DNA of 64,000 bases. It comes from Acidobacteria bacterium RIFCSPLOWO2_12_FULL_68_19 (GTDB taxonomy: Bacteria > Acidobacteriota > Vicinamibacteria > Vicinamibacterales > UBA2999). Under the pieces are notes generated by a model that saw only the letters and a program-made list of their open reading frames with translations, was not told where the DNA came from and made no database searches. Within the stretch, counting starts at the first letter, position 1; each line of letters starts with the position of its first letter. Position numbers and translations under genes: made by a program. Location: positions 55,825 through 119,824 of the forward strand of contig MELF01000039.1 in assembly GCA_001767525.1 (NCBI GenBank), read 5' to 3'. Shown piece by piece: positions 1-64,000 of the stretch.

Positions 1-1
1 G

Positions 2-136
2 TACGCCGCGCTCCGCGAGCTCGACGCGGCGCAACTGGACCTGATCGTCGCCCAGGGCCCGGAGACAGACGAGGGGCTCTGGCGCGCGGTCCACGACCGC
101 CTTCGCCGCGCCGCGACACGGGTGGTCGGGAGTTGA
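2..136 (+). CDS. Sua5/YwlC-type threonylcarbamoyl-AMP synthase, C-terminal end (partial)
   Basis: Only the last 44 residues are in the window, reading in frame 2 from the left edge to a TGA. The fragment has the look of the C-terminal Sua5 domain: an alanine-rich helix with ALRELDAA, then LDLIVAQGP, then a GLW-AVHDRLRRAA helix close to the stop. In Sua5 proteins this domain follows the YrdC catalytic domain, which makes L-threonylcarbamoyladenylate for tRNA t6A37. The identification rests on this short tail alone and the catalytic part lies outside the window. The next gene is on the opposite strand and converges on it. Confidence 0.6.
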   Translation, partial: YAALRELDAAQLDLIVAQGPETDEGLWRAVHDRLRRAATRVVGS

Positions 137-139
137 TCC

Positions 140-158
140 GGATCATTCACGAACGCGT
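140..158. repeat. short copy of the end of the 58-kb dispersed repeat
   Basis: The 19 bases GGATCATTCACGAACGCGT just after the Sua5 stop match 18 of 19 with GGATTATTCACGAACGCGT at 58515-58533, the left end of the repeat downstream of arginase. Both copies lie a few bases after a stop codon. It may be a remnant of the same element. Confidence 0.4.
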
Positions 159-199
159 GGTGGCGAAGAGACCCTTTCGCTCCGCTGCTCCGGCCTGCC

Positions 200-1285
200 T
201 CAGCCGCCCCCTCGCCTGACCGGCATCCAGCCGTCGGCAAAACGCGCCCGGAGCACGAGGGTGACGACGGCCCCGTAGCTGCGGACGCCCTCCTCGACGC
301 GGTTGGCCCTCAGATACCGGTCGTACAGCCTCCATCCGGCCTGCTGCAGCCACGGCCACTCACTCCGGCGGATGCGCGCGACCACTGCGTCCAGATCCCG
401 GCGCGGACCTGGCTCCAGTGCGGCGGCGAGTCGCGCGCGCTCCGGCTCGTTCACCTCACTGCTGACTTGCCAGAAGAGCGCCAACCAGCCGCTGTACTGC
501 GCCCCGGGACCCGCACGCATGCACGCGAGCCAGCCGACGAAGCTCGCCTCGGCTTCGTCGGCATATCCGGCCAGGTGTGCCCACTCGTGCGCCGCGACGA
601 ACGGCCGCTCGAACGGGAGGAGATCCGGATTGGCCAACGCCTCGAGCCCAAACGGATTGACCATACCGTCGATGCTCGCCCACCGGAAGTAGGGTCCGAA
701 GACGGTTCGTTTCAGGCGCCCTGGAACAGCGGGCGGGGCGTCGCTCAGGCCCCGCAGCACCGCCGTGAACGCCTGTCGAAGCGCCGCATCCTGCCACGGC
801 GGCTCGCGCCAGGCGGAACCATGCGCCGCCTCGTGCAGCGCGTTCAACCGCGCGGCCGCGTCGAGGCCGAGCTGCACCACCGCCTCCGGCAGTGGCGCGC
901 CTGGCTCGACGAGCAGACGCTCGGTCATCGGCACCCGGCGGTAGTTGAATCCCCAGAGCAGCAGGAACATCAGGTAGACGAGCGCGGCGCCCACCGCGAC
1001 CCGCGCGAGCGCTCGAAGCATCGGCGCCGCCCGGCGCATCCGCCACGCCTGACGCGCCCCGCCAACGAGGACACCCACGAGCGCAACGGCTGCGACCCCG
1101 GTCAGCAGGTCGAACAGCGCGAACGGAACCGCGTTCGTGAGCGGCGTCAGCAGTTGTTGGACTCGCGGATAGAGTCCGGTGGAGAACCACTCCTCGGTGG
1201 CTTCGGGCGCCGCGGGCGCCACACCGAGGACGATGGCCAACAAAACGATCGAGACGGGGAGAGCGGTCCGGAGCGCCACGCGCAC
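200..1285 (-). CDS. DUF3810-like membrane zinc metalloprotease
   Basis: 361 residues. Three hydrophobic segments near residues 10-27, 57-76 and 95-112 are followed by a soluble domain holding AAHEWAHLAGY at about residue 231, a HExxH zinc site, with DEAEASF about ten residues later offering a third acidic ligand. This layout matches the DUF3810 family of predicted membrane-anchored metallopeptidases of unknown substrate. The GTG start is preceded by TAGAAT seven bases upstream and no Shine-Dalgarno, so it may be read from a leaderless mRNA. Family assignment is by recall of the HExxH context; function beyond probable proteolysis is unknown. Confidence 0.75.
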   Translation of the reverse strand: MRVALRTALPVSIVLLAIVLGVAPAAPEATEEWFSTGLYPRVQQLLTPLTNAVPFALFDLLTGVAAVALVGVLVGGARQAWRMRRAAPMLRALARVAVGAALVYLMFLLLWGFNYRRVPMTERLLVEPGAPLPEAVVQLGLDAAARLNALHEAAHGSAWREPPWQDAALRQAFTAVLRGLSDAPPAVPGRLKRTVFGPYFRWASIDGMVNPFGLEALANPDLLPFERPFVAAHEWAHLAGYADEAEASFVGWLACMRAGPGAQYSGWLALFWQVSSEVNEPERARLAAALEPGPRRDLDAVVARIRRSEWPWLQQAGWRLYDRYLRANRVEEGVRSYGAVVTLVLRARFADGWMPVRRGGG

Positions 1286-1292
1286 GAACGTG

Positions 1293-1298
1293 ATTCTA
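1293..1298 (-). promoter_or_regulatory. -10-like TAGAAT, leaderless start of the DUF3810-like gene
   Basis: Read on the minus strand, TAGAAT is followed by 7 nt (CACGTTC) and the GTG start codon. No convincing -35 was found. Confidence 0.4.
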
Positions 1299-1360
1299 TT
1301 GGCTAACGCCGTCCGAGCCGCCCGCAGTCTGCCCGGTGCATGCCGGCTCGCCGATATCGC

Positions 1361-2884
1361 TCAGGCGCCGGACGAGCAGGCGCCCTCGAGCACGTCCTTG
1401 AGCAGGACTTCCCCCTGGAGGCCGGTGCGGACGTCCTCCCGCACGGCCTGCCCCGGCTTCTTGACGATGAACGGGATGTGCAGCGGGTCGCGCTCGCGTC
1501 CACCGAATCGGTATCCGTGATCCGCCAGCACGACGAGCGTCGTCCGGTCGTACACGCCGGCGCGCTCCAGGACGGCAACGAGATCTCCTACGATGCGGTC
1601 CACGTACTCCACCTGGCGGACGTACGCCGCATCGGGCGATGTCTGGAGTGGATCGAACGGGGGATCGTACCCTTCCGCGTCGAACACGAACGGGAGGTGC
1701 GGCACGCTGAAGTGGACGAACCGGAATACCGGCGGCCGCTCCGTCGTCGGCCGGCGGGCGAATGCGACCAGCTCATTGACGAGTTCCCGCTGATGCGCAG
1801 CAAACGGCGGATTCTTCAGCAGACCGAACGGGAGCTGACGCGGCCAGAGAACAAACGTTGTCCGCAGAGGATCGAAGAGGGAGAACGCTTCCGGCGCCGA
1901 GACGTTGTAGAAGCTGCGCGAACGGCACGTATCGGCCAGCTCCGCCAGCATGTCGCAATAGGCGAGATAGTAGCCGGCCATCTCCGTCCGGAACCCCAGG
2001 CGGCGCGCCGTGCCGAAGAGGCCGTCCGGCGTGGCAGCCCGAAACGGGGTGAGCGAGCCGTCGTCCTGGCGCTCCAGTAACCCGCCGTCGTCCACTTCGA
2101 TCTCACGCACGCGTCGGGCCGCGAGAAACGACGGCAGCGCGTCTCGCGTTTCGCGCCCCGGCGCGCCGACCGACAGGTAGTGCGTCGCCCGGGAGCCGAG
2201 CCGGCCAAGCGCCGGCAACTCGCGCCGGATACGCTCAGCGTCGTCGTACACGTAGGAGAAGGACAACTCGTCGAAGAGCAACGCCAGCACCGGTGCACAC
2301 GTCCGCTCGAGGGCGGCGGTGACGGCCGGCTCCCGATCAATCCGCACCACGACGTCCGCCCGCGCGACGGATGCACCGAGATTCGCGAGCACGACGAGCG
2401 ACACCGGCGAGACGAGCACGAGCAGCCGGCGGAACCACCGGCCGAACACCGCCGGCCAGAGGAGGAGCGTCATCGCGGCCGCGACGGCCACCAGAACCGA
2501 CGCGCCGAGATCGAGCGCGCGATTTTCGCCAATCGCGATGAGCGCTTCCTGGTACGGGAGCTGCCGCGACAGGCCGGCGGCAAACGACGCCAGCGGCAGG
2601 ATACTGATGAGCACCAGCGTGGCGGTGGCAAGCCGCGTGGAACGCGGCCAGACGGCGAACACGATCCCCGCACAGGCGGTCGCCAGCACCGCCAGCACGG
2701 CCGCCGTCTCGGCCAGATCGGCGGTCTGCCACTGGAGGTAATAGATGTCGAAGGTGACTGCCGCGGCGAGCGGATAAAAGAAGAGCGCGGCGAGCGCGAG
2801 GCCCAGCCACGCAGAGACGACGACCCGCCGCGTAAGGGTCAGACCCCGGTGACGAGTCGGCTCAAGCCTTCGAAGCGGCCTCAA
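1361..2884 (-). CDS. membrane-anchored sulfatase-like hydrolase/transferase
   Basis: 507 residues from a TTG start. Four to five hydrophobic segments occupy roughly residues 22-185, followed by an alkaline-phosphatase/sulfatase fold domain. Visible marks are PVLALLFDELSF near 197 (first metal aspartate region), FVHFSVPHLPFVF near 392, and LVVLADHGYRFGG near 455 with HIPFIVKKPG near 474. The plan resembles membrane phosphoethanolamine/phosphoglycerol transferases and related sulfatase-superfamily envelope enzymes; the real substrate is not evident. Its TTG start overlaps the TGA of the small upstream gene (TTGA) and lies inside the loop of a long palindrome, so the present start was probably created by repeat insertion and the native start may have been different. 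Confidence 0.75.
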   Translation of the reverse strand: MRPLRRLEPTRHRGLTLTRRVVVSAWLGLALAALFFYPLAAAVTFDIYYLQWQTADLAETAAVLAVLATACAGIVFAVWPRSTRLATATLVLISILPLASFAAGLSRQLPYQEALIAIGENRALDLGASVLVAVAAAMTLLLWPAVFGRWFRRLLVLVSPVSLVVLANLGASVARADVVVRIDREPAVTAALERTCAPVLALLFDELSFSYVYDDAERIRRELPALGRLGSRATHYLSVGAPGRETRDALPSFLAARRVREIEVDDGGLLERQDDGSLTPFRAATPDGLFGTARRLGFRTEMAGYYLAYCDMLAELADTCRSRSFYNVSAPEAFSLFDPLRTTFVLWPRQLPFGLLKNPPFAAHQRELVNELVAFARRPTTERPPVFRFVHFSVPHLPFVFDAEGYDPPFDPLQTSPDAAYVRQVEYVDRIVGDLVAVLERAGVYDRTTLVVLADHGYRFGGRERDPLHIPFIVKKPGQAVREDVRTGLQGEVLLKDVLEGACSSGA

Positions 2885-2919
2885 GAACCTTGAGTGGACT
2901 CGTCACCGGGGTCTGACCC
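2836..2919. repeat. GGGTCAGACCCC-type palindromic repeat (REP-like), 23-bp perfect arms
   Basis: GGGTCAGACCCCGGTGACGA... at 2836-2858 is the exact reverse complement of 2897-2919. After a 2-bp mismatch the stem continues with CTCAAG/CTTGAG (2861-2866 and 2889-2894), so the whole 84-bp element can fold back on itself. It carries the 3' end of the small gene at 2881-3120 and the 5' end of the sulfatase-like gene. The core GGTCAGACCCC is shared with the element inside priA (11451-11485). Known elements of this style are often linked to RAYT (Y1) transposases; none is in the window. Confidence 0.85.
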
Positions 2920-3120
2920 CCGACCATCGCCGCCGCGACCGCCCAGCCGCTTCACGAAGTGCACGATCGACCCGCGCACGCGGCGGAACACCAGCCCGAG
3001 CCCCAGGACAATTGTCAAAGCGGTCTGGTAGAGCAGGCTCCCCGTGCCCGGATCGACGTAGGCGAAGGCGGCACGCTCGCCCAGCAGGACCATCGCAACC
3101 GTGAGGATGGGGATCAGCAC
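2881..3120 (-). CDS. small membrane protein upstream of the sulfatase
   Basis: 79 residues from a GTG start. A hydrophobic N-terminus (ILTVAMVLLG) is followed by AYVDPGTGSLLYQ, a motif that recurs in short bacterial membrane proteins of unknown function, then a second hydrophobic stretch (ALTIVLGLGLVF) and a basic segment. The last 12 or so residues (GSDPGDES...) are encoded by the palindromic repeat, so the original C-terminus has probably been replaced. It overlaps the sulfatase-like gene by 4 bp, which suggests coupled translation and a shared envelope role. No function can be assigned. Confidence 0.65.
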   Translation of the reverse strand: MLIPILTVAMVLLGERAAFAYVDPGTGSLLYQTALTIVLGLGLVFRRVRGSIVHFVKRLGGRGGDGRGSDPGDESTQGS

Positions 3121-3151
3121 GCCACACTAATGTACACCGAAACCGGCGACT

Positions 3152-3517
3152 TCAGGGCTCGAACGGCCTCCCCTGCCTCGCAAGCCATGCCTCCAGGCGG
3201 GCGGTGCAGTCGCAGTCGCAGCACGCCCACGTCTCGCGCCCCGACTCGTCTCGGCACGTGGTGCGCGCATGCGCATCCTTGACCGTCACCAGATCGAAGT
3301 ACTCCTCCCAGTAGGGACGCTCTTCGGCCAGCGGCGTCGGACAGAAGCACACCTCCACCCACTTCACGCGCCCGTCGGCCAGCTCTCTGGCGTGCGCCAT
3401 GTCGCGCAGATACTCGTCGCCGGCAATCGATCCCATGCCGAGCGACTGCGTCCAGACGGCCTGCGCCAGCGCCTCACGGCGCCCCGGCCGTACACGCGCG
3501 GTCACCAGATATCGCAC
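3152..3517 (-). CDS. conserved hypothetical protein with cysteine-rich tail
   Basis: About 121 residues if translation begins at the GTG before RYLVTARVRPG; the ORF-track version adds an unlikely arginine-rich leader that runs antisense to the neighbouring gene. The protein opens as a probable alpha/beta ferredoxin-like strand (YLVTARV), contains WVEVCFCPTPLAEERPYW, and ends with a cysteine cluster, WACCDCDCTARLE, that could bind a metal. The start lies 19 nt after the stop of the beta-helix gene, so the two are probably co-transcribed. I do not recognise a characterised family. Confidence 0.65.
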   Translation of the reverse strand: MRYLVTARVRPGRREALAQAVWTQSLGMGSIAGDEYLRDMAHARELADGRVKWVEVCFCPTPLAEERPYWEEYFDLVTVKDAHARTTCRDESGRETWACCDCDCTARLEAWLARQGRPFEP

Positions 3518-3536
3518 AGCCTGCGCGACAGTCCGC

Positions 3537-4853
3537 CTAGAAACGGCCCGGCCGCGCGAGCGGCGCCATCGGCGCGGGCTTCTTCGCATCCGAGGACGAC
3601 GACCGAGCCGCCAGGCTGGCCAGAGATCCGCCCGCCGTCGGCAGCGTGACGTTGATAATGCGGTTCGGTCGGGCGCCGCTCGTCGGATAGCTGTTGCCGA
3701 CACCGCTGAAATCCCAGACGCCGATCATCGCCTCCTGGATGCGGTTGGAAATCACCAGATTGGCGTCGCCCGACAGGAAGACCCCGACGCCGTCACTGCT
3801 CGTGATGATGTTCTTGTTGACGGTGTTGCCGCCGCCCACGATCACGATCCCGTGGAAGACATGCGTGGCGGCGACAAGGTTCGACACCACTTCGGTGCCG
3901 TGCGTGCCCGGCCCGATGATCCCGCCTCCGATGTAGACGCCGACCTGCGTGTTCCCGATCGTGTTGCTGGAAATCTGCAGACCGTCACCCGCATCGAAGA
4001 CGATCACGCCGAAGGAGGCGCCGGTATCGCATCCGCCACCCGGCTCGTACGGATGCGTGCATGGCGAATAGATCAACTCCAGGATGCGATTCTCGGTGAT
4101 TGTCCCCGTCGCCCCGAAACCGATCTGGACGCCGTTCTGGACGGCCACGTTGTTCGGTGGGTCGCCCTGCACGACCGAGTTCTTCACCGTGATCGTCGTC
4201 CCGGTCTCGTTGCCGACGATCCCGTTCTTCTGGAACCCTCGAACGCTGACGCCGTCGACGACCAGATTGGACTGCCCGCCTCCCCCGCTCTGGGCGAAGA
4301 CGCCGATGCCCGCCTGGCATCCTTCCAGCCCTGGGGCCAGTCGGATATTGCGCACCGTGGAATCGGAGAGCGTGCCCGAGGCATTCCGGTAGAACACGCC
4401 GACGAGATTCGGCACGGCGCCACAACCGCTCCCGCCCAGGCCCGCGTCACTGCCGTCGACGACCAGATTGGTCAATGTCGCGCTCGTGTCGGTCACGACG
4501 ACAAGGGCCGCAATCGGCGCCCCGCTGTAGAGGCTCGTCGTGTTGGCGACGACCGCGGCTGGTCCGATGATCGCCTCGGTCTGGGCGAACCCCCTGATCG
4601 TCAGCGCCTTGTTGACGACGACCTGCTCGTCGTAGGGCCCAGTCCCTGGACACACCACGATCGTGTCGCCGTTCGCGGCCGCCGCAATCGCCGCACCGAT
4701 CGCGCTGAATGCCGACTGTGCGGCGCCACAGCTCGTGGCGCTTGCCTGACCGTCCTGGTCGACGACCAGCGTCGCCGCCTCCAGCGGTACGGCCAGCCAA
4801 CTCAAAATGATGACGACGAGCCCCATCTGACAAGAGGGATATCTGAGCACCAT
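3537..4853 (-). CDS. exported right-handed parallel beta-helix repeat protein
   Basis: 438 residues from the ATG preceded by GGAGG at 5 nt; the longer ORF-track start lacks this site. A signal peptide (MVLRYPSCQMGLVVIILSW, cleavage near LEAA) is followed by TLVVDQDG..ATSCGAA.SAFSAIGAAI..A..GDTIVVCPG, the usual opening of periplasmic copper-binding/NosD-type and pectate-lyase-like beta-helix proteins. Repeating NxI/NxV coils (SSNTIGN, ISNRIQEA, VVSNLV) fill residues 150-420. Substrate is unknown; such proteins often bind or cleave polysaccharide. No catalytic residues can be named. Confidence 0.8.
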   Translation of the reverse strand: MVLRYPSCQMGLVVIILSWLAVPLEAATLVVDQDGQASATSCGAAQSAFSAIGAAIAAAANGDTIVVCPGTGPYDEQVVVNKALTIRGFAQTEAIIGPAAVVANTTSLYSGAPIAALVVVTDTSATLTNLVVDGSDAGLGGSGCGAVPNLVGVFYRNASGTLSDSTVRNIRLAPGLEGCQAGIGVFAQSGGGGQSNLVVDGVSVRGFQKNGIVGNETGTTITVKNSVVQGDPPNNVAVQNGVQIGFGATGTITENRILELIYSPCTHPYEPGGGCDTGASFGVIVFDAGDGLQISSNTIGNTQVGVYIGGGIIGPGTHGTEVVSNLVAATHVFHGIVIVGGGNTVNKNIITSSDGVGVFLSGDANLVISNRIQEAMIGVWDFSGVGNSYPTSGARPNRIINVTLPTAGGSLASLAARSSSSDAKKPAPMAPLARPGRF

Positions 4854-4922
4854 GACGCCTCCATAGGGTGGAGCAGACAATCGGGTGAGCTTAGCACGCC
4901 AGCTCGTCCAGCAGGGAAGGCG

Positions 4923-6143
4923 CTAGCGACGGGCGACGTTCCGATAGATCGTCCCGCCCTTCATCACGAACAGCACGCGGCGGAGGGCAGTGATGTCAAC
5001 GAGCGGGTCGCCGTCGACGGCAATCAGGTCGGCTTCCATGCCGGGCGCGATCGTTCCAATGCGATCCCCCAGCCCCAGCGCCTCGGCGCCGAGCGAGGTG
5101 ACTCCGGCTATTGCATCCGTCGGACGCTGCCCGCCCTCGCGAACGCGCGCGACCACTTCGTCGGCGTTGCGCCCGTGCGCGCCGGCGCCCGCGTCGGTCC
5201 CCATGACGATCTTGAGCTTCGGTTGCTGGAGGGCCTGCCTGAACGCCGCCAGATTGACCGGGACGGCGGCCTCCATGAACGCGAACCCCTTCTCGTCGAA
5301 GTTGCCAATCCCGAGATACCGCGGCTTGTTCCGGAGGTACTGCTGTATCACGACGCCAATGTTCGGCTCGAAGTACACGCCGCGCTCCGCCATGAGGGCG
5401 AACTCGGCTCTCGTGGCGTAGAAGCCGTGGGTGACGGCAAAGCAGCCTCCGCGAGCGGCCGCGGCCACCGCGCTCGCCGCATGGGCATGCACCCACGAGC
5501 GCTTGCCGAGCGCCCTGGCTTCGCCGCACACCGCCGCCACCTGCTCGTCGCTCATCGTCTGGCCGCCGCCTTCACGGATGCTCCTCGACGCAAACAGCTT
5601 GACGAGGTCGGCGCCGTCGGCGACCAGCTTCCGGACGCGCTGGCGCAGCTCGCCGGCCTCCAGCGCCGGGTCGGTCAACGGCTCGAGCGACGTGAGAAGG
5701 CGCGGGCCTGGAGCCCCGCGCTCGACGGCGGCGCGCAGTTCCCGATCGAGCGGCGCGCCGATGCTCTGTACCGTCGTGAATCCCGCGAGCAGCGTGTCGT
5801 AGCCGTTCTGCAGCGCGTGAAGCGTGCGCTCTGCCTCGCTCTCGCCGTCGTTCGACGCACGGCCGTCCCGGCCGTAGTGGGCGACGATATGGGCGTGTGT
5901 GTCGATCATGCCGGGCAACAGCGTGAGCCCGGCGAGGTCATAGGTGGCCGGTGCGCTCGAGCGGGGATCCACGCGCGTGATCCGCCCGCGCTCGACGGTG
6001 ACCGCAGCGTTCTGCAGCACGCCGCCGCGGCCATCAATGAGCCTGGCGGCGCGTATGACGATCGGTGCGTCCTGCGCGACGGAGGCTGCCGTCCCCGTGA
6101 GAACGGCGCACGCGGTCGAGAGCACGAGGCGCGTCAATCGCAT
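4923..6143 (-). CDS. exported metal-dependent amidohydrolase (imidazolonepropionase/prolidase-like)
   Basis: 406 residues from the ATG at MRLTRLVLST, which begins a signal peptide ending around SVAQ. Amidohydrolase-superfamily marks follow in order: LLPGMIDTHAHIVAH (HxH metal pair), GADLVKLFAS (candidate bridging lysine), WVHAHAA and AVTHGFYA (metal histidines), and MGTDAGAGAHG (metal aspartate). The C-terminus GTIAPGMEADLIAVDGDPL..I restores the beta-sandwich. Exported enzymes of this kind often cleave dipeptides or related amides; the substrate is not determined. The start codon lies 9 nt after the encoded CCA of tRNA-Pro with no Shine-Dalgarno, so its mRNA may be released by tRNA 3' processing. 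Confidence 0.88.
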   Translation of the reverse strand: MRLTRLVLSTACAVLTGTAASVAQDAPIVIRAARLIDGRGGVLQNAAVTVERGRITRVDPRSSAPATYDLAGLTLLPGMIDTHAHIVAHYGRDGRASNDGESEAERTLHALQNGYDTLLAGFTTVQSIGAPLDRELRAAVERGAPGPRLLTSLEPLTDPALEAGELRQRVRKLVADGADLVKLFASRSIREGGGQTMSDEQVAAVCGEARALGKRSWVHAHAASAVAAAARGGCFAVTHGFYATRAEFALMAERGVYFEPNIGVVIQQYLRNKPRYLGIGNFDEKGFAFMEAAVPVNLAAFRQALQQPKLKIVMGTDAGAGAHGRNADEVVARVREGGQRPTDAIAGVTSLGAEALGLGDRIGTIAPGMEADLIAVDGDPLVDITALRRVLFVMKGGTIYRNVARR

Positions 6144-6152
6144 CGGTGTAAG

Positions 6153-6229
6153 TGGTCGGGACGGCGAGATTCGAACTCGCGACCCCCTGAACCCCATTCA
6201 GGTGCGCTACCAGGCTGCGCTACGTCCCG
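6153..6229 (-). tRNA. tRNA-Pro (anticodon GGG)
   Basis: 77 nt with encoded CCA. Acceptor stem CGGGACG pairs with CGTCCCG, discriminator A, then CCA. The anticodon arm is CCTGA-ATGGGGT-TCAGG, giving anticodon GGG, and the T arm is GCGAG-TTCGAAT-CTCGC. It sits between the stop codon of the MerR-like gene (which ends one base before it) and the amidohydrolase start, all on the minus strand. Confidence 0.95.
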
Positions 6230-6787
6230 TCAGGCGCTTGCGCGCTTCCGCTTGCCGCGTCCCTTCGGCTCCGTGTGGCGTCGTTTCGACGCCGCCACCC
6301 GCTTGGCCGTTCTTGCCGGCGCCGGGCGGCTCGACGCCGGCCGGCCCTGGCCTCGTCCGGCGGGCGCGCGGCGAGCCGGCTCGGATGCCCCGTTCTGCGG
6401 GAGTTCCGGCACCGGCATCGCACCTGCCCGCCTGGACAGCACCTCGAGGATCGACCGCAGTCCGCCGCGCACGATCTCGATCCGCGTCCGCGCATCGGCG
6501 CCCAGGGTGTCGAGCACCTCGTCCAGATCGGACTGCGTCTCGGCGGCCGGCCGAGGCAGGGCCGCCTCGAGCCGCCGGCGGGCGCCGGCGAGCGTCAGGC
6601 CTTCGCCGAACACCAGCTCCTTGATGCGCCGCACCCACTCGACGTCCGACTCGCGGTAGAGGCGCGGCGCGTCCTGCGCCTTCTGGACACCGATCCCGGG
6701 GAACTCCTTCTCCCAGGAGCGCAGCACGTATGGCTGGAGTCCGGTCGCCTCGCAGACGTCCGCCGCCTTGTACAGCTTCGGAGTCAC
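6230..6787 (-). CDS. MerR-like HTH protein with basic C-terminal tail
   Basis: 185 residues. The N-terminal 75 residues form a MerR-type winged helix: LYKAADVCEATGLQPYVLRSWEKEF, then RLYRESDVEWVRRIKELVFGEGLTLAGARRRLE. Instead of a ligand-binding domain it has a middle helix (DLDEVLDTLGADARTRIEIVRGGL) and a long Ala/Arg/Lys/Pro-rich tail from about residue 135, likely disordered and nucleic-acid binding. Proteins of this kind are usually annotated as MerR family transcriptional regulators of unknown target. TATACT lies 6 nt before the GTG start without a ribosome binding site. The stop codon directly abuts tRNA-Pro. Confidence 0.85.
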   Translation of the reverse strand: MTPKLYKAADVCEATGLQPYVLRSWEKEFPGIGVQKAQDAPRLYRESDVEWVRRIKELVFGEGLTLAGARRRLEAALPRPAAETQSDLDEVLDTLGADARTRIEIVRGGLRSILEVLSRRAGAMPVPELPQNGASEPARRAPAGRGQGRPASSRPAPARTAKRVAASKRRHTEPKGRGKRKRASA

Positions 6788-6793
6788 CGCCCA

Positions 6794-6799
6794 AGTATA
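6794..6799 (-). promoter_or_regulatory. -10-like TATACT, leaderless start of the MerR-like gene
   Basis: On the minus strand TATACT is followed by TGGGCG and the GTG start codon, a spacing that would place the transcript start at or next to the codon. Confidence 0.5.
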
Positions 6800-6832
6800 G
6801 CAGTCTGGAAATCCGCGGTCCGGCGCCGGATG

Positions 6833-8236
6833 CTACGTACGGCGTGCCGGGCGCGACCTGCGCCGCGGGCTCCCACGGCGCCGGCGGACGTGCAGCCGGA
6901 TCGGCGTGCCGAGAAAGCCGAACCGGTCCCGAATCTGGTTCACCAGGAACCGCTCGTAGGAGAAATGGAACTCCGAGGCGCCGCTCGTGAAGAAGACGAA
7001 CGTCGGCGGCGCAACCCGGGCCTGCGTCGCATACAGCACCCGCACGTCCCGGCCGTCCCGGGTGGGCGGTGGGTGCGCCGCGGTCACCTTCTTGACGAAC
7101 GTGTTCAGCTCCGGCGTTGGAACGCGGGCCGTGCGCGACGCCGTCACGCGGTCGATCACCTCGAGCAGGCGCGGCGTCCGCTCGCCGGTCAGCGCAGAGA
7201 CGTGCAGGACTGGCGCATAGTCGAGGAACTTCATCTGCCGGCGCAGCTCCTCGTCGAACGCTTTCACGAATCCGGAACCGCGCCCCGTCACGAGGTCCCA
7301 CTTGTTGGCGGCAATAATGATGCCTCTTCCCGCCTTGTCCGCCTCGCCGGCAATGGCGGCATCCTGATCGGTCGCGCCGACGCTCGCATCCACCACCAGC
7401 ACGACAATGTCGGCCGCCTCAATCGCCCGCCGCGCCATGGTCACGCTGACCGCCTCGACCTGTCCGGCCCGGGCAACTCGTCCGGGACGCCGGATGCCGG
7501 CGGTATCGACGATTCGGAACTGCCGTCGATGCCAGCGGAGGACGGCGTCCACCGCATCCCGGGTGGTACCGGGCGCCTCGTTCACGATCATCCGCTCCTC
7601 CCGCAACAGGCGGTTGACCAGTGACGATTTGCCTGCGTTTGGCCGCCCGACGACCGCCACGTTGACTTCGGCAGCGGCGGAGGGCGCGCCGGCCGCCACC
7701 GGCGCGGGCCGCAGCCGATCCAGTATCGCGTCGAGCAGGTCGCCGGTCCCCTCGCCGTGCTCGGCTGACACCTCGAACATCGGATCGAAGCCGAGCTCGG
7801 CGAACTCCAGCAGGCCGCCTTTCGCCCGGCGGTCGTCGGTCTTGTTGACGGCCAGCACCGCGGGCACGCTGGCGGTCCGCACGACGTGCGCGACCTCGCG
7901 GTCGGCGGGGACGAGTCCCTCCCGTCCGTCCACGACGAAGACCAGCACGTCGGCGCCGGCCAGGGCGCGCCGCCCGCGCGCGACAACCAGCTCGTGGAGC
8001 GGATCCGCGCTCGCGCCGAACAAGCCGCCCGTATCGACGAGCTCGAATGACACGCCGCGCCACTCCGCCGGATGGGCAATCACATCGCGCGTCGTACCCG
8101 GCAGAGGGGCCACGATCGCCCGCCTCGTGCCGATCAGCCGGTTGAACAGCGTCGATTTGCCAACGTTTGGCCGGCCGACGAGAACGACCGCCGGCAAGCG
8201 CCGGCCACGGGCGGGACCCGGCTCACGAGGAGTCAT
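6833..8236 (-). CDS. der: ribosome-assembly GTPase Der (EngA)
   Basis: 467 residues from the ATG at MTPREPGPA; the ORF-track form runs 120 codons further upstream into the HU gene and is rejected. It carries the diagnostic pair of GTPase domains: VVLVGRPNVGKSTLFNRL near residue 18 with DTGG and NKTD, and VAVVGRPNAGKSSLVNRL near 190 with DTAG and NKWD. A C-terminal KH-like domain (residues 365-455) follows. Der acts in 50S subunit maturation. The length fits the family. Its start codon abuts the -35 box of the divergent HU promoter. Confidence 0.96.
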   Translation of the reverse strand: MTPREPGPARGRRLPAVVLVGRPNVGKSTLFNRLIGTRRAIVAPLPGTTRDVIAHPAEWRGVSFELVDTGGLFGASADPLHELVVARGRRALAGADVLVFVVDGREGLVPADREVAHVVRTASVPAVLAVNKTDDRRAKGGLLEFAELGFDPMFEVSAEHGEGTGDLLDAILDRLRPAPVAAGAPSAAAEVNVAVVGRPNAGKSSLVNRLLREERMIVNEAPGTTRDAVDAVLRWHRRQFRIVDTAGIRRPGRVARAGQVEAVSVTMARRAIEAADIVVLVVDASVGATDQDAAIAGEADKAGRGIIIAANKWDLVTGRGSGFVKAFDEELRRQMKFLDYAPVLHVSALTGERTPRLLEVIDRVTASRTARVPTPELNTFVKKVTAAHPPPTRDGRDVRVLYATQARVAPPTFVFFTSGASEFHFSYERFLVNQIRDRFGFLGTPIRLHVRRRRGSPRRRSRPARRT

Positions 8237-8265
8237 TTGACAGCGTAAGTGATTCTCTCTATAGT
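8237..8265 (+). promoter_or_regulatory. near-consensus sigma-70 promoter for the HU gene
   Basis: TTGACA (8237-8242), a 17-nt spacer and TATAGT (8260-8265). Transcription would begin near 8272, giving a leader of about 28 nt. The -35 box starts one base after the der start codon. Confidence 0.75.
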
Positions 8266-8299
8266 AGTTACAGTTCTTGCCCCGAGGGGTCCCCAGCGC

Positions 8300-8569
8300 A
8301 TGATCAAGGTCGACATCGTCAACGAGGTTTCCAGGACCGCTGATATCACCAAGGTCAAGGCTGAGGTGGCGGTCGATGCGGTCTTCGACGCGATGCGGCT
8401 GTCGATGCAGCGGGGCGACCGGATCGAACTGCGCGGTTTCGGGGTCTTTCAGGTGAAGCCCCGTAAGCGCGGCATCGGCCGGAACCCACGGACCGGCAAG
8501 GAAGTGCGCATCCCGCCAGGCCGGACCATCCGTTTCAAGCCTGGCAAAGACCTCCAGAATATCGCGTAA
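8300..8569 (+). CDS. HU/IHF-family DNA-binding protein
   Basis: 89 residues, typical for HU, from the ATG at MIKVDIVNEV with AGGGG upstream. The fold marks are clear: an N-terminal helical part (VDIVNEVSRTADITKVKAEVAVDAVFDAM), the strand IELRGFGVFQVKPRKR, the DNA-binding arm GRNPRTGKEVRIPPGRTIRFKPG with its conserved proline, and a short C-terminal helix. HU bends and compacts DNA and assists replication and transcription. The longer ORF-track start would run through the promoter and is unlikely. Confidence 0.95.
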   Translation: MIKVDIVNEVSRTADITKVKAEVAVDAVFDAMRLSMQRGDRIELRGFGVFQVKPRKRGIGRNPRTGKEVRIPPGRTIRFKPGKDLQNIA

Positions 8570-8578
8570 CCGGCCCGC

Positions 8579-9562
8579 ATGGGCTCTTCTGCGTCCCACG
8601 ACCCGGAAAACGGGTTCCCCTCGTCGTCACCCCTCGAGCCGGGGTACGCGGCGCCGCACGAGACCTCTCGGCCGTCGCGCCCCTGGCGCCACATCATCTT
8701 GTTCCTGATGACCGTCGCGTCGACGATGCTCGTCGGCGCCGACCATTTCGCCAGCTTCCACGTCGACTTCGGAGCTCGCACGCTGGACCTGTCGCGCTGG
8801 GAGATCATCGTGAACGGGCTCTGGTACAGCGCCTCGATGCTGGCGATCCTCGGGGCGCACGAGTTCGGCCACTATTACGCGTGCAGGTACTACGGCGTCG
8901 ATGCCTCGCTCCCGTACTTCCTGCCAGCGCCACTGCCGCTCACCGGGACGCTCGGGGCCTTCATCCGTATCCGGCAGATCATCCCGGTCAAGCGCCAGTT
9001 GTTCGACATCGGCATCGCCGGCCCGATTGCCGGCTTCGTGGTGGCGGTGCCGGTGCTGCTCATCGGCATGAGCCTCTCGCGGGTCTCGGCGCTGCCGAGC
9101 GACACGCGCGGGTTCGTGGAGCTCGGCGAGCCGCTGCTGTTCAAGGCGGCGGCCTGGCTGTTCTGGGGCTCGCCCCCAGACGGGTACTCGATCAACATGC
9201 ACCCGATGGCATTTGCCGCATGGTTCGGCCTGCTGGCGACGGCGCTGAATCTCTTCCCCATCGGCCAGCTCGACGGGGGGCACATTGCCTACGCGGTGCT
9301 CGGGCGCAGGAGCACGATCGTGACGTTCGGCACGGTCGGCGTGCTGGTCGGACTCACGTTCGTGTCGAGCTCGTGGGCCGTGTGGACGGTACTGACCGTC
9401 GTGATGCTGCTCGCGTTCGGGCCCAGGCATCCGCGCACGATCGACGAGCACGTTCCGCTCGACCGGGGGCGAATGTGGCTGGCCGGCTTCGCGTTCGTGA
9501 TGTTCGTCCTCTGCTTCACGCCGGCCCCGCTCGAACCGCTCGACATCGTGTCGCGGCCGTAA
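8579..9562 (+). CDS. site-2 protease family (M50) membrane metalloprotease
   Basis: 327 residues with about six membrane segments. The zinc motif is GAHEFGHYYACRYYGV near residue 93 in a membrane helix, and the third ligand motif FPIGQLDGGHIAYAVLG lies near 230, as in M50 site-2 proteases. The segment LPYFLPAPLPLTGTLGAFIRI and DIGIAGPIAGF are also typical of this subgroup. Such enzymes cut transmembrane substrates, often anti-sigma factors. It starts 9 nt after the HU stop and may be read from the HU promoter. A hydrophilic N-terminus (residues 1-38) precedes the first helix. Confidence 0.9.
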   Translation: MGSSASHDPENGFPSSSPLEPGYAAPHETSRPSRPWRHIILFLMTVASTMLVGADHFASFHVDFGARTLDLSRWEIIVNGLWYSASMLAILGAHEFGHYYACRYYGVDASLPYFLPAPLPLTGTLGAFIRIRQIIPVKRQLFDIGIAGPIAGFVVAVPVLLIGMSLSRVSALPSDTRGFVELGEPLLFKAAAWLFWGSPPDGYSINMHPMAFAAWFGLLATALNLFPIGQLDGGHIAYAVLGRRSTIVTFGTVGVLVGLTFVSSSWAVWTVLTVVMLLAFGPRHPRTIDEHVPLDRGRMWLAGFAFVMFVLCFTPAPLEPLDIVSRP

Positions 9563-9566
9563 GTCC

Positions 9567-11849
9567 TCACAGTACGTTCAGCGGATCTACGTCGATGGTC
9601 ACGCGACGTTCGAGCCGCGGGTGCGCGGCCAGCGCATCCCGCAGAGCGCAGCGCATCGCCGCACGGCGGGTCCCCTTCAGGAAGAACTGCACGCGGTGCT
9701 CGCCCCGCAGCCGGCCAAGCGGCGCCGGCGCCGGACCCAGGACGATGAACGGCACATCTCTGGCGGGCGCATCGAGCTCACGCACGAGCGTTGCGGCGGC
9801 GCCGGCGGCGTCGGCGAACGTCCGCCCGCGAACGACCGCGTTGATGAGGGCCACAACCGGCGGGTAGCGCATGCTTCGGCGGTAGGCCAGTTCGCGCTCG
9901 AAGAACGTCGCATAGTCCTGGCGGCAGGCGACCTGGATGCTGTAGTGCTCCGGATAGAGCGTCTGGACAATCGCCTCGCCGGCGCGCTCGCCCCGTCCGG
10001 CCCGTCCCGCCACCTGCGTAAGCAGCTGGAACGTCCGTTCGGCGGCGCGGAAGTCCGCCAGACCGAGGCCGATATCGGCCGAAATCACGCCGACGAGCGT
10101 TACGCGCGGAAAGTCGTGTCCCTTCGCGATCATCTGCGTGCCGACGAGGATGTCGACCTCCCCGGCGGCGAACTTCGACAGCACCGTCGTGAGCGCACCC
10201 CTTCGCCTCACCGAATCGCGATCGACCCGGCGCACGCGCGCCTCCGGGAACAGCTCGATCAGGTGCTGCTCCACCTTTGCGGTGCCGACGCCCGCCTGCT
10301 CGAGGTATGGAGCGGCGCACTTCCGGCACGCCCGGGGCACGTCGTTCGAGTAGTTGCAGTAATGACAGCGGGCCTTCCACCGTCTCGACTCTTCGACACG
10401 TTCGGCATCGTGTCGAGCACGGCCGAGAGGCGGCGCCCCTCGGGACAAGCCGCTCGCCCTGTGCACGGTGAGCGAGACGCTGCAGTTCGGGCACTCGAAC
10501 GTGTCGCCGCACTGCCGGCAGAAGACCGCCGTCGAATAGCCGCGGCGATTGAGCAGCACGACCACCTGCTCGCGGCGGGAGAGTCGATCTCGGATCGCCG
10601 CGACCAGGGCACGGCTGACGATCACCTCGGGGCCCTGTTCGGCGTATTCCTCGCGCATGTTCACCAGGCGCACGCCGGCGAGGGACCGGTCCAGCACCCG
10701 GCGCTCGAGCGTCACCCGCGTGTACTTCCCGGCGGCCGCGTTCTGGTAGCTCTCGAGCGAGGGCGTGGCCGAACCGAGGACCACGAGCGCCCCTTCGGCC
10801 CTGGCGCGGACGATGGCGACGTCGCGGCCATGGTACCGGGGCGTCTCGTCCTGTTTGTAGGAGCTGTCCTGTTCCTCGTCCACGATGATGAGCCCGGTTC
10901 GTGCCAGCGGCGCGAATACCGCCGAGCGCGTGCCGACGACGACATCGACATCGCCGCGACGGATCCGCTGCCACTGGTCGTGCCGCTCGCCTCCGGAGAG
11001 CGCGCTGTGCTGAATCGCCACCCGCTCGCCGAACGCCGACCGCAGGAGCGCCGCGACCGACGGCGTGAGCGCGATTTCGGGCACGAGCAGCAGCACCTGC
11101 CGCCCCAGCCGGCAGACCTGCTCGGCCAGCCGCAGGTACACCTCCGTCTTGCCGCTGCCGGTCACGCCGTGCAGCAGCGCAACCTGGAACGTCCCAGTCT
11201 CGGCGAGCCGGGACAGCGTCGCCAGGGCCGCGTCCTGCTCACCCGTGAGCGCCCGGTCTGTGTCCCGGACAACGTCCGCCAGAGCTGCGCGCCCGAAAGG
11301 GTCGCGTTCGTCGCGCTCGGCGCGCATCGCCACCAGCCCGCGGACCGCCAGTCGGCGGAGCACGTCGGCGCCGACGCCGCGGTCCCGAAGGACCGACGCG
11401 GGCAGTCCGGCCGGCGCTGCCGCCAGCATCCCAAGCGCCTCGCGCTGCTGTGGGGTCAGACCCCGGCTTCCGGGGTCTGACCCCAGGTGCGGCGTCGCGG
11501 CGACGATCCGCCGTGTCTTGTAGCCGGACACCCGGCGGGACGTCGGCGGCAGGGCGACGCCAATCGCGTCGCCGATGCCCGCCATGTAGTACTCCGCCAC
11601 CCACTTGCACAGCTCGACGATCGCGGCCGGCAGGAACGGTTCGTGATCGAGGACCTCCTTCACGTCGCGCGTTTCGGTGTCGGGTCCTGCCGTCGGGTCG
11701 TGACCGATCACGCAGCCGACCAGGGTGCGTGTGCCGACCGGCACGCGCACCCGGGCGCCCACCGGCGGCAGATCCGGAAAACGATGCGGGACGTTGTAGG
11801 TCAGTGCATCCAGCCGGGGAACCGGGACGGCGACGGAGATGAGGCGCAC
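9567..11849 (-). CDS. priA: primosomal replication restart helicase PriA
   Basis: 760 residues from the GTG at VRLISVAVPVPRLDALTYNVP; the ORF-track extension is rejected. Domains in order: 3' DNA-binding domain (1-105), winged helix (about 105-220), SF2 helicase with HGVTGSGKTEVYLRL (Walker A), IIVDEEQDSSYKQ (DEAH-like box) and VLGSATPSLES, a zinc module (CRQCGDTFECPNC, then CHYC and CRKC), and the C-terminal domain. Two oddities: a GGGGTCAGACCCC palindrome encodes GSDPGSRGLTP in the linker before the winged helix, and about 20 extra residues (RASGLSRGAPPLGRARHD) separate the two halves of the zinc module. Both keep the frame, so the protein is probably functional. Confidence 0.95.
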   Translation of the reverse strand: MRLISVAVPVPRLDALTYNVPHRFPDLPPVGARVRVPVGTRTLVGCVIGHDPTAGPDTETRDVKEVLDHEPFLPAAIVELCKWVAEYYMAGIGDAIGVALPPTSRRVSGYKTRRIVAATPHLGSDPGSRGLTPQQREALGMLAAAPAGLPASVLRDRGVGADVLRRLAVRGLVAMRAERDERDPFGRAALADVVRDTDRALTGEQDAALATLSRLAETGTFQVALLHGVTGSGKTEVYLRLAEQVCRLGRQVLLLVPEIALTPSVAALLRSAFGERVAIQHSALSGGERHDQWQRIRRGDVDVVVGTRSAVFAPLARTGLIIVDEEQDSSYKQDETPRYHGRDVAIVRARAEGALVVLGSATPSLESYQNAAAGKYTRVTLERRVLDRSLAGVRLVNMREEYAEQGPEVIVSRALVAAIRDRLSRREQVVVLLNRRGYSTAVFCRQCGDTFECPNCSVSLTVHRASGLSRGAPPLGRARHDAERVEESRRWKARCHYCNYSNDVPRACRKCAAPYLEQAGVGTAKVEQHLIELFPEARVRRVDRDSVRRRGALTTVLSKFAAGEVDILVGTQMIAKGHDFPRVTLVGVISADIGLGLADFRAAERTFQLLTQVAGRAGRGERAGEAIVQTLYPEHYSIQVACRQDYATFFERELAYRRSMRYPPVVALINAVVRGRTFADAAGAAATLVRELDAPARDVPFIVLGPAPAPLGRLRGEHRVQFFLKGTRRAAMRCALRDALAAHPRLERRVTIDVDPLNVL
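11451..11485. repeat. perfect 16-bp-arm GGGGTCAGACCCC palindrome inside priA
   Basis: TGGGGTCAGACCCCGG, three bases CTT, then the exact reverse complement CCGGGGTCTGACCCCA. The 35-bp hairpin lies wholly inside the priA coding sequence and is read through in frame. Its core equals that of the 2836-2919 element. Confidence 0.9.
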
Positions 11850-12015
11850 CGTGGAAGGCCTCTGTCTAGCGGGTGGGTCCGATCCCGCGATGTGTCGATG
11901 CGATCCGTGCGCGCCCGCGACGGTGCACCTCGGGCCTGTCCAACCCGGCGGCGGACCACAGAGCATCGCGGACGACGGGCGCCTTCACAGATCTTCTGAC
12001 CAAACGGTACACGAG

Positions 12016-12037
12016 TACACCTCTGTTACACCTCTGT
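12016..12037. repeat. 11-bp tandem duplication in the priA upstream spacer
   Basis: TACACCTCTGT is present twice back to back, followed by a CTGTG/CCGTG-rich stretch. The 269-bp spacer 11850-12118 otherwise shows no gene I can support; it must hold the priA promoter. Confidence 0.55.
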
Positions 12038-12118
12038 GTGTCCGTGTCGCTGTGGCTCGTGAGCAGGGGAAGGAGTGGGCCGGGACGACGCTGACCCGCT
12101 GAACGGTAACGGCGGACG

Positions 12119-12832
12119 CTACTCCCCCTTCAGTATCTCCCTGACTCGCTTCATGTCGCCCCAGACCTCGCGCTTGGCCGACGGGGTGCGCAGCAAGTAC
12201 GCGGGATGATACGTCGGCATGAGGATGGCGTCGCGGTATCTGAACTCACGGCCGCGAAGCCGCGTGATCGGGTCCGTCGTCCGGAGCAGCGACTGGGCCG
12301 CGAACTTGCCGAGCGCGACGATCACCGTGGGCCTGATCGTGTCGATCTGACGAAACAGGAACCTCTCGCACTGCTCCACTTCGTCCGACTCGGGATTGCG
12401 GTTGTTCGGCGGGCGGCACTTGATCACATTGGCGATGTAGACGTCCTGGCGGCGCAGTCCGATCGCCTCGATGATCTTCGTCAGGAGCTGCCCCGCGCGC
12501 CCGACAAACGGCTCCCCCTGGAGGTCTTCGTCGGCGCCAGGCGCTTCGCCCACGAACATCAACCGAGCATCGGGATTGCCGACGCCGAAGACGATCTGCC
12601 GACGTCCGAGGCCATGCAGCTTGCAGCGGGTACAGTTCCCGAGGTCCGCGCGAATCGCCTCCAGCGTCTCGGCCGGCGGCGGGAGGTCCTGGGGTGGCGG
12701 CGCCGGCGCCGGCGCGGCTGACGGGGGAGGTTCGGCCGCTGGCCGGTCCCGCCAGTCGGGCTCCAGCCGTACGCCGGCGACACCCAGTTCGCCGAAGAAC
12801 TCCAGGTGGGCGCTGAGGTCCTCGGACGCCAT
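12119..12832 (-). CDS. family 4 uracil-DNA glycosylase
   Basis: 237 residues. The catalytic domain occupies residues 65-235: [22 protein letters not shown] (motif A, water-activating region), [16 protein letters not shown], and [11 protein letters not shown] (motif B). Four cysteines suited to the family's 4Fe-4S cluster are NCTRC, KCRPP and QCERF. Before this lies a 25-residue Pro/Ala linker and an N-terminal helix ([12 protein letters not shown]) as in family 4 enzymes. It removes uracil from DNA. The start ATG follows directly after the coaBC stop, so the gene is the last of the yicC-gmk-rpoZ-coaBC-UDG operon. Confidence 0.93.
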
Positions 12833-14059
12833 CTACGCGCGCACCGGCGAAGCCGCGCGGGTGCGCAGCAACTGCTCGACGCGGTCCAGAATCGCCGCCG
12901 CCACGCGCTCTTTCGACTGCACGGGAAGCTCCTGTTCTCCCTCCGCATCGATGAGGGTGACGGCGTTGGTCTCGACCTCGAAGCCGGCGTCGGGCCGCGC
13001 GACGTCGTTGGCGACCATCAGGTCGACCCCCTTGCGGGTCCGCTTCTCGCGCGCCTTGGCCGCGGCATCGCCGGTCTCGGCCGCAAAACCGACGAGCAGC
13101 GGCGTGCCCGAGGCCGCGCGCGACGCCGTCCCGCTGAGATCGCCCAGGATGTCGCGCGTGCGCTCGAGCCTCAGCGTCAGCGGCGCGTCGGCCTTCGGCG
13201 CCTTGTGCGCGGCCGGCGACGAAGGCGTGTAATCGGCCACGGCCGCCGCCATGATCACCACCTCCGCCCGGCTGGCGGCCACCATCACCGCGGCGTGCAT
13301 CTCCGCGGCGCTGCGGACCCGCACGATCTCGTCGGCCCCGGGAGGCTCCAGGCCCGTCGGGCCGGCCACGAGCGTCACCCGCGCGCCCCGCCGCCGCGCC
13401 TCGGCGGCCAGCGCAAATCCCATCCGGCCGCTCGATCGGTTGCCGACGTAGCGCACCGCATCGATGTCCTCATAGGTCGGCCCCGCGGTGACCACCACAT
13501 GGCGTCCACGCAGAATCGAATCGACCGGGGTGAGCATCGCGAGCGCCGCCGCGACGATGTCGGACGATTCGGCGAGCCGTCCCTTCCCGATCCATCCGCA
13601 CGCCAGGTACCCCTCGCCGGGCTCGACCAATCGCACGCCGCGCGCGGCCAGCGTGCGAAGGTTCCGCTGCACCGCGTCGTGCGCGAGCATGTTGGAGTTC
13701 ATCGCGGGCGCCACGAGCACCGGCGCGCGCGTGGCCAGGTACAGGGAGCTCAGGAAGTCGTCGGCGAGGCCGGCGGCGAACTTGCCGATCACGTTGGCCG
13801 TGCACGGTGCGACGAGCAGCAGCGCGATCTGGTCGGCGATGGCGATGTGCTCGATCTCCGCGTTCATCCCTGGCTTCCACTGCGAGGTGACCACTCTCCG
13901 CCGGGTGATCGCCTCGAAGGTCACCGGGCCGACAAACCGCGCCGCCGACCGCGTCATCACCGCGACGACGTCGTGGCCGTGGCGCTGCAGGCCCCGGCAC
14001 ACGTCCACGGCCTTGTAAGCGCCGATGCCGCCGGTCACACCGAGCGCGATGAGTGCCAT
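12833..14059 (-). CDS. coaBC: bifunctional phosphopantothenoylcysteine decarboxylase/phosphopantothenate-cysteine ligase
   Basis: 408 residues from the second methionine. The N-terminal CoaC flavoprotein domain (about 1-185) has [19 protein letters not shown] and the PAMNSNML active-site motif. The CoaB ligase domain follows from about 190 with [22 protein letters not shown] and a [16 protein letters not shown]-like nucleotide region. The two steps turn 4'-phosphopantothenate into phosphopantetheine for CoA. It is preceded by rpoZ by 9 nt and followed with zero spacing by the UDG gene (TAG then ATG). Confidence 0.96.
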
Positions 14060-14068
14060 CACTCGCCC

Positions 14069-14239
14069 CTATTCCCGTTCCTCCAGCTTCTCCACTTTCC
14101 GTCGCAGCACTTCCCGCTGGGCGATGGTGACCTTCTTCTCGCCGGCTTCACGCGGCTCGGCGCCCGCCAGCAGTTGACGGGCCCGGAGACTCGCCGTGAC
14201 GACGAACTCGAACCGGTTCTCCTTCGGTGCTCGTTCCAT
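14069..14239 (-). CDS. rpoZ: RNA polymerase omega subunit
   Basis: 56 residues from ATG (MERAPKENRFEFVV). The short omega core NRFEFVVTASLRARQLLAGAEPR is recognisable, followed by a charged C-terminal helix (REVLRRKVEKLEERE). An alternative GTG at 14251 would overlap the gmk stop by 4 bp and add four residues (VSAI). Omega helps assemble RNA polymerase. The place next to gmk and coaBC is the usual one for rpoZ across bacteria. The gene is shorter than the ORF-track minimum in its true form; the listed 204-residue ORF includes antisense-looking sequence from the gmk region. Confidence 0.88.
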   Translation of the reverse strand: MERAPKENRFEFVVTASLRARQLLAGAEPREAGEKKVTIAQREVLRRKVEKLEERE

Positions 14240-14247
14240 GATTGCGC

Positions 14248-14925
14248 TCACGCCTTTCCCGAGGTCCTGGCCCCCGGAGGCGGGGCCTTGAAGGTCTCTA
14301 TGATCTCTTCGGCGTGGCGCCGCATGACCTTCACCCGGGCGCGTTCCGCCTGTACGATGGCCGCCATCCGCCCGACCGCCGGTTCCAGATCGTCGTTGAC
14401 CACCAGGTACTCGTACTGCGAGAACTCGTCGACCTCGCCGCACGCCACCTCGAGGCGCCTCCGGATCTGATCCTCCGAGTCCTTGCTGCGGCCGCGCAGG
14501 CGCTGCTCGAGGGTCGCCGCCGACGGAGGGAGCACGAAGATGCCGACCGTCTCGATGCCGCGGCTGCGGACCTGGCGCGCTCCCTGGACGTCGATGACCA
14601 GCACGACGTCGTGCCCGGCCGCCAGGAGCGCGTCGGTGTCGGCAGCCGCCGTCCCGTAGCAGTGGCCGAAGACGCTCGCCCACTCGAGGAACGCCCCGTC
14701 GCGCACCATCGCGTCGAAGCGCTCGCGGCTGATGAAATTATAGTCGACGCCGTTCTGCTCACCTGCCCGGGCCGGCCGCGACGTGTAGGAGCGCGACATC
14801 TTCAGGTTCGGCACCACCTGCACCAGCCGCTCGACCAGCGTGGTCTTTCCCGTGCCCGACGGCGCCGACACGATGAAGAGCAGTCCGCGCCTGCCCCGGG
14901 CGGCGTCGAACGGCCTACTCGACAT
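14248..14925 (-). CDS. gmk: guanylate kinase
   Basis: 225 residues. P-loop SAPSGTGKTTLVERL at about residue 19, GMP-binding region MSRSYTSRPARAGEQNGVDYNF and VLVIDVQGARQVR are all as expected, and the LID region (RLRGRSKDSEDQIRRRL) follows. It phosphorylates GMP to GDP. A short proline-rich tail (APPPGARTSGKA) is specific to this protein. The gene overlaps the 3' end of yicC by 11 bp, and its stop overlaps the possible GTG start of rpoZ, which shows a tight operon. Confidence 0.96.
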   Translation of the reverse strand: MSSRPFDAARGRRGLLFIVSAPSGTGKTTLVERLVQVVPNLKMSRSYTSRPARAGEQNGVDYNFISRERFDAMVRDGAFLEWASVFGHCYGTAAADTDALLAAGHDVVLVIDVQGARQVRSRGIETVGIFVLPPSAATLEQRLRGRSKDSEDQIRRRLEVACGEVDEFSQYEYLVVNDDLEPAVGRMAAIVQAERARVKVMRRHAEEIIETFKAPPPGARTSGKA

Positions 14926-15808
14926 TCTGCACCTGCTCGCGCATCTTCTCGAGTTCCGCCTTCGTGGCGATGATCAGCTCGCAGACGCGCAGCCCGTCCG
15001 CCTTGGCGCCGATCGTGTTCACCTCGCGGTTCATTTCCTGCAGCAGGAAGTCGAGCTTGCGGCCGCACGCCTCGTCGCCCGCCTCGAGCGCCTCCCAGTG
15101 CGCGAGGTGGCCGCGGAACCGCGTGAGCTCCTCGCTGATGTCGGACCGCCCTGCCGCGCGGACGATCTCCTGGGCAATCATCGCCTGATCGACCGGCAGT
15201 TCGAAGCTGATTTCGCGGATCCGTTCCTGCAGCCGCCGCTCCAGCGCGCCGCGCCCTTCATCGGAGGCCGCCGCCAGCCGCTCGACGAGCGTCGCGAGGG
15301 TGAGCCGGCGCGCCTCGAGATCGGCGCGAAGGTGCGTCCCTTCGCGCGCCCGCATCGCATCGAGGTCGGCGAGCGCCTGTTCCACCGCCGCCTCCACGCT
15401 CGCCGCGAGCCGTGCCTCCAGGGCGGGATCGGCCTCCGCCACCCGGTCCCGGATCGTGATCGCCTGCGGCAGCCGCAGCAGGTCGCCCGGGGCGAGCGTC
15501 CCGGAGATCAGTCCGCGCTGCCGCGCCTCGTCCAGCGCCGCCGACAGCGCGCGCGCGAACTCCATGTTCAGCTCGACCGTCGGCGCCGCAGCCGTCCGCA
15601 ACTGCACCGTGATCGCCAGCTCCACCCGGCCCCGCGCCAGCCGCTTCTGGAGCAGCGTCCGGACGCGCGGTTCCAGGTCCGCCAGCGATGGGGGAAGCCG
15701 GAGCTGCACATCGAGGAAGCGGTGGTTGACCGCGCGAAGCGTGACAGAAATCGTGGCGCGTTCGTCCTCGTGGGTCAGCGACGCGAAGCCGGTCATCGAC
15801 TTGATCAT
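14915..15808 (-). CDS. YicC-family ribonuclease/RNA-decay adaptor
   Basis: 297 residues. The N-terminus MIKSMTGFASL and VTLRAVNHRFLDVQLRLP are the signature of YicC proteins, and the C-terminal domain (DUF1732) has GRKLDFLLQEMNREVNTIGAKA near the end. Work in other bacteria links the family to endoribonuclease activity and sRNA decay. The gene starts inside the ABC transporter stop (ATGA overlap) and runs into gmk, the common yicC-gmk-rpoZ order. Confidence 0.93.
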   Translation of the reverse strand: MIKSMTGFASLTHEDERATISVTLRAVNHRFLDVQLRLPPSLADLEPRVRTLLQKRLARGRVELAITVQLRTAAAPTVELNMEFARALSAALDEARQRGLISGTLAPGDLLRLPQAITIRDRVAEADPALEARLAASVEAAVEQALADLDAMRAREGTHLRADLEARRLTLATLVERLAAASDEGRGALERRLQERIREISFELPVDQAMIAQEIVRAAGRSDISEELTRFRGHLAHWEALEAGDEACGRKLDFLLQEMNREVNTIGAKADGLRVCELIIATKAELEKMREQVQNVE

Positions 15809-17547
15809 CAGATTTCGACTTCCGAGGCTTCTTCCTGCAACTGCAGCTCGTAGAGCTTCGCATACGCGCCGCCGCGTGCCATCAGCTCGTCGTGCGTCCC
15901 CGATTCGACGATACGGCCGCGCTCGAGCACGACGATCGCATCGGCACGACGCACCGTCGACAACCGGTGGGCGATGACGAAGCTCGTCCGGTTTCGCATC
16001 AGGTTCGAGAGCGCCTCCTGCACCAGCATCTCCGACTCGGTGTCGAGCGACGAGGTCGCCTCGTCGAGAATCAGGATCGGCGAGTCGCGGAGGATCGCCC
16101 GGGCGATGGCGATGCGCTGCCGCTGCCCGCCCGAGAGCCGCTGCCCCCGCTCGCCGATCATGGCATCGTAGCTCCCCTCGAGTCCGACGATGAACTCGTG
16201 CGCGTGCGCCGCGCGGGCCGCCTCTTCGATCTCGTGCCGCGTCGCCTCCGGCCGCCCGTAGGCGATGTTGGCCGCAATCGTCTCGTCGAACAGCACGGTC
16301 TCCTGAGTGACGATGCCAATCTGCGAGCGCAGCGACGCCAGCGTGACGTCCCGGAGGTCGCGTCCGTCGATGAGAATCGCCCCCGCGGTCACGTCGTAGA
16401 AGCGCGGGATCAGGTTGACGAGCGTCGTCTTGCCGGCGCCGCTCCTGCCGACAATCGCCAGCATCTGTCCCTGGTGGACGACGAAGCTCACGCCGTCGAG
16501 GGTCGAGGACCCGTCGCCGCCGTACGAGAACCCGACGTCCCGGAACTCGATCCGCCGGCCGAACGGCGCGAGCGCCACGGCGCCGGGCCGATCCTCCACT
16601 TCGTTGTGCGAATCGAGAATCTCGAAGATGCGCTCGCCGGCAGCCATCGCCTGCTGCAGGTCGGCGTTGACGCGGCTCAGCTTCTTCGCCGGCGCGTACA
16701 TCATGAAGAGCGCCGCCACGAAGGCGGTGAACTCGCCCGGTGACAGCCGCCCCGCTCCAATCTCCTGCGTGCCATAGACGAGGGCGCCGACGAACGCGAC
16801 GCCGCCGATGAATTCCATCACCGGCGGCAGCACCGAGACGACGCCGGTCACCTTCATGTTGGTGCGGTACAGATGCTGCGCCGCGCGCTCGAACTTCGCC
16901 GTCTCCCGCCCCTCGGCCCCGAACGCCTTCACGATGCGGTGGGCGGTGATCGCCTCGGCGCTCACGTGCGACATCTGCTCGAGCGCCTCCTGGCTGCGGC
17001 GCGCGGTCCGCCGGATGCGCTGCCCCAGCCGCACGAGGGGGTACACCACGAGGGGGGCGCCCGTCAGGCAGACGAGCGCCAGCCGGGCGTCGTAATAGAA
17101 CAGCAGGACGGCAAAGCCGACGAGCGCCAGCGATTCGCGAGTGAGGTCGCCAATCGTCTCCGACACCGCGCGCTGGACTTGCCCCACGTCGTTGGCGATC
17201 CGCGACATCAGGCGGCCGGTCGTCTGGAACGAGAAGAAGGCGGCCGACTGGCCGAGAATGTGCCGGAACAGGACGTTGCGCAGGTCGCGGACGACGCGCT
17301 GGCCGACGTCGGTCATCAGGTAGCCGGAGAGGTACGCGCCGGCGCCCTTGAGCAGGTAGATCCCGAGAATCGCCGCGGCGATGGGCGCCAGGCGCTGCCG
17401 GCTTGGCAGCACCTCGTCGAAGATCGGCTGGATGAGCGCCGCCACCCCGGCCGACGCGGCGCCGTACAGCACCATCGCCGCCAGCGCGCCCGCCAGCCTC
17501 GCGCGGTGCGGCCGCGCGTACTCGAGCAGCCGGAAGAAGACGCTCAC
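15808..17547 (-). CDS. MsbA-like ABC exporter (fused permease and ATPase)
   Basis: 579 residues from GTG at VSVFFRLLEYARPHR, which overlaps the upstream GT2 stop (GTGA). The permease half (1-310) has six hydrophobic helices, and the ATPase half shows IVGRSGAGKTTLVNLI (Walker A), RLSGGQRQRIAIARAI (signature), PILILDEATSSLDTES (Walker B) and VIAHRLSTV (H-loop). The half-transporter layout and length match MsbA and other lipid or glycolipid exporters. Its place at the end of a sugar-nucleotide operon suggests export of a glycolipid precursor, but substrate is inference only. The 879-residue ORF-track entry is an artefact of an open upstream frame. Confidence 0.9.
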   Translation of the reverse strand: MSVFFRLLEYARPHRARLAGALAAMVLYGAASAGVAALIQPIFDEVLPSRQRLAPIAAAILGIYLLKGAGAYLSGYLMTDVGQRVVRDLRNVLFRHILGQSAAFFSFQTTGRLMSRIANDVGQVQRAVSETIGDLTRESLALVGFAVLLFYYDARLALVCLTGAPLVVYPLVRLGQRIRRTARRSQEALEQMSHVSAEAITAHRIVKAFGAEGRETAKFERAAQHLYRTNMKVTGVVSVLPPVMEFIGGVAFVGALVYGTQEIGAGRLSPGEFTAFVAALFMMYAPAKKLSRVNADLQQAMAAGERIFEILDSHNEVEDRPGAVALAPFGRRIEFRDVGFSYGGDGSSTLDGVSFVVHQGQMLAIVGRSGAGKTTLVNLIPRFYDVTAGAILIDGRDLRDVTLASLRSQIGIVTQETVLFDETIAANIAYGRPEATRHEIEEAARAAHAHEFIVGLEGSYDAMIGERGQRLSGGQRQRIAIARAILRDSPILILDEATSSLDTESEMLVQEALSNLMRNRTSFVIAHRLSTVRRADAIVVLERGRIVESGTHDELMARGGAYAKLYELQLQEEASEVEI

Positions 17548-18254
17548 TCCGTGAACCGGTACTTCAGCAGCACCCACAGGGCGACAACCCCGTCGCGCCA
17601 TCCGATCTTCTTGCCCTCCTCGTAGCCGCGGCCGTCGTAGGTGATCGGCACCTCGTAGACGCGGTATCCCCGCTTGAAGATCTTCGCCGTCAGCTCGGGC
17701 TCGATGCCGAACCCGTTGGACCGCAGCGCGATCGAGCGAAGCACCTCGACCCTCATCACCTTGTAACAGGTCTCCATGTCGGTGAGCATGGTGTTGTAGA
17801 GGACGTTGGTCACGAGCGTCAGCAGCCGGTTGCCGAGGTAGTGTGAGAAGAGGAACACCCGATGCCGGCCGAGGAACCGCGAGCCATAGACGACGTCGGC
17901 CCGGCCCTGACAGATGAGATCGATGAGCATCGGGAACTCTTCCGGCGAGTATTCGAGATCCCCATCCTGAACGATCACCAGGTCGCCGCGTACCTCCTCG
18001 AAGCCGCGCCTCAGCGCCGCGCCCTTGCCCTGGTTCCGCGGCTGGAGCGCCAACGTGAAGCCGAGCTCCCCCTGAAGACGCTCGAGCCTCTCTCGCGTCC
18101 CGTCGGTCGAGGCGTCGTCGACCACGACCAGCTGGATGCGCAGCGGCACCGCCAGCACACGCCGGACGATCTCCTCGATGGTGCCGGCCTCGTTGAAGAC
18201 GGGCATCACGACCGACAGCAGGGGATCGCCGAGGATGCCCCGCAGCCGCGACAT
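17544..18254 (-). CDS. GT2 glycosyltransferase, dolichol-phosphate-mannose-synthase-like
   Basis: 236 residues. GT-A fold marks are LSVVMPVFNEAGTIEEIVRR, LVVVDDASTDGTRE, NQGKGAALRRGFEEVRGDLVIVQDGDLEYSPEE (the DxD equivalent is QDGDLEY), and GSRFLGRHR. This is the pattern of DPM1-like transferases that load a sugar onto polyprenyl phosphate. No C-terminal membrane segments are present. It overlaps galE upstream and the ABC exporter downstream by ATGA/GTGA, so these genes are translated together. Confidence 0.9.
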   Translation of the reverse strand: MSRLRGILGDPLLSVVMPVFNEAGTIEEIVRRVLAVPLRIQLVVVDDASTDGTRERLERLQGELGFTLALQPRNQGKGAALRRGFEEVRGDLVIVQDGDLEYSPEEFPMLIDLICQGRADVVYGSRFLGRHRVFLFSHYLGNRLLTLVTNVLYNTMLTDMETCYKVMRVEVLRSIALRSNGFGIEPELTAKIFKRGYRVYEVPITYDGRGYEEGKKIGWRDGVVALWVLLKYRFTE

Positions 18255-19255
18255 CAGCGCCCGCTCCGCCGGGCGGCCATGGCGAACCCGCGAGGGTGCG
18301 CCTCATGCCACCGCCACGCGTCGGCGACGATCGTCTCGAGGCCGGGACGCGCCGGGACCCACCCGAGATTCTCGCGGATACGCGCCGAGGACGCAAAGAG
18401 CGCCGCGGGATCGCCGGGGCGGCGCAGCGCCGTCTTCGTCGGCACACGACGCCCGACCACTCGCTCCACCGCGGCGAGCACGTCGCGCACCGAGGAGGGG
18501 CGCTCGGTCCCGACGTTGTAGGTCGTCGAGGCCGCGCCGTCCTGCAGATGACCCACCGCCCGCACGTGGGCGTCGGCGAGGTCCGTCACGTGCACGTAAT
18601 CGCGCAGGCACGTCCCGTCCCTCGTCGGATAGTCCTCGCCGAAGATCTCGAACGGCGCTCCACCCTGCGCCGCCGCGAGCGCCCTGGGGATCACATGGAA
18701 CTCCGGTGAGTGGTCTTCGCCGAGCTCACCGTCGGGGTCGGCCCCGGCGGCGTTGAAATACCGGAGGCTGACCGACCGGATCCCGTACGCCCGTTCGAAG
18801 TGCGGCAGCGCCTGCTCCACCGCGAGTTTCGTCTGTCCGTAGGCGTTGACCGGTGCGGTCGGGTGCGTCTCCGGGAGGGGGAGCTCGACCGGTTCGCCGT
18901 ACACGGCGCAGCTCGACGAGAACACGAACTGGCGGCACGCCTCCGCGGCCATCGCCTCGAGGATCGCCAGCGCGCCGACCAGATTGTTCCGGTAGTACCC
19001 GACGGGATCGCGGACCGAGGCGGCCACATCGAGCCAGGCGGCGAAATGCATCACGGCGTCGGCGCCGCTCTCGCGAATCGCACGCCGCACCGCGCCGACG
19101 TCGCGCACGTCCCCCTCGACGAGCTGTGCGCCGAGCGCCGCCTCACGGTGCCCGGCCGAGAGGTTGTCGAAGACGACCACACGGTATCCGGCCCGGCCGA
19201 GCGCCTTGGCGCTGTGGCTGCCGATGTAGCCGGCACCGCCGGTCACCAGAATCAC
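18254..19255 (-). CDS. galE: UDP-glucose 4-epimerase
   Basis: 333 residues from the GTG that follows the ugd stop by one base; a TTG seven codons upstream is possible. The Rossmann motif VTGGAGYIGSHSAKAL opens the protein, then VMHFAAWLDV, SSCAVYGEP, and NAYGQTKLAVEQ (here NxYGQTK in place of YxxxK read as Y-G-Q-T-K) with SLRYFNAAGADPDGELGE, the sugar-binding segment typical of GalE. It interconverts UDP-glucose and UDP-galactose, supplying the glycan pathway encoded around it. Confidence 0.93.
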   Translation of the reverse strand: MILVTGGAGYIGSHSAKALGRAGYRVVVFDNLSAGHREAALGAQLVEGDVRDVGAVRRAIRESGADAVMHFAAWLDVAASVRDPVGYYRNNLVGALAILEAMAAEACRQFVFSSSCAVYGEPVELPLPETHPTAPVNAYGQTKLAVEQALPHFERAYGIRSVSLRYFNAAGADPDGELGEDHSPEFHVIPRALAAAQGGAPFEIFGEDYPTRDGTCLRDYVHVTDLADAHVRAVGHLQDGAASTTYNVGTERPSSVRDVLAAVERVVGRRVPTKTALRRPGDPAALFASSARIRENLGWVPARPGLETIVADAWRWHEAHPRGFAMAARRSGR

Positions 19256-19256
19256 G

Positions 19257-20561
19257 CTACGATGCGGCGCGCCCAATAGAGTAGTACGTGAATCCGTTCT
19301 GCTTCATCTGCTGCGGCGTGTAGATGTTGCGTCCGTCGAAGACCACCGGCGTACGCATCAGCTTGCGCATCCGCGCGAAATCCGGCCGCCGAAACTCGTT
19401 CCACTCCGTCGCGATGGCGAGGCAGTCGGCCCCTCTGAGCGCCTCGTAGTTTCCCGACGCAAACGTCACCCGGCTGCCGAAGATGCCCTTGGCCACACGG
19501 ACCGCCTCGGGATCGTAGGCCTGCACCTTCGCGCCGGCGGCGAGCAGCCCGTCGATGAGCGCCAACGCCGGCGCCTCCCGCATGTCGTCGGTCCGCGGTT
19601 TGAACGACAGGCCCCAGACGGCCACCGTCTTCCCCTTCAGGGTGCCGAAGTGCGCGCGCATCTTCGCGAGCAGCCGCGTCTTCTGGTGCGCGTTCACCGA
19701 TTCCACGGCACGGAGGATCTTGAACTCATAGTCCTTCTGCGCGGCGAAGTGAATCAGCGCCTGGACGTCCTTTGGAAAGCAGCTGCCGCCGTATCCGATG
19801 CCTGGAAAGAGGAACGACGAGCCGATCCGACGGTCCGCCGCAATCGCCTGCCGCACGTAATCGACATCGGCGCCCACCAGCTCGCACAGGTTGGCCACCT
19901 CGTTCATGAACGAGATCCGCGAGGCGAGCATGGCGTTGGCCGCGTACTTCGCCAGCTCGGCGCTGGCGCAGTCCATCACCATCACCGGCGCACCGGTGCG
20001 CGTGAACGGCGCGTAGACCTCGCGCATCAACTCCTCCGCTCGCGGATCCTCGGCGCCGATGACGACGCGGTCCGGCTTCATGAAGTCGTCGACGGCCGCG
20101 CCCTGCTTGAGGAATTCCGGGTTGCTCACGACGCTGAACGGATGCGTCGTCTCGCGGCGGACCACTTCCCGTACGCGCTCGCTCGTGCCCACCGGCACGG
20201 TGCTCTTGTTGACGATGACCTTGTACCCGTTCATCGCGCGGGCGATGTCCCGCGCCACCGCGAGTACGTGCTGCAGGTCGGCCGAGCCGTCTTCGCCCGC
20301 CGGCGTGCCGACGGCGATGAAGATGATGGTCGAATCGCGGACCGCTTTCGGCAGCGTTGCCGTGAAGGTCAGCCGCCCCTCGTGCCGGCCGCGCCGCACC
20401 AACTCCTCGAGACCGGGCTCGTAGAACGGCATCTTTCCCCGGCGCAGCGCCCTGATCTTCGCCTCGTCCTTGTCCACGCACACCACGTCATTGCCGCTCT
20501 CCGCCAGACAGGCGCCCGCGACGAGCCCGACGTACCCCGTGCCGACAACCGCGATTTTCAT
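19257..20561 (-). CDS. ugd: UDP-glucose 6-dehydrogenase
   Basis: 434 residues from the ATG preceded by GGAGG; the 628-residue ORF-track form includes antisense of the divergent glycosyltransferase. Marks: MKIAVVGTGYVGLVAGACLAE (NAD fold), FIAVGTPAGEDGSADL, STVPVGTSE, SNPEFLKQGAAVDDF, and GIGYGGSCFPKDVQAL with the catalytic cysteine near residue 260. It oxidises UDP-glucose to UDP-glucuronate. Together with the UDP-xylose synthase at 27554 it would give UDP-xylose. First gene of the leftward operon. Confidence 0.96.
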   Translation of the reverse strand: MKIAVVGTGYVGLVAGACLAESGNDVVCVDKDEAKIRALRRGKMPFYEPGLEELVRRGRHEGRLTFTATLPKAVRDSTIIFIAVGTPAGEDGSADLQHVLAVARDIARAMNGYKVIVNKSTVPVGTSERVREVVRRETTHPFSVVSNPEFLKQGAAVDDFMKPDRVVIGAEDPRAEELMREVYAPFTRTGAPVMVMDCASAELAKYAANAMLASRISFMNEVANLCELVGADVDYVRQAIAADRRIGSSFLFPGIGYGGSCFPKDVQALIHFAAQKDYEFKILRAVESVNAHQKTRLLAKMRAHFGTLKGKTVAVWGLSFKPRTDDMREAPALALIDGLLAAGAKVQAYDPEAVRVAKGIFGSRVTFASGNYEALRGADCLAIATEWNEFRRPDFARMRKLMRTPVVFDGRNIYTPQQMKQNGFTYYSIGRAAS

Positions 20562-20591
20562 CCGCCTCCATGTACTCGAAACTGCTGAGGC

Positions 20592-20597
20592 TATCAT
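20592..20597 (+). promoter_or_regulatory. -10-like TATCAT before the rightward glycan operon
   Basis: TATCAT lies 9 nt before the GTG start of the first glycosyltransferase, inside a 45-bp space shared with the divergent ugd start. No clear Shine-Dalgarno precedes the GTG. Confidence 0.35.
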
Positions 20598-20606
20598 ACC
20601 GGTAGC

Positions 20607-21638
20607 GTGCGCATCGCCATCGACGGCCGGGAGCTCCACGGGCAGCCGACCGGCGTCGGACGGTTCCTCGAGGGCGTCATGACGGCGTGGAACGACCTTC
20701 CCGCCGCCCGATCGCACGAGTTCATCCTGCTGGCGCCGGACGCCCGGCGCGGATCGTCGGCGTGGGAGCAGCTCACCTTGCCCCGCCTCGTTCGGGACGC
20801 CCGCGCCGAAGTCGTCTTCGCGCCGGGGTACACAGGCCCGCTGCGGTGCCCCGTGCCGATGGTGGTCGCGATCTACGACGTCTCGTTTGTGGCGCATCCG
20901 GAATGGTTCCCCTGGCGGGAGGGGATGCGGCGGCGGCTGCTGACACGCCTCTCGGCCAGCCGCGCCGCGCGCGTGGTGACGACCTCCGAGTTCTCCCGCG
21001 ACGAAATCGGCCGGCGCCTCGGCATTCCGCACGCGAAGATCGAGGTCATCTATCCCGGCGTCGATCGGATGCAGGCGCTGCGGGCCGACGTCCGCCGGGA
21101 GCCAGCCGTCCTCTACGTCGGCTCCCTCTTCGCGCGGCGCCACGTGCCCGAGCTCGTCGAGGCATTCGGCCGGCTCGCGCGGCGGCGCCCGGACGCGCGC
21201 CTCGAGATCGTCGGCGACAACCGGACCACCCCGCGTGTCGACATCGACCGCCTCGTCGATCGCACCGGCGTCGCCGACAGGATCGCGGTCCGCTCGTGGG
21301 TCCCGGACGGCGTGCTGGCGCAGCTCTACGGCACCGCGCGCGTCTTCGTGTTCTTGTCCGAATACGAAGGCTTCGGGCTCACGCCGCTCGAAGCGCTGGG
21401 GGCGGGTGTCCCGAGCGTCGTCCTCGACACGCCGGTGGCGCGCGAGGTGTACGCCGACGCGGCGCTCTACGTCGCGCAGCCCGATCCCGCGCTCGTGGCG
21501 GAGGCCATCGAGCGGCTCCTCGACGATGACGGCGAGCGGGCCCGCATCCTCGACGCGGCCGGGCGGGTGCTGGGGCGATACTCCTGGCGCGACTGCGCGA
21601 CGAAGATCCTCGATCTCCTCGTGTCCTCAGCGTCATGA
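20607..21638 (+). CDS. GT4-family glycosyltransferase
   Basis: 343 residues with a GT-B fold. The N-terminal domain starts MRIAIDGRELHGQPTGVGRF, as in mannosyl/rhamnosyl transferases of GT4, and the C-terminal domain has VLYVGSLFARRHVPELVEAFGRL and FVFLSEYEGFGLTPLEALGAGVP, the EX7E nucleotide-sugar motif. Donor and acceptor are unknown. It heads the rightward glycan operon and its stop overlaps the next start by 4 bp (ATGA). Confidence 0.9.
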   Translation: MRIAIDGRELHGQPTGVGRFLEGVMTAWNDLPAARSHEFILLAPDARRGSSAWEQLTLPRLVRDARAEVVFAPGYTGPLRCPVPMVVAIYDVSFVAHPEWFPWREGMRRRLLTRLSASRAARVVTTSEFSRDEIGRRLGIPHAKIEVIYPGVDRMQALRADVRREPAVLYVGSLFARRHVPELVEAFGRLARRRPDARLEIVGDNRTTPRVDIDRLVDRTGVADRIAVRSWVPDGVLAQLYGTARVFVFLSEYEGFGLTPLEALGAGVPSVVLDTPVAREVYADAALYVAQPDPALVAEAIERLLDDDGERARILDAAGRVLGRYSWRDCATKILDLLVSSAS

Positions 21639-22483
21639 GTCGCCTCTCGATCATCGTCGTGACGTACAACTCGGTCGGCGCGGTCGAGCGCTGTCTCGAA
21701 GCGCTCGCCCGAGACCCGCCGTCGGCCGGCCACGACGTCGTACTCGTCGACAACGCGTCGACCGACGGGACCGCGTTGAAGGCGCGCCGCGACTGGCCGG
21801 ATATCCGGGTTGTCGATGCGGGCGCGAACCTCGGTTTCGCACGCGCCTGCAACGTCGGCATCCGCCGGTCGTCGGGAGAACTCGTGCTGCTGCTGAATCC
21901 GGATGCCCGCGTCATGCCAGGCGCGCTCGACGCCATGACGCGCGTCCTCGACGCGCGACCCGACGCCGCGGTGGTCGGCCCTCGTCTGCTCGACGAGCAC
22001 GGGCGCCCGGAGCTGTCCTTCGGGTCGATGATCGGCCCGTGGGCGGAACTCCGCCAGAAGGCGCTGGTCGTCGGCAGTCAGCGCGGTGTGCCGTTCGCGC
22101 GCGCCCGCGTCGGGCGCCTGACCGCCCGGCCGCGTGAAGTCGACTGGGTCAGCGGCGCGTGCCTGCTCGTCCGTCGGGCCGACGCGGATGCCGTGGGGCT
22201 CCTGGACGAGCGCTATTTCCTCTACGCGGAGGACGTCGACTTCTGCGCCGCCATTCGTGCCCGCGGGCGGAGGGTGCTCTTCACGCCGGAGGCCGAGGTG
22301 ATTCATCTGCGCGGACGGTCGGCAGCGTCGAGGCCAGCTGCCGCTGAGGAGGCGTACCGGCGCAGCCAGATGGCCTTCTACGCGAAGCACCATCCCCGGT
22401 GGGCGTGGTGGCTGCGCGCCTATCTGAAGTTCCGGGGTCGCCTGCCCGATATGCCGATCGATCCCCCAGGGTCGATTCGATGA
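21635..22483 (+). CDS. GT2-family glycosyltransferase, rhamnosyltransferase-like
   Basis: 282 residues. Opens LSIIVVTYNSVGAVERCLEAL, then VVLVDNASTDGT, NLGFARACNVGIRRSSGELVLLLNPDAR (the NPDA form of the DxD motif), and DWVSGACLLVRRADADAVGLLDERYFLYAEDVDFC, all classic for bacterial rhamnosyl and related transferases of GT2. It overlaps both neighbours by 4 bp, so its expression is coupled to the first glycosyltransferase and to the protease gene. Confidence 0.9.
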   Translation: MSRLSIIVVTYNSVGAVERCLEALARDPPSAGHDVVLVDNASTDGTALKARRDWPDIRVVDAGANLGFARACNVGIRRSSGELVLLLNPDARVMPGALDAMTRVLDARPDAAVVGPRLLDEHGRPELSFGSMIGPWAELRQKALVVGSQRGVPFARARVGRLTARPREVDWVSGACLLVRRADADAVGLLDERYFLYAEDVDFCAAIRARGRRVLFTPEAEVIHLRGRSAASRPAAAEEAYRRSQMAFYAKHHPRWAWWLRAYLKFRGRLPDMPIDPPGSIR

Positions 22484-23862
22484 GCGTGTCCGAGAGTTTC
22501 GTGTGGGAGTGCCCGGAGTGCGGCCGCCGCGTGCCGCGGCGCGTCGCGCAGTGCCGCTGCGGCGTCGGGCGGACCGAGCCTGGCACCGCGGACGGCCTGT
22601 CGCGGCAGGCAGGCAGGTTGTCGCGCGCCCGCGGCGGGGCGCTCGTCGCCAGCGGGCTCGTGCTCGGCGCGGCGCTCGTGCTCGCGTTGTGGTTCGTCCG
22701 CGACTCCCCCGACGCCGCCGACAGCGCGGGACCGCCGGGTGTGCTCTCCGACGCCGCGGCACCGTTCGCCCCGCCGGTGGTGCAGGCCGATCTGCCTCGG
22801 AACGCGCCGCTCGCGGCCACGCCAGCGGTCGCCGCTGGGGCCGAGCGCCCGGTCGTCGCCACGGGCGCCGAGGCGCCGGCTCCTCCACCCGTGACGCTCG
22901 AGGACGTCGTCGCGCAAAGCCTTCCTGCGGTCGTGTCGATCCGGGCGGGAACGTCCCGCGGCAGCGGGTTCTTCATCAGACCGAATCTCGTCCTCACCAA
23001 CGCGCACGTGGTCGACCGGCAGCTGGCGGTCGAGCTCCAGGCCGGCGGTCTCACCTACGCGGCGCGCGTGGCGGGCCTCTCCACCGGGACCGATCTTGCG
23101 CTGCTCGAAGTCCTCAACCCCAGTCCGCTGCAGGCCACGCTTCGGCTCGGCTCGTTCAAGGACGTCCGGGCCGGACAGGAAGTCGTCGCGATCGGCTCCG
23201 CGTTCGGGGTGCTCGCCAACACCGTCACGCGTGGGATCGTGAGCGCCGTCCGCAGCACGGGCGACGTCACGCTGATTCAGACGGATGCGGCCATCAACCC
23301 CGGCAACAGCGGGGGGCCGCTGGTGGACCGCCGTGGGGTGGCCATCGGCGTCAACTCGATGCGGGTGACCGAGCGCGGCGGCCAGGGCCTGGCGTTCGCG
23401 GTGGCCGTCGATCATGCCGCCGGTCTGCTCGGCGGCCGCACGGCTAGGGCGACGTCGACGCCGCTGCAGGGACTGAATCGCGTGATGGAAGGGGCCTCCG
23501 ATGCCGCCGCGATCCGAGAACAGGGGACGCAGGCCTACAGCGCGGCGCTCGAAGCGGCGGCGCGCCAAGCCGGCGAGCTCGACGCCTTGTGGACCCGGTA
23601 TGCCCCCGCCTGCGTCGCCCGCGCCTCGACGACCGGCGACCGCCCATGGTTCGCGGTGTTCGGGCCCGAGGACGTCCGGCTCGGCACCTCACCGGCGTAC
23701 AACTGCGAGGAGTGGCTCCGCGTCGTGCGTACGAACGCGGCCACGGTTCGACAAGAGCTGACGCAGGCGGCCGAAGCGGCGCGCCGGCAGGGCGTGTATC
23801 CCGGGGTGATGCGCGGCCTCCGGCGTCAGCACCGGCTCGACTGGCCCGGGTGGGAGCGGTAG
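22480..23862 (+). CDS. membrane-anchored trypsin-like serine protease with N-terminal zinc ribbon
   Basis: 460 residues from the ATG overlapping the GT2 stop. A zinc ribbon (WECPECGRRVPRRVAQCRCG, residues 9-28) is cytoplasmic, one transmembrane helix follows at about 52-72 (ALVASGLVLGAALVLALWF), then a Pro/Ala linker and a DegP-type S1 domain: LVLTNAHVV (His), GTDLALLEV (Asp), INPGNSGGPLVD (Ser). No PDZ domain is seen; a C-terminal helical domain of about 140 residues replaces it. The catalytic triad is intact. A protease coupled to glycosyltransferases may control assembly or envelope turnover, but this is inference. Confidence 0.88.
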   Translation: MSVSESFVWECPECGRRVPRRVAQCRCGVGRTEPGTADGLSRQAGRLSRARGGALVASGLVLGAALVLALWFVRDSPDAADSAGPPGVLSDAAAPFAPPVVQADLPRNAPLAATPAVAAGAERPVVATGAEAPAPPPVTLEDVVAQSLPAVVSIRAGTSRGSGFFIRPNLVLTNAHVVDRQLAVELQAGGLTYAARVAGLSTGTDLALLEVLNPSPLQATLRLGSFKDVRAGQEVVAIGSAFGVLANTVTRGIVSAVRSTGDVTLIQTDAAINPGNSGGPLVDRRGVAIGVNSMRVTERGGQGLAFAVAVDHAAGLLGGRTARATSTPLQGLNRVMEGASDAAAIREQGTQAYSAALEAAARQAGELDALWTRYAPACVARASTTGDRPWFAVFGPEDVRLGTSPAYNCEEWLRVVRTNAATVRQELTQAAEAARRQGVYPGVMRGLRRQHRLDWPGWER

Positions 23863-23868
23863 CCCCTG

Positions 23869-23874
23869 TATGAT
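23869..23874 (+). promoter_or_regulatory. -10-like TATGAT, possible internal leaderless promoter
   Basis: TATGAT, then GAGTTC, then the ATG of the glycosyltransferase at 23881. There is no Shine-Dalgarno in the 18-nt space after the protease stop. Confidence 0.4.
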
Positions 23875-23880
23875 GAGTTC

Positions 23881-24996
23881 ATGCGCGTGGCGATCGATGC
23901 GCGAAAGCTGCACGACTTCGGCATCGGCACCTACACCCGCAACCTCCTGCGGCACCTGGCCCGCATCGACCGCGACAGCGAGTACGTCCTACTCTGCCAC
24001 GAAGCCGACCTCGCCATCGACCGGCAGCTAGGGCCGAACTTCCGGACGGTACTCGAGCGGTCGCCGAACTACTCCATCCGGGAACAGTTCCACGTGCCCT
24101 GGGTGTTGCGGCGCGAACGCCCCGATGTCTTTCACGCGCCGCACTACGTGCTGCCGCCGGCGACGCAATGTCGCTCGGTCGTGACGATCCACGACTGCAT
24201 CCACCTGATGTTCCCGCAGTATCTGCCGAACCGGGCCGCGTACGTCTACGCTCGCGCGTCGATGTGGAGCGCGGTGCGGCGGTCGCACCGCATCCTGACG
24301 GTCTCCGAGGCGTCCAAGCGCGACATCATCCACTTCTTCAACGTGCCGCCGGAGAAGATCGTGGTCGTCTACAACGCCATCGACGAACGATTCGGCATGG
24401 CGCCGTCCGAGGAGGAGGTCGCGCGCGTCCGCGAGCGCTTTCAGCTCCACCACGAATTCGTCCTGTACGTCGGGAACATCAAGCCTCACAAGAACCTCGT
24501 CCGGCTGATCGAGGCGTTCGACATGCTGCGGCATCGCGGCTTCGAGGAGGTGAAGCTCCTCATCATTGGCGACGAGATCTCGAAGCTGCCGGCGCTGCGG
24601 CGCGCCGTGCATCGCTACAAGCTCCACAAGCACGTCCGGTTCCTCGGCTACCAGCCGGACGAGACGCTGGCCATCCTGTACAGGCTGGCGGCCGTGTTCG
24701 TCTTTCCGTCGCTGTACGAGGGGTTCGGGCTGCCGCCGCTCGAAGCGATGGCGTCGGGGACGCCGGTCGTGACCTCGAACGTGTCGTCGCTCCCGGAGGT
24801 GACCGGCGACGCCGCCCTTCTCGTGGACCCATACGATGTCGAATCGATCGCCGACGGCATGCAGCGGGTGCTGGGCAGTCCGGCGCTCAGCGCCGAGCTG
24901 CGCGGACGGGGTATCGCGCGCGCCCGCGAATTCTCCTGGGAGCGCTCGGTCGTCCGAACGCGCGCGCTCTACGCCGAAGTATGCGCACCGCGCTGA
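23881..24996 (+). CDS. GT4-family glycosyltransferase
   Basis: 371 residues, GT-B fold. MRVAIDARKLHDFGIGTYTRNLLRHL starts the N-terminal domain; VVTIHDCIHLMFPQYLPN and ILTVSEASKRDI are typical of the mannosyltransferase-like GT4 branch. The C-terminal domain shows FVLYVGNIKPHKNLVRLIEAF and VFPSLYEGFGLPPLEAMASGTPVV (EX7E). Substrate is unknown. The stop lies 16 bp inside the next gene. Confidence 0.92.
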   Translation: MRVAIDARKLHDFGIGTYTRNLLRHLARIDRDSEYVLLCHEADLAIDRQLGPNFRTVLERSPNYSIREQFHVPWVLRRERPDVFHAPHYVLPPATQCRSVVTIHDCIHLMFPQYLPNRAAYVYARASMWSAVRRSHRILTVSEASKRDIIHFFNVPPEKIVVVYNAIDERFGMAPSEEEVARVRERFQLHHEFVLYVGNIKPHKNLVRLIEAFDMLRHRGFEEVKLLIIGDEISKLPALRRAVHRYKLHKHVRFLGYQPDETLAILYRLAAVFVFPSLYEGFGLPPLEAMASGTPVVTSNVSSLPEVTGDAALLVDPYDVESIADGMQRVLGSPALSAELRGRGIARAREFSWERSVVRTRALYAEVCAPR

Positions 24997-26093
24997 TTCA
25001 CGACTGGCTGACCGGCATGCGTGGGGGCGAGCGGGTGCTCGAGGCGCTCTGCGAACTCTATCCCGACGCCGACGTGTTCACGCTCTACCACCGGCTTGGA
25101 TCGGTGTCGTCCACCATCGAGCGCCATCGGATCACGCGTTCCTTCATCCAGCGCCTCCCCGGCGCCGACGCGCACTACCGGCAGTACCTCCCACTCTTCC
25201 CGCTGGCGATCGAGCGGTTCAATCTGGCCCCGTACGATCTCGTGATCAGCTCGAGCCACTGCGCCGCCAAGGCGGTCGTGCCGCCGGGAGGCGCGCGGCA
25301 CCTCTGCTACTGCCACTCGCCGATGCGGTATGCCTGGGATCAGTTCGACGCGTATTTCGGCCCGTCGAGGGTCGGCTACGTGGCGAGCCGCTGGTTCTAC
25401 CGTCCCGTCCTCGCGCGGCTGGCGCGCTGGGACGCGGCGACCTCTTCGCGGGTGGATCGGTTCATCGCCAATTCCGCACACGTTGCGGCGCGGATCAACC
25501 GATACTATAATCGCGTGGCCACGGTCGTATACCCTCCGGTCGACACGGTCTTCTTCCACCCCGCCGACGTCTCGCCAGGCAGCCATTTCCTGGTCGTGTC
25601 GGCGCTCGTGCCGTACAAGCGAATCGACCTGGCGATCGAGGCGTGCGCCCGCGCCGGCGCCCGTCTGCGGATCGTGGGGGACGGGCCGGATCGGCGGCGG
25701 CTCGAAGCGCGCGCAGGTCCGCTCGTGGAGTTCCTCGGCCGGCTGAGCGACGAGGCGGTGCGGGAGGAGTATCGGCGTGCCCTCGCCGTCCTGTTGCCGG
25801 GAGAAGAAGACTTCGGTATCGTGCCGATCGAGGCCCACGCGTGCGGCCGGCCCGTGGTGGCGCTCGCCCGAGGCGGCGCCCTCGAGACGGTGATCGACGG
25901 CGAGAACGGCGTGCTCGTCGCCGAGCCGGAGGCCGGCGCCCTCGCCGCGGCGCTCGAGCGGGCCTCGCGCCTGCGCTTCGACCCGGCGCGCATCCGCGCC
26001 GGCGCCGCCCGGTTCGCCCGGGAGCGGCACGTCGAACGGCTGCGCGGGGTCATCGAAGAAACAGTGGCGGCGCCGGCCGGAACACGATGGTAA
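24981..26093 (+). CDS. GT4-family glycosyltransferase
   Basis: 370 residues from the ATG inside the end of the previous gene; the 641-residue ORF-track form is a frame artefact. MRTALIHDWLTGMRGGERVLEAL begins the N-terminal domain, with CYCHSPMRYAWDQFDAYF, a motif of this mannosyltransferase-like branch. The C-terminal domain contains FLVVSALVPYKRIDLAIEA and LLPGEEDFGIVPIEAHACGRPVVA (EX7E). It overlaps the downstream sugar-phosphate transferase by 7 bp. Confidence 0.92.
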   Translation: MRTALIHDWLTGMRGGERVLEALCELYPDADVFTLYHRLGSVSSTIERHRITRSFIQRLPGADAHYRQYLPLFPLAIERFNLAPYDLVISSSHCAAKAVVPPGGARHLCYCHSPMRYAWDQFDAYFGPSRVGYVASRWFYRPVLARLARWDAATSSRVDRFIANSAHVAARINRYYNRVATVVYPPVDTVFFHPADVSPGSHFLVVSALVPYKRIDLAIEACARAGARLRIVGDGPDRRRLEARAGPLVEFLGRLSDEAVREEYRRALAVLLPGEEDFGIVPIEAHACGRPVVALARGGALETVIDGENGVLVAEPEAGALAAALERASRLRFDPARIRAGAARFARERHVERLRGVIEETVAAPAGTRW

Positions 26094-27529
26094 GACGCTA
26101 CAACCGTCTGCTCGTCGCCTTCTACGTCACCTCGGACGCCGTTCTGGCGATGTGGGCGTTCGTGCTGGCGTATGGGATTCGCTTCGAGAGCGGCCTGGTT
26201 CCCGTCCGGTACGGCTATCCTCCGTTCGAACAGTACCTGAACGTCCTCCCGTTCATCGCGGTGCTCACGCCGCTGGCATTCCAGCTCCAGGGGGTCTACC
26301 GCCTGCGCCGGGGCCGTTCGCGCGTGGATGACTTCTTCGCGGTTCTCGTCGGCAGCATCGTCGCGGTGGTCCTTGGCGTGATCTGCACCTTGTACGTGCA
26401 GGCGTACTACGCGTCGGAAGAGACCCGGGTGCGCGGCGCCTATCAGGTCTCGCAGGTCGTCTGGGCGCTCTTCCTCGCTCTCAACGTCTTCTTCACCTAC
26501 AGCTCGCGCGAGGCGGTCCGGGAACTGCTCGAGCGCCGGTGGCGCGCCGGCATCGGCTTGAAGCGGATCCTGATCGCCGGCGCCGGCGATCTCGGTCGCA
26601 TGGTCGCCGATCGGATCCTGCAGCACCGCGAGCTCGGATACCAGGTGGTGGGGTTCGTCGACGACCGCGCCGGCGGCGACCACATCGGGTACCGCGGCCT
26701 GCCGCTCCTCGGCACGCTCCGCGAGACCGGCGAGATCGCCCAGCGCGAGCGCGTCGATCACCTGTACGTCGCGTTGCCCCTGGAAGAGCACTCCAAGCTC
26801 CTGGATCTCGTCGAAGTCACGAGCCGCGAGTGCCTCGACGTCAAGGTGGTGCCGGACCTGCTGCAGTTCATCGCGCTCCGGGCCCGCCTGGAGGACCTCG
26901 ACGGGCTGCCGATCATCAACATCAACGACGTCCCGCTGCAGGGCGTGAATGCGTGGATCAAGCGAACGATCGACGTCACGCTGTCGGTCGTGGCCCTCCT
27001 CGTCCTTGCGGTCCCCTTCGCCATCATCGCAGCGCTCGTCCGGCTGACCTCGCCCGGCGCGGTGTTCTACCGGCAGGAGCGGATGGGACTCGACGGCAAG
27101 GCGTTCACGGTCTACAAGTTCCGGTCGATGCACCTGGGCGCCGAGGACGGCACCGGCCCGATCTGGGCGCGCGACGACGACCCTCGAACCACACGGGTCG
27201 GCCGGTGGCTGCGCCGGCTCGACCTGGATGAGCTGCCGCAGTTCTGGAACGTGCTCAGGGGCGACATGTCGATCGTCGGTCCGCGACCCGAGCGTCCCTA
27301 CTTCGTCGAGCAGTTCAAGCACCGCATCCCGCAGTACATGCTCCGCCACAAGGTCAAAGCGGGCATCACCGGCTGGGCGCAGGTCAACGGCTGGCGCGGC
27401 AACACGTCCCTCGAGAAACGCATCGAATACGACTTGTACTACATCGAGAATTGGTCCGTGGCGCTCGACCTGAAGATCATGTGGCTCACGCTCGTGCGAG
27501 GACTCTTCCAGCGCGGCGTTGCATACTGA
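26087..27529 (+). CDS. undecaprenyl-phosphate sugar phosphotransferase (WbaP/CpsE type)
   Basis: 480 residues. Four N-terminal membrane helices (about 10-130) are followed by a CoA-binding/Rossmann-like domain (LIAGAGDLGRMVADRIL, near 162) and, after a fifth helix near 300, the bacterial sugar transferase domain: SPGAVFYRQERMGLDGKAF, VYKFRSMHLGAED, RLDLDELPQFWNVLRGDMSIVGPRPE and GITGWAQVNGWRG. Such enzymes place the first sugar-1-phosphate, usually glucose or galactose, on undecaprenyl phosphate, so this gene defines the locus as lipid-linked polysaccharide synthesis. Confidence 0.94.
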   Translation: MVRRYNRLLVAFYVTSDAVLAMWAFVLAYGIRFESGLVPVRYGYPPFEQYLNVLPFIAVLTPLAFQLQGVYRLRRGRSRVDDFFAVLVGSIVAVVLGVICTLYVQAYYASEETRVRGAYQVSQVVWALFLALNVFFTYSSREAVRELLERRWRAGIGLKRILIAGAGDLGRMVADRILQHRELGYQVVGFVDDRAGGDHIGYRGLPLLGTLRETGEIAQRERVDHLYVALPLEEHSKLLDLVEVTSRECLDVKVVPDLLQFIALRARLEDLDGLPIININDVPLQGVNAWIKRTIDVTLSVVALLVLAVPFAIIAALVRLTSPGAVFYRQERMGLDGKAFTVYKFRSMHLGAEDGTGPIWARDDDPRTTRVGRWLRRLDLDELPQFWNVLRGDMSIVGPRPERPYFVEQFKHRIPQYMLRHKVKAGITGWAQVNGWRGNTSLEKRIEYDLYYIENWSVALDLKIMWLTLVRGLFQRGVAY

Positions 27530-27553
27530 CGCATCCTCCCTGCCTCCTGACTC

Positions 27554-28486
27554 ATGCGAATCGTCATTACCGGCGCCGCCGGCTTCATCGGGTCCCATCT
27601 CGCCGATGCCCTTCTCGAACGCGACCACGTGGTCGTCGGGATCGACAACCTCATCACCGGGGATCTGGCCAACATCCGGCACCTGCACGAGGGCGCGTTC
27701 CAGCTCATCGAGCACGACGTCACCCGCCACATCCGCGTGGACGGCGCCGTGGACGCCGTCTTCCATTGGGCGAGCCCGGCGAGTCCGATCGACTATCTCA
27801 AGCTGCCGATTCAGACGCTCAAGGTAGGCTCTCTCGGCACGCACAACGCGCTCGGCCTCGCGCTCGCCAAACGCGCTCGCTTCGTGCTGGCGTCCACATC
27901 CGAGGTGTACGGCGACCCGCTCGAGCACCCGCAGAAGGAGACCTACTGGGGGAACGTCAACCCGATCGGTCCGCGGGGCGTCTACGACGAGGCGAAGCGC
28001 TTCGCCGAAGCGATCACGCTCGCCTATCACCGCCACCACGGCCTCGACACGCGGATCGTCCGCATCTTCAACACCTACGGGCCGCGGATGCGCCTCCGCG
28101 ACGGCCGGGCGGTTCCCGCCTTCATGACCCAGGCGCTCCGCCACGAGGACGTCACCGTCTTCGGGGACGGCACGCAGACGCGCAGCTTCTGCTACGTCTC
28201 CGATCTGGTCGACGGCGTCCTCAGACTGATGGACGCGGACACGCGGGAGCCGGTGAACATCGGCAATCCCTATGAAGTGACGATCGAGCAGATCGCCCGA
28301 ACGATCATCCGCCTCGTCGGCTCGCACAGCCGCATCGTGTATCAGCCGCTTCCCGTCGACGACCCGAAGCAGCGCCGTCCCGACATCACACGCGCGCGGG
28401 CGCTGCTCGGCTGGGAGCCACAGGTCGGGCTCGAGGAAGGGCTGCTGAAGACCGTCGAGTATTTCAAGCGAAAGCTGGCGATCTAG
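27554..28486 (+). CDS. UDP-glucuronate decarboxylase (UDP-xylose synthase)
   Basis: 310 residues of extended SDR type. [21 protein letters not shown] binds NAD; the UXS-specific set is present: [54 protein letters not shown] (catalytic YxxxK with its arginine) and [10 protein letters not shown]. It converts UDP-glucuronate to UDP-xylose. Its substrate is made by the divergent ugd gene. It starts 24 nt after the sugar transferase stop and ends the rightward operon. Confidence 0.92.
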
Positions 28487-28516
28487 CCGGGCCTGGCGGC
28501 GAGGGGCGCTGTCCCG

Positions 28517-29077
28517 TTACTCCGCCGGCTCGTTGATCAGCCGCCGCAGCCTGATGAAGTAGTCGATTCCAGAGATGAGCGTCAGCGCGAGCGAGGCCCA
28601 GAGGAAGATATCGACGACGAGCGCCTGTTCGCGGCGGTAGTTGTAGTACATGATCACCACGCTGGTCACGATGTAGGTCGCGGTGGCGAGCTTGCCCCAT
28701 ATCGAGGGCCTGAAGGTCCGCGGCCCGATCGCCAGGCTGACGATCGCCACGACACCGACGATCGCCGTGTCGCGGCTGATCACGAACACGGTCAGCCACA
28801 GTGGGACGTGGTTGGTCAACGGAACGGCCGGCAGTGTCAGCACCACGAACGTGGTGACCAGGAGGAGCTTGTCGGCCATCGGGTCGAGCCACGCCCCGAG
28901 CGCCGTGCGCTGCCCGGTCCGCCGCGCGATGAGGCCATCGAGCGCGTCGGTCGTCCCGGCGGCCAGAAACGTCACGAGCGCCCAGCCGAGATAGCCGTAG
29001 ACGACCAGCAGCACGAAGGCCGGGATCAGCATGATCCGCAAGATCGTGAGCTGGTTGGCCAGCGTGAGACGGCCCAC
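28517..29077 (-). CDS. pgsA: CDP-diacylglycerol-glycerol-3-phosphate 3-phosphatidyltransferase
   Basis: 186 residues with about five membrane helices. The CDP-alcohol phosphotransferase motif reads DALDGLIARRTGQRTALGAWLDPMADKLLL (D-G-x2-A-R-x8-G-x3-D-x3-D), starting near residue 43, and the N-terminus LANQLTILRIMLIPAFV is typical of PgsA. It makes phosphatidylglycerol phosphate. GTG start. It converges on the UDP-xylose synthase gene with 30 bp between, and follows the TPR lipoprotein gene by 6 bp. Confidence 0.93.
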   Translation of the reverse strand: MGRLTLANQLTILRIMLIPAFVLLVVYGYLGWALVTFLAAGTTDALDGLIARRTGQRTALGAWLDPMADKLLLVTTFVVLTLPAVPLTNHVPLWLTVFVISRDTAIVGVVAIVSLAIGPRTFRPSIWGKLATATYIVTSVVIMYYNYRREQALVVDIFLWASLALTLISGIDYFIRLRRLINEPAE

Positions 29078-29083
29078 GGCGGA

Positions 29084-30427
29084 CTAGGGTGCGGCGAGCG
29101 CCCGGACCCGGCCGACCACGTCTGCCGCCTCGCGGCCTGACACGGGGCGTGCGGTCTCGAACCGGTCGCCATCGACGAGTGACATGACGCCCGACGCGAC
29201 CGCCGCCGCGGCCGCCGGATAGCTCAAGTGCCCCGGCGGCATGTCGGCGATACGCGGCTTCGCGCTCAGAGAGGGCCGCAGCTCCGGGCGGCGGACCGCC
29301 AGCAACGCCACGAGACGGCTGACGGCGCCCGCCAGGTCGGCCCGCGTGACCGGCCCGTCGGGCTGGAACGTGTGGTTCGCAAACGGCTCCATCACGCCCG
29401 CCCGCGCCACCTGCGTGATCCAGGACGCCGCCCAGTGGCCGCCGACGTCGGTCATCACGACCTCCTGCGCCGGCGCTTCCCGAATCGTTTCTTCGAGCCG
29501 CACGCCAAGCAGCGCGGCGAGCTCGCCCCGGGCGATCCTCGCGGCCGCCTCGATTGCGCGGAACTGGGCCGGGAGCCGCGCCTCACGGACGCGTGCGGCC
29601 ACCTCGGCAATCCGCGCCCCGAGCTCCGCGGCTGGCTCAACGGAGAAGGCACGGCGATACGCCGCTTCGGCGCCCGAAAAGTCGCGCTGCATTTCGAGCA
29701 GCTCGCCAATCTGCACGAGCGACGAGGCATCGGTCGGGTCCAGCTCGGCCGCCCGGCGGAAATGCGAGAGGGCGGCGCTCGCCTCGCCCCGGCGCCGCGC
29801 CGTCTGGCCGCGCTCGCGATAGAGGAAGGCGCTCTCTGGCGACGCACCGAGCGCCTGCGCGTAGGCGCGGTCGGCCTCGTCCAGACGGCCCGCAGCGGCG
29901 GCCGCCCGCGCCGCCTCGATGACCTCCTGCAGACCACGGAAGCGCAGCACGTCCACGCGCCGGCGAACGTCGGCCAGCGCAGGCTCGACGGCGAGGGCCG
30001 CCTCGAGCGCCTTCAGGGCCTCGGCCTCACGCTGCATCGCGAGCAGCGTCTGACCTCGGCCGACCAGCGCCGGCACATAGGCCGGCGCCGCCTGGACAAC
30101 CGCGTCGAAGGCGGCGAGCGCCTCGGTCAGCGCCTGCCGCGCCAGGGCGACATAGCCGCTCCCGGCCCGAGCGGGATAGAGTCCCGGGCTGCCCTTCAAC
30201 GCGGCGACGAACTCGCGTTCGGCGCCGGCGAGATCGTCATTCTGCAGGAAGCGCCATCCCTCATCGACGCGCAGGGCCTGACGGGTCGAGGCCAATTCAC
30301 GCGGCACCGCCGGGTAGATGAAATCGGGGTACGTGAGCACGGTCGGCAGGGGCGGAGCCGTTCTGGTGGCGCACGCCGCCGCCAGCATCGTCACGGCGAC
30401 CGCCAGTGTCAGACGCCTACCGCCCAT
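29084..30427 (-). CDS. lipoprotein with TPR repeats and a C-terminal SLH-like domain
   Basis: 447 residues from ATG (GGAGGAAGG lies 5 nt upstream). The signal peptide ends in the lipobox LAAAC with the cysteine near residue 19. TPR-like helix pairs run from about 55 to 290 (AEREFVAALKGSPGLYPARAG, ALSHFRRAAELDPTDASSLV, AEAAYRRAFSVEPAAELG). The final 120 residues look like S-layer-homology motifs (GHWAASWITQVARAGVMEPF, FQPDGPVTRADLAGAVSRLV). It probably sits on the periplasmic face of a membrane and scaffolds envelope partners. It overlaps hflX by 11 bp. Confidence 0.82.
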   Translation of the reverse strand: MGGRRLTLAVAVTMLAAACATRTAPPLPTVLTYPDFIYPAVPRELASTRQALRVDEGWRFLQNDDLAGAEREFVAALKGSPGLYPARAGSGYVALARQALTEALAAFDAVVQAAPAYVPALVGRGQTLLAMQREAEALKALEAALAVEPALADVRRRVDVLRFRGLQEVIEAARAAAAAGRLDEADRAYAQALGASPESAFLYRERGQTARRRGEASAALSHFRRAAELDPTDASSLVQIGELLEMQRDFSGAEAAYRRAFSVEPAAELGARIAEVAARVREARLPAQFRAIEAAARIARGELAALLGVRLEETIREAPAQEVVMTDVGGHWAASWITQVARAGVMEPFANHTFQPDGPVTRADLAGAVSRLVALLAVRRPELRPSLSAKPRIADMPPGHLSYPAAAAAVASGVMSLVDGDRFETARPVSGREAADVVGRVRALAAP

Positions 30428-31742
30428 CAACACCTTCCTCCGCCGGCGTCGGGGTCGTCAGTCGCGCGATGTAGCGCCGGGGGACGTCCGCCTCGATCAC
30501 GACGCGACCGTTCGCGGCGACGTGGCTCACGACGCGCGCCACCCGGTAGAGCCGCGCGATCTGATCGCGATCGAACGCGTTGTCGCCGTCGAAGGCGATC
30601 GTGATTCGCCGGGTGTCGAGCGCCAGCCTGGACGCCACCATCTGGACGAGCTCGTCGACCCCTTCGCCGGTCCTGGCCGCGACGAGCGCCGCCGCCGGGT
30701 CGCGGTCGGTAATCCGCCGACGTTCGTCCGCCGGAATCGTGTCCACCTTGTTGTAGACGTCGAGCACGGGCACCTCCGCCGCGCCCACTTCCTCCAGCAC
30801 CCGCCGTACCGCAGCGATGTGACGATCGCGCTCGGACGCGCTCGCGTCGATCACGTGCAACGCCAGATCCGCCTCCGCCACCTCTTCGAGTGTGGCACGA
30901 AACGCCGCGACCAGCGCATGCGGCAGCCGATCGATGAAGCCGACGGTGTCCGAGACGAGCAGCTCCCGGCGATCGGGCAGCCGGGCCTGGCGCAGCAGCG
31001 GGTCGAGCGTCACAAACAGCGCGTCGGAGGCCGCCGCGTGCTCGCCGGTCAGCCGATTGAAGAGCGTCGTCTTGCCGGCGTTGGTGTAGCCGACGAGCAC
31101 CACTGTCGGCACCGATCGCTTCTGACGCCGCTCCCGCAGCTGCGCGCGGCGCTGCCGGACGTGGTCGATCTCGCGCTGAATCGCCTGGATACGCGTGCGG
31201 ATGCGGCGGCGGTCGGTCTCGAGCTTCGTCTCGCCGGGCCCCCGGGTGCCGATCCCGCCGCCCAGACGGGACAGGGCCGTGCCAGCCCCCACGAGCCGCG
31301 GCAGCAGGTACCGGAGTTGCGCCAGCTCGACTTGCCATCTTCCCTCACGCGTGCGCGCGCGACGGGCGAAGATGTCGAGGATCAGCTGCGTCCGGTCGAG
31401 GACCTTGCGGTCGAGCCGCTCTTCGAGCTGCCGCAATTGCGCCGGCGTCAGCTCATTGTCGAAGATCACCACATCGACGCCCGCTTCGGCGCAGGCCGCG
31501 GCGAGCGCCGTCACCTTGCCGCTGCCGATGAAGGTGGCCGGGTCCGGTTTCGGGCGCTCCTGCAGGACTCGCAGCACGACGCGCGCGCCGGCGGCCTCTG
31601 CGAGGCCGGCCAGCTCGTCGAGGAGATGACCCGGGTCGATCCGCTCGGGCGGAGCCCCGCTGCGGCGGGCGGCGCCCGTCACCAGTCCGACGAGCGCGGC
31701 GCGTTCAGTCTTCGGCGGCGCGATGGTGTGGCGATCCGGCAC
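30417..31742 (-). CDS. hflX: ribosome-associated GTPase HflX
   Basis: 441 residues. The HflX N-terminal domain has FIGSGKVTAL and VIFDNELTPAQLRQLEE, then the glycine-rich GIGTRGPGETKLETDRRRI linker, and the GTPase domain VLVGYTNAGKTTLFNRLTG, LVSDTVGFIDRLPHALVAAF (G3) and NKVD. HflX splits stalled or stress-arrested ribosomes. An extended C-terminal domain of about 70 residues follows. The stop codon lies within the start region of the lipoprotein gene. Confidence 0.95.
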   Translation of the reverse strand: MPDRHTIAPPKTERAALVGLVTGAARRSGAPPERIDPGHLLDELAGLAEAAGARVVLRVLQERPKPDPATFIGSGKVTALAAACAEAGVDVVIFDNELTPAQLRQLEERLDRKVLDRTQLILDIFARRARTREGRWQVELAQLRYLLPRLVGAGTALSRLGGGIGTRGPGETKLETDRRRIRTRIQAIQREIDHVRQRRAQLRERRQKRSVPTVVLVGYTNAGKTTLFNRLTGEHAAASDALFVTLDPLLRQARLPDRRELLVSDTVGFIDRLPHALVAAFRATLEEVAEADLALHVIDASASERDRHIAAVRRVLEEVGAAEVPVLDVYNKVDTIPADERRRITDRDPAAALVAARTGEGVDELVQMVASRLALDTRRITIAFDGDNAFDRDQIARLYRVARVVSHVAANGRVVIEADVPRRYIARLTTPTPAEEGVDGR

Positions 31743-31780
31743 GGCAACACGCGGTCCATTACGATACCATCCGACGCCTC

Positions 31781-31918
31781 ATGCCTCCCCGGCGGCCACG
31801 GCCGCAGAAGCGCGCGCTGCCCCGCACACCGCTCCCCCGCCAAACGGGTGGCGTCCACCAGGACAAGACGAAGCGGCCGTGGAGGCGACGGAAGCACAAG
31901 GGGAAGATCGAGGAGTGA
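31781..31918 (+). CDS. small very basic protein (45 aa), candidate
   Basis: ATG at 31781 to TGA at 31916-31918, below the ORF-track limit. The product is rich in Arg, Lys and Pro, with PRQTGGVHQDKTKRP in the middle and a basic RRRKHKGK run before an acidic end. It occupies a gap between hflX and the convergent MFS gene that otherwise has no gene. TACGAT lies 15 nt upstream. I have an impression of similar short basic proteins in other bacteria, but cannot name a family. It may bind RNA or the ribosome; that is a guess from charge. Confidence 0.45.
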   Translation: MPPRRPRPQKRALPRTPLPRQTGGVHQDKTKRPWRRRKHKGKIEE

Positions 31919-31935
31919 AAGCCTACCCGTCGGGC

Positions 31936-33150
31936 TCAGCTCTCTTCGACCGCCGGTGCCGGTTCCACCGGCGGGTTCCGCTCCACCATCACACGCCGAA
32001 CCACCACGGCCAGGACGCCCAGGACGACAATGGCCGCCACGAACACACCCCGAATGCTGTGGGCGGCGAGCAGGCCCGCGAGCACCGGGCTGATCGCCAC
32101 CCCGGTCAGGGATGCGCTCGTCAGGAACCCGAACCCGGTGGCGTGCACCTCGGTCGGCAGCACCGCGCCGCCAGCGGTGTACGCCGTGGTGATCGCGGTG
32201 CCCAGGCACAGCCCGACAACAACCAGCGACGCGACGAGCAGCCACAGCGCGGCGGACACGGTGAAGACGCTCAGCGCGGCGGCTCCGGCGAGCACCGCCC
32301 ACGCGATGACGACGCGTGGGGAATGCCGTTTCAGCAACCGGCTCGAGAGCTGATTGCCGAGCGCCGTCGTGAATGCGAGGACGGAGAAGAGGACGCCCGC
32401 CACCACCGGCACCTCCTCCGCCGCGTAGCCGAGTGCGTCCATGTGGAGCGGAAGGACGGGCCCGAAGCTCCGGTCGACGAGCTGGAGGCCGAACAGCACG
32501 ACCATCACGAGCAGGAAGTTCTCGAAGGCGAGAATCGACGCGAACGGGGTGCGTTCCCGCGGCTCGTCGGTCCGCGGCTGGCGAGGCGGTTCCGCGTACA
32601 TCACCGTGATCATCACGAACGCCACGAAGTAGAACCCCGCCGCCACGTAGAACGAGTTCCGCAGGCCGAAGACGGGCGCCAGCATACCGCCGATGATCGG
32701 TCCGATGGCGGGCCCCATGCGCTGAGCCGTCTGCACCGTGCCGATGGCGAACGCCATCTTGTCGCGCGGCGCGGACAGCGCCGCCATCGACAGCGTCAGC
32801 GGCCCATAGCCGGCGAAGAACCCTTGAACGGCCCGCAGCGCAAACAGGTGCCAGGCCTTCGTCACGTACGCCATCGCCGTCATGACGACGATGAAGCTGA
32901 TGAGGGAGCGCTGCACGAGCAGCTTGTTGCCGAATCGGTCGCCGACGCGTCCCCAGAGGGGCGCCGTGAGCGCGGCGATCGCCGGCGAGACGCCGAGCGT
33001 CATGCCGGTCCAGAGCGCGATGTCGCCGACGTCGGTGACGCCCAGCTGTCGGATGTACAGCGGCAGGAACGGCATCACCAGGGTGAAACCGGTGAAGCCG
33101 ACGAAGGCGGCGGCGGTAATCGCCGTCTGATTACGCTTCCAGGAATGCAC
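31936..33150 (-). CDS. MFS multidrug-type transporter
   Basis: 404 residues with about 12 membrane helices. The A-motif-like loop between helices 2 and 3 is PLWGRVGDRFGNKLLVQRS, and helix 5 contains MGPAIGPIIGGMLAPVFGL, the antiporter-type motif C of drug:proton exporters. It is therefore probably a 12-helix drug efflux protein of the DHA1 type; no substrate can be inferred. It is followed after 18 bp by the convergent small basic ORF and preceded by glpX by 7 bp. Confidence 0.87.
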   Translation of the reverse strand: MHSWKRNQTAITAAAFVGFTGFTLVMPFLPLYIRQLGVTDVGDIALWTGMTLGVSPAIAALTAPLWGRVGDRFGNKLLVQRSLISFIVVMTAMAYVTKAWHLFALRAVQGFFAGYGPLTLSMAALSAPRDKMAFAIGTVQTAQRMGPAIGPIIGGMLAPVFGLRNSFYVAAGFYFVAFVMITVMYAEPPRQPRTDEPRERTPFASILAFENFLLVMVVLFGLQLVDRSFGPVLPLHMDALGYAAEEVPVVAGVLFSVLAFTTALGNQLSSRLLKRHSPRVVIAWAVLAGAAALSVFTVSAALWLLVASLVVVGLCLGTAITTAYTAGGAVLPTEVHATGFGFLTSASLTGVAISPVLAGLLAAHSIRGVFVAAIVVLGVLAVVVRRVMVERNPPVEPAPAVEES

Positions 33151-33157
33151 CCAGAGC

Positions 33158-34207
33158 CTAGAACCGGATCTTGATGTTCTTGGACGTGTCGACCTGGATG
33201 CTGTCGATGAACCGGATCATGTGCGGGTGCGTCTGCATCACGAGCGACATCGTCCTCGTGCCGTTTCCGAAGAAGCGCACGCCGCGCATCAGCGTGCCGT
33301 CGGTGACTCCGGTGGCGGCAAAGATGATGCGCTCACCCGAGGCGAGATCCTTCGCCCGGTAGACCTTCTTCAAGTCCGCGATCCCCATGGCCCGGCACCG
33401 CTCCTCGTCCTCCGGCTTGCTGACGACGAGCCGCGCGAGGATCTCCCCGTTCAGGCAGCGCATGGCGGCGGCCGTGAGCACCCCCTCGGGCGCGCCCCCG
33501 ATCCCCATCACCGCGTGCACGCCGCTGCCAACGACGGCGGCGGCAATCCCCGCCGACAGATCGCCGTCGCCGATCAGCCGGATGCGGGCGCCGGTGGCGC
33601 GGATGTCGTCGATGAGCTGCGTGTGCCGCGGCCGATCGAGGACGATGACGACGAGGTCTTCGACCCGCCGGCCGAGCGCCTGCGCGATGGCGCGCAGGTT
33701 GAAACGAACGGGAGCGTCGAGGTCGACCACATCCTTCGAACTGGGGCCGACGACCAGCTTCTCCATATAGAGGTCGGGCGCGTGCAGCAGGCCGCCGCGC
33801 TCCGAGGCCGCCAGCACCGCGATCGCGTTGGACGCCCCGGTGGCGCAGAGGTTCGTCCCCTCGAGGGGGTCAACGGCGATGTCCACGTGCGGACACACGC
33901 GGCCGTTCGACGCCTTGCAGGCCGCGCCGACCTTTTCGCCGATGTAGAGCATCGGCGCCTCGTCGCGCTCCCCTTCGCCAATCACGATCGTGCCGTCGAT
34001 CGGCACCGAGTCGAGCTCGTGGCGCATCGCTTCCACCGCCACCTGGTCCGACTTGTGCCGATCGCCCTGCCCCATCGTCTGCGCGCAGGCGATCGCCGCC
34101 TGTTCGACGACGCGCAGGAAATCGAGCGACAGATCGGAATCCATGAAGCGGACATGGTTCGCCTCGGTCTGTATCACGTCGGAATCGGCCGCTCGCATGA
34201 CCGTCAT
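33158..34207 (-). CDS. glpX: class II fructose-1,6-bisphosphatase
   Basis: 349 residues from ATG ([10 protein letters not shown]); the start overlaps the acyl-CoA dehydrogenase stop by 4 bp. Lithium-sensitive phosphatase marks are [21 protein letters not shown] near residue 87 and [17 protein letters not shown] near 118 (metal-binding D and E), with [15 protein letters not shown] and [19 protein letters not shown] typical of GlpX. It acts in gluconeogenesis. The 733-residue ORF-track entry merges the gene with an open antisense-like frame upstream. Confidence 0.95.
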
Positions 34208-35415
34208 TGCGCCCTCCCCTCCCAGGCCGGCAGCGCGCAGCGCGTCGGCCGATCGGTCCGGTAGCCCAGCAGGTAGTCCGCCTGCATGATCTTGTGAATC
34301 TCCCGCGTTCCTTCGTAGATGACCGCGCCCTTCGAGTTGCGGTAGAAGCGCCCGACGGGATACTCGTCGGAGTAGCCGTTGGCGCCGTGAACCTGCACGG
34401 CGTCGCTGGCGGCCCGCTCCGAGGCCACGGTCGCGAACCACTTCGCCAGGCCGGTCTCCTTCGTATTCCGCCGGCCGACGTTCTTCAGCCACCCGGCATG
34501 CAGCCAGAGGAGGCGCGCCGCCTGGTAGTCCGACTCCATCTGCGCGATCATCTCCTTGACCAGTTGATGCCGCCCGATCTCCACGTCGAACGCCTGGCGT
34601 GTCGTGGCGTACCGAACGCTGGCGTCGCGGCAGGCGCGGATGAGCCCGGTGGCGCCGGCGGCCACCGTGTAGCGCCCCTGGTCGAGCGCGAACATCGCAA
34701 TCTTGAATCCTTCGCCCTCCCGGCCGACGAGGTTCTCCCGCGGCACCTCGACCTCGTCCATCTTGAAGAAGCCGGTGTTGCCCGCCAGGATGCCCCATTT
34801 CTCCTTCAGCGTGCCGCTCGAAAACCCCTTGAACGCGCGCTCGACGATGAACGCGCTGATGCCCGAGGCGTCGCGCTGCTTCTTCTTGTCGAGGTCGGTC
34901 CAGGCGAAGACGAGGAAGGTGTCGGCCACATCGGCGAGCGAGATCCACATCTTTTCGCCGGTGATCGTGTACCGGTCGCCACGTCTGACCGCCACCGACT
35001 GAATGCCCCGCGCGTCGCTCCCGGCCGCCGGCTCGGTCAGCCCGTAGCTGGCGATCTTGGCTCCCTGCGCCTGCGGCACGAGATAGCGCTGCTTCTGGTC
35101 GTCGGTACCCCACGCAAGGAGCGTGAGCGAGTTCAGCCCCGCGTGGACCGACAGGATGACGCGGAGCGAGGTATCGACGTACTCGAGCTCCTCGCACGCC
35201 ACACCGAGCGCGACATAGTCCATGCCGGCGCCGCCGTAGTCCCCGGGGATGGAGATGCCGAGCAGGCCGAGGGACGCCATCTGAGGGAGGATGCCAGGAT
35301 CGAAACGGTGCGCGCGATCCAGATCGTGGATACGCGGCGCCACCTCCCTGCCGGCCCATTCACGGATTGACTGCTCGAGCAGCCGATGGTCTTCGGTCAG
35401 GTCAAAGTTGACCAT
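34204..35415 (-). CDS. acyl-CoA dehydrogenase
   Basis: 403 residues from the ATG at [22 protein letters not shown]-terminal helical domain, then [17 protein letters not shown] (FAD/substrate region), [20 protein letters not shown], and C-terminal [19 protein letters not shown] with the catalytic glutamate in the usual place for short- to medium-chain enzymes. It oxidises acyl-CoA to enoyl-CoA with electrons to ETF. Which chain length is unclear. It is coupled to glpX by ATGA. Confidence 0.93.
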
Positions 35416-35464
35416 CCCGGACAACGTACCACAGGGTGCGGCACCGGGTCCAAACGGGTCCGGC

Positions 35465-36259
35465 CTACGCGCGCCGGGCAATGGTGATCCGGGCGCCCCG
35501 GGCGAGCGACAGCCGCTCGGCGGCGCTGGCGCCGTTCACCGCGATCTCCAGCTGCTCGGAACTGCCAAACAGGGCGCACAGCGACCCAGGCGCCGCGTCG
35601 GCATAGGTGGCCACCACCTTGTCGACCGCCTGCGTTCCCGCCACGATTTCGATCCTGCCGCTGCCCGCAAACCGCTCGAACGTCGGTCGGTCGACGTTGG
35701 TCACGAGGTTGCCGAACCGGTCGACGCGCAGCACCTCCGCCACCACGTCCGTCTCCCCGACCACCGGCGCCGGCACCGTCAGGACCTGCCACGCTGCCAG
35801 CGCCCGGCCGAGGCCGCTCAGGTCGATGCCCCTGGCGAGCCACGCCGCGGCCGGCGCGAACCGATCGCGTCCCTCGAACGTCCGGCTGACGGTCGGGCGG
35901 GCGTATCGCCGCTCGGTCAGCTCCACCACCCGTTTGGCCGGCGTCTCCTGGAAGACGAGCGTCAGCACGCCGTTGTCGGGTGCGACGAACCGGTACGCCC
36001 CCGCCTCGGCGGCCAGCGGCCGGCGCGCCGAGCCGACACCGGGATCGACCACCACGAGGAACACGGTGCCCGGAGGAAAGTACTTGTAGGACGCGGCGAG
36101 TTCCAGCGCACCCGCCAGGATGTCGTGCGGCGGTATCTCGTGGGTGATGTCGACGCAGGTCGCCTCCGGACAAATTCCGAGCGCGACGCCCTTCATGGTG
36201 CCGGCGTAATGATCCTTGCTCCCAAAGTCGGTCAGCAGGGCAATGACAGGACGCGCCAT
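35465..36259 (-). CDS. SAM hydrolase (DUF62 / SAM hydroxide adenosyltransferase)
   Basis: 264 residues. IALLTDFGSKDHYAGTMKGVALG at the start, DITHEIPPHDILAGALEL, GTVFLVVVDPGVGS.RRPLA and FVAPDNGVLTLVFQE are the landmarks of the DUF62 family, which cleaves S-adenosylmethionine to adenosine and methionine with water; the fluorinase and chlorinase are relatives. C-terminal domain has DRFGNLVTNVDR. No halogenase-specific insertion is seen, so hydrolysis is the safer call. Confidence 0.92.
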   Translation of the reverse strand: MARPVIALLTDFGSKDHYAGTMKGVALGICPEATCVDITHEIPPHDILAGALELAASYKYFPPGTVFLVVVDPGVGSARRPLAAEAGAYRFVAPDNGVLTLVFQETPAKRVVELTERRYARPTVSRTFEGRDRFAPAAAWLARGIDLSGLGRALAAWQVLTVPAPVVGETDVVAEVLRVDRFGNLVTNVDRPTFERFAGSGRIEIVAGTQAVDKVVATYADAAPGSLCALFGSSEQLEIAVNGASAAERLSLARGARITIARRA

Positions 36260-36364
36260 CGGAGTCGAATCGGCGTATGGACGAATCTACGTATTGGGAT
36301 TTAACCGCAAACGCGCCGGTTCGTAAACTCGCCACGCCCTCGGGTGGCGTCGCTGCTCGGAGGC

Positions 36365-37036
36365 CTACCCGGCGGTCGGCCCGGGCGCAACGCGGGAGGA
36401 GAGGGGCGGCTTCCGGAACAGCACTTCGCGCAGGTTGGTCTTCAGCAGGAAGTTCTCGGTGATGCGCAGCGGCTCGAACAGCCGCTGGATGTCGCGATTG
36501 AGGAGCGGCCGCTGCTTCGGCCGGCTCCCGGCATACGGCCGGTACTCCAGGTGCGCCCGGTCGACGACCACGTGCTTCGTATAGGTCGGCCGGACGCCTG
36601 CCCTCGGATCGGCCGTGCTGAAGAACGCCAGCAGCACGCCGTCGGGCCGCAGCACGCGTTTCAGTTGCCGGGCCAGCCGCTCCATCCCGGCGCGATCGAG
36701 ATAGTCGAAGATGTCCCAGCAGAGGATCCCGTCGATGGCCTCGGACTGCTGGGGAAAGCGCGTGTCGAAGAAGGCCGGCAGCTCCTCGAGCTTCCCCTCC
36801 GTCACGTAGCGGTCGATGTCCTTCGAGAGGTCCTCGACGAGGATCTTGCACCCGACCTCCTCGCCGAAGAACGTCACGTTGGTGCCGACGACCGGACCGA
36901 GGTCGAGCAGGACCGGCTGCGGCCGGCCGGCCAGACCCGCGAGAAAGCGTTCCAGAACCTTCGTGGGATGAACGGGCCCGTCGCCGTTCCGGTCCTCCTT
37001 ACGACGACGGGCGAACAGATCGGAAAGAGAAACCAC
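36365..37036 (-). CDS. class I SAM-dependent methyltransferase-like protein
   Basis: About 223 residues from a GTG (VVSLSDLFARRR). The upstream part of the ORF-track entry is arginine-rich antisense of bactofilin and is excluded. PVLLDLGPVVGTNVTFFGEEVGCKILVEDL is the SAM-binding strand-loop-acidic pattern, DGILCWDIFDYLDRAGMERLARQLKRVLRPDGVLLAFF matches motifs II and III. The substrate is unknown. The 105-bp spacer downstream contains a short hairpin (CGCCAC/GTGGCG at 36330-36349) but no gene. It follows bactofilin by 28 bp, and co-transcription is likely. Confidence 0.8.
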   Translation of the reverse strand: MVSLSDLFARRRKEDRNGDGPVHPTKVLERFLAGLAGRPQPVLLDLGPVVGTNVTFFGEEVGCKILVEDLSKDIDRYVTEGKLEELPAFFDTRFPQQSEAIDGILCWDIFDYLDRAGMERLARQLKRVLRPDGVLLAFFSTADPRAGVRPTYTKHVVVDRAHLEYRPYAGSRPKQRPLLNRDIQRLFEPLRITENFLLKTNLREVLFRKPPLSSRVAPGPTAG

Positions 37037-37064
37037 CGACCACACCCATCCCGACTGCGGCGGT

Positions 37065-37604
37065 TCAGCGCGCGGCGGGCTGCGCCACCTGCGCCGCGGG
37101 GGTCTGCGCCTGCGCGGGCGCCGCGGACGCGGATCGTGGCTGGACGGCCGGCTGCGGCGCGCCCTTGCGCTGCATGTCGACACTCCCGCGGAAATGCGCG
37201 CCGTCGGCGATCGCCACCCGCGGCGAGATGATGTCGCCGTCGACCGAGCCGCCGTCGCGAATCTCCACCTTTTCCGTTGCGCTGATGTTGCCGTGGACCT
37301 CGCCCTGCACGATCAGCGCCTTGGCAAATACCTGCGCCTTGATCTTGCCGTTCGGACCGATGGTCAGCACGTTCTCCTTCAGCTCGATCTTGCCCTCGAC
37401 CTGCCCTTCGATGGTGAGGTCTTCGCTGCCGCTCAGCTCGCCCTTGATGACGACCGATTTCCCAATATTCACGACTTCCCTCCCGTGCTGCCGCGGCTCG
37501 GGCTGCGAAGCCGACGGGCTGCCGCCAAGCTGACTCTGGACGGCCGATCCGGTCGAGGTCCCCGGGCCGCTCGTCGGTTTCACTGCTTCGTCACGTTTCC
37601 ACAT
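37065..37604 (-). CDS. bactofilin
   Basis: 179 residues from the ATG with GGAGG 8 nt upstream. The beta-helical DUF583 core spans about residues 45-140: NIGKSVVIKGELSGSEDLTIEGQVEGKIEL, LTIGPNGKIKAQVFAKALIVQGEVHGNI, KVEIRDGGSVDGDIISPRVAIADGAHFRGSV. Pro/Ala/Gln-rich disordered tails flank it. Bactofilins polymerise without nucleotide into membrane-associated filaments used in cell shape and envelope synthesis. TATACT on the minus strand (37692-37697) is a candidate -10. Confidence 0.94.
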   Translation of the reverse strand: MWKRDEAVKPTSGPGTSTGSAVQSQLGGSPSASQPEPRQHGREVVNIGKSVVIKGELSGSEDLTIEGQVEGKIELKENVLTIGPNGKIKAQVFAKALIVQGEVHGNISATEKVEIRDGGSVDGDIISPRVAIADGAHFRGSVDMQRKGAPQPAVQPRSASAAPAQAQTPAAQVAQPAAR

Positions 37605-37731
37605 GTCGCGTTCCTCCACCCCGAAGGGCCTGAATAGGGGCTTCACGATCCGATGTCGTGACTCAGGGGTCCGCCTCGGCCGGAGCCCACAGAGTATATC
37701 GGCGCGAAGAAATCAAAGTCTAGCCGTTTTA

Positions 37732-37760
37732 TTGCTGTGACTTAGCCCGAATGCTACGAT
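37732..37760 (+). promoter_or_regulatory. candidate promoter for the cysteine desulfurase gene
   Basis: TTGCTG, 17-nt spacer, TACGAT. The -10 overlaps the upstream ATG used by the ORF track, which argues for the GTG start at 37778. Confidence 0.45.
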
Positions 37761-37777
37761 GCCTGGAGAGGCAGCTC

Positions 37778-38944
37778 GTGCAGCGCGTCTACCTGGATCA
37801 TAACGCGACAACTCCCCTGCACCCGGCCGTGGCCGAGGCGATGTTGCGGGTGCTGAGGGACGAGTACGGCAACCCGTCGAGCGTGCACCACTTCGGCCAG
37901 CGCGCCAAGGCCATTCTCGACGACGCGCGCAGCGCGGTCGCGGCGCTCCTCGGCGCCGATCCCGCCGATGTCGTGTTCACGAGCGGCGGCACCGAGAGCG
38001 ACAACCTCGCGGTCCGGGGCGCCGCCGAGGCGCTCGAGCGGTCCGGCAGACGCCACCTGATCGCCAGCGCGATCGAGCACGAGGCGGTGCTCAACACGCT
38101 GAAGGCGCTCGCGCGTCGAGGCTGGACGACCACGCTCCTCCCGGTGGACGAGACGGGGATCGTGTCGCCCGACGTCATGCGGGCAGCGCTCACCGACGAC
38201 ACAGCGCTCGTCTCGGTGATGCACGCCAACAACGAGATCGGCACCGTGCAGCCGATTGCCGAACTGGCCCGGCTGGCGCACGCGCGCGGCGCGGTGTTCC
38301 ACACCGACGCCGTCCAGTCGGCGGGCAAGATCCCGACCGACGTCAAGACGCTCGGCGTCGATCTGCTCTCGATCTCCGCCCACAAGTTCTACGGACCGAA
38401 GGGCGTGGGGGCGCTCTGGATCCGCCGGGGAGTGCGCCTGCTGCCCGTTCTGACCGGCGGCAAGCAGGAGCGGAACCGCCGCGCTGGCACCGAGAACGTC
38501 GCGGGCATCGTCGGCATGGGCGCGGCGGCCGTGGTTGCCGGATCGACGTTGGCCGAGGAGGCGGCGCGCCTGGCCGCGCTGCGCGCCCGGCTGGAGGACG
38601 GCACTCTTCGCGCCGTCCCCGGGACCGCGAGAAACGGCGCCCAGAAGCCGCGCGTCGCGAACACGACCAACATCAGCTTCGACCGGGTCGAGGCCGAGTC
38701 GCTCCTGATTGCGCTGGATCTCGAGGGCATTGCCGTCTCCACCGGCTCGGCCTGCTCGTCGGGGACGCTGGAGCCGTCGCATGTGCTCAAGGCGATGGGG
38801 TTCCCTCCGCACCGCACCCAGAACTCCATCCGCTTCAGCCTTGGCGCGGCAAGTACCGAAGCGGACATCGATCGGGTGATCCGGGTCCTTCCCGGGATCG
38901 TCGAGAAGCTTCGTACGCTGACGCGGACACCCGCGCGGGCCTGA
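37778..38944 (+). CDS. cysteine desulfurase (NifS/IscS class)
   Basis: 388 residues from GTG with GGAGAGG 6 nt upstream. YLDHNATTPLHPAVAEAM, GNPSSVHHFGQRAK, FTSGGTESDN, HANNEIGTVQPI, and DLLSISAHKFYGPKGVGALW (PLP lysine) are followed by the cysteine loop STGSACSSGTLEPSHVL. The short loop form with its active-site Cys indicates the IscS/NifS class I group. It provides sulfur for tRNA thiolation by MnmA, the next gene, and probably for Fe-S clusters; no iscU-like gene follows. Confidence 0.94.
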   Translation: MQRVYLDHNATTPLHPAVAEAMLRVLRDEYGNPSSVHHFGQRAKAILDDARSAVAALLGADPADVVFTSGGTESDNLAVRGAAEALERSGRRHLIASAIEHEAVLNTLKALARRGWTTTLLPVDETGIVSPDVMRAALTDDTALVSVMHANNEIGTVQPIAELARLAHARGAVFHTDAVQSAGKIPTDVKTLGVDLLSISAHKFYGPKGVGALWIRRGVRLLPVLTGGKQERNRRAGTENVAGIVGMGAAAVVAGSTLAEEAARLAALRARLEDGTLRAVPGTARNGAQKPRVANTTNISFDRVEAESLLIALDLEGIAVSTGSACSSGTLEPSHVLKAMGFPPHRTQNSIRFSLGAASTEADIDRVIRVLPGIVEKLRTLTRTPARA

Positions 38945-38946
38945 AT

Positions 38947-39016
38947 GGGCTCTGGGCGTCGGCCTTTGGGCTTTGGGCGGCGGGCGTCGGGCTCTGGGCG
39001 TTGGACCTCGGCCACA
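38947..39016. repeat. degenerate heptanucleotide tandem array (about 10 units of GGGCKYY)
   Basis: Reads gggctct-gggcgtc-ggccttt-gggcttt-gggcggc-gggcgtc-gggctct-gggcgtt then two weaker units. It starts two bases after the desulfurase stop and ends 31 bp before the mnmA start. Confidence 0.8.
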
Positions 39017-39047
39017 GCCAGACGCCCGAGCTTTCCCGCCGCATGAT

Positions 39048-40127
39048 ATGCGCATAGTGGTCGCCATGTCGGGCGGCGTCGATTCGTCGGTCGCCGCCGC
39101 GCTGCTGGCCGAACAGGGCCACGAGGTCATCGGTCTGTCGATGCAGTTGTACCCCTCGACGAGCTCGGGGCAGGCAACCGACGGCGACCGCTCGTTCGGC
39201 AACTGCTGCACCCTCGACGACTTGCACGACGCGCGCCGGGTGGCCAACGCGCTCGGCATTCCGCACTACATCGTGAACTTCGAGCGCCGCTTCCAGGAGA
39301 CGGTCATCTCGAACTTCGTGCGGGAATACGCGGCCGGGCGTACACCGCTGCCGTGCGCCCACTGCAACAGCGATCTGAAGTTCGCCGCGCTCCTCGACCG
39401 GGCGCGCGGGCTTGGCGCCGAGCAGGTGGCCACCGGCCACTACGCGCGCGTCGATCGGAACCCGAATGGGCGGTGGCTGCTCAAGCGCAGCGCCGATCCG
39501 GACAAGGATCAGTCGTACTTCCTCTTCGCGCTGACGCAGGAGCAGCTGGCGTGCGCGAACTTTCCCGTCGGGGGACTGTCGAAGCCCCAGGTGCGCGCCC
39601 AGGCGCGCCGACTCGACCTTCAGGTGGCGGACAAGCCCGACAGCCAGGAGATCTGCTTCCTGCCGCACGGTGAGTACGCCGCGTTTGTGGCACAGGCGGC
39701 CCCGGAGGTGGCCGAGCGCGGCGCGATCGTCGACCAGCGGGGCCGCGTGCTCGGCACCCACGACGGCATCCACCGGTTCACCATCGGCCAGCGGAAGGGA
39801 CTCGGTCTCTCGGCGCCCGGGCCGCTCTACGTCCTCCGGATTGACGCGCCGGCGGGCACGGTCACGGTCGGTCCGCGGTCGGCGCTCGAGCAGACGACCC
39901 TGACGGCGTCCGGCGTCAACTGGATTTCGACGGCGCCGCCGGACTCATGGCTGGCCGTCGCGGCGCAGATCCGGCACCGGCACCGGGCGGGACCCGGATA
40001 CGTGCGCGCGCTCGAGGGAGCCCGCGCCGAGTTCGTCTTCACGCATCCACAGCCCGCCGTCACTCCCGGCCAGGCGGTCGCCTTCTACGACGGGGACCTG
40101 GTCGTCGGGGGCGGCTGGATCGAGTAG
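39048..40127 (+). CDS. mnmA: tRNA-specific 2-thiouridylase
   Basis: 359 residues from ATG (MRIVVAMSGGVDSSVAAALL, the PP-loop). Other marks are NCCTLDDLHDARRVANALGIPHY, PLPCAHCNSDLKF with the first catalytic Cys, ATGHYARV, KDQSYFLF, and SQEICFLPHGEY with the second Cys; the C-terminal domain has FTIGQRKGLG. It makes s2U34 in tRNA using sulfur from the upstream desulfurase. Residues YPSTSSGQATDG, after the LSMQLY strand, come from a palindromic repeat and have no counterpart I recall in the family. Confidence 0.95.
   Translation: MRIVVAMSGGVDSSVAAALLAEQGHEVIGLSMQLYPSTSSGQATDGDRSFGNCCTLDDLHDARRVANALGIPHYIVNFERRFQETVISNFVREYAAGRTPLPCAHCNSDLKFAALLDRARGLGAEQVATGHYARVDRNPNGRWLLKRSADPDKDQSYFLFALTQEQLACANFPVGGLSKPQVRAQARRLDLQVADKPDSQEICFLPHGEYAAFVAQAAPEVAERGAIVDQRGRVLGTHDGIHRFTIGQRKGLGLSAPGPLYVLRIDAPAGTVTVGPRSALEQTTLTASGVNWISTAPPDSWLAVAAQIRHRHRAGPGYVRALEGARAEFVFTHPQPAVTPGQAVAFYDGDLVVGGGWIE
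39152..39175. repeat. STSSGQA/CPELVEG-type repeat inside mnmA
   Basis: CCCCTCGACGAGCTCGGGGC plus AGGC, with imperfect palindromic arms (CCCCTCGA.../...CTCGGGG). Read forward it encodes PSTSSGQA and in reverse complement CPELVEG, the translation hallmarks of a widespread short repeat family. It is in frame in mnmA, in a region that varies in length between homologues. Confidence 0.75.
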
Positions 40128-40154
40128 AGGCGGGACGTCCGCCACGCCCGCTCG

Positions 40155-40637
40155 TCAGCGCGCGCGCGGTCCGAGCCGCTTCAGCAGTTGAATCTGACCC
40201 GCGTGATAAAGGTCGTGGGCCGCGACCCCTGACAGCAGCGCGAACCCGCTGACGGTGCTGCCAGGCGGCGTACGTCTGAGATCGGCGGCGGACAGCTTCG
40301 CGACCGCACCGCGCAGCGACCGGTGCATGCGATCGAGCAGCGCCACCTCGTCGCGCCAAGCGTGCTCGTCTGCCTCGGCGCCGCGGGCAAACCAGTTCGA
40401 TCCCTTCAGGGAAAACGAGCCGCGCCGCGCGCCGGTCAACCTGCGCAGCGCGGCGTACTTCCAGTAGGCCGTGTGCACGACCAGCTCCCAGATGTTGTGG
40501 CCCCGCGGAGACGGACGCCACGCCGCCTGCCGCGCCGTCAGGCCGCGGATCGACCCGCGCAGATTGGTGCCGTGCCACGAGCGCCGGTCGTAGGCGGCGT
40601 CGATGACGGCGAGCAACTGCCGGATCTCACCAGACAT
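40155..40637 (-). CDS. DinB-family protein
   Basis: 160 residues predicted to form a four-helix bundle. The DinB/YfiT metal histidines are suggested by RSWHGTNLRGSIRGL, ELVVHTAYWKYAALRRL, and C-terminal GVAAHDLYHAGQIQLLKRL. Members of this superfamily include thiol-dependent transferases; the substrate here is unknown. It lies 5 bp downstream of the thioredoxin reductase gene on the same strand, so it may be part of the trxA-trxB transcription unit and use a low-molecular-weight thiol. Confidence 0.85.
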   Translation of the reverse strand: MSGEIRQLLAVIDAAYDRRSWHGTNLRGSIRGLTARQAAWRPSPRGHNIWELVVHTAYWKYAALRRLTGARRGSFSLKGSNWFARGAEADEHAWRDEVALLDRMHRSLRGAVAKLSAADLRRTPPGSTVSGFALLSGVAAHDLYHAGQIQLLKRLGPRAR

Positions 40638-40642
40638 GCCGG

Positions 40643-41626
40643 TCAGCGCGGCGGGTGCGCCTCGACCGACCGGGGCGCCCCGGTCGCCTCGGCGTGCTCC
40701 GGCATCCCTTCCAGATACCGCTCGGCGTCGATGGCGGCCATGCAGCCGGATCCGGCGGCCGTGACCGCCTGCCGATAGACGTGGTCCTGGACGTCGCCGG
40801 CAGCGAAGACGCCAGGCACGCTCGTACGGGTGCCGTGGCGGGTCACGATGTAGCCGCTGCCATCGAGTTCGAGCTGCCCCGTGAAGACCGCGGTGTTCGG
40901 CGTGTGGCCGATGGCAATGAACACGCCGTCGAGCGGCACGTCCCGAAGCTGCCCCGTCTTCACGTTGCGGACGATGATGCCCGTGACCTCGCCACGGCCG
41001 ACGTCCTTGATCTCGACGACCTCGGAGTCCCAGACGAACTCGATCTTCGGGTTCGCGAATGCCTTGTCCCGCATGATCTTCGATGCACGCAGGGCGTCGC
41101 GGCGGTGGACGACGGTGACCCTCGAGGCGAACTTCGTCAGGAAGATCGCCTCCTCGATCGCGGAATCGCCGCCTCCGATGACCGCGATCGGCTTGCCCCG
41201 GAAGAAGTACCCGTCACAGGTGGCGCAGGTCGAGACGCCGTGGCCCGACAACTTGCGATCGGAGCCGATGTCGAGCCACCGCGCCGACGCCCCGGTCGCG
41301 ACAATGAGTGCATCGGTCGTGACCCGGCGCGTCGAGTCGAGCACGAGCGAGAGCGCCCGCTGACCAAGATCGACGGAGGTGACGTTCCCCTCGACGACGT
41401 CGGTTCCGAAGCGCAGCGCCTGCGCGCGCATCTCGACCATCAGATCCGGGCCCAGGATCCCGTCGCGGTACCCAGGCCAGTTCTCGACCATGGTGGTCAG
41501 CATGAGCTGACCGCCCGCGTCGAGGCCTTCGATGAGCAGCGGCTTCAGGTTCGCCCGCGCCGCGTAGAGCGCCGCCGTCAGCCCGGCGGGCCCCGACCCG
41601 ATGATGACCACGCGTTGGTCGGCCAC
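40643..41626 (-). CDS. trxB: thioredoxin reductase
   Basis: 327 residues. FAD-binding VIIGSGPAGLTAALYAARANLKPLLIEG, the redox pair in GVSTCATCDGYFFRGKP, NADPH-binding VIGGGDSAIEEAIFLTKFA, and the C-terminal GVFAAGDVQD.VYRQAVTAAGSGCMAAIDAERYL match low-Mr bacterial TrxB. It reduces thioredoxin with NADPH. Its partner trxA lies 12 bp upstream. Confidence 0.96.
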   Translation of the reverse strand: MADQRVVIIGSGPAGLTAALYAARANLKPLLIEGLDAGGQLMLTTMVENWPGYRDGILGPDLMVEMRAQALRFGTDVVEGNVTSVDLGQRALSLVLDSTRRVTTDALIVATGASARWLDIGSDRKLSGHGVSTCATCDGYFFRGKPIAVIGGGDSAIEEAIFLTKFASRVTVVHRRDALRASKIMRDKAFANPKIEFVWDSEVVEIKDVGRGEVTGIIVRNVKTGQLRDVPLDGVFIAIGHTPNTAVFTGQLELDGSGYIVTRHGTRTSVPGVFAAGDVQDHVYRQAVTAAGSGCMAAIDAERYLEGMPEHAEATGAPRSVEAHPPR

Positions 41627-41638
41627 GTCGCAGTGTCC

Positions 41639-41962
41639 TCAGAGGTGTTTGTCGATGAGGCGCGCGATCTCTTCCTTCGGCGCGAGGCCGACCAGCGTCT
41701 CGGCGAGCTGGCCGTTCTTGAAGAGCAGCAGCGTCGGGATGCCGCGAATCATGAACCGTCCGGGGATACTCGGGTTCTCGTCCACGTTCAGCTTGCCAAC
41801 CGTGGCGCGTCCCTCGTACTCCCCGGCGAGCTGCTCGACAATTGGCGCGATCCGCCGGCACGGACCGCACCACTCCGCCCAGAAATCGACCAGCGTGACG
41901 CCGTTCCTGATTTCCTGATCGAACGTACTGTCGGTGAGGGTCTTCAGTTTGTCCGAGGCCAT
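41639..41962 (-). CDS. trxA: thioredoxin
   Basis: 107 residues, standard length. VLVDFWAEWCGPCRRIAPIVEQLA-like active site (here TLVDFWAEWCGPCRRIAP), then VGKLNVDENPSIPGRFMIRGIPTLLLFKNGQ with the cis-proline. It is the general disulfide reductant served by TrxB. The downstream trxB and dinB-like genes are read in the same direction. Confidence 0.97.
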   Translation of the reverse strand: MASDKLKTLTDSTFDQEIRNGVTLVDFWAEWCGPCRRIAPIVEQLAGEYEGRATVGKLNVDENPSIPGRFMIRGIPTLLLFKNGQLAETLVGLAPKEEIARLIDKHL

Positions 41963-41985
41963 GTCCTTCTCTCTTTTCAGGTGAC

Positions 41986-43425
41986 TTACTTATTGTAAGC
42001 TCTTTCGTAGAGCGCTGCATACTGCCGGGCCGACGACTCCCACGAAAAGTCCTGGGCCATGCCGGCCGCCTGAATCCGCCGCCAGACCGGCCGGTGTCGA
42101 TACGCGTCGAGCGCCCGGCGGAGAGCCGCCAGCAGCGCCGGCGGAGAGCAGTCGCCGAAGGTGAAGCCCGTCCCTTCGCCGGTGGCCGGGTCGACGTTCC
42201 GGACTGTATCGCACAAGCCTCCGGTGGCGCACACGACCGGGACGGTTCCGTAGCGCAGGCTGTACATCTGATTGAGGCCGCAGGGCTCGAAGCGCGAGGG
42301 CATCAGGAACACGTCGGCGCCGGCCTCGATGCGGTGGGCCATCGCCTCGTCAAAGCCGATCCTGACGGCAATCCGCTGCGGATGACGCGCCGCCAGGTTC
42401 CGCCACACATCCTCATATCGCCGTTCGCCGCTGCCGAGCAGGACAAACGACGCATCGAGTCGCGGCAGCTCGTCGCCGAGATCCGCCAGCAGGTCGAACC
42501 CCTTCTGGTCGACCAGCCGCGAGATCATCCCCACGAGCGGTCGGCGACGGCCCTCGTCATCGGCCGGCAATCCGACCAGCTCCAGCACCAGCCGCTTGGC
42601 TGCATCCTTCCCGTCGAGTCTCGACGCGTCGTACGGCACGGGCAGGTGACGGTCCCGCGCCGGATCCCATTCATCGTAATCGATCCCGTTCAGGATGCCG
42701 CTCAGATGGGCCGAGCGGCTCCGCAGGATGCCGTCGAATCCGAAGCCGAACTCGGGCGTTTGGATCTCCCGGGCGTATTGCGGCGAGACGGTCGTGATGC
42801 GGCTGCCGAACACGATGCCAGCCTTCAGGAAGCTGATGCGTCCCCAAAACTCGATCGCGTCCACGTGCAGCAGCTCCCATTCGAGACCGAGCCGCGGCAA
42901 CCAGCTCGTCTCGAACAGTCCTTGATAGGCCAGGTTGTGAATCGTGAAGATCGCCGGCACGCCCCGGAACGCTGCGGCACCCGCCATCGTGTGCCGCAGC
43001 AGCAGAGGCACGAGTCCCGTCTGCCAGTCATGTGCGTGTACGACCGCATAGCGCTCCCCCGCCGCAGCCGCCCATTCGACCGCCGCCCGCGCCAGAAAGG
43101 CGAACCGCGCCGCATTGTCCGCATAGTCCTCGTTGCCGACGCCGTACAGGCACTCCCGGTCGAAGTACGCGGGGTGATCGACGAACAGAGTCCGCACGCC
43201 GGCCGAGGTGACCGCGTAGATATCGGCGTCGGTGACGCTCGTGCCGAGGGGAACCGCTACGCGGGCGACCCGGTCGCCTGCCGTGATCCCGCGGTACCGC
43301 GGGATGACAACGTCGACCGCGTGCCCGAGCCGCACCAGCGCGCGCGGCAGCGCAGAGACGACGTCGGCGAGCCCGCCGGTCTTCGCGAAGGGCATCGCTT
43401 CGGACGCGACCATCAGGATCCGCAC
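41986..43425 (-). CDS. glgA: glycogen synthase (ADP-glucose type)
   Basis: 479 residues, GT5 family. RILMVASEAMPFAKTGGLADVVSALPRAL holds the KTGGL ADP-glucose motif. VHAHDWQTGLVPLLL, FTIHNLAYQGLF, ITTVSPQYAREI, and the C-terminal MPSRFEPCGLNQMYSLRYGTVPVV (EX7E equivalent) follow. It extends alpha-1,4-glucan. GTG start with TAAGGT 6 nt before it and no ribosome binding site. It is divergent from the FdhE-like gene with only 42 bp between the two start codons. Confidence 0.95.
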   Translation of the reverse strand: MRILMVASEAMPFAKTGGLADVVSALPRALVRLGHAVDVVIPRYRGITAGDRVARVAVPLGTSVTDADIYAVTSAGVRTLFVDHPAYFDRECLYGVGNEDYADNAARFAFLARAAVEWAAAAGERYAVVHAHDWQTGLVPLLLRHTMAGAAAFRGVPAIFTIHNLAYQGLFETSWLPRLGLEWELLHVDAIEFWGRISFLKAGIVFGSRITTVSPQYAREIQTPEFGFGFDGILRSRSAHLSGILNGIDYDEWDPARDRHLPVPYDASRLDGKDAAKRLVLELVGLPADDEGRRRPLVGMISRLVDQKGFDLLADLGDELPRLDASFVLLGSGERRYEDVWRNLAARHPQRIAVRIGFDEAMAHRIEAGADVFLMPSRFEPCGLNQMYSLRYGTVPVVCATGGLCDTVRNVDPATGEGTGFTFGDCSPPALLAALRRALDAYRHRPVWRRIQAAGMAQDFSWESSARQYAALYERAYNK

Positions 43426-43431
43426 GGCCCA

Positions 43432-43460
43432 ACCTTATCAGGCCCAGGCCTTGATATGAT
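43432..43460. promoter_or_regulatory. compact divergent pair of -10 boxes, glgA and FdhE-like gene
   Basis: On the minus strand TAAGGT (43432-43437) is 6 nt before the glgA GTG. On the plus strand TATGAT (43455-43460) is 7 nt before the GTG at 43468. The 42-bp region leaves no room for leaders. Confidence 0.45.
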
Positions 43461-43467
43461 CGCCCCA

Positions 43468-44373
43468 GTGGCCGATTCAGCCGTTCGTCACCCACGCGCC
43501 GGCCGCTCGGAATCCAGGGAATCGGTCGAGCTGCGCGCGCTCAAGGCGCGGCAACCCGAACTGGCGGACGCCGTTGACATGCATCTCGAGCTGCTCGAGA
43601 TCCAGCGACGCGTTCAGCCGCGGATCCCCTTTCCCTGCTTCGACTTCAACGCCCGCGTGCTCACCGACCACCAGACCGAGGCGCGCCCGCTGCTTCGCTT
43701 CGAGGACATTCCAATCGAGCTGACGGATCTGCGCCTCGTCGTGCGGCAGACCGCCGAGGTCCTGCGCCGTTTCGACGCGCTGGACGAGGCGAACTTCCAG
43801 AAGGTGCAGACGCTCGGGCGCGATACAGCCCTTCTCTCGATGATGGGCGATTGGTACCGGTCGAGCGCCGAAAAGCCCCTGACCGCCCCGGCGGCGGCCT
43901 CCTCGCGCGCCCTGCGAGCGCCGGGCGCCGCGACTGCGATCCAGGCCGGGACGGAGACGTTCGAGCAGGTGTTCACGCTGGCACTGCGGCCGTTCCTCTC
44001 GCGCTGCGCCGACGCGGTGCAGCGGCGTCCGGAACTCGCCATCTGGCAGCACCCGTACTGTCTGCTGTGCGGCGGCGAACCCGACCTGGCGGTCATCACG
44101 CCGGCGGCCGAGCGTCATCTGATCTGCGGTCGGTGCGGACTCCAGTGGAAGTTCGAGCCGCTCACCTGCCCGTTCTGCCGCAACGGTGACCGCTCGCGCA
44201 TCACCTCCTTTGCGACGCCGGACGGCCAGTACCGTGTCTACGCGTGCGACGTATGCACGCGGTACCTGAAGGCGTACGACGGGCGTCGCGCCAGGCGCCC
44301 CGTCATGCCGGTGGTGGATGGTCTCGCGACGCTGCCGCTCGACGCGGCAGCGATGCAACGGGGATACACGTAA
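43468..44373 (+). CDS. FdhE-like protein (formate dehydrogenase accessory factor family)
   Basis: 301 residues from GTG; the ATG at 43456 lies within the probable -10 box. An N-terminal helical half is followed by rubredoxin-like zinc sites: PYCLLCGGEPDLAV, LICGRCGLQWKFEPLTCPFCRNGD and VYACDVCTRYLKAYDG, that is four CxxC pairs, as in FdhE. FdhE assists assembly of membrane formate dehydrogenases. No formate dehydrogenase gene lies in the window, so the role could be broader. Confidence 0.82.
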   Translation: MADSAVRHPRAGRSESRESVELRALKARQPELADAVDMHLELLEIQRRVQPRIPFPCFDFNARVLTDHQTEARPLLRFEDIPIELTDLRLVVRQTAEVLRRFDALDEANFQKVQTLGRDTALLSMMGDWYRSSAEKPLTAPAAASSRALRAPGAATAIQAGTETFEQVFTLALRPFLSRCADAVQRRPELAIWQHPYCLLCGGEPDLAVITPAAERHLICGRCGLQWKFEPLTCPFCRNGDRSRITSFATPDGQYRVYACDVCTRYLKAYDGRRARRPVMPVVDGLATLPLDAAAMQRGYT

Positions 44374-44439
44374 CGCGAGACGTCACCCTCACGAAGGACG
44401 TGGGGCGGGACGCCTCGGTTCATCGCGTCTCGAGCAGTA

Positions 44440-45663
44440 CTAGTTTCCCGCAGCTTCCAGCGGCGTGCCGAACAGATCGTTGGTGCGGCTCGCCAGCCAG
44501 TTAAACAGATGGCGGGTCTCCCAGAACCGCCCGGCGTTCGACTTCGCGCCGAGCACGACGACGGCGATCTGCGGGCCGCCCTGGGGGAGGCGGAGCAGCG
44601 TAGCCAGACAGTACCCCGCCTTGCGGATGAATCCAGTCTTCCCACCGAGGACGTCGACATCGCCCTTCATCACGAGCTGGTTCGTGCTGTGCACCGTGAT
44701 GCGGCGCCGTCCCACCGTGACGGTATGCTCGGCCTTCTGCATGATGGCCGCGATCCGATGATCGCTTGCCACGTAGGCAATCAGCCGGGCCATCTCATAG
44801 GCGGTCGAGACGTTGGCCGACAGGAGCCCGGACGGGTCGGCATAGTAGGTACTCGTCAGCCCGAGCTCGGCGGCCTTCTGGTTCATCCGGGCGACGAACC
44901 CCGCCGAGCCGTGCGGCGAGACGCGCGCCAGCGCCCGCGCGGCGGCATTGTCGGAGGCAATGAGCAGCAGGTGCAACAGGTCGTCGACCGTGACCTTGTA
45001 ACCGGCGCGCAGGTACGTCGTCGACGCGCGATAGGAGTCGGCGCGCTGGATGACGACTTCGCGTGAGAGATCCGGGTTGTCCTCGAGAAAGACCGCGGCG
45101 GTCATCACCTTCGTGATGCTGGCGATCGACCGCTGATCCTGCGCGTTCTCCTCCCACAGCACCTGTCCCGTTTCCGGGTTGTAGATGATGGCAGCCTCGG
45201 CGCGCAGGTCGGGCACGACGACGCCAGCCTCGTCGAGCTTGTACCGTGGCTCCTGCGCCTCGCGCAGGGCGCGCGCCTGGGCGGCCGCGCGGGCTGCCCG
45301 CCGCGACGCCGGCCGCGGCGCCGCGGCGCTGCGGCCGGCGTAAACGGTCAGCCGCTGGCCTGCGCGAATACCGTCGCCCTGAAGCCCGTTCCACTCTCGC
45401 ACCAACGCGACGGCCACGCCATACCGCCGGGCGATAGCCGACAGCGTTTCTCCGGGCCGAACGACGTGAGTGACTCGGGATGGGCGGCTGGCGGACACCG
45501 CCGACGAGACCGCCGGATCAGGCAGCGTCAGCGCCGGCTGCGACTCGCTCGGGCCGCGCGGCGGCGTGGTCTGGCCTCGCGCGACACTCGGCAGCAGGAC
45601 AGCCAGCAGAGCGCCAAGCGCACAGTGGAGGCGAAGGTTCCAGCGGAGCCAAGCTCGGATCAC
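44440..45663 (-). CDS. LysM-containing D-alanyl-D-alanine carboxypeptidase (PBP5/6 type, S11)
   Basis: 407 residues. A signal peptide (LHCALGALLAVLLPSVARG) is followed by a linker, a LysM domain near residues 64-107 (THVVRPGETLSAIARRYGV...LVREWNGL...IRAGQRLTVY), and an S11 penicillin-binding domain with SIASITKVMTAAV (SxxK), LLLIASDNAAARALA (SxN equivalent SDN) and DVLGGKTGFIRKAGYC (KTG). It trims the pentapeptide in peptidoglycan. LysM would hold it on the wall; the PBP5 C-terminal anchor is not seen. Confidence 0.93.
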   Translation of the reverse strand: MIRAWLRWNLRLHCALGALLAVLLPSVARGQTTPPRGPSESQPALTLPDPAVSSAVSASRPSRVTHVVRPGETLSAIARRYGVAVALVREWNGLQGDGIRAGQRLTVYAGRSAAAPRPASRRAARAAAQARALREAQEPRYKLDEAGVVVPDLRAEAAIIYNPETGQVLWEENAQDQRSIASITKVMTAAVFLEDNPDLSREVVIQRADSYRASTTYLRAGYKVTVDDLLHLLLIASDNAAARALARVSPHGSAGFVARMNQKAAELGLTSTYYADPSGLLSANVSTAYEMARLIAYVASDHRIAAIMQKAEHTVTVGRRRITVHSTNQLVMKGDVDVLGGKTGFIRKAGYCLATLLRLPQGGPQIAVVVLGAKSNAGRFWETRHLFNWLASRTNDLFGTPLEAAGN

Positions 45664-45706
45664 GGGGCAACCCTATGTGAAATAAACCCTTACGAGATGT
45701 GTCGGC

Positions 45707-45734
45707 ATTGTAGCAAAGAATCTGTAACGTTCAA
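45707..45734 (-). promoter_or_regulatory. sigma-70 type promoter of the carboxypeptidase gene
   Basis: On the minus strand TTGAAC, 16-nt spacer, TACAAT, giving a leader of about 40 nt before the GTG at 45663. Confidence 0.6.
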
Positions 45735-45740
45735 GGCTTT

Positions 45741-45764
45741 TTGACAGGACCCGGGGGCCCCCGG
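45741..45764 (+). promoter_or_regulatory. TTGACA followed by a 14-bp perfect palindrome
   Basis: TTGACA (45741-45746) is followed at 45751 by CCGGGGGCCCCCGG, which lies where the spacer of a plus-strand promoter would be. The -10 position is poor (GTTACC), so either an activator site or an operator is possible. Confidence 0.35.
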
Positions 45765-45829
45765 TTACCCTCAACGTACGCACGTGCGCGACGTCACCCG
45801 TCCCTCGCTGCCCGGCAAGACCAAGAAGA

Positions 45830-46414
45830 GTGCCAGCGGAGGTGTCTGAACCGCTTCATGCGGAGGCGACCGCATTGCGCGCCGCCGAGTACGCGGCGCT
45901 GCGGCGCACTATTGCGGCACGCGGCACCGCGAGAATCGTGATCGCGCCGGTGGCGTGCGCCCTCTGGGCCACGCTCACCGTGGTTCTGGTGCTGTTTGGC
46001 GACGTGCCGCTCGCCCTGCTGCTCTCGCTGGCGGTGCTCGTGGGCGGATTCGAGGCGGTCCACGCGCTGCATGTGGGCGCGGAGCGGATCGGGCGCTATC
46101 TCCAGGTGCAGTACGAGGGGCGGGAGGACGGTCCGCAGTGGGAAACCACCTCGATGGCGGTCGGGCCGGCGCTGCCGGGCGGCGGTGTCGATCCGCTCTT
46201 CTCCGTAGTGTTTGCGGGCGCCGCCGCAGTCAACCTGCTGGCAACGCTCCTCATCCTCGCTGAACCGACGGTTCCGGAGTTCGTCGCCCTGGGCGCTCTC
46301 CACGCCGCCTTCCTCTTTCGCATCGTCCGGGCGCGGGTGGCTGCGGCGCGCCAGCGCGCCGTGGAACTCGAGAGCTTCAAGGCGCTCCTACTGCGCCAGC
46401 GCGATCGCGGCTAG
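45830..46414 (+). CDS. membrane protein of unknown function
   Basis: 194 residues from GTG. Two pairs of hydrophobic helices are seen: about residues 33-68 (ARIVIAPVACALWATLTVVLVLFGDVPLALLLSLAVLVGGF) and 120-148 (VFAGAAAVNLLATLLIL, VALGALHAAFLF), with soluble loop and an arginine-rich end (RIVRARVAAARQRAVELE). It may be a four-helix inner-membrane protein. I do not recognise the family. Its 3' end overlaps the convergent M20 peptidase gene by 27 bp. Confidence 0.65.
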   Translation: MPAEVSEPLHAEATALRAAEYAALRRTIAARGTARIVIAPVACALWATLTVVLVLFGDVPLALLLSLAVLVGGFEAVHALHVGAERIGRYLQVQYEGREDGPQWETTSMAVGPALPGGGVDPLFSVVFAGAAAVNLLATLLILAEPTVPEFVALGALHAAFLFRIVRARVAAARQRAVELESFKALLLRQRDRG

Positions 46415-47638
46415 CAGCGCCCGCAGCGTCCCCTGCCACGAGTTCGTGGTATCGAACGTCTCCTCGAGCGAGTGCGCGCCAGTCCCCTGGCCGCCCGCGT
46501 CGATGGTAATGGCCGGGATGTGCAAGCTCATTGGGAGGTTTGCGTCCGTAGACCCTTCGGTCAACTCCGGCGTGAGTCCGAGCGCCCTCGTCACCGACAG
46601 GGCGGCGGCTACGATCGGGGCGTCCGCCGGCAGGCCCCCGGCCGGCCGGTCACCGACGAGCGTTCGCGCGACCGACAGCTGCCCCCGGTTGTCCCAGCGG
46701 GCGTTCTCAGCCGCGAGCGCGTTGTCGACCGCCTCCTGAAAACGCCCTTCGAGCGCGTGGAGCGCTGCCGGATCCGGCGAACGCATGTCCACCTCCAACC
46801 ACGCCTCGGCGGCAATCGCGTTGACCGACGTGCCTCCGCCGATACGGCCGACGTTGAACGTAGTCTTCGGGTCCGACGAGGATCGGACGTCCGCAAAGCC
46901 GGCAATCGCACGGCCGAGCGCGTGGATCGGGTTGGCGATGCCGAACGCGCCATAGCTGTGGCCGCCGGACCCGGCGAAGGTGACGCGGTAACGGAGGCTC
47001 CCAACCGCCAGATGCGTGATCCCGAGCCCGGCGCCGTCCACAGAGACGAACCGATCGACGCGGTCCTTGAGGGTGTCGCGAAAAAGCGCCTTGACGCCCC
47101 GGAGATCCCCTAGGCCCTCCTCTCCCACCGTGCCGACGAAGGTGATGGTGCCGGGAGTCCGAACCCGAGCCCGGTTCATCGCGCGGACGACCGCGAGCAC
47201 CACCGCCAACCCGCGGCAGTCGTCGCCGATACCCGGCCCCCGCAGCAGCGATCCGAGCCGCGTGACGGTCACGCTGGTTCCTTCGGGAAATACTGTGTCG
47301 AGGTGGGCACTGAAGACCAAATGCGGGTGTGCCGCGCGTCCAGGCCGCTCGCCGAGCACATTGCCTTCGCGGTCGGTCCGCACGTTCCGAAGGCCCAAGG
47401 CGCGGAACGCCGCCGCGTAGGCCTCGGCCCGAGCGGCTTCCTTGAAAGGAGGCGCCGGAATCTCGCATAGCCGGGTCTGATCGGCGATGGTGCGGGGCTC
47501 ATCGGCGCGCGCCGCATCGAGCGCCGCCCTCACCGACCAGTCTCGCATCAACTGTGCGCCGACATCCGCGTCCATCTGCGCGGCGACGGCCGCGCCGAGC
47601 CCAAGAACGGCAGCCATCGCCGGGAACGACGGTCGCAT
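46388..47638 (-). CDS. exported M20-family metallopeptidase (tripeptidase/aminoacylase-like)
   Basis: 416 residues from ATG at MRPSFPAMAAVLGLG; a signal-like N-terminus ends near AAQ. Co-catalytic zinc motifs are FSAHLDTVFPEG (His, Asp), GPGIGDDCRGLAVVLAVV (bridging Asp), VGTVGEEGLGDLRG (Glu-Glu), and near the end PAITIDAGGQGTGAHSLEE (His). The lid domain GSGGHSYGAFGIANPIHALGRAI sits between. It probably removes residues from peptides in the periplasm. The longer ORF-track start is in non-coding sequence. Confidence 0.9.
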   Translation of the reverse strand: MRPSFPAMAAVLGLGAAVAAQMDADVGAQLMRDWSVRAALDAARADEPRTIADQTRLCEIPAPPFKEAARAEAYAAAFRALGLRNVRTDREGNVLGERPGRAAHPHLVFSAHLDTVFPEGTSVTVTRLGSLLRGPGIGDDCRGLAVVLAVVRAMNRARVRTPGTITFVGTVGEEGLGDLRGVKALFRDTLKDRVDRFVSVDGAGLGITHLAVGSLRYRVTFAGSGGHSYGAFGIANPIHALGRAIAGFADVRSSSDPKTTFNVGRIGGGTSVNAIAAEAWLEVDMRSPDPAALHALEGRFQEAVDNALAAENARWDNRGQLSVARTLVGDRPAGGLPADAPIVAAALSVTRALGLTPELTEGSTDANLPMSLHIPAITIDAGGQGTGAHSLEETFDTTNSWQGTLRALLAAIALAQ

Positions 47639-47869
47639 AGACGAGACTACTCCAATCCGTTGAAAGTCGATCCATGCTGTCGGTCCGGCGCCACAGTGCT
47701 GGTGCATGTGAGCCACACCAGGAGCGAGAACCCTTGCAGGTACCGAACCTACTTCCCCGGGGATTCCGAAGGAATTGGAACACAGATCAGCACGATCCGC
47801 CTTTCTCGCAGCATGAAGCTCGACGGCACAGAACTTGCTGGCCGGCATCCCCGAGAGGGACTTAACTCA

Positions 47870-48076
47870 ATGAGTCTGGTGCGGCTCCTGGGATTTCGGA
47901 CGCTGACATGCGGCTGCGTGATCGGCCGTTACCGTGAGGTCGCGACCAGCCGCGAGCTTACGTACGTTGAAGAAAAGGGGACTGGCTGCGACCTGCACAG
48001 CCACCGACGCAATCACACCATCCCGGCCGAGGGCGTCGCGGGACCTGCTGTCCCGCTCACGGCCAAGGCCTCCTGA
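47870..48076 (+). CDS. small cysteine-containing protein of unknown function
   Basis: 68 residues from an ATG with GAGAGGGA about 9 nt upstream. The sequence MSLVRLLGFRTLTCGCVIGRYRE, TYVEEKGTGCDLHSHRRNHT has a CxC pair, a later Cys and several histidines that could bind a metal. The ORF-track frame is longer but its first 70 codons lie in the M20 promoter region. I have an impression of similar short proteins in related bacteria but no named family. It may sit in front of the DNA methyltransferase gene by coincidence. Confidence 0.5.
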   Translation: MSLVRLLGFRTLTCGCVIGRYREVATSRELTYVEEKGTGCDLHSHRRNHTIPAEGVAGPAVPLTAKAS

Positions 48077-48088
48077 GCAGCAAGGCGG

Positions 48089-48108
48089 TTGTACCCGCGC
48101 GGTACAAT
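48089..48108 (+). promoter_or_regulatory. inverted repeat with -10 box TACAAT before the DNA methyltransferase
   Basis: TTGTACC-CGCGC-GGTACAA, 7-bp perfect arms, whose right arm forms the -10 TACAAT (48103-48108). The GTG start at 48116 is 7 nt further on. A dimeric repressor binding here would block initiation. Confidence 0.45.
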
Positions 48109-48115
48109 CGCCGTG

Positions 48116-49033
48116 GTGCCCCGTCTACCCGACCCGGAAGTCTCGATCAGAGCGCGCGGCGCGACCTACCGGTTCTTCCTCGGCGACTGCCTGGAGGTCC
48201 TGGACCGTCTTGCGCCCGGCGCCGTCGACGTCATCGTCACCTCGCCTCCCTACAACCTGGGCGTCCAGTACCGCAGCTATGACGACTCGATCCCACGGGA
48301 GGAGTACCTACGCTGGACCGGCGAGTGGGTGCGGCGGGCGGCGGCGGCGCTCCGGCCGAACGGCTCGCTGTTCCTGAACGTCGGCGCGAAGCCGACCGAC
48401 CCGTGGACGGCGCTCGACGTCGCCCAGGCCGCGCGGCAGCACCTCCGGCTGCAGAACACGATCCACTGGATCAAGTCGATTGCGATCGAGCGCGCCCTCG
48501 CCGGCAGTCGTGCGCAACTCGACCAAGACCTGGCCGTTGGACACTACAAGCCGATCAACAGTCGCCGCTTCCTTCACGACTGCCACGAGTTCGTGTTCCA
48601 CTTCACCCCGCGCGGCGCCACGCCGGTCGACCGGCGGGCGATCGGCGTGCGCTACCAGGATCCCTCTAACGTCGGCCGCTGGCGCACGGCCGCCTCCGGC
48701 GTGCGCTGTCGCGGGAACACGTGGTTCATTCCCTACGAGACGATCCAGAACCGCGAGAAGGACCGCCCCCACCCCGCCACGTTTCCGCCGCGGCTTCCGG
48801 AGATGTGTCTTCGGCTCCACGGCCTTGCGGGTATCCGCCTCGTGGCGGACCCGTTTCTCGGCCTCGGCTCGACCGCCGTCGCCTGTGCACAGCTTGGCCT
48901 GAACTTCGTCGGCGTGGAACTGGACAAGCGGTACCTGAACGAGGCGGTCGAGCGCACCCAGAAGGCGCTCAACGGATTCGCCGAGCGTTCCGCCGCCTCA
49001 CGCAACGAGAAAACACCGAAACATCGCGGGTAG
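48116..49033 (+). CDS. site-specific DNA methyltransferase (SPPY type)
   Basis: 305 residues from the second of two GTG codons; the ORF-track TTG start lies in the promoter palindrome. Catalytic motif IV is VIVTSPPYNLGVQYRSYDDS near residue 42, the amino-methyltransferase NPPY equivalent with Ser, and the SAM-binding motif near the end is VADPFLGLGSTAVACAQLGLNFVGVELD. The motif order (IV before I) is that of the beta class, which contains N4-cytosine and N6-adenine enzymes. No restriction enzyme gene accompanies it, so it is an orphan methylase whose recognition site is unknown. Confidence 0.9.
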   Translation: MPRLPDPEVSIRARGATYRFFLGDCLEVLDRLAPGAVDVIVTSPPYNLGVQYRSYDDSIPREEYLRWTGEWVRRAAAALRPNGSLFLNVGAKPTDPWTALDVAQAARQHLRLQNTIHWIKSIAIERALAGSRAQLDQDLAVGHYKPINSRRFLHDCHEFVFHFTPRGATPVDRRAIGVRYQDPSNVGRWRTAASGVRCRGNTWFIPYETIQNREKDRPHPATFPPRLPEMCLRLHGLAGIRLVADPFLGLGSTAVACAQLGLNFVGVELDKRYLNEAVERTQKALNGFAERSAASRNEKTPKHRG

Positions 49034-49094
49034 CCTCCGATCTCCTTATCGCTCGCCTTGAACCCATGCGCTCCGCATATGTATGCTGGGGGGC

Positions 49095-50015
49095 ATGGAC
49101 CTCCGACAACTCGAGATCATCCGGGCGATCGCAGAGACCGGTTCGTTCACCGGCGCCGGCGATAAGCTGCACGTCTCGCAGTCGGCGATCAGCCGGCAGG
49201 TGCTGCTGCTCGAGGCGGAGCTCGGCGAGTCGGTGTTTCACCGCATCGGCCGCCGAATCCGGATCACTCCGGCCGGCGAGTCGCTCCTGCAACTGAGCCA
49301 CCGCGTCTTTCAGGATCTGGAGGATACGGTCGCGGCCATCGGCGACACCCGCGAGGCGCTGCGCGGCACGATGCGCCTGGTCGGCAGCATGACCGTGTGC
49401 CTCTACGTCTTCCCAACACTGCTCGCGGAGGTCCGGCGCCGGCATCCCCAGCTCGACCTCAAGATCGCGGTCGGCAGCGGCGAACGCTCGACCGCGCTGC
49501 TGCGTTCGGGCGCTGCGGATCTCGGTCTGGTGACGGTACCCGGCGAGATCAGCGACCTCGTCTCCGTGCCAGTGCTCAGGGAGGAACTGCTCCTCGTCAC
49601 CTACCCGGCCCATCCGCTCGCCAGGAGGCGGGCGGTCCGGCCGGCCGACCTGACGCGGCAGCCATTCATCCTCTTCGAGACCGGCTCGATCACCCGCAGG
49701 CTCGTCGAGGAGTTCTTCACGCGGGAGCGGATCGAGCCTGAGATCGTGATGGAGACCGAGAACGTGGAGATTATCAAAGCGATGGTGCGGCACGGGCTCG
49801 GGATCAGCATCATCCCGTGGCAGGCGGCGGCCGCAGACGTACGGACGAAGCAGTTGTCCTGCAGCCGCATCGCCGATCATGCGCTCTATCGGGACACGGG
49901 ATGGCTCTACCCCAAGATGCGCCGGATCCCGCGGTCGGTCTCGGAGGTGATGCGCGTCTTCGAGGAGATCCGCCCCCAGTTCGACGCCGTCGTCCGCGCC
50001 CCGGAGAGCTACTGA
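49095..50015 (+). CDS. LysR-family transcriptional regulator
   Basis: 306 residues from the ATG at MDLRQLEIIRAIAETGSF; another ATG four codons upstream is less likely. The HTH is TGAGDKLHVSQSAISRQVLLLEAELGESVFHR, followed by RIRITPAGESLL, and the periplasmic-binding-like effector domain (about 90-295: GTMRLVGSMTVCLYVFPTLLAEVRRRHPQLDLKIAVGS). Effector and target unknown. TATGCT lies 7 nt before the start. Its 3' end overlaps the convergent VWA gene by 7 bp. Confidence 0.94.
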   Translation: MDLRQLEIIRAIAETGSFTGAGDKLHVSQSAISRQVLLLEAELGESVFHRIGRRIRITPAGESLLQLSHRVFQDLEDTVAAIGDTREALRGTMRLVGSMTVCLYVFPTLLAEVRRRHPQLDLKIAVGSGERSTALLRSGAADLGLVTVPGEISDLVSVPVLREELLLVTYPAHPLARRRAVRPADLTRQPFILFETGSITRRLVEEFFTRERIEPEIVMETENVEIIKAMVRHGLGISIIPWQAAAADVRTKQLSCSRIADHALYRDTGWLYPKMRRIPRSVSEVMRVFEEIRPQFDAVVRAPESY

Positions 50016-51244
50016 GTCGTGGGCGGCCGCGGCAGCGTGTACGATGTGCGCGACCAGACCTGCGAGCCCTCGCGCTTGGTCTTCACCTCGATACGCCGGG
50101 TTCGCTTGAGCGGGTCCGGGTTGTTCGAGTAGTACCCGAGCACGTAGTAATCGCTCGTCTCCGCGTCGATCCGCTTGAGCGCGCGGTCGAAGTCGTTCTG
50201 GTTGACGACGGCTATGCCGCCGGTCTGCTCGGCGAGCACGCGCAGGCTGTCCTGCGTCTCCCGGACGTGCTCTTGCCACTCCTGGGTCTCTACCTGCTGA
50301 TCCAGGTCGGGGCCGGCGACCAGGCCCCGCGGGTCGATCGTGTAGAAGGTGGCGTTGGCGCGGTTGGCGGCGCGCGTCAGCTCCGCCAGCTCACGGACGA
50401 GATCCGCCTCGGCGAACTGCTGTCCCTGCATCCGAGGGTTCGTGAACGGATCGAGATCCGCGTCCTCCACGCCGGACCCGAACATTTCCGCCTGGTACTT
50501 GAGGCGCGACGTCACGAACGGATTGAAGTCGTAGCCGCTGCTGATGTAGATGACCGCCTTCCGCCGGTTCCGCAACTGCTCGAGGTTCTTCATCAACTGA
50601 TACGCCGTCGAGAACGCGACGTGCGCCCGGTAGCGCAGCTCCGCGGGTCCCTGGGACGTCTGCACCGTCTTGATGATGTCTTCGGGGCGCAGGCCCCCGC
50701 CGGTGACGCGGCTGACCGCCGCTTCGAGCACCTGGCGATCGTAGGTGAGCTGCTCCGAGATCGACGAGGTGCCCGTCGAAACGATGCCGAACATGTCGCC
50801 CTCGTGGACCAGGTTGCGCAGCATGCGCTGCATCAGATCGCGGGTCCGCGGTGTCAGCCGGAAATCGAGGTGCAGGTCGTCGATGAAGATCAGGAAGACG
50901 CGCCCCGCGGCGTCGTTGGTCGGTCGCGCCGCCGGCAGGATGATCCCTTCCTGCACCGGCGCGGGCGGCGGCGCCTGCACGTTGAACACGCGACCGCCGT
51001 GCGTCAGCACGAGCGACACCAGATCTTGTTTGACGCCGTCCTCGTACACCTCGAACTCATCGACCTTCAAGTCGGACACAAACTGCGCGGTCCGCGAGTC
51101 GCGGACGATCACGTCGGTCGTGACCAGATCGACCGAGACGCGGAAGGTCGGCTGCTGGGAGTTCTGCTGCTCGGCCGAGGGCGCTCCCGTGGTCACGGCG
51201 AGCGCAAGTACCACCGTCGCCAGACACTTAGCGGGCTTTCGCAT
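50009..51244 (-). CDS. VWFA-related Acidobacterial-type exported protein
   Basis: 411 residues from ATG MRKPAKCLATVVLALAVTTG, a signal peptide. The mature part has FRVSVDLVTTDVIVRDSRTAQFVSDLKVDEFEVYEDGVKQDLV, then a von Willebrand A-like fold with VFLIFIDDLHLDF (DxxxS-like metal site, here DDLHLDF) and VIYISSGYDFN, and a C-terminal half ending YYVLGYYSNNPD. This is the family called VWFA-related domain of Acidobacteria, whose function is unknown. Consensus TATAAT stands 6 nt before the ATG. Confidence 0.9.
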   Translation of the reverse strand: MRKPAKCLATVVLALAVTTGAPSAEQQNSQQPTFRVSVDLVTTDVIVRDSRTAQFVSDLKVDEFEVYEDGVKQDLVSLVLTHGGRVFNVQAPPPAPVQEGIILPAARPTNDAAGRVFLIFIDDLHLDFRLTPRTRDLMQRMLRNLVHEGDMFGIVSTGTSSISEQLTYDRQVLEAAVSRVTGGGLRPEDIIKTVQTSQGPAELRYRAHVAFSTAYQLMKNLEQLRNRRKAVIYISSGYDFNPFVTSRLKYQAEMFGSGVEDADLDPFTNPRMQGQQFAEADLVRELAELTRAANRANATFYTIDPRGLVAGPDLDQQVETQEWQEHVRETQDSLRVLAEQTGGIAVVNQNDFDRALKRIDAETSDYYVLGYYSNNPDPLKRTRRIEVKTKREGSQVWSRTSYTLPRPPTTQ

Positions 51245-51250
51245 AGGCGG

Positions 51251-51256
51251 ATTATA
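51251..51256 (-). promoter_or_regulatory. TATAAT 6 nt before the VWA gene start
   Basis: On the minus strand, TATAAT is followed by CCGCCT and the ATG. No Shine-Dalgarno is present, so a leaderless transcript is expected. Confidence 0.55.
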
Positions 51257-51293
51257 GCAGCCTGCCAACCTCCAACTCCCAATCTCCAAGCTC

Positions 51294-51342
51294 CCGCTAC
51301 CGGCTACCCGCTACCGGCTACCGGCTAGCGCCTACCGACTAA
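51294..51342. repeat. heptanucleotide tandem array, seven units of CNNCTAC
   Basis: ccgctac-cggctac-ccgctac-cggctac-cggctag-cgcctac-cgactaa, ending inside the rpiB -10 box (51340-51345). It is preceded by a looser CCAACTCC-like stretch (51265-51290). Confidence 0.85.
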
Positions 51343-51351
51343 GATAGCCCC

Positions 51352-51813
51352 ATGCGTATCGCCCTGGCGGCCGACCATGCCGGATTCGAGATGAAACGCG
51401 ACCTGGCCGTGTCACTCCGGGACGACGGCCACGACGTGCTCGACCTCGGGACTCACTCGACGGCCGCCGTCGATTACCCCGACTGCGCCGCGTCGGTGGC
51501 GGCGGCGCTCGGCGACGGCCGCGCCGAGCGCGGCATCATCGTCTGCGGCAGCGGCGCCGGCGCGTCGATTGCCGCGAACAAGTTCGCCGGAATCCGCGCC
51601 GCCGTGTGCCACGACACCTACACGGCGAAGCAGGCGGTCGAGCACGACGACATGAACGTGCTCTGCCTCGGCGCACGCGTCGTCGGTCCGGCGCTGGCGC
51701 GCGACCTCGCGGCCGCCTTCCTCGGCGCCAGGTTCTCCAGCGAGGAGCGCCACCGGCGACGACTGGCCAAGATTCTCGCGATCGAGGCACAGTTCCTGCG
51801 CCCCGGGCGGTAG
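51352..51813 (+). CDS. rpiB: ribose-5-phosphate isomerase B
   Basis: 153 residues. MRIALAADHAGFEMKRDLAVSL, DYPDCAASVAAAL, GIIVCGSGAGASIAANKFAGIRAAVCHD and DDMNVLCLGARVVG are the landmarks of RpiB, including the active-site Cys (VCGSGAG) and the His-Asp/Asn region. It interconverts ribose-5- and ribulose-5-phosphate. TAAGAT 6 nt before the ATG suggests a leaderless mRNA. Next gene pgl is 17 bp away, giving a small pentose-phosphate operon. Confidence 0.95.
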   Translation: MRIALAADHAGFEMKRDLAVSLRDDGHDVLDLGTHSTAAVDYPDCAASVAAALGDGRAERGIIVCGSGAGASIAANKFAGIRAAVCHDTYTAKQAVEHDDMNVLCLGARVVGPALARDLAAAFLGARFSSEERHRRRLAKILAIEAQFLRPGR

Positions 51814-51830
51814 CGGCTCGCCCTCCCGAC

Positions 51831-52601
51831 ATGCCGCTCGTGGCAGTCCGCGCGGATGAGGACGCGGTCGCGGCGTTCGCGGCCGAGCGCGTCACTGCGC
51901 TCGTCGAGCAGGCGCTGGCCGCTCGCGGCGCGGCGCTCGTTTGCCTGACCGGCGGACGCACGCCGCAGCGTCTCTACGAGATGCTCGCCGACGGCGACCG
52001 TCCGTGGCGGACGCGTATCGACTGGGAACGGGTGCATCTGTTCTGGGGCGACGAACGGCACGTGCCCCCCGACCATCCCGACAGCAACTTCGGCATGGCG
52101 GCCCGCGCCCTCGTCGGGCGCGCGCCGATTCCTCCCGCCCAGGTGCACCGGGTCCGCGCTGAACTTCCGGATGCGACGGCGGCCGCCGTCGACTACCGGG
52201 CGGCAATCGAAGCCGGCTTCGCCGCGGCTGGCCGCGCCGGTGCCCTCTTCGACGCGATGCTGCTCGGCCTGGGCGAAGACGCGCACGTCGCGTCCCTCTT
52301 TCCCGGGGACCCTCTCTTGACTGGCAGGCTCGACGATCGCGACGCGCGTGTCGCCGCCGTTCGGGTCGCCCGTCTGGGTGCGTGGCGCATCACGCTCACG
52401 CCACGTGCGCTCCTCGACGCGCGCGCCATCGTCGTGATCGTGGCCGGCGCTGGCAAAGCCGAGGCCGTGCGTGCCGCGCTCGATCTGCCGGATGACGTGC
52501 TGCGGTGGCCGGCGCACCTGCTCCGCGCCGCCGACGACCGCGTGGAGTGGATCATGGATGCCGCTGCTGCCGCTCGGCGGCCCGCCGCGCCGCACGAGTG
52601 A
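51831..52601 (+). CDS. pgl: 6-phosphogluconolactonase
   Basis: 256 residues from ATG MPLVAVRADEDAVAAFAAE; the longer ORF-track form starts inside rpiB. SugI/DevB-type marks are LVCLTGGRTPQRLYEML, IDWERVHLFWGDERHVPPDHPDSNFGMA and ALFDAMLLGLGEDAHVASLFPG. It hydrolyses 6-phosphogluconolactone in the oxidative pentose-phosphate pathway. Its 3' end overlaps the convergent VTT gene by 50 bp. Confidence 0.94.
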   Translation: MPLVAVRADEDAVAAFAAERVTALVEQALAARGAALVCLTGGRTPQRLYEMLADGDRPWRTRIDWERVHLFWGDERHVPPDHPDSNFGMAARALVGRAPIPPAQVHRVRAELPDATAAAVDYRAAIEAGFAAAGRAGALFDAMLLGLGEDAHVASLFPGDPLLTGRLDDRDARVAAVRVARLGAWRITLTPRALLDARAIVVIVAGAGKAEAVRAALDLPDDVLRWPAHLLRAADDRVEWIMDAAAAARRPAAPHE

Positions 52602-53166
52602 TCATGGTGGTGGACACCACAATCGCGACGAGCCCCGTCACGAGGAGCACGTAGTACTCGGGACCTCGCGGCGGCGACACGCCCGCGGCCAGCGCCGCGA
52701 CGTCGCCGACGACCTTGCCGTAGTACGTGTACATGACGATCGCCGGAATCATCCCAACGAGCGCCGTCAGGAAGTCCACGTACCGCACACCGCTCAGCGC
52801 CAGCGCGTAATTGAGCGGCGTATACGGGACGAGCGGCGACAGGCGCAACAGGAACATCATCCACAGCCCGTTGTCCACGATGGCGGCGCGCGCCGCGGCC
52901 ACGTGCCGGTTCCCCGTGATGCGCCCCATCCATCGCGAGCGCGAAAACGGCGACACCAGCCCGTACACGGCCGAGGCGCCGAGCGACGCCGCGACGAACA
53001 CGATCACGCTGCCGCGCCACACCCCGAACATCGCGCCCGCCGCCACGGTGAGGAAGAAGGCCGGCGCGAGCGTGAGCGCGGCGACGATGTAGATCAGGAC
53101 GAACAGGACGGGCGCCCACGGCCCGAGGTCCGTCAGCCTGAGCACCGCCGGCGCGAGCCAGTCCAT
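52552..53166 (-). CDS. VTT-domain (DedA/TVP38) membrane protein
   Basis: 204 residues from ATG MDWLAPAVLRLTDLG, overlapping the upstream stop by 4 bp. Helices near 18-55 (APVLFVLIYIVAALTLAPAFFLTVAAGAMFG), then VFVAASLGASAVYGLVSPFSRSR and LWMMFLLRLSPLVPYTPLNYALALSGVRYVDFLTALVGMIPA, carry the VTT scramblase-like fold. Such proteins take part in membrane lipid or polyprenyl-phosphate handling. A C-terminal helix ends at an arginine-rich tail. Confidence 0.88.
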   Translation of the reverse strand: MDWLAPAVLRLTDLGPWAPVLFVLIYIVAALTLAPAFFLTVAAGAMFGVWRGSVIVFVAASLGASAVYGLVSPFSRSRWMGRITGNRHVAAARAAIVDNGLWMMFLLRLSPLVPYTPLNYALALSGVRYVDFLTALVGMIPAIVMYTYYGKVVGDVAALAAGVSPPRGPEYYVLLVTGLVAIVVSTTMITRAARRAAERQQRHP

Positions 53167-53846
53167 CAACCGGAGGTCGCGGGCGGTTCGGCCGATGGCG
53201 CGGCCGCGCGGTTCGACGCCCGCCGCGACCGCCGGCGCCGCCGCGAGAAGACCCGCGAAAGTCGTTCGAGCGCCTCGGCCGCGTGCTCGAGCCCCGCCGC
53301 GATCTGATCCGCGTCGGTCCACGCGGCCGGATTCAACCGTTCGGCGAGCGCCGTGAGCGCCTCCAGGCGAACGGGATCGGTCGTCCGGAGCGGAATCCGT
53401 CCGCGAATGAGAGGGTACCACTGCCCCAGAAAGGCGATTTGCTCATCCGGCGTCGCTCCCTCGACCGCGGAGGGAATCGGCGGGTGCGAAGGCCGCGCTG
53501 CCGGTGCGACGTCAGGTGTCGCGCCGTCGGCGGCTGCGGGGCCGGGCTGCGGCGCCGCGGCGGCGGCGTCCTCCGCGCGGCGCTTGCGACGCCGCGGCTC
53601 GGGCGCGCTCTCAACGAACTGCCGATTGGCGACGACCGACTTCCAGTCGAACGCGATGCCGGGATGCCGTGCCTCGATGTCGTCCAGCACGTCTGGCGCG
53701 AGCGCCTCCCGCCCCACGCGCACGCCGCCGGGCGTGCGAAACACGTAGAGAATGCGCGACCGCTGGCGGTTCCCTTCGGGGTACCAGTGCATCAGGTACG
53801 TGGTCTCATACCCACGCTTGTCGCGGATCACGCGCAGGAAGGGCAC
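53166..53846 (-). CDS. hypothetical protein with N-terminal conserved domain and low-complexity linker
   Basis: 226 residues. The N-terminal ~75 residues (MPFLRVIRDKRGYETTYLMHWYPEGNRQRSRILYVFRTPGG) look like a compact beta-rich domain, then a basic KRRAEDAAAAAPQPG linker, and a C-terminal helical part (LEALTALAERLNPAAW..AAGLEHAAEALERLSRV) with an Arg-rich tail. No known family. The linker encodes PSAVEG, the hallmark of a short repeat. It overlaps the VTT gene by ATGA and starts 3 bp after the next unknown gene. Confidence 0.7.
   Translation of the reverse strand: MPFLRVIRDKRGYETTYLMHWYPEGNRQRSRILYVFRTPGGVRVGREALAPDVLDDIEARHPGIAFDWKSVVANRQFVESAPEPRRRKRRAEDAAAAAPQPGPAAADGATPDVAPAARPSHPPIPSAVEGATPDEQIAFLGQWYPLIRGRIPLRTTDPVRLEALTALAERLNPAAWTDADQIAAGLEHAAEALERLSRVFSRRRRRSRRASNRAAAPSAEPPATSG
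53457..53475. repeat. PSAVEG-type palindrome inside the unknown gene
   Basis: TCCCTCGACCGCGGAGGGA, 6-bp arms TCCCTC/GAGGGA, encoding IPSAVEG on the minus strand in the proline-rich linker. The encoded motif is related to the CPELVEG-type repeat in mnmA. Confidence 0.45.
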
Positions 53847-53849
53847 GGG

Positions 53850-54470
53850 CTACTTGCGCTTCTGCCGGGAGCGGCGTGACGTGCTCTTGCGTGCGGCGCC
53901 TTTCTTGGGCCCCGTGCCGCGCGACGCCGCCACGGTTCGCCGCCGTGGCCTCCCGGCGTGGGAGCGGCCCGCCGCGGCCGGACGCCGGGCCGACCTCGTC
54001 CGGGCGCGTCCCGAAGCGGCCCGTCTCTTGTCCTCGGACGTGCGCGAAGACCGCTGCACGAGCGTGAAGCGCATCTGATCGCCGACCGCGTGAAAGGCCC
54101 ACAGCTCGGCCACCGGGATCTGAAGATCTCCGCACAAACGCTTCGCGACGTCGATGCTGGCGGCTGGCACGTACAGGTGAAACGGAACGCGCTGCCGGGC
54201 GAATGCCGCCCACTGCGACATCGCCTCGAGGTTGTTGACTGACTCCGCCGTTTCCACCTCCACGACACCGCGCAGTTTCCGCCCGCGTTCCTGAGCCTGA
54301 AGAACGAGGTCCGGGTACCAGGGCAACTGCCCCACCGTGATAGGAGCGATCTGCTCGCTTCCAGGGTTGATGGCGACCTCGAATTTTCTCCTGTATTTCG
54401 CCTGCAGCAGGCGAACGACCCGATCGTGCTCGAGTTGCTCTCGAACGGGTCGGAGCAGGATTGGGCTCAA
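53850..54470 (-). CDS. hypothetical protein, possible PD-(D/E)XK-like fold with basic tail
   Basis: 206 residues from a TTG with GGGAGG 5 nt upstream. In the first 140 residues PWYPDLVLQAQ..KLRGVVEVETAESV resembles the D...ExE core of restriction-endonuclease-like folds, though the usual lysine is replaced by Thr and the reading is tentative. From residue 145 the sequence becomes Lys/Arg/Ala-rich (about 60 residues), probably DNA or RNA binding. It precedes the unknown gene at 53166 by 3 bp, so the two likely act together. Confidence 0.65.
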   Translation of the reverse strand: MSPILLRPVREQLEHDRVVRLLQAKYRRKFEVAINPGSEQIAPITVGQLPWYPDLVLQAQERGRKLRGVVEVETAESVNNLEAMSQWAAFARQRVPFHLYVPAASIDVAKRLCGDLQIPVAELWAFHAVGDQMRFTLVQRSSRTSEDKRRAASGRARTRSARRPAAAGRSHAGRPRRRTVAASRGTGPKKGAARKSTSRRSRQKRK

Positions 54471-54528
54471 CGAAACCTCCCGAGTCGGCGCAAACCGGCT
54501 GAATATAGCATGAGACGGGCGTACCGCC

Positions 54529-54557
54529 TTGACGACTGATCACGTCGGTCCCACAAT
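54529..54557 (+). promoter_or_regulatory. promoter of the response regulator gene
   Basis: TTGACG, 17-nt spacer, CACAAT, then GGGCC and the GTG start. The spacing predicts initiation at or within a base or two of the start codon. Confidence 0.6.
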
Positions 54558-54562
54558 GGGCC

Positions 54563-54952
54563 GTGCCCTCCGGAAACGGCACTACCCCTTCTCGTGTGCT
54601 CATCGTCGACGACGACGTGAGCGTGACGGACACATTTTCGCGAATGCTTCGCCTCGAAGGATTCGAGGTGTGGGCGGCGCTCTCGGCCGATGAGGGACTG
54701 AGCCTCGCGCAGGCGCATCGGCCGCACGCCATCATCCTCGACCTGCGGATGCCGCTCACGAGCGGCCTCCAGTTCCTGCGCGCCATCCGGGCGATTCCCG
54801 GTCTCACCAATACGCCGGTCGCGATTGTGACGGGCGACTACTACCTCGACGAGACGCAGGCCTCCGAGATTCAGGAGCTTGGCGCCGAGCTCCGCTACAA
54901 GCCGCTCTGGCTGGAAGAGCTGGTCACGCTCGCGCGCGAGCTGCTCGGCTGA
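54563..54952 (+). CDS. single-domain response regulator
   Basis: 129 residues, receiver domain only. VLIVDDDVSVTDTFSRMLRLEGF (acidic pair), HAIILDLRMPLTSGL (phosphoacceptor Asp near residue 60), VAIVTGD (Thr) and LRYKPLWLEEL (Lys) complete the site. No output domain, so it must act by protein contact or as a phosphate shuttle. No histidine kinase lies in the window. The gene stops 5 bp before hemE and is probably co-transcribed with the heme genes. Confidence 0.94.
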   Translation: MPSGNGTTPSRVLIVDDDVSVTDTFSRMLRLEGFEVWAALSADEGLSLAQAHRPHAIILDLRMPLTSGLQFLRAIRAIPGLTNTPVAIVTGDYYLDETQASEIQELGAELRYKPLWLEELVTLARELLG

Positions 54953-54957
54953 CGCGC

Positions 54958-55992
54958 GTGGCGAACCTCCGCTTTCTCGAGGCATGCCGGCGCCAACCGG
55001 TGGACGCGACGCCCGTCTGGTTCATGCGCCAGGCCGGGCGCTACATGGCCGAGTACCGGGCCTTGCGCGAGGAACACTCGCTGCTCGAGATTTGCCGGAC
55101 GCCCGAGCTGGCCGCTGAAGTCACGCTCCAGCCCATCCGCCGCATCGAGGTCGATGCGGCGATCCTCTTCTCCGACCTGCTGCTGCCGCTCGAGCCGATG
55201 GGACTCCCCTTCGACTTCGTCAAGGGCGAGGGCCCGCAGCTCGAGCGGCCGATCGGCTCGCCGGCCGACATCGACCGCCTGCGAACCTTCGAGCCGCGGG
55301 CGGCGCTCGCGCCCGTGCTCGACGCGATCAAGCTGGTGCAGCGGGAGCTGGCGGGACGCGTTCCGCTCATCGGCTTCGTGGGCGCGCCGTTCACCCTGGC
55401 GTCGTACGCCATCGAAGGCGGCCATTCGAGCAATTTCGCCCGGACCAAGGCGTTGATGTACGGTCATCCGGAGGCGTGGCACCGCCTCTCGGAGCGCCTG
55501 GCGGCGGCCGCCGCCGAGTACCTCGTGGCGCAGATCGAAGCCGGCGTCGATGCGGTCCAGATCTTCGACTCGTGGGTCGGCGTGCTGAGCCAGGCCGACT
55601 ACCGCGAGTTCGCGCTGCCGCACACGCGGCGCATCTTCGACGCGGTCGGCCGCCGGGTGCCCACCATCCACTTCGGCACCGGCACCGCCGTCATCCTGGG
55701 CGAGCTGCGGGAGGCGGGCGGCGACGTCATTGGCGTCGACTGGCGGATCCCGATTGACGTGGCGTGGGAGCGTATCGGTCTCGATCGCGGAGTTCAGGGA
55801 AATCTCGACCCGACGGTGCTGCTCGGTCCGACCGAGCGGATGTTCAGCCAGGTCGACGACATCCTGGCGCGCGTCGGCGGGCGCCCCGGACACGTCTTCA
55901 ACCTCGGGCACGGCATCCTGCCGATGACGCCGGTCGAGCACGTCCAGATGCTCGCGCAGTACGTCCACAGCGCATCGCGGCGGGCGAGATGA
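54958..55992 (+). CDS. hemE: uroporphyrinogen decarboxylase
   Basis: 344 residues from GTG (VANLRFLEACRRQPVDATPVWFMRQAGRYMAEYR, the URO-D signature). Further marks are ILFSDLLLPLEPMGL, GFVGAPFTLASYAIEGGHSSNF (second signature), IFDSWVGVLSQADYREF and NLGHGILPMTPVEHVQ. It decarboxylates uroporphyrinogen III to coproporphyrinogen III in heme synthesis. The protoporphyrinogen oxidase gene follows by 7 bp; hemH, often between them, is absent. Confidence 0.96.
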   Translation: MANLRFLEACRRQPVDATPVWFMRQAGRYMAEYRALREEHSLLEICRTPELAAEVTLQPIRRIEVDAAILFSDLLLPLEPMGLPFDFVKGEGPQLERPIGSPADIDRLRTFEPRAALAPVLDAIKLVQRELAGRVPLIGFVGAPFTLASYAIEGGHSSNFARTKALMYGHPEAWHRLSERLAAAAAEYLVAQIEAGVDAVQIFDSWVGVLSQADYREFALPHTRRIFDAVGRRVPTIHFGTGTAVILGELREAGGDVIGVDWRIPIDVAWERIGLDRGVQGNLDPTVLLGPTERMFSQVDDILARVGGRPGHVFNLGHGILPMTPVEHVQMLAQYVHSASRRAR

Positions 55993-55999
55993 ACCCGCC

Positions 56000-57370
56000 A
56001 TGACCGACAGGCTCAAGGATGTGGTCGTCGTCGGCGGCGGGATTGCGGGGCTCGCCGCCGCCTACGAACTGCGGCGGCGCGGCATCGACGTCGAACTCCT
56101 CGAGGCGGCGCCGCGGACGGGCGGCGTCATCGTCACCGATCGGATCGATGGCTGGGTGATCGACGGCGGTCCCGACGCGCTGCTCGTCCAGAAGCCGGCC
56201 GCAATCGATCTCTGCCGGGAGCTCGGGCTTGCTGACCGGCTGGTGCCAACGCTGCTCCCACGCAGCGCCTACGTGCTCCGCGACGGCCGTCTTCGCCGGC
56301 TCGCGGAGGGTTCCCTCCTCGGCTTCCCCATCAGCGTCACGGCTCTGGCCGCCTCATCGCTCTTTACGTGGCCGGGCAGGCTCCGGATGGCGTGCGAGAT
56401 CGCGATCCCGCGAGCGGAGGTCGATGACGAGTCGATTGCCTCCTTCGTCCGGAGGCGATTCGGCGAGGAAGCGGCGGCCTATCTCGCCGAGCCGCTCCTC
56501 GCCGGCATTCATGCCGGCGACGCCGAGCGGCTGTCGATGCGGACGCTGTTTCCTCGGCTGCTCGACGCGGAGCAGCGCACCGGAAGCGTCTTGCGGTCGC
56601 TGCGCGCGCGGCGCGTGCGGCCCTCGCCGGGCGGCGCATTCCTGTCGCTCCCGGGCGGCATGAGCGAGCTCGTCGATGCGGTCTCCGCGGCGCTGGGCGC
56701 CGACTGCGTACGGTTGTCGACGCGCGCCACCGCAGTCGCCCGGGAGGACGTCCTCATCGTCGAGTGCCCGCCGGCCACGCTGCGCGCGCGCGCGGTGGTT
56801 CTCGCGGTGCCGGCGTGGGCGGCTGCGGAGCTGGTGCGCCGCTTCGACGCGACGCTGGCGGGACTCTGCGACCGGGTGCCCTACGCCTCGACCGCCACGG
56901 TGGCGCTCGGCTACCGGCGCGACCAGATCCGCCACCCGTTGGACGGGAGCGGATTCGTGGTGCCGCGGGTAGAACAGGTCCCGCTCCTTGCGGCGACCTG
57001 GGTGACCTCCAAATGGCCCGGACGGGCCCCGGCCGGTCACGCACTCCTCCGGGCGTTCTTCGGCGGCGGACGCGACCCTCACCGCGTCGAACGGCCGGAC
57101 GAGGAGCTCGTCGCCACCGCCCGGAACGTACTCGGCCAGGTACTCGAGATCACCGGCGACCCGGGTCTCACGCGGGTCTACCGCTTTCCGCGCCAGGCTC
57201 CGCAGTACGAGGTGGGCCACCTGCAGCGCGTTGCCGCCATCGAACAGCGGGCGGCATCGATTCCCGGGCTGTTCCTGGCGGGCAGCGGCTTCCGCGCGAC
57301 CGGGATTCCGGACTGCGTTGCCGATGGGCGCGCCGCTGGCGCGCGGGCGGCGGAGTACGTGGGAACGTAG
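56000..57370 (+). CDS. hemY: protoporphyrinogen/coproporphyrinogen oxidase (HemY/HemG class)
   Basis: 456 residues. VVVVGGGIAGLAAAYELRRRGIDVELLEAAPRTGGVI binds FAD; WVIDGGPDALLVQKP, AAYLAEPLLAGIHAGDAERLSMRTLFPRL and SLPGGMSELVDAV are usual for HemY, and GLFLAGSGFRATGIPDCVADGRAAGARAAE near the C-terminus completes the FAD site. It oxidises protoporphyrinogen IX or coproporphyrinogen III, depending on the branch used. Second gene of the heme pair. Confidence 0.94.
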   Translation: MTDRLKDVVVVGGGIAGLAAAYELRRRGIDVELLEAAPRTGGVIVTDRIDGWVIDGGPDALLVQKPAAIDLCRELGLADRLVPTLLPRSAYVLRDGRLRRLAEGSLLGFPISVTALAASSLFTWPGRLRMACEIAIPRAEVDDESIASFVRRRFGEEAAAYLAEPLLAGIHAGDAERLSMRTLFPRLLDAEQRTGSVLRSLRARRVRPSPGGAFLSLPGGMSELVDAVSAALGADCVRLSTRATAVAREDVLIVECPPATLRARAVVLAVPAWAAAELVRRFDATLAGLCDRVPYASTATVALGYRRDQIRHPLDGSGFVVPRVEQVPLLAATWVTSKWPGRAPAGHALLRAFFGGGRDPHRVERPDEELVATARNVLGQVLEITGDPGLTRVYRFPRQAPQYEVGHLQRVAAIEQRAASIPGLFLAGSGFRATGIPDCVADGRAAGARAAEYVGT

Positions 57371-57452
57371 ACTCGCAGTATGGGCGCCAGACCTGCACGA
57401 CTCCCGTCGCGACACGTCGCTGAACGAGACAGCGGACATTCGTCGTTCCCCG

Positions 57453-57597
57453 TCGAGCCGGTTCCAGATGTTCCGGCGAGGACGAGCCAGAAACCTCCGA
57501 CCAGTGAACCGCGAACCCGCGAACCGACCGTGAACACGAACCGAGCACCACGCACCGAGAAGCGTGAACGACTGAGCCATGAATAGTGCGGGGTAGG
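57453..57597. repeat. 145-bp dispersed repeat, copy A (upstream of arginase)
   Basis: Starts TCGAGCCGGTTC and ends ...GAATAGTGCGGGGTAGG. Compared with copy B (58631-58775) I count about 16 mismatches in 145 positions. It lies in the hemY-arginase spacer and ends 6 bp before the arginase ATG. Confidence 0.85.
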
Positions 57598-57602
57598 ACA
57601 CC

Positions 57603-58511
57603 ATGAAACCGGTTCACATCATCGGCGTGCCGCTCGACCTCGGCGCCGGCCGCCGCGGCGTCGACATGGGCCCTTCGGCCCTGCGGATCGCCGGCATGGG
57701 CGATCAGATCGCGGCGCTGGGGCGCACCGTCGTCGACAAGGGGGACCTGCCCGCCCCGATTCCCGAAACGCAGCGCCCGGCCGACACGCGCAAGAAGTAC
57801 GCGAAGGACATCGCACGAGTCTGCCACAAGCTCTTCGACCTGGCGCTCAAGTCGCTCGATGCAGGCGCCCTGCCGCTCGTCCTGGGCGGCGACCACAGCC
57901 TCGCCGCGGGATCGGTCGCCTCCAGCGCCGCCTGGGTACGGCGTACGTGCTCGCGGCCGCTCGGCCTCCTCTGGATCGACGCCCATGGCGACATGAACAC
58001 CCCCGACACGACGACGAGCGGGAACGTACACGGGATGCCGCTGGCGGCGCTGCTCGGCAACGAACCGGCCGAGCTCGCCTCGATCGGCTTCTCGCCGTCC
58101 GTGCTGCCGCAGCACACCGTGCTCGTCGGCATCCGCAACCTCGACGAGCGGGAGAAGGAGCGGATCCGCCAGTCCGGCGTCCACGTCTTCACGATGAAGG
58201 ACATCGATCGCGACGGCATCGCGTCGGTCGCCGAGCGGGCCCTCGCGCTCGCGGCCGACGGGACCGGCGGCATCCACGTCTCGTTCGACATGGACGTGTG
58301 CGACCCGTCGTTCGCACCGGGCGTCGGCACCCCCGTCAAGGGCGGGCTCGACTACCGCGAGGCGCACATGGTGATGGAAATGGTGGCCGATTCGCGCCGG
58401 CTCGTGGCACTCGACCTGGCGGAGATCAACCCGACGCTCGACCTGCGCAACACGACGGCCGAATTCGCCACGGAGCTGGCGCTATCGGCGTTCGGAAAGG
58501 GGATCCTCTAG
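57603..58511 (+). CDS. rocF: arginase
   Basis: 302 residues, ureohydrolase family. Metal motifs are [13 protein letters not shown] (GGDHS), [14 protein letters not shown] (DAHxD, Gly in place of Ala), and [21 protein letters not shown] (SFDxDxxDP). N-terminal [26 protein letters not shown] and the spacing favour arginase over agmatinase; it would release urea and ornithine from arginine. The gene is bracketed by two copies of a 145-bp repeat. No other arginine-pathway genes are near. Confidence 0.93.
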
Positions 58512-58533
58512 CCTGGATTATTCACGAACGCGT

Positions 58534-58589
58534 CGTTCACACTGCTGGGTTCTCTCTTCTCCGTTCACACTGCTGGGTTCTCTCTTCTC
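58534..58589. repeat. perfect 28-bp tandem duplication
   Basis: CGTTCACACTGCTGGGTTCT plus CTCTTCTC occurs twice (58534-58561 and 58562-58589), with a partial CGTTC of a third unit. Confidence 0.95.
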
Positions 58590-58630
58590 CGTTCGTGTTC
58601 CGGTTCGGTTCTGCCGTTTGTCGGTCACCT

Positions 58631-58775
58631 TCGAGCCGGTTCGAGGTGTTCCGGCGAGGACGAGCCAGAGATCTCCGAACCTTGAACCGCGAACCCGCGA
58701 AGGGAATGTGAACACGAACCGAGCACCGAGCACCGAGAAGCGTGAACGACTGATTCATGAATAGTGCGGGCTAGG
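58631..58775. repeat. 145-bp dispersed repeat, copy B (downstream of arginase)
   Basis: Same length as copy A; shared blocks include GTTCCGGCGAGGACGAGCCA and AGCGTGAACGACTGA. The 300-bp spacer 58512-58811 that contains it has no gene. Confidence 0.85.
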
Positions 58776-58811
58776 CTGGCAGGCGGCAACGGTTCCGGGT
58801 TCCAGGGCCAG

Positions 58812-60755
58812 TTACCGACTGGCGAGAATCCGTTCAATCTCGTCCATGATGCGGTTCATCGTCCGCATCGTCACCTCCAGCGGCTCGTCGGTGGTCATGT
58901 CGACCCCGGCCTCTTTCAGCAGGTCGATGGGATACTTCGACCCACCCGACCCGATGAAGGCCAGGTATCGCGCGGTGGTCGCGGCGTCGCCTGCAACCAC
59001 CCGCGCCGCCAGCGTCTCGGCCGCCGTGAAGGAGGTGGCGTACTGAAACACGTAGAAGTCGCTGTAGAAGTGGGGAATGTAGCTCCATTCGTTGGCCACG
59101 TAGTCGTCGACAAAGAGCACGCCCTCGCCGTGGCCGTAGTAGCGCTTGGTGATGTCCAGATAGAGCTTCGCCAGCGCCTCGCCGGTGATCGGCTCGCCGC
59201 GCCAGCCCATCTCGTGCATCCGGAGCTCGAACTCGGCGAACTGCGTCTGCCGGAACACCGTCGCCTTGATGTTCTCGAGATAGCTGCCGAGCAGGGAGAG
59301 CCGCGTCGGCGGGTCCGTGATCTCCCGCAGCATGGAGTCGATGAGCAGCGCCTCGTTGAAGGTGGAGGCGACCTCGGCGACGAAGGTCGGATAGTCGGCG
59401 AGCGGGTACGGCTGACGCGTGTTCGAGAAGTGGCTGTGCATCGTGTGCCCCAGCTCGTGCGCCAGCGTGCTCACGTCGTTGTACTGGCCCAGGTAGTTGA
59501 GCAGGATGTACGGATGCACGTCGTAGGCGGCGCCGTTCGAGTACGCGCCCGAGCGCTTGCCGTCGGCGGGGAACCAGTCGAGCCACCGCTCGGCGAACGC
59601 CCGCGCGAGCACCGACACGTAGCCGCTGCCGAGCGGCGCGCTGGCCTTCATCACGAGCTGCTGCGCCTCCTCCGGCGAGTAGCGCAGGTTCACCGACGCG
59701 ACCAGCGGCGCATACAGGTCGTAGTAGTGCAGGTCGTCGGTAATCCCCATCATCCGCTTGCGCAGCCGCAGGTAGCGGTGGAAGGTCGGCAGGTGCCGAT
59801 TGACGCCGTCGACGAGCCGCATGTACACCGGCACCGGAATATTCGGCCGGTCGAGCGCCGCGTCGAGCGTCGAGCCGTACTTGCGCGCCTTGGCGTAGAA
59901 CACCGCCTTCTGCAGGCTCGAGTTCATCGTCGTGCCGAAGGTGCGTCCAAACGCGCCGAGCGCGCCGAAGAACGCCGCCATCGCCGCCTGCCGATCCTGG
60001 CGATCGGGCCGCGTCCGGAGTTCCGCGTAACCGGCCTGATCGACCTTCGCCGGGCGGCCGTCGCGCAGCGTGATCGTCGGATAGGGGAAGTCGGCGTTCG
60101 CCAGGATGCCGTAGATGTTCGAGGCCGACGCGGCCAGCGGCTGCGCGTCCGCCAGCAGCTTCTCCTCCGCGCCGGTCAGCGTATGCGCCGCGCGGCGGAC
60201 GATGTCGCGCAGGTAGAAGGCATAGACCGCCAGACGCGGCTCCGAGGCGAGGAACCGCTCGATCGTCTCGCTGCCGAGGCGGAGAAGCTCCGGCTCCAGG
60301 TACGACGCCTGCGCGTTGAACTCGGCGTGCAGCTGCTGCATCGCCTGCTGCATCCCCTGTGGTTCGCCGAGGCGCGTGTCCTCGTCGGCCAGCAGGCTCG
60401 CGTAGACGTAGAGGCGCGCGATCTGCTTGTCGAGCCGCGTCCGTTCCTCCAGCGCATCGGCGAGCGTCTCGGCCGACGACCCGAGCTTCCCGGCGAACTC
60501 CCTCACCCGGGGCACCTCCGCCGCGACCCGAGTCCGGGCCGCCCGCCATGCGGCGACATCGGAATAGACGTCGGCGAGATTCCACGTGTATTTCGCGTCC
60601 ACCGTCGCACGGTGGCGTGCCTGCCCCACGAGCGCTCCTGTCATACCCACCACCGTCACGGCAACGAACCACAGGAGCACAGGGACACGGCGAAGACGAC
60701 ACCCAGGTCCGACCGCTCCGTCCCTGGGCCCCTGCGGCCCGGAGCAACACACCAT
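58812..60755 (-). CDS. oligoendopeptidase F (M3 family), exported form
   Basis: 647 residues from ATG; a TTG two codons upstream and a GTG at 60680 are alternatives. A signal-like sequence (RLRRVPVLLWFVAVTVVGMTGALVGQA) precedes YTWNLADVYSDVAAWRAARTRV, the PepF N-terminus. The M3 zinc site is STLAHELGHTMHSHFSNTRQPYPLADYPTFVAEVASTFNEALL, with HELGH near residue 430 and the third ligand Glu in EVASTFNEAL. It cuts oligopeptides of about 7-17 residues. Unlike cytoplasmic PepF it appears exported. Confidence 0.9.
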   Translation of the reverse strand: MVCCSGPQGPRDGAVGPGCRLRRVPVLLWFVAVTVVGMTGALVGQARHRATVDAKYTWNLADVYSDVAAWRAARTRVAAEVPRVREFAGKLGSSAETLADALEERTRLDKQIARLYVYASLLADEDTRLGEPQGMQQAMQQLHAEFNAQASYLEPELLRLGSETIERFLASEPRLAVYAFYLRDIVRRAAHTLTGAEEKLLADAQPLAASASNIYGILANADFPYPTITLRDGRPAKVDQAGYAELRTRPDRQDRQAAMAAFFGALGAFGRTFGTTMNSSLQKAVFYAKARKYGSTLDAALDRPNIPVPVYMRLVDGVNRHLPTFHRYLRLRKRMMGITDDLHYYDLYAPLVASVNLRYSPEEAQQLVMKASAPLGSGYVSVLARAFAERWLDWFPADGKRSGAYSNGAAYDVHPYILLNYLGQYNDVSTLAHELGHTMHSHFSNTRQPYPLADYPTFVAEVASTFNEALLIDSMLREITDPPTRLSLLGSYLENIKATVFRQTQFAEFELRMHEMGWRGEPITGEALAKLYLDITKRYYGHGEGVLFVDDYVANEWSYIPHFYSDFYVFQYATSFTAAETLAARVVAGDAATTARYLAFIGSGGSKYPIDLLKEAGVDMTTDEPLEVTMRTMNRIMDEIERILASR

Positions 60756-60771
60756 TCGCAAACCCCTAGTT

Positions 60772-60777
60772 TATGAT
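60772..60777 (+). promoter_or_regulatory. -10-like TATGAT before the zinc peptidase gene
   Basis: TATGAT, 8 nt, then the GTG at 60786. The divergent pepF start is 31 bp away. Confidence 0.4.
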
Positions 60778-60785
60778 GCCTCCTG

Positions 60786-61811
60786 GTGCCGCGTCTGCCT
60801 CTCCGCCACGACTGGGCCGACCTCGACGATGAGCAGCTCCTCGACGTCCGCATGTCGGACCTGCCGCTCCAGATCGAAGGGACGCTGGCGGAGCGGCTTG
60901 CACGGATTCGGACGGAGCTCGACTCGCACGGCCTGCAGTGTCCGCTCCATTTCTACCTGTCGGACGAATGGTTCACGCCCGATGGCGCCACGGCGATCGC
61001 GATTCCCTTCTACCTCGCCCACCCGCGTCTCGCCCGACTCGAGGAAGCGCAGATGCTCGAGGTCGAAGGCGGAGAGCACGAGTCGTGCATGCGCATCCTG
61101 CGGCACGAGTCGGGGCACGCGATCGACAACGCATACCGCCTGCGCCTGCGCCGGCACCGGCGGCGCATCTTCGGGTCGCCGTCGAAGCCCTACCCCGAGT
61201 CCTATACGCCAAAGCCGTACAGCAAGAGCTACGTCCTCCACCTCGATGCCTGGTACGCCCAGAGCCACCCCGATGAGGACTTCGCGGAAACCTTTGCCGT
61301 CTGGCTGACGCCCACGAGCCAGTGGCAGCCGCGCTATGCCGAATGGCCCGCGCTCAAGAAGCTCGAGTACATGGACGAACTGATGGCGTCGGTCCGCGCC
61401 AGGCCGCCGAAGATCGACAACCCGGTCGAGGTGGAGCCGCTCCGCCGGCTGCGCAAGACGCTGCGGCGGCACTACCGCAACAAGCGGCGCTACTACGGCC
61501 TCGACTACCCGAATTTCTACGACCGCGATCTCCGCCGGCTCTTCTCCGACGCCCCGGAGTGTGCCGGGAACATCACCGCCGCGCAGTTCATCACCCGCAT
61601 CCGCCGGCCGACGCGGCGCCTCGTGTCGAGCTGGACCGGCATCTACCAGTACACGATCGATCAGGTGCTGGAGGACATGGTGGCGCGCTGCCGGGAGCTG
61701 AAGCTCCGCCTCGCGGTGCCCGAGGAGCAGGCGCGTCAGGACTTCGCCGTGCTGCTCACCGTGCAGGCGATGAACTACCTCCACAGCGGCGGGCACCGGG
61801 TGATTCTCTAG
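60786..61811 (+). CDS. putative zinc-binding metallopeptidase (PF15887-like)
   Basis: 341 residues from GTG. The N-terminal part has a conserved MSDLPLQIEGTLAERLARIRTEL helix. The zinc site is ILRHESGHAIDNAYRLRLRR near residue 112 (HExxH), followed about 50 residues later by HPDEDFAETFAVWLTP, which supplies the third ligand Glu. This matches a family annotated as putative zinc-binding metallo-peptidase, often found beside ATP-grasp ligase genes; none is present here. Cytoplasmic, substrate unknown. Confidence 0.85.
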   Translation: MPRLPLRHDWADLDDEQLLDVRMSDLPLQIEGTLAERLARIRTELDSHGLQCPLHFYLSDEWFTPDGATAIAIPFYLAHPRLARLEEAQMLEVEGGEHESCMRILRHESGHAIDNAYRLRLRRHRRRIFGSPSKPYPESYTPKPYSKSYVLHLDAWYAQSHPDEDFAETFAVWLTPTSQWQPRYAEWPALKKLEYMDELMASVRARPPKIDNPVEVEPLRRLRKTLRRHYRNKRRYYGLDYPNFYDRDLRRLFSDAPECAGNITAAQFITRIRRPTRRLVSSWTGIYQYTIDQVLEDMVARCRELKLRLAVPEEQARQDFAVLLTVQAMNYLHSGGHRVIL

Positions 61812-62025
61812 TCGGTCATCGTCGCCGAGGCGGCGCCTGGACCGCGATGCGGCCCCACACGCGAATCGTGTACTCGTTGCCGGCCCGCATCGCAGTCCCA
61901 GGCGCGCGGAGCGCGCGCCAAGCAGATACGGCCAACCAGCCAGGGGCGAGGCGTCGCAGCCATCGGGATATCAAAGGCGAGCACGTGGCTGGTTTCAGAT
62001 GAGGATCGGGCGGACCGGGTGACGC

Positions 62026-62031
62026 TATAAT
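62026..62031 (+). promoter_or_regulatory. TATAAT -10 for the exported methyltransferase gene
   Basis: Consensus -10 with a leader of about 35 nt and a strong GGGAGGAG ribosome binding site at 62059-62066. The spacer 61812-62025 holds no gene I can support. Confidence 0.5.
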
Positions 62032-62070
62032 CGTGGCCCTCGGACGTATGCACATGGTGGGAGGAGCAGC

Positions 62071-62931
62071 ATGACGGTGTCTTCGTGGGTCCGCCGCGCC
62101 CTGGCGGCAGTCGGTGTGATGACGCTGGCAGCGGTGACGGCCACGGTCCAGGCGCGTTCGCCACAGGCGTCGGCGGCTCAGGGGGCGTCGAAGCCGGCCG
62201 AGGAGGAGTTCGTCCCGCAAGTCGGCCAGGCCGGCAAGGACGTTGTCTGGGTGCCGACGCCGCCCGAGCTCGTCGAGGCGATGCTCGACATGGCGAAGGT
62301 CACGCCGCAGGACTACGTCATCGACCTCGGGTCTGGCGACGGGCGCAACGTGATTGCCGCCGCCAGGCGCGGCGCGCGGGCCCTCGGCGTCGAATACAAC
62401 CCGAAGATGGTGGCGCTCTCCACGCGGAACGCCGCCGCCGCCGGCCTCGCCGGTCGGGCCGCCTTCGTCGAGGGCGACATGTACGAGGCTGACATCTCCA
62501 AGGCAAGCGTGATGGCGCTCTTCCTGCTCCCGAGCAACATGCTCCAGCTCCGCCCGAAGTTCCTCGACCTGCGCCCCGGCAGCCGCATCGTGTCGAACAC
62601 GTTCGGCATCGAGGGGTGGACGCCCGACGAGACGCGCACCATCGAAGGCAACTGCAGCGCGTGGTGCACGGCGCTCCTGTGGATCGTCCCGGCGAAGGTC
62701 GGCGGCAAGTGGCGGCTCGGCGACGGCGAGCTGATGCTCGAACAGGAGTACCAGATGGTGAAGGGGGCGCTCGACGCCAAGCCGCTTGCCAACGGCCGGC
62801 TGCGGGGCGATCAGATTCGCTTCGTCGTCGGGACGACCGAGTACACCGGACGCGTGGACGGGAACCGGATCGAAGGGAACCTGCGCGGCGGCGGACCGGC
62901 CACGAACTGGACGGCGACGCGGGCGAACTGA
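62071..62931 (+). CDS. exported SAM-dependent methyltransferase-like protein
   Basis: 286 residues from ATG behind GGGAGGAG. A signal peptide (VRRALAAVGVMTLAAVTATVQA) is followed by VPTPPELVEAMLDMAKVTPQDYVIDLGSGDGRNVIAAARRGARALGVEYNP (SAM motif I) and ALFLLPSNMLQLRPKFLDLRPGSRIVSNTF. The C-terminal 100 residues form a beta-rich domain (VGGKWRLGDGELMLEQEYQMVKG). The signal peptide and intact SAM motif together are odd because SAM is not known to be available outside the cytoplasm. Confidence 0.85.
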   Translation: MTVSSWVRRALAAVGVMTLAAVTATVQARSPQASAAQGASKPAEEEFVPQVGQAGKDVVWVPTPPELVEAMLDMAKVTPQDYVIDLGSGDGRNVIAAARRGARALGVEYNPKMVALSTRNAAAAGLAGRAAFVEGDMYEADISKASVMALFLLPSNMLQLRPKFLDLRPGSRIVSNTFGIEGWTPDETRTIEGNCSAWCTALLWIVPAKVGGKWRLGDGELMLEQEYQMVKGALDAKPLANGRLRGDQIRFVVGTTEYTGRVDGNRIEGNLRGGGPATNWTATRAN

Positions 62932-62967
62932 ACTCCCGCTACCGGCCATCCCTGGCGCGGCTCGTTC

Positions 62968-62991
62968 TCCCTGTGTCTGACCCTTATTGGC
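62968..62991. repeat. TGTCTGACCCTTATTGG half-site, related to the GGTCAGACCCC repeat
   Basis: CCCTGTGTCTGACCCTTATTGG lies in the spacer after the methyltransferase gene. It shares TCTGACCC with the palindromes at 2836 and 11451 but lacks a second arm. It may be a degraded copy. Confidence 0.35.
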
Positions 62992-63119
62992 GCCGAGGAC
63001 GTCTTGTGCGATAAGGAGCTCATCCTGCGGTCAGCTCCCTTCGTCGAGCGCACCCTCGGCGTTGGGGGGAAGCGCTCAACTCGAGCACTCCCCCCGGGTC
63101 GAGGCCGCCAGAAATTACC

Positions 63120-63125
63120 TATAAT
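63120..63125 (+). promoter_or_regulatory. TATAAT -10 for the exported hypothetical gene
   Basis: TATAAT with GGGAGGA at 63137-63143 and the ATG at 63151. Confidence 0.5.
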
Positions 63126-63150
63126 TGGTGCTTCGCGGGAGGATCTTCTC

Positions 63151-63837
63151 ATGCGTCTCATGCTGCTCGCACCGGCGTCGCTCGTCATCTGCCTCGCGGT
63201 CCCCGCCTCGGCGCAGGAATGGATTGAGTACGGTAATCGCGAAGAGGGATTCACCGTGAACTTGCCCGGACAACCCCAGGTGCGGGAGATCACCTGGCCC
63301 TCGGAGTACGGAATGGTCTTTCCCGGACGCGTCTACTCGGCGCCACGCGGACGGGAACGCTATTCGGTGACCGTGATCGACTACCGGGACGCCGAAAAGC
63401 AGTACGCGGCGCTCAACCACCCGCCGTCGTTCCGCCAGGCGGTCTACTGGCAGATCGACATCATGGCCTCGATTCAGTACGCCGCGACCAAGCTCTTCCG
63501 GCAGAAGCCTGGCGCGAAGGTGACCTATGACGCGTGGCATTACATCGACCTGGTGGAAGGCCACCAGCTGCATCTGACCAACGCCGACGGGACCATCACG
63601 CACGCCGGTATCTACCTCCACGAGAACCGCCTGTACATCCTGGACGGCACCGTGCCGGCCGACGCACCGGAGCCCGGGCTCTTCATCCAGTCGCTGGGGT
63701 TCCTCGACGCACAGGGCGAACACGTCCGGTACCGCGAGATCTACTCGAATCGCCTTCCGCCGGTCACCATCGGGGGACGGGGCGGGAGGGGGCGCGGTGG
63801 CGCCCAGGCTCCGGCACAGGATCAGCCGCAACGGTGA
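63151..63837 (+). CDS. exported protein of unknown function
   Basis: 228 residues from ATG with GGGAGGA 7 nt upstream. A clear signal peptide (RLMLLAPASLVICLAVPASAQ) leads into EWIEYGNREEGFTVNLPGQPQVREITWPSEYG, a beta-strand-rich domain repeated through 185 residues (VYSAPRGRERYSVTVIDYRDAEK, LHLTNADGTITHAGIYLHENRLYILDGTV), and a Gly/Arg/Gln-rich disordered tail (GGRGGRGRGGAQAPAQ). It looks like a periplasmic ligand-binding or stress protein. No catalytic motif. A terminator-like hairpin follows. Confidence 0.75.
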   Translation: MRLMLLAPASLVICLAVPASAQEWIEYGNREEGFTVNLPGQPQVREITWPSEYGMVFPGRVYSAPRGRERYSVTVIDYRDAEKQYAALNHPPSFRQAVYWQIDIMASIQYAATKLFRQKPGAKVTYDAWHYIDLVEGHQLHLTNADGTITHAGIYLHENRLYILDGTVPADAPEPGLFIQSLGFLDAQGEHVRYREIYSNRLPPVTIGGRGGRGRGGAQAPAQDQPQR

Positions 63838-63867
63838 CGTGTCGGCCCCCATCCGGCCCAAGGCAAC

Positions 63868-63896
63868 CTAGAGGCGGGTGTTGGGGTCGCCTCTAG
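63868..63896 (+). terminator. stem-loop terminator after the last gene
   Basis: CTAGAGGCG, 11-nt loop, CGCCTCTAG: a 9-bp perfect stem about 30 bp after the stop. No long T run follows, so termination is probable rather than proven. Confidence 0.55.
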
Positions 63897-63926
63897 TGTC
63901 TGCGCGCGAGGCCGTGTCGAGCCATA

Positions 63927-64000
63927 AGTAAGTGTTACCGAGCGGCGCATCGTCGCGCCATTAATGGTGTTACCGAAGGTGCAGGGGTTTTGAGAGGCGG
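63927..64000. other. possible mobile-element end at the right edge
   Basis: GTGTTACCGA is repeated directly 34 bp apart (about 63932-63941 and 63968-63977), with a GGCGC...GCGCC hairpin between. Repeated TGTTACC boxes of this sort occur at ends of some insertion sequences. The window stops here. Confidence 0.3.

Follow-up and report, generated by a model that had tools for sequence, protein, structure and literature searches.

A dispersed palindromic repeat carries the stop codon of one gene and the putative start codon of the next in an Acidobacteriota genome

Introduction

Mobile palindromes near RAYT genes, REP ends that provide stop codons, and palindromes that are read inside proteins are already known. 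In the parts of the literature on which we draw here, RAYT-like genes are described as flanked by terminal inverted repeats (TIRs), some of which have the motif GGGGWSAS in common, and one of the transposase groups is confined to Acidobacteria (Di Nocera et al. 2013, PMC3733652). The same parts report that REP ends supply stop codons to flanking ORFs and that a REP close to a stop codon reduces translation in E. coli (PMC3733652; PMC12306157 citing Liang 2015), and that translation can terminate and reinitiate at 4-nt overlaps between genes (PMC6728339). An upstream ribosome has been described to unfold structure at a downstream start site, while structure located just downstream of a stop codon can reduce coupling (PMC12548453). 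Here, we describe an 84-nt palindrome in which two neighbouring genes meet (Table 1), and compare it with its copies in the same genome and in related genomes.

Table 1 Positions of the repeat copies and of the genes and codons at the junctions
Feature	Location	Strand	Details
Mobile palindromic repeat, full-length copy, 84 nt	2836..2919	-	31-nt arms and 22-nt loop
5' arm on the mRNA strand	2889..2919	-	encodes GSDPGDESTQ in the last part of the small ORF
3' arm on the mRNA strand	2836..2866	-	encodes new N-terminal residues of the sulfatase, ending ..RHRGLT
TTGA overlap	2881..2884	-	the sulfatase ORF begins (TTG) and the small ORF stops (TGA) within the loop
Small conserved membrane-protein gene (..YVDPGTGSLLYQ..)	2881..3120	-	upstream member of the pair; conserved before the same sulfatase in G005, G010, G013 and G023
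Sulfatase-like membrane protein gene	1361..2884	-	downstream member of the pair; PF00884, E 7.9e-13
Ancestral sulfatase start-codon position	2834..2836	-	ATG/GTG in relatives; here CTT, then ACG CGG CGG
Second repeat copy, 31 nt, in frame within priA	11453..11483	-	encodes GSDPGSRGLTP
Junction copy	C2:18684		FAD_binding_3/ICMT
Junction copy	C33:21253		NMT1_3/DctM
Junction copy	C33:32283		unnamed gene/FAD_binding_2
Junction copy	C28:1728		ABC/ABC

Results

No other inverted repeat of its size in the window (the whole 64-kb stretch of DNA analysed) comes close to the palindrome. Its arms are 94% complementary, the outer 23 bp being perfect, and as RNA it folds with −71.8 kcal/mol compared with −40.0 ± 3.2 kcal/mol for shuffled sequences (z −9.9). 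A search of Rfam returned no family matching at the palindrome, and a search for intrinsic terminators near the junction returned no terminator-like site. On the minus strand, the small ORF ends GSDPGDESTQGS-TGA within the palindrome, and the sulfatase-like ORF begins at a TTG that overlaps this TGA. The initial annotation had placed a palindrome with 23-bp arms here, with the tail of the small protein and the N-terminus of the sulfatase encoded in the arms and the stop/start overlap in the loop, and our analysis bears this out on each point.

The element contains a TGA in the sulfatase frame, upstream of the TTG. No other ATG, GTG or TTG is therefore available before the ancestral start position, and further along the frame a GTG follows only at codon 63 of the ORF, about 46 codons past the element. 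The bases of the TTG have computed probabilities of being unpaired of 0.007–0.065, and opening the region from −20 to +12 around the start is calculated to cost 32.5 kcal/mol, compared with 14.7, 20.6, 22.3, and 26.4 kcal/mol in the four relatives compared below. Near the TTG there is only a weak AAGG, which is itself paired. The sulfatase ORF is intact over its 507 codons, retains 58–61% identity to relatives along its length together with the Pfam sulfatase domain, and has a normal coding score. Elsewhere in the window, the longest reading of an amidohydrolase ORF (4923–6197) begins within a tRNA gene (6156–6229, minus strand); the true start of this ORF is probably a later ATG (MRLTRLVL..).

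Sulfatase orthologues are present in nine other genomes of the family (52–63% identity, E below 1e-60). In G005, G010, G013, and G023, the small gene lies directly before the sulfatase, and the junction has neither the arms nor a match to the covariance model of the repeat described below. In these relatives, the sulfatase starts with ATG or GTG immediately ahead of the ..RR...SAWLG.. region: the starts of G005, G013, and G023 are homologous to the CTT that abuts the end of the element here, and the ATG of G010 sits four codons further in. With the ancestral codon changed to CTT, a stretch of about 60 codons has no canonical start other than the TTG in the loop. The empty junction in relatives and the loss of the native start together argue that the repeat was inserted on the gene junction, as the initial annotation had suggested, and that it took the junction over and now provides both the stop codon of the small gene and the putative start codon of the sulfatase. 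By this comparison, the repeat appears to have removed the native sulfatase start and would extend the N-terminus by about 16 residues. The sulfatase was not found in the one same-genus relative; the empty sites therefore come from other genera (58–61% protein identity), at which distance the exact bases inserted and lost cannot be fixed.

The initial annotation had further suggested that the repeat rewired the coupling of the two genes. The small gene and the sulfatase already overlap in a GTGA in G005 and are separated by 11 nt in G013 and G023 and by 28 nt in G010, all without the arms, and the tight spacing thus appears to predate the repeat. The relatives therefore share the gene pair and its tight spacing, which speaks against the repeat having created the coupling, while the TTGA itself is absent from all of them.

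The palindrome belongs to a family of dispersed repeats. The repeat end is the near-palindromic GGGTC[A/T]GACCC(C) of 11–12 nt, and the exact 12-mer core has 44 matches on both strands of the 4.21-Mb genome compared with 0 for the reversed control. These matches group into about 31 loci, mostly inverted pairs of cores, with copy lengths of 23, 31, 35, 40, 44, 68, 75, and 83–84 nt; at some loci there is only one core, and chance matches in genes may account for a few of these. The long copies have internal sequence in common, and among four of them four base pairs are changed on both sides, i.e., in a compensatory manner. With a covariance model built on the long form, copies were detected in 10 of the 59 related genomes searched, and the bare core is patchily distributed, occurring in 59 of 99 genomes. 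With two inverted cores in elements of 23–84 nt, the repeat shares with REPINs and BIMEs the arrangement of short palindromes in inverted orientation; the copies read were also inspected for the unpaired GTAG or CGTC tag of tagged REPs, and no conserved tag was seen beside them.

The genome has one Y1 (HUH) tyrosine transposase gene (C5:36744–37079; Pfam Y1_Tnp above cut-off), the translation of which carries the HVH and Tyr motifs and matches NCBIfam REP_Tyr_transpos with E 9.5e-21 and 74.2 bits, the NCBIfam cut-off being 80. A 23-nt double core lies on each side of this gene (C5:36459–36481 and 37245–37267), at distances of about 265 and 165 nt to the matched Y1 domain. Likewise, Y1/RAYT genes of G014, G015, G078, and G091 have a core or model match within about 320 nt; in several copy-rich genomes (G031, G058) a search for a RAYT match found none. 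We infer that this RAYT-like transposase mobilises the repeat. As a separate observation, the transposase gene (L017 1496–2140, minus strand; genome C5) has its own stop codon inside a flanking copy of the repeat.

Four more copies lie between same-strand genes in this genome; each holds the stop codon of the upstream gene as well as a start codon for the downstream one. Unlike at the sulfatase junction, the downstream frames at these four junctions are open upstream of the element, so that other starts are possible; the repeat would have taken over both stop and start at up to four further junctions. The DctM and FAD_binding_2 junctions have empty sites in the same-genus genome G001 (85–86% protein identity); there, the genes overlap in a GTGA, which is replaced by the element here, and the ancestral GTG is now CCC. 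A target-site duplication, a mark of MITEs, was sought at these two sites, and we found host bases replaced and no clear duplication. The ICMT junction is an ATGA overlap in two relatives. At all five junctions, one and the same frame of the repeat leads into the downstream gene (..GLTP or ..GLTL).

Two further features were seen at these junctions. In L038 around 1501–1583 (C33:32283–32365), a perfect inversion of the host flanks continues for 15 nt past the repeat, where the same-genus relative has a different right flank; this looks like an extension of the palindrome by template switching. In two other genera, the FAD/ICMT junction (L155 and L157, upstream of base 1501 on the gene strand; L045) contains different palindromic repeats, of the GTACGTAGTG..GGCCCGGCT type and GGGCGGGGCGTTACGCCCCGCC, and in G013 the former type is also present before the small gene. 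It may be that unrelated palindromes accumulate at operon junctions.

Copies within conserved protein genes are read in a shared frame, as seen for PriA and QueG in relatives and for priA in the window. Genes of other genera, priA and queG among them, contain 64-nt copies that are read in a single frame and insert 22 residues. The in-frame priA copies occur in three genera, apparently at the same site before QREAL/KQSQAIEAL, and those other than the copy in the window (L109 residues 120–141; L120 residues 124–145) have the 22-residue form. In queG, the copies of three genomes (G015, G003, and G027; L111, L121, and L142) share a single site inside the DUF1730 domain and add about 22–24 residues. 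Altogether, 18 intragenic copies in other genomes are read through without a stop, most of them as GSDP...GLTP. A triple-core copy (C17:107491–107525) lies in frame within a GidA-family (PF01134) gene and encodes GSDPGSDPGSDP.

Discussion

Our results make it likely that a RAYT-associated mobile repeat entered the junction, where it took the place of the native stop and start, and that the sulfatase is now translated from the TTG by translational coupling. In this model, a repeat of the TIR kind would have inserted between the small membrane-protein gene and the sulfatase gene, replacing the end of the former and the start codon of the latter, after which the first gene would end and the second begin inside the repeat. 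Both genes would remain readable because the repeat has open frames, its own TGA, and its own start codons. In the mRNA, the hairpin would bury the TTG and, since the only AAGG nearby is weak and paired, de novo initiation would be poor and the sulfatase would depend on ribosomes from the small gene. A ribosome translating the small gene would open the 5' arm, halt at the TGA, and restart at the overlapping TTG. Based on the predicted fold, sulfatase translation probably relies on ribosomes that finish the small gene, with little independent initiation, and control of sulfatase initiation by the hairpin, as suggested by the initial annotation, is plausible. Because structure just past a stop can lower coupling (PMC12548453), a net loss of sulfatase output is equally possible.

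An alternative is that the TTG is unused, either because translation begins at a non-canonical start, e.g., the CTG in GGTCTGACC, or because the insertion silenced the sulfatase gene, which would now be decaying. The loss of the ancestral start, the deep pairing of the TTG, and the weak ribosome-binding site agree with this idea; however, the intact and normally scoring ORF, with its sulfatase domain and full-length similarity to relatives, makes it unlikely in our opinion.

Restart at the TTG by coupling, as we propose for this one junction, could be extended to a much broader model in which the repeat is a mobile stop–start cassette that prefers GTGA/ATGA operon junctions, removes the native stop and start, imposes its own overlap and hairpin, and rewires the coupling of many operons. 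We regard this extension as doubtful. The narrower idea that the repeat targets stop/start overlaps, such that the junction copies are not due to chance, is similarly hard to uphold and we consider it improbable. By counts that rest on a simple codon-usage gene caller made for this analysis, 5 of the 31 loci have both codons in the repeat, compared with 1.3% of random positions lying near a tight same-strand junction (p 5e-5), and the ancestral DctM and FAD sites were GTGA overlaps. However, if only the non-coding background is considered, the share of such positions is 15% and 5 of 26 loci is not unusual (p 0.34), and none of the 40 copies read in other genomes carries both stop and start. 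Among the five longest copies, four are at such junctions, which remains unusual on the non-coding background (p 0.002). The result with the non-coding background together with the 0 of 40 copies elsewhere suggests that survival of harmless insertions largely explains the location of the repeat.

It might also be argued that the hairpin was kept by selection, as an evolved translational switch that ties expression of the sulfatase to that of the small protein. The structure is very stable, the start codon is paired, and unfolding by an upstream ribosome is a known model of coupling (PMC12548453); on the other hand, the same sequence is present at about 30 unrelated loci, no relative has conserved arms at the small gene/sulfatase junction, and the spacing compatible with coupling is older than the repeat, and we therefore find selection for such a switch improbable as well. 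That the palindrome is an assembly artefact or a chance palindrome is scarcely credible: metagenome assemblies can produce hairpins at contig ends, and we found no other support for this reading, while this palindrome is internal to a 120-kb contig with both genes reading into it, and homologues of it that show compensatory changes exist at independent loci and in independent genomes.

The insertion of a mobile repeat that we favour would provide a direct view of how a selfish palindrome replaces the punctuation between two genes while breaking neither, and the same-genus empty sites are natural before-and-after pairs for the effect of an inserted hairpin on translational coupling. A limited search of the open literature did not find a repeat family that takes over both stop and start of gene pairs and has same-genus empty sites; a literature search with the exact core sequence gave unrelated matches only.

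Among described systems, the repeat most resembles the TIRtrons and TIRYT-associated TIRs, which in the parts of PMC3733652 considered here comprise a RAYT-like gene flanked by inverted repeats, dispersed dimer copies, and an Acidobacteria-specific transposase group; the GGGGWSAS motif of those TIRs corresponds to GGGGTCAG in the core. It differs from them in its full-length copies of 83–84 nt and in copies that carry both a stop and a start, which those parts do not report. Similarly to REP, BIME, and REPIN elements, it consists of short palindromes arranged as inverted pairs near a RAYT-like gene, but no GTAG/CGTC tag was seen, and it occurs in tens rather than hundreds of copies, and also supplies start codons. 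The 4-nt stop/start overlap within an operon resembles the ATGA/TGATG overlaps of coupled genes (PMC12548453 and the part of PMC6728339 considered here), except that the overlap here lies within the loop of a mobile palindrome. Finally, in common with the Rickettsia palindromic elements (RPE), the repeat is palindromic selfish DNA that encodes a conserved peptide in frame in conserved proteins (GSDPGDGATQGLESPHHRGLTP in relatives). The repeat differs from RPE in its length of 64–84 nt compared with about 150 nt, in its occurrence in another phylum, and in its link to a RAYT-like gene. Thus, protein-coding palindromic repeats, best known from Rickettsia, extend to Acidobacteriota, where they have a plausible transposase partner.
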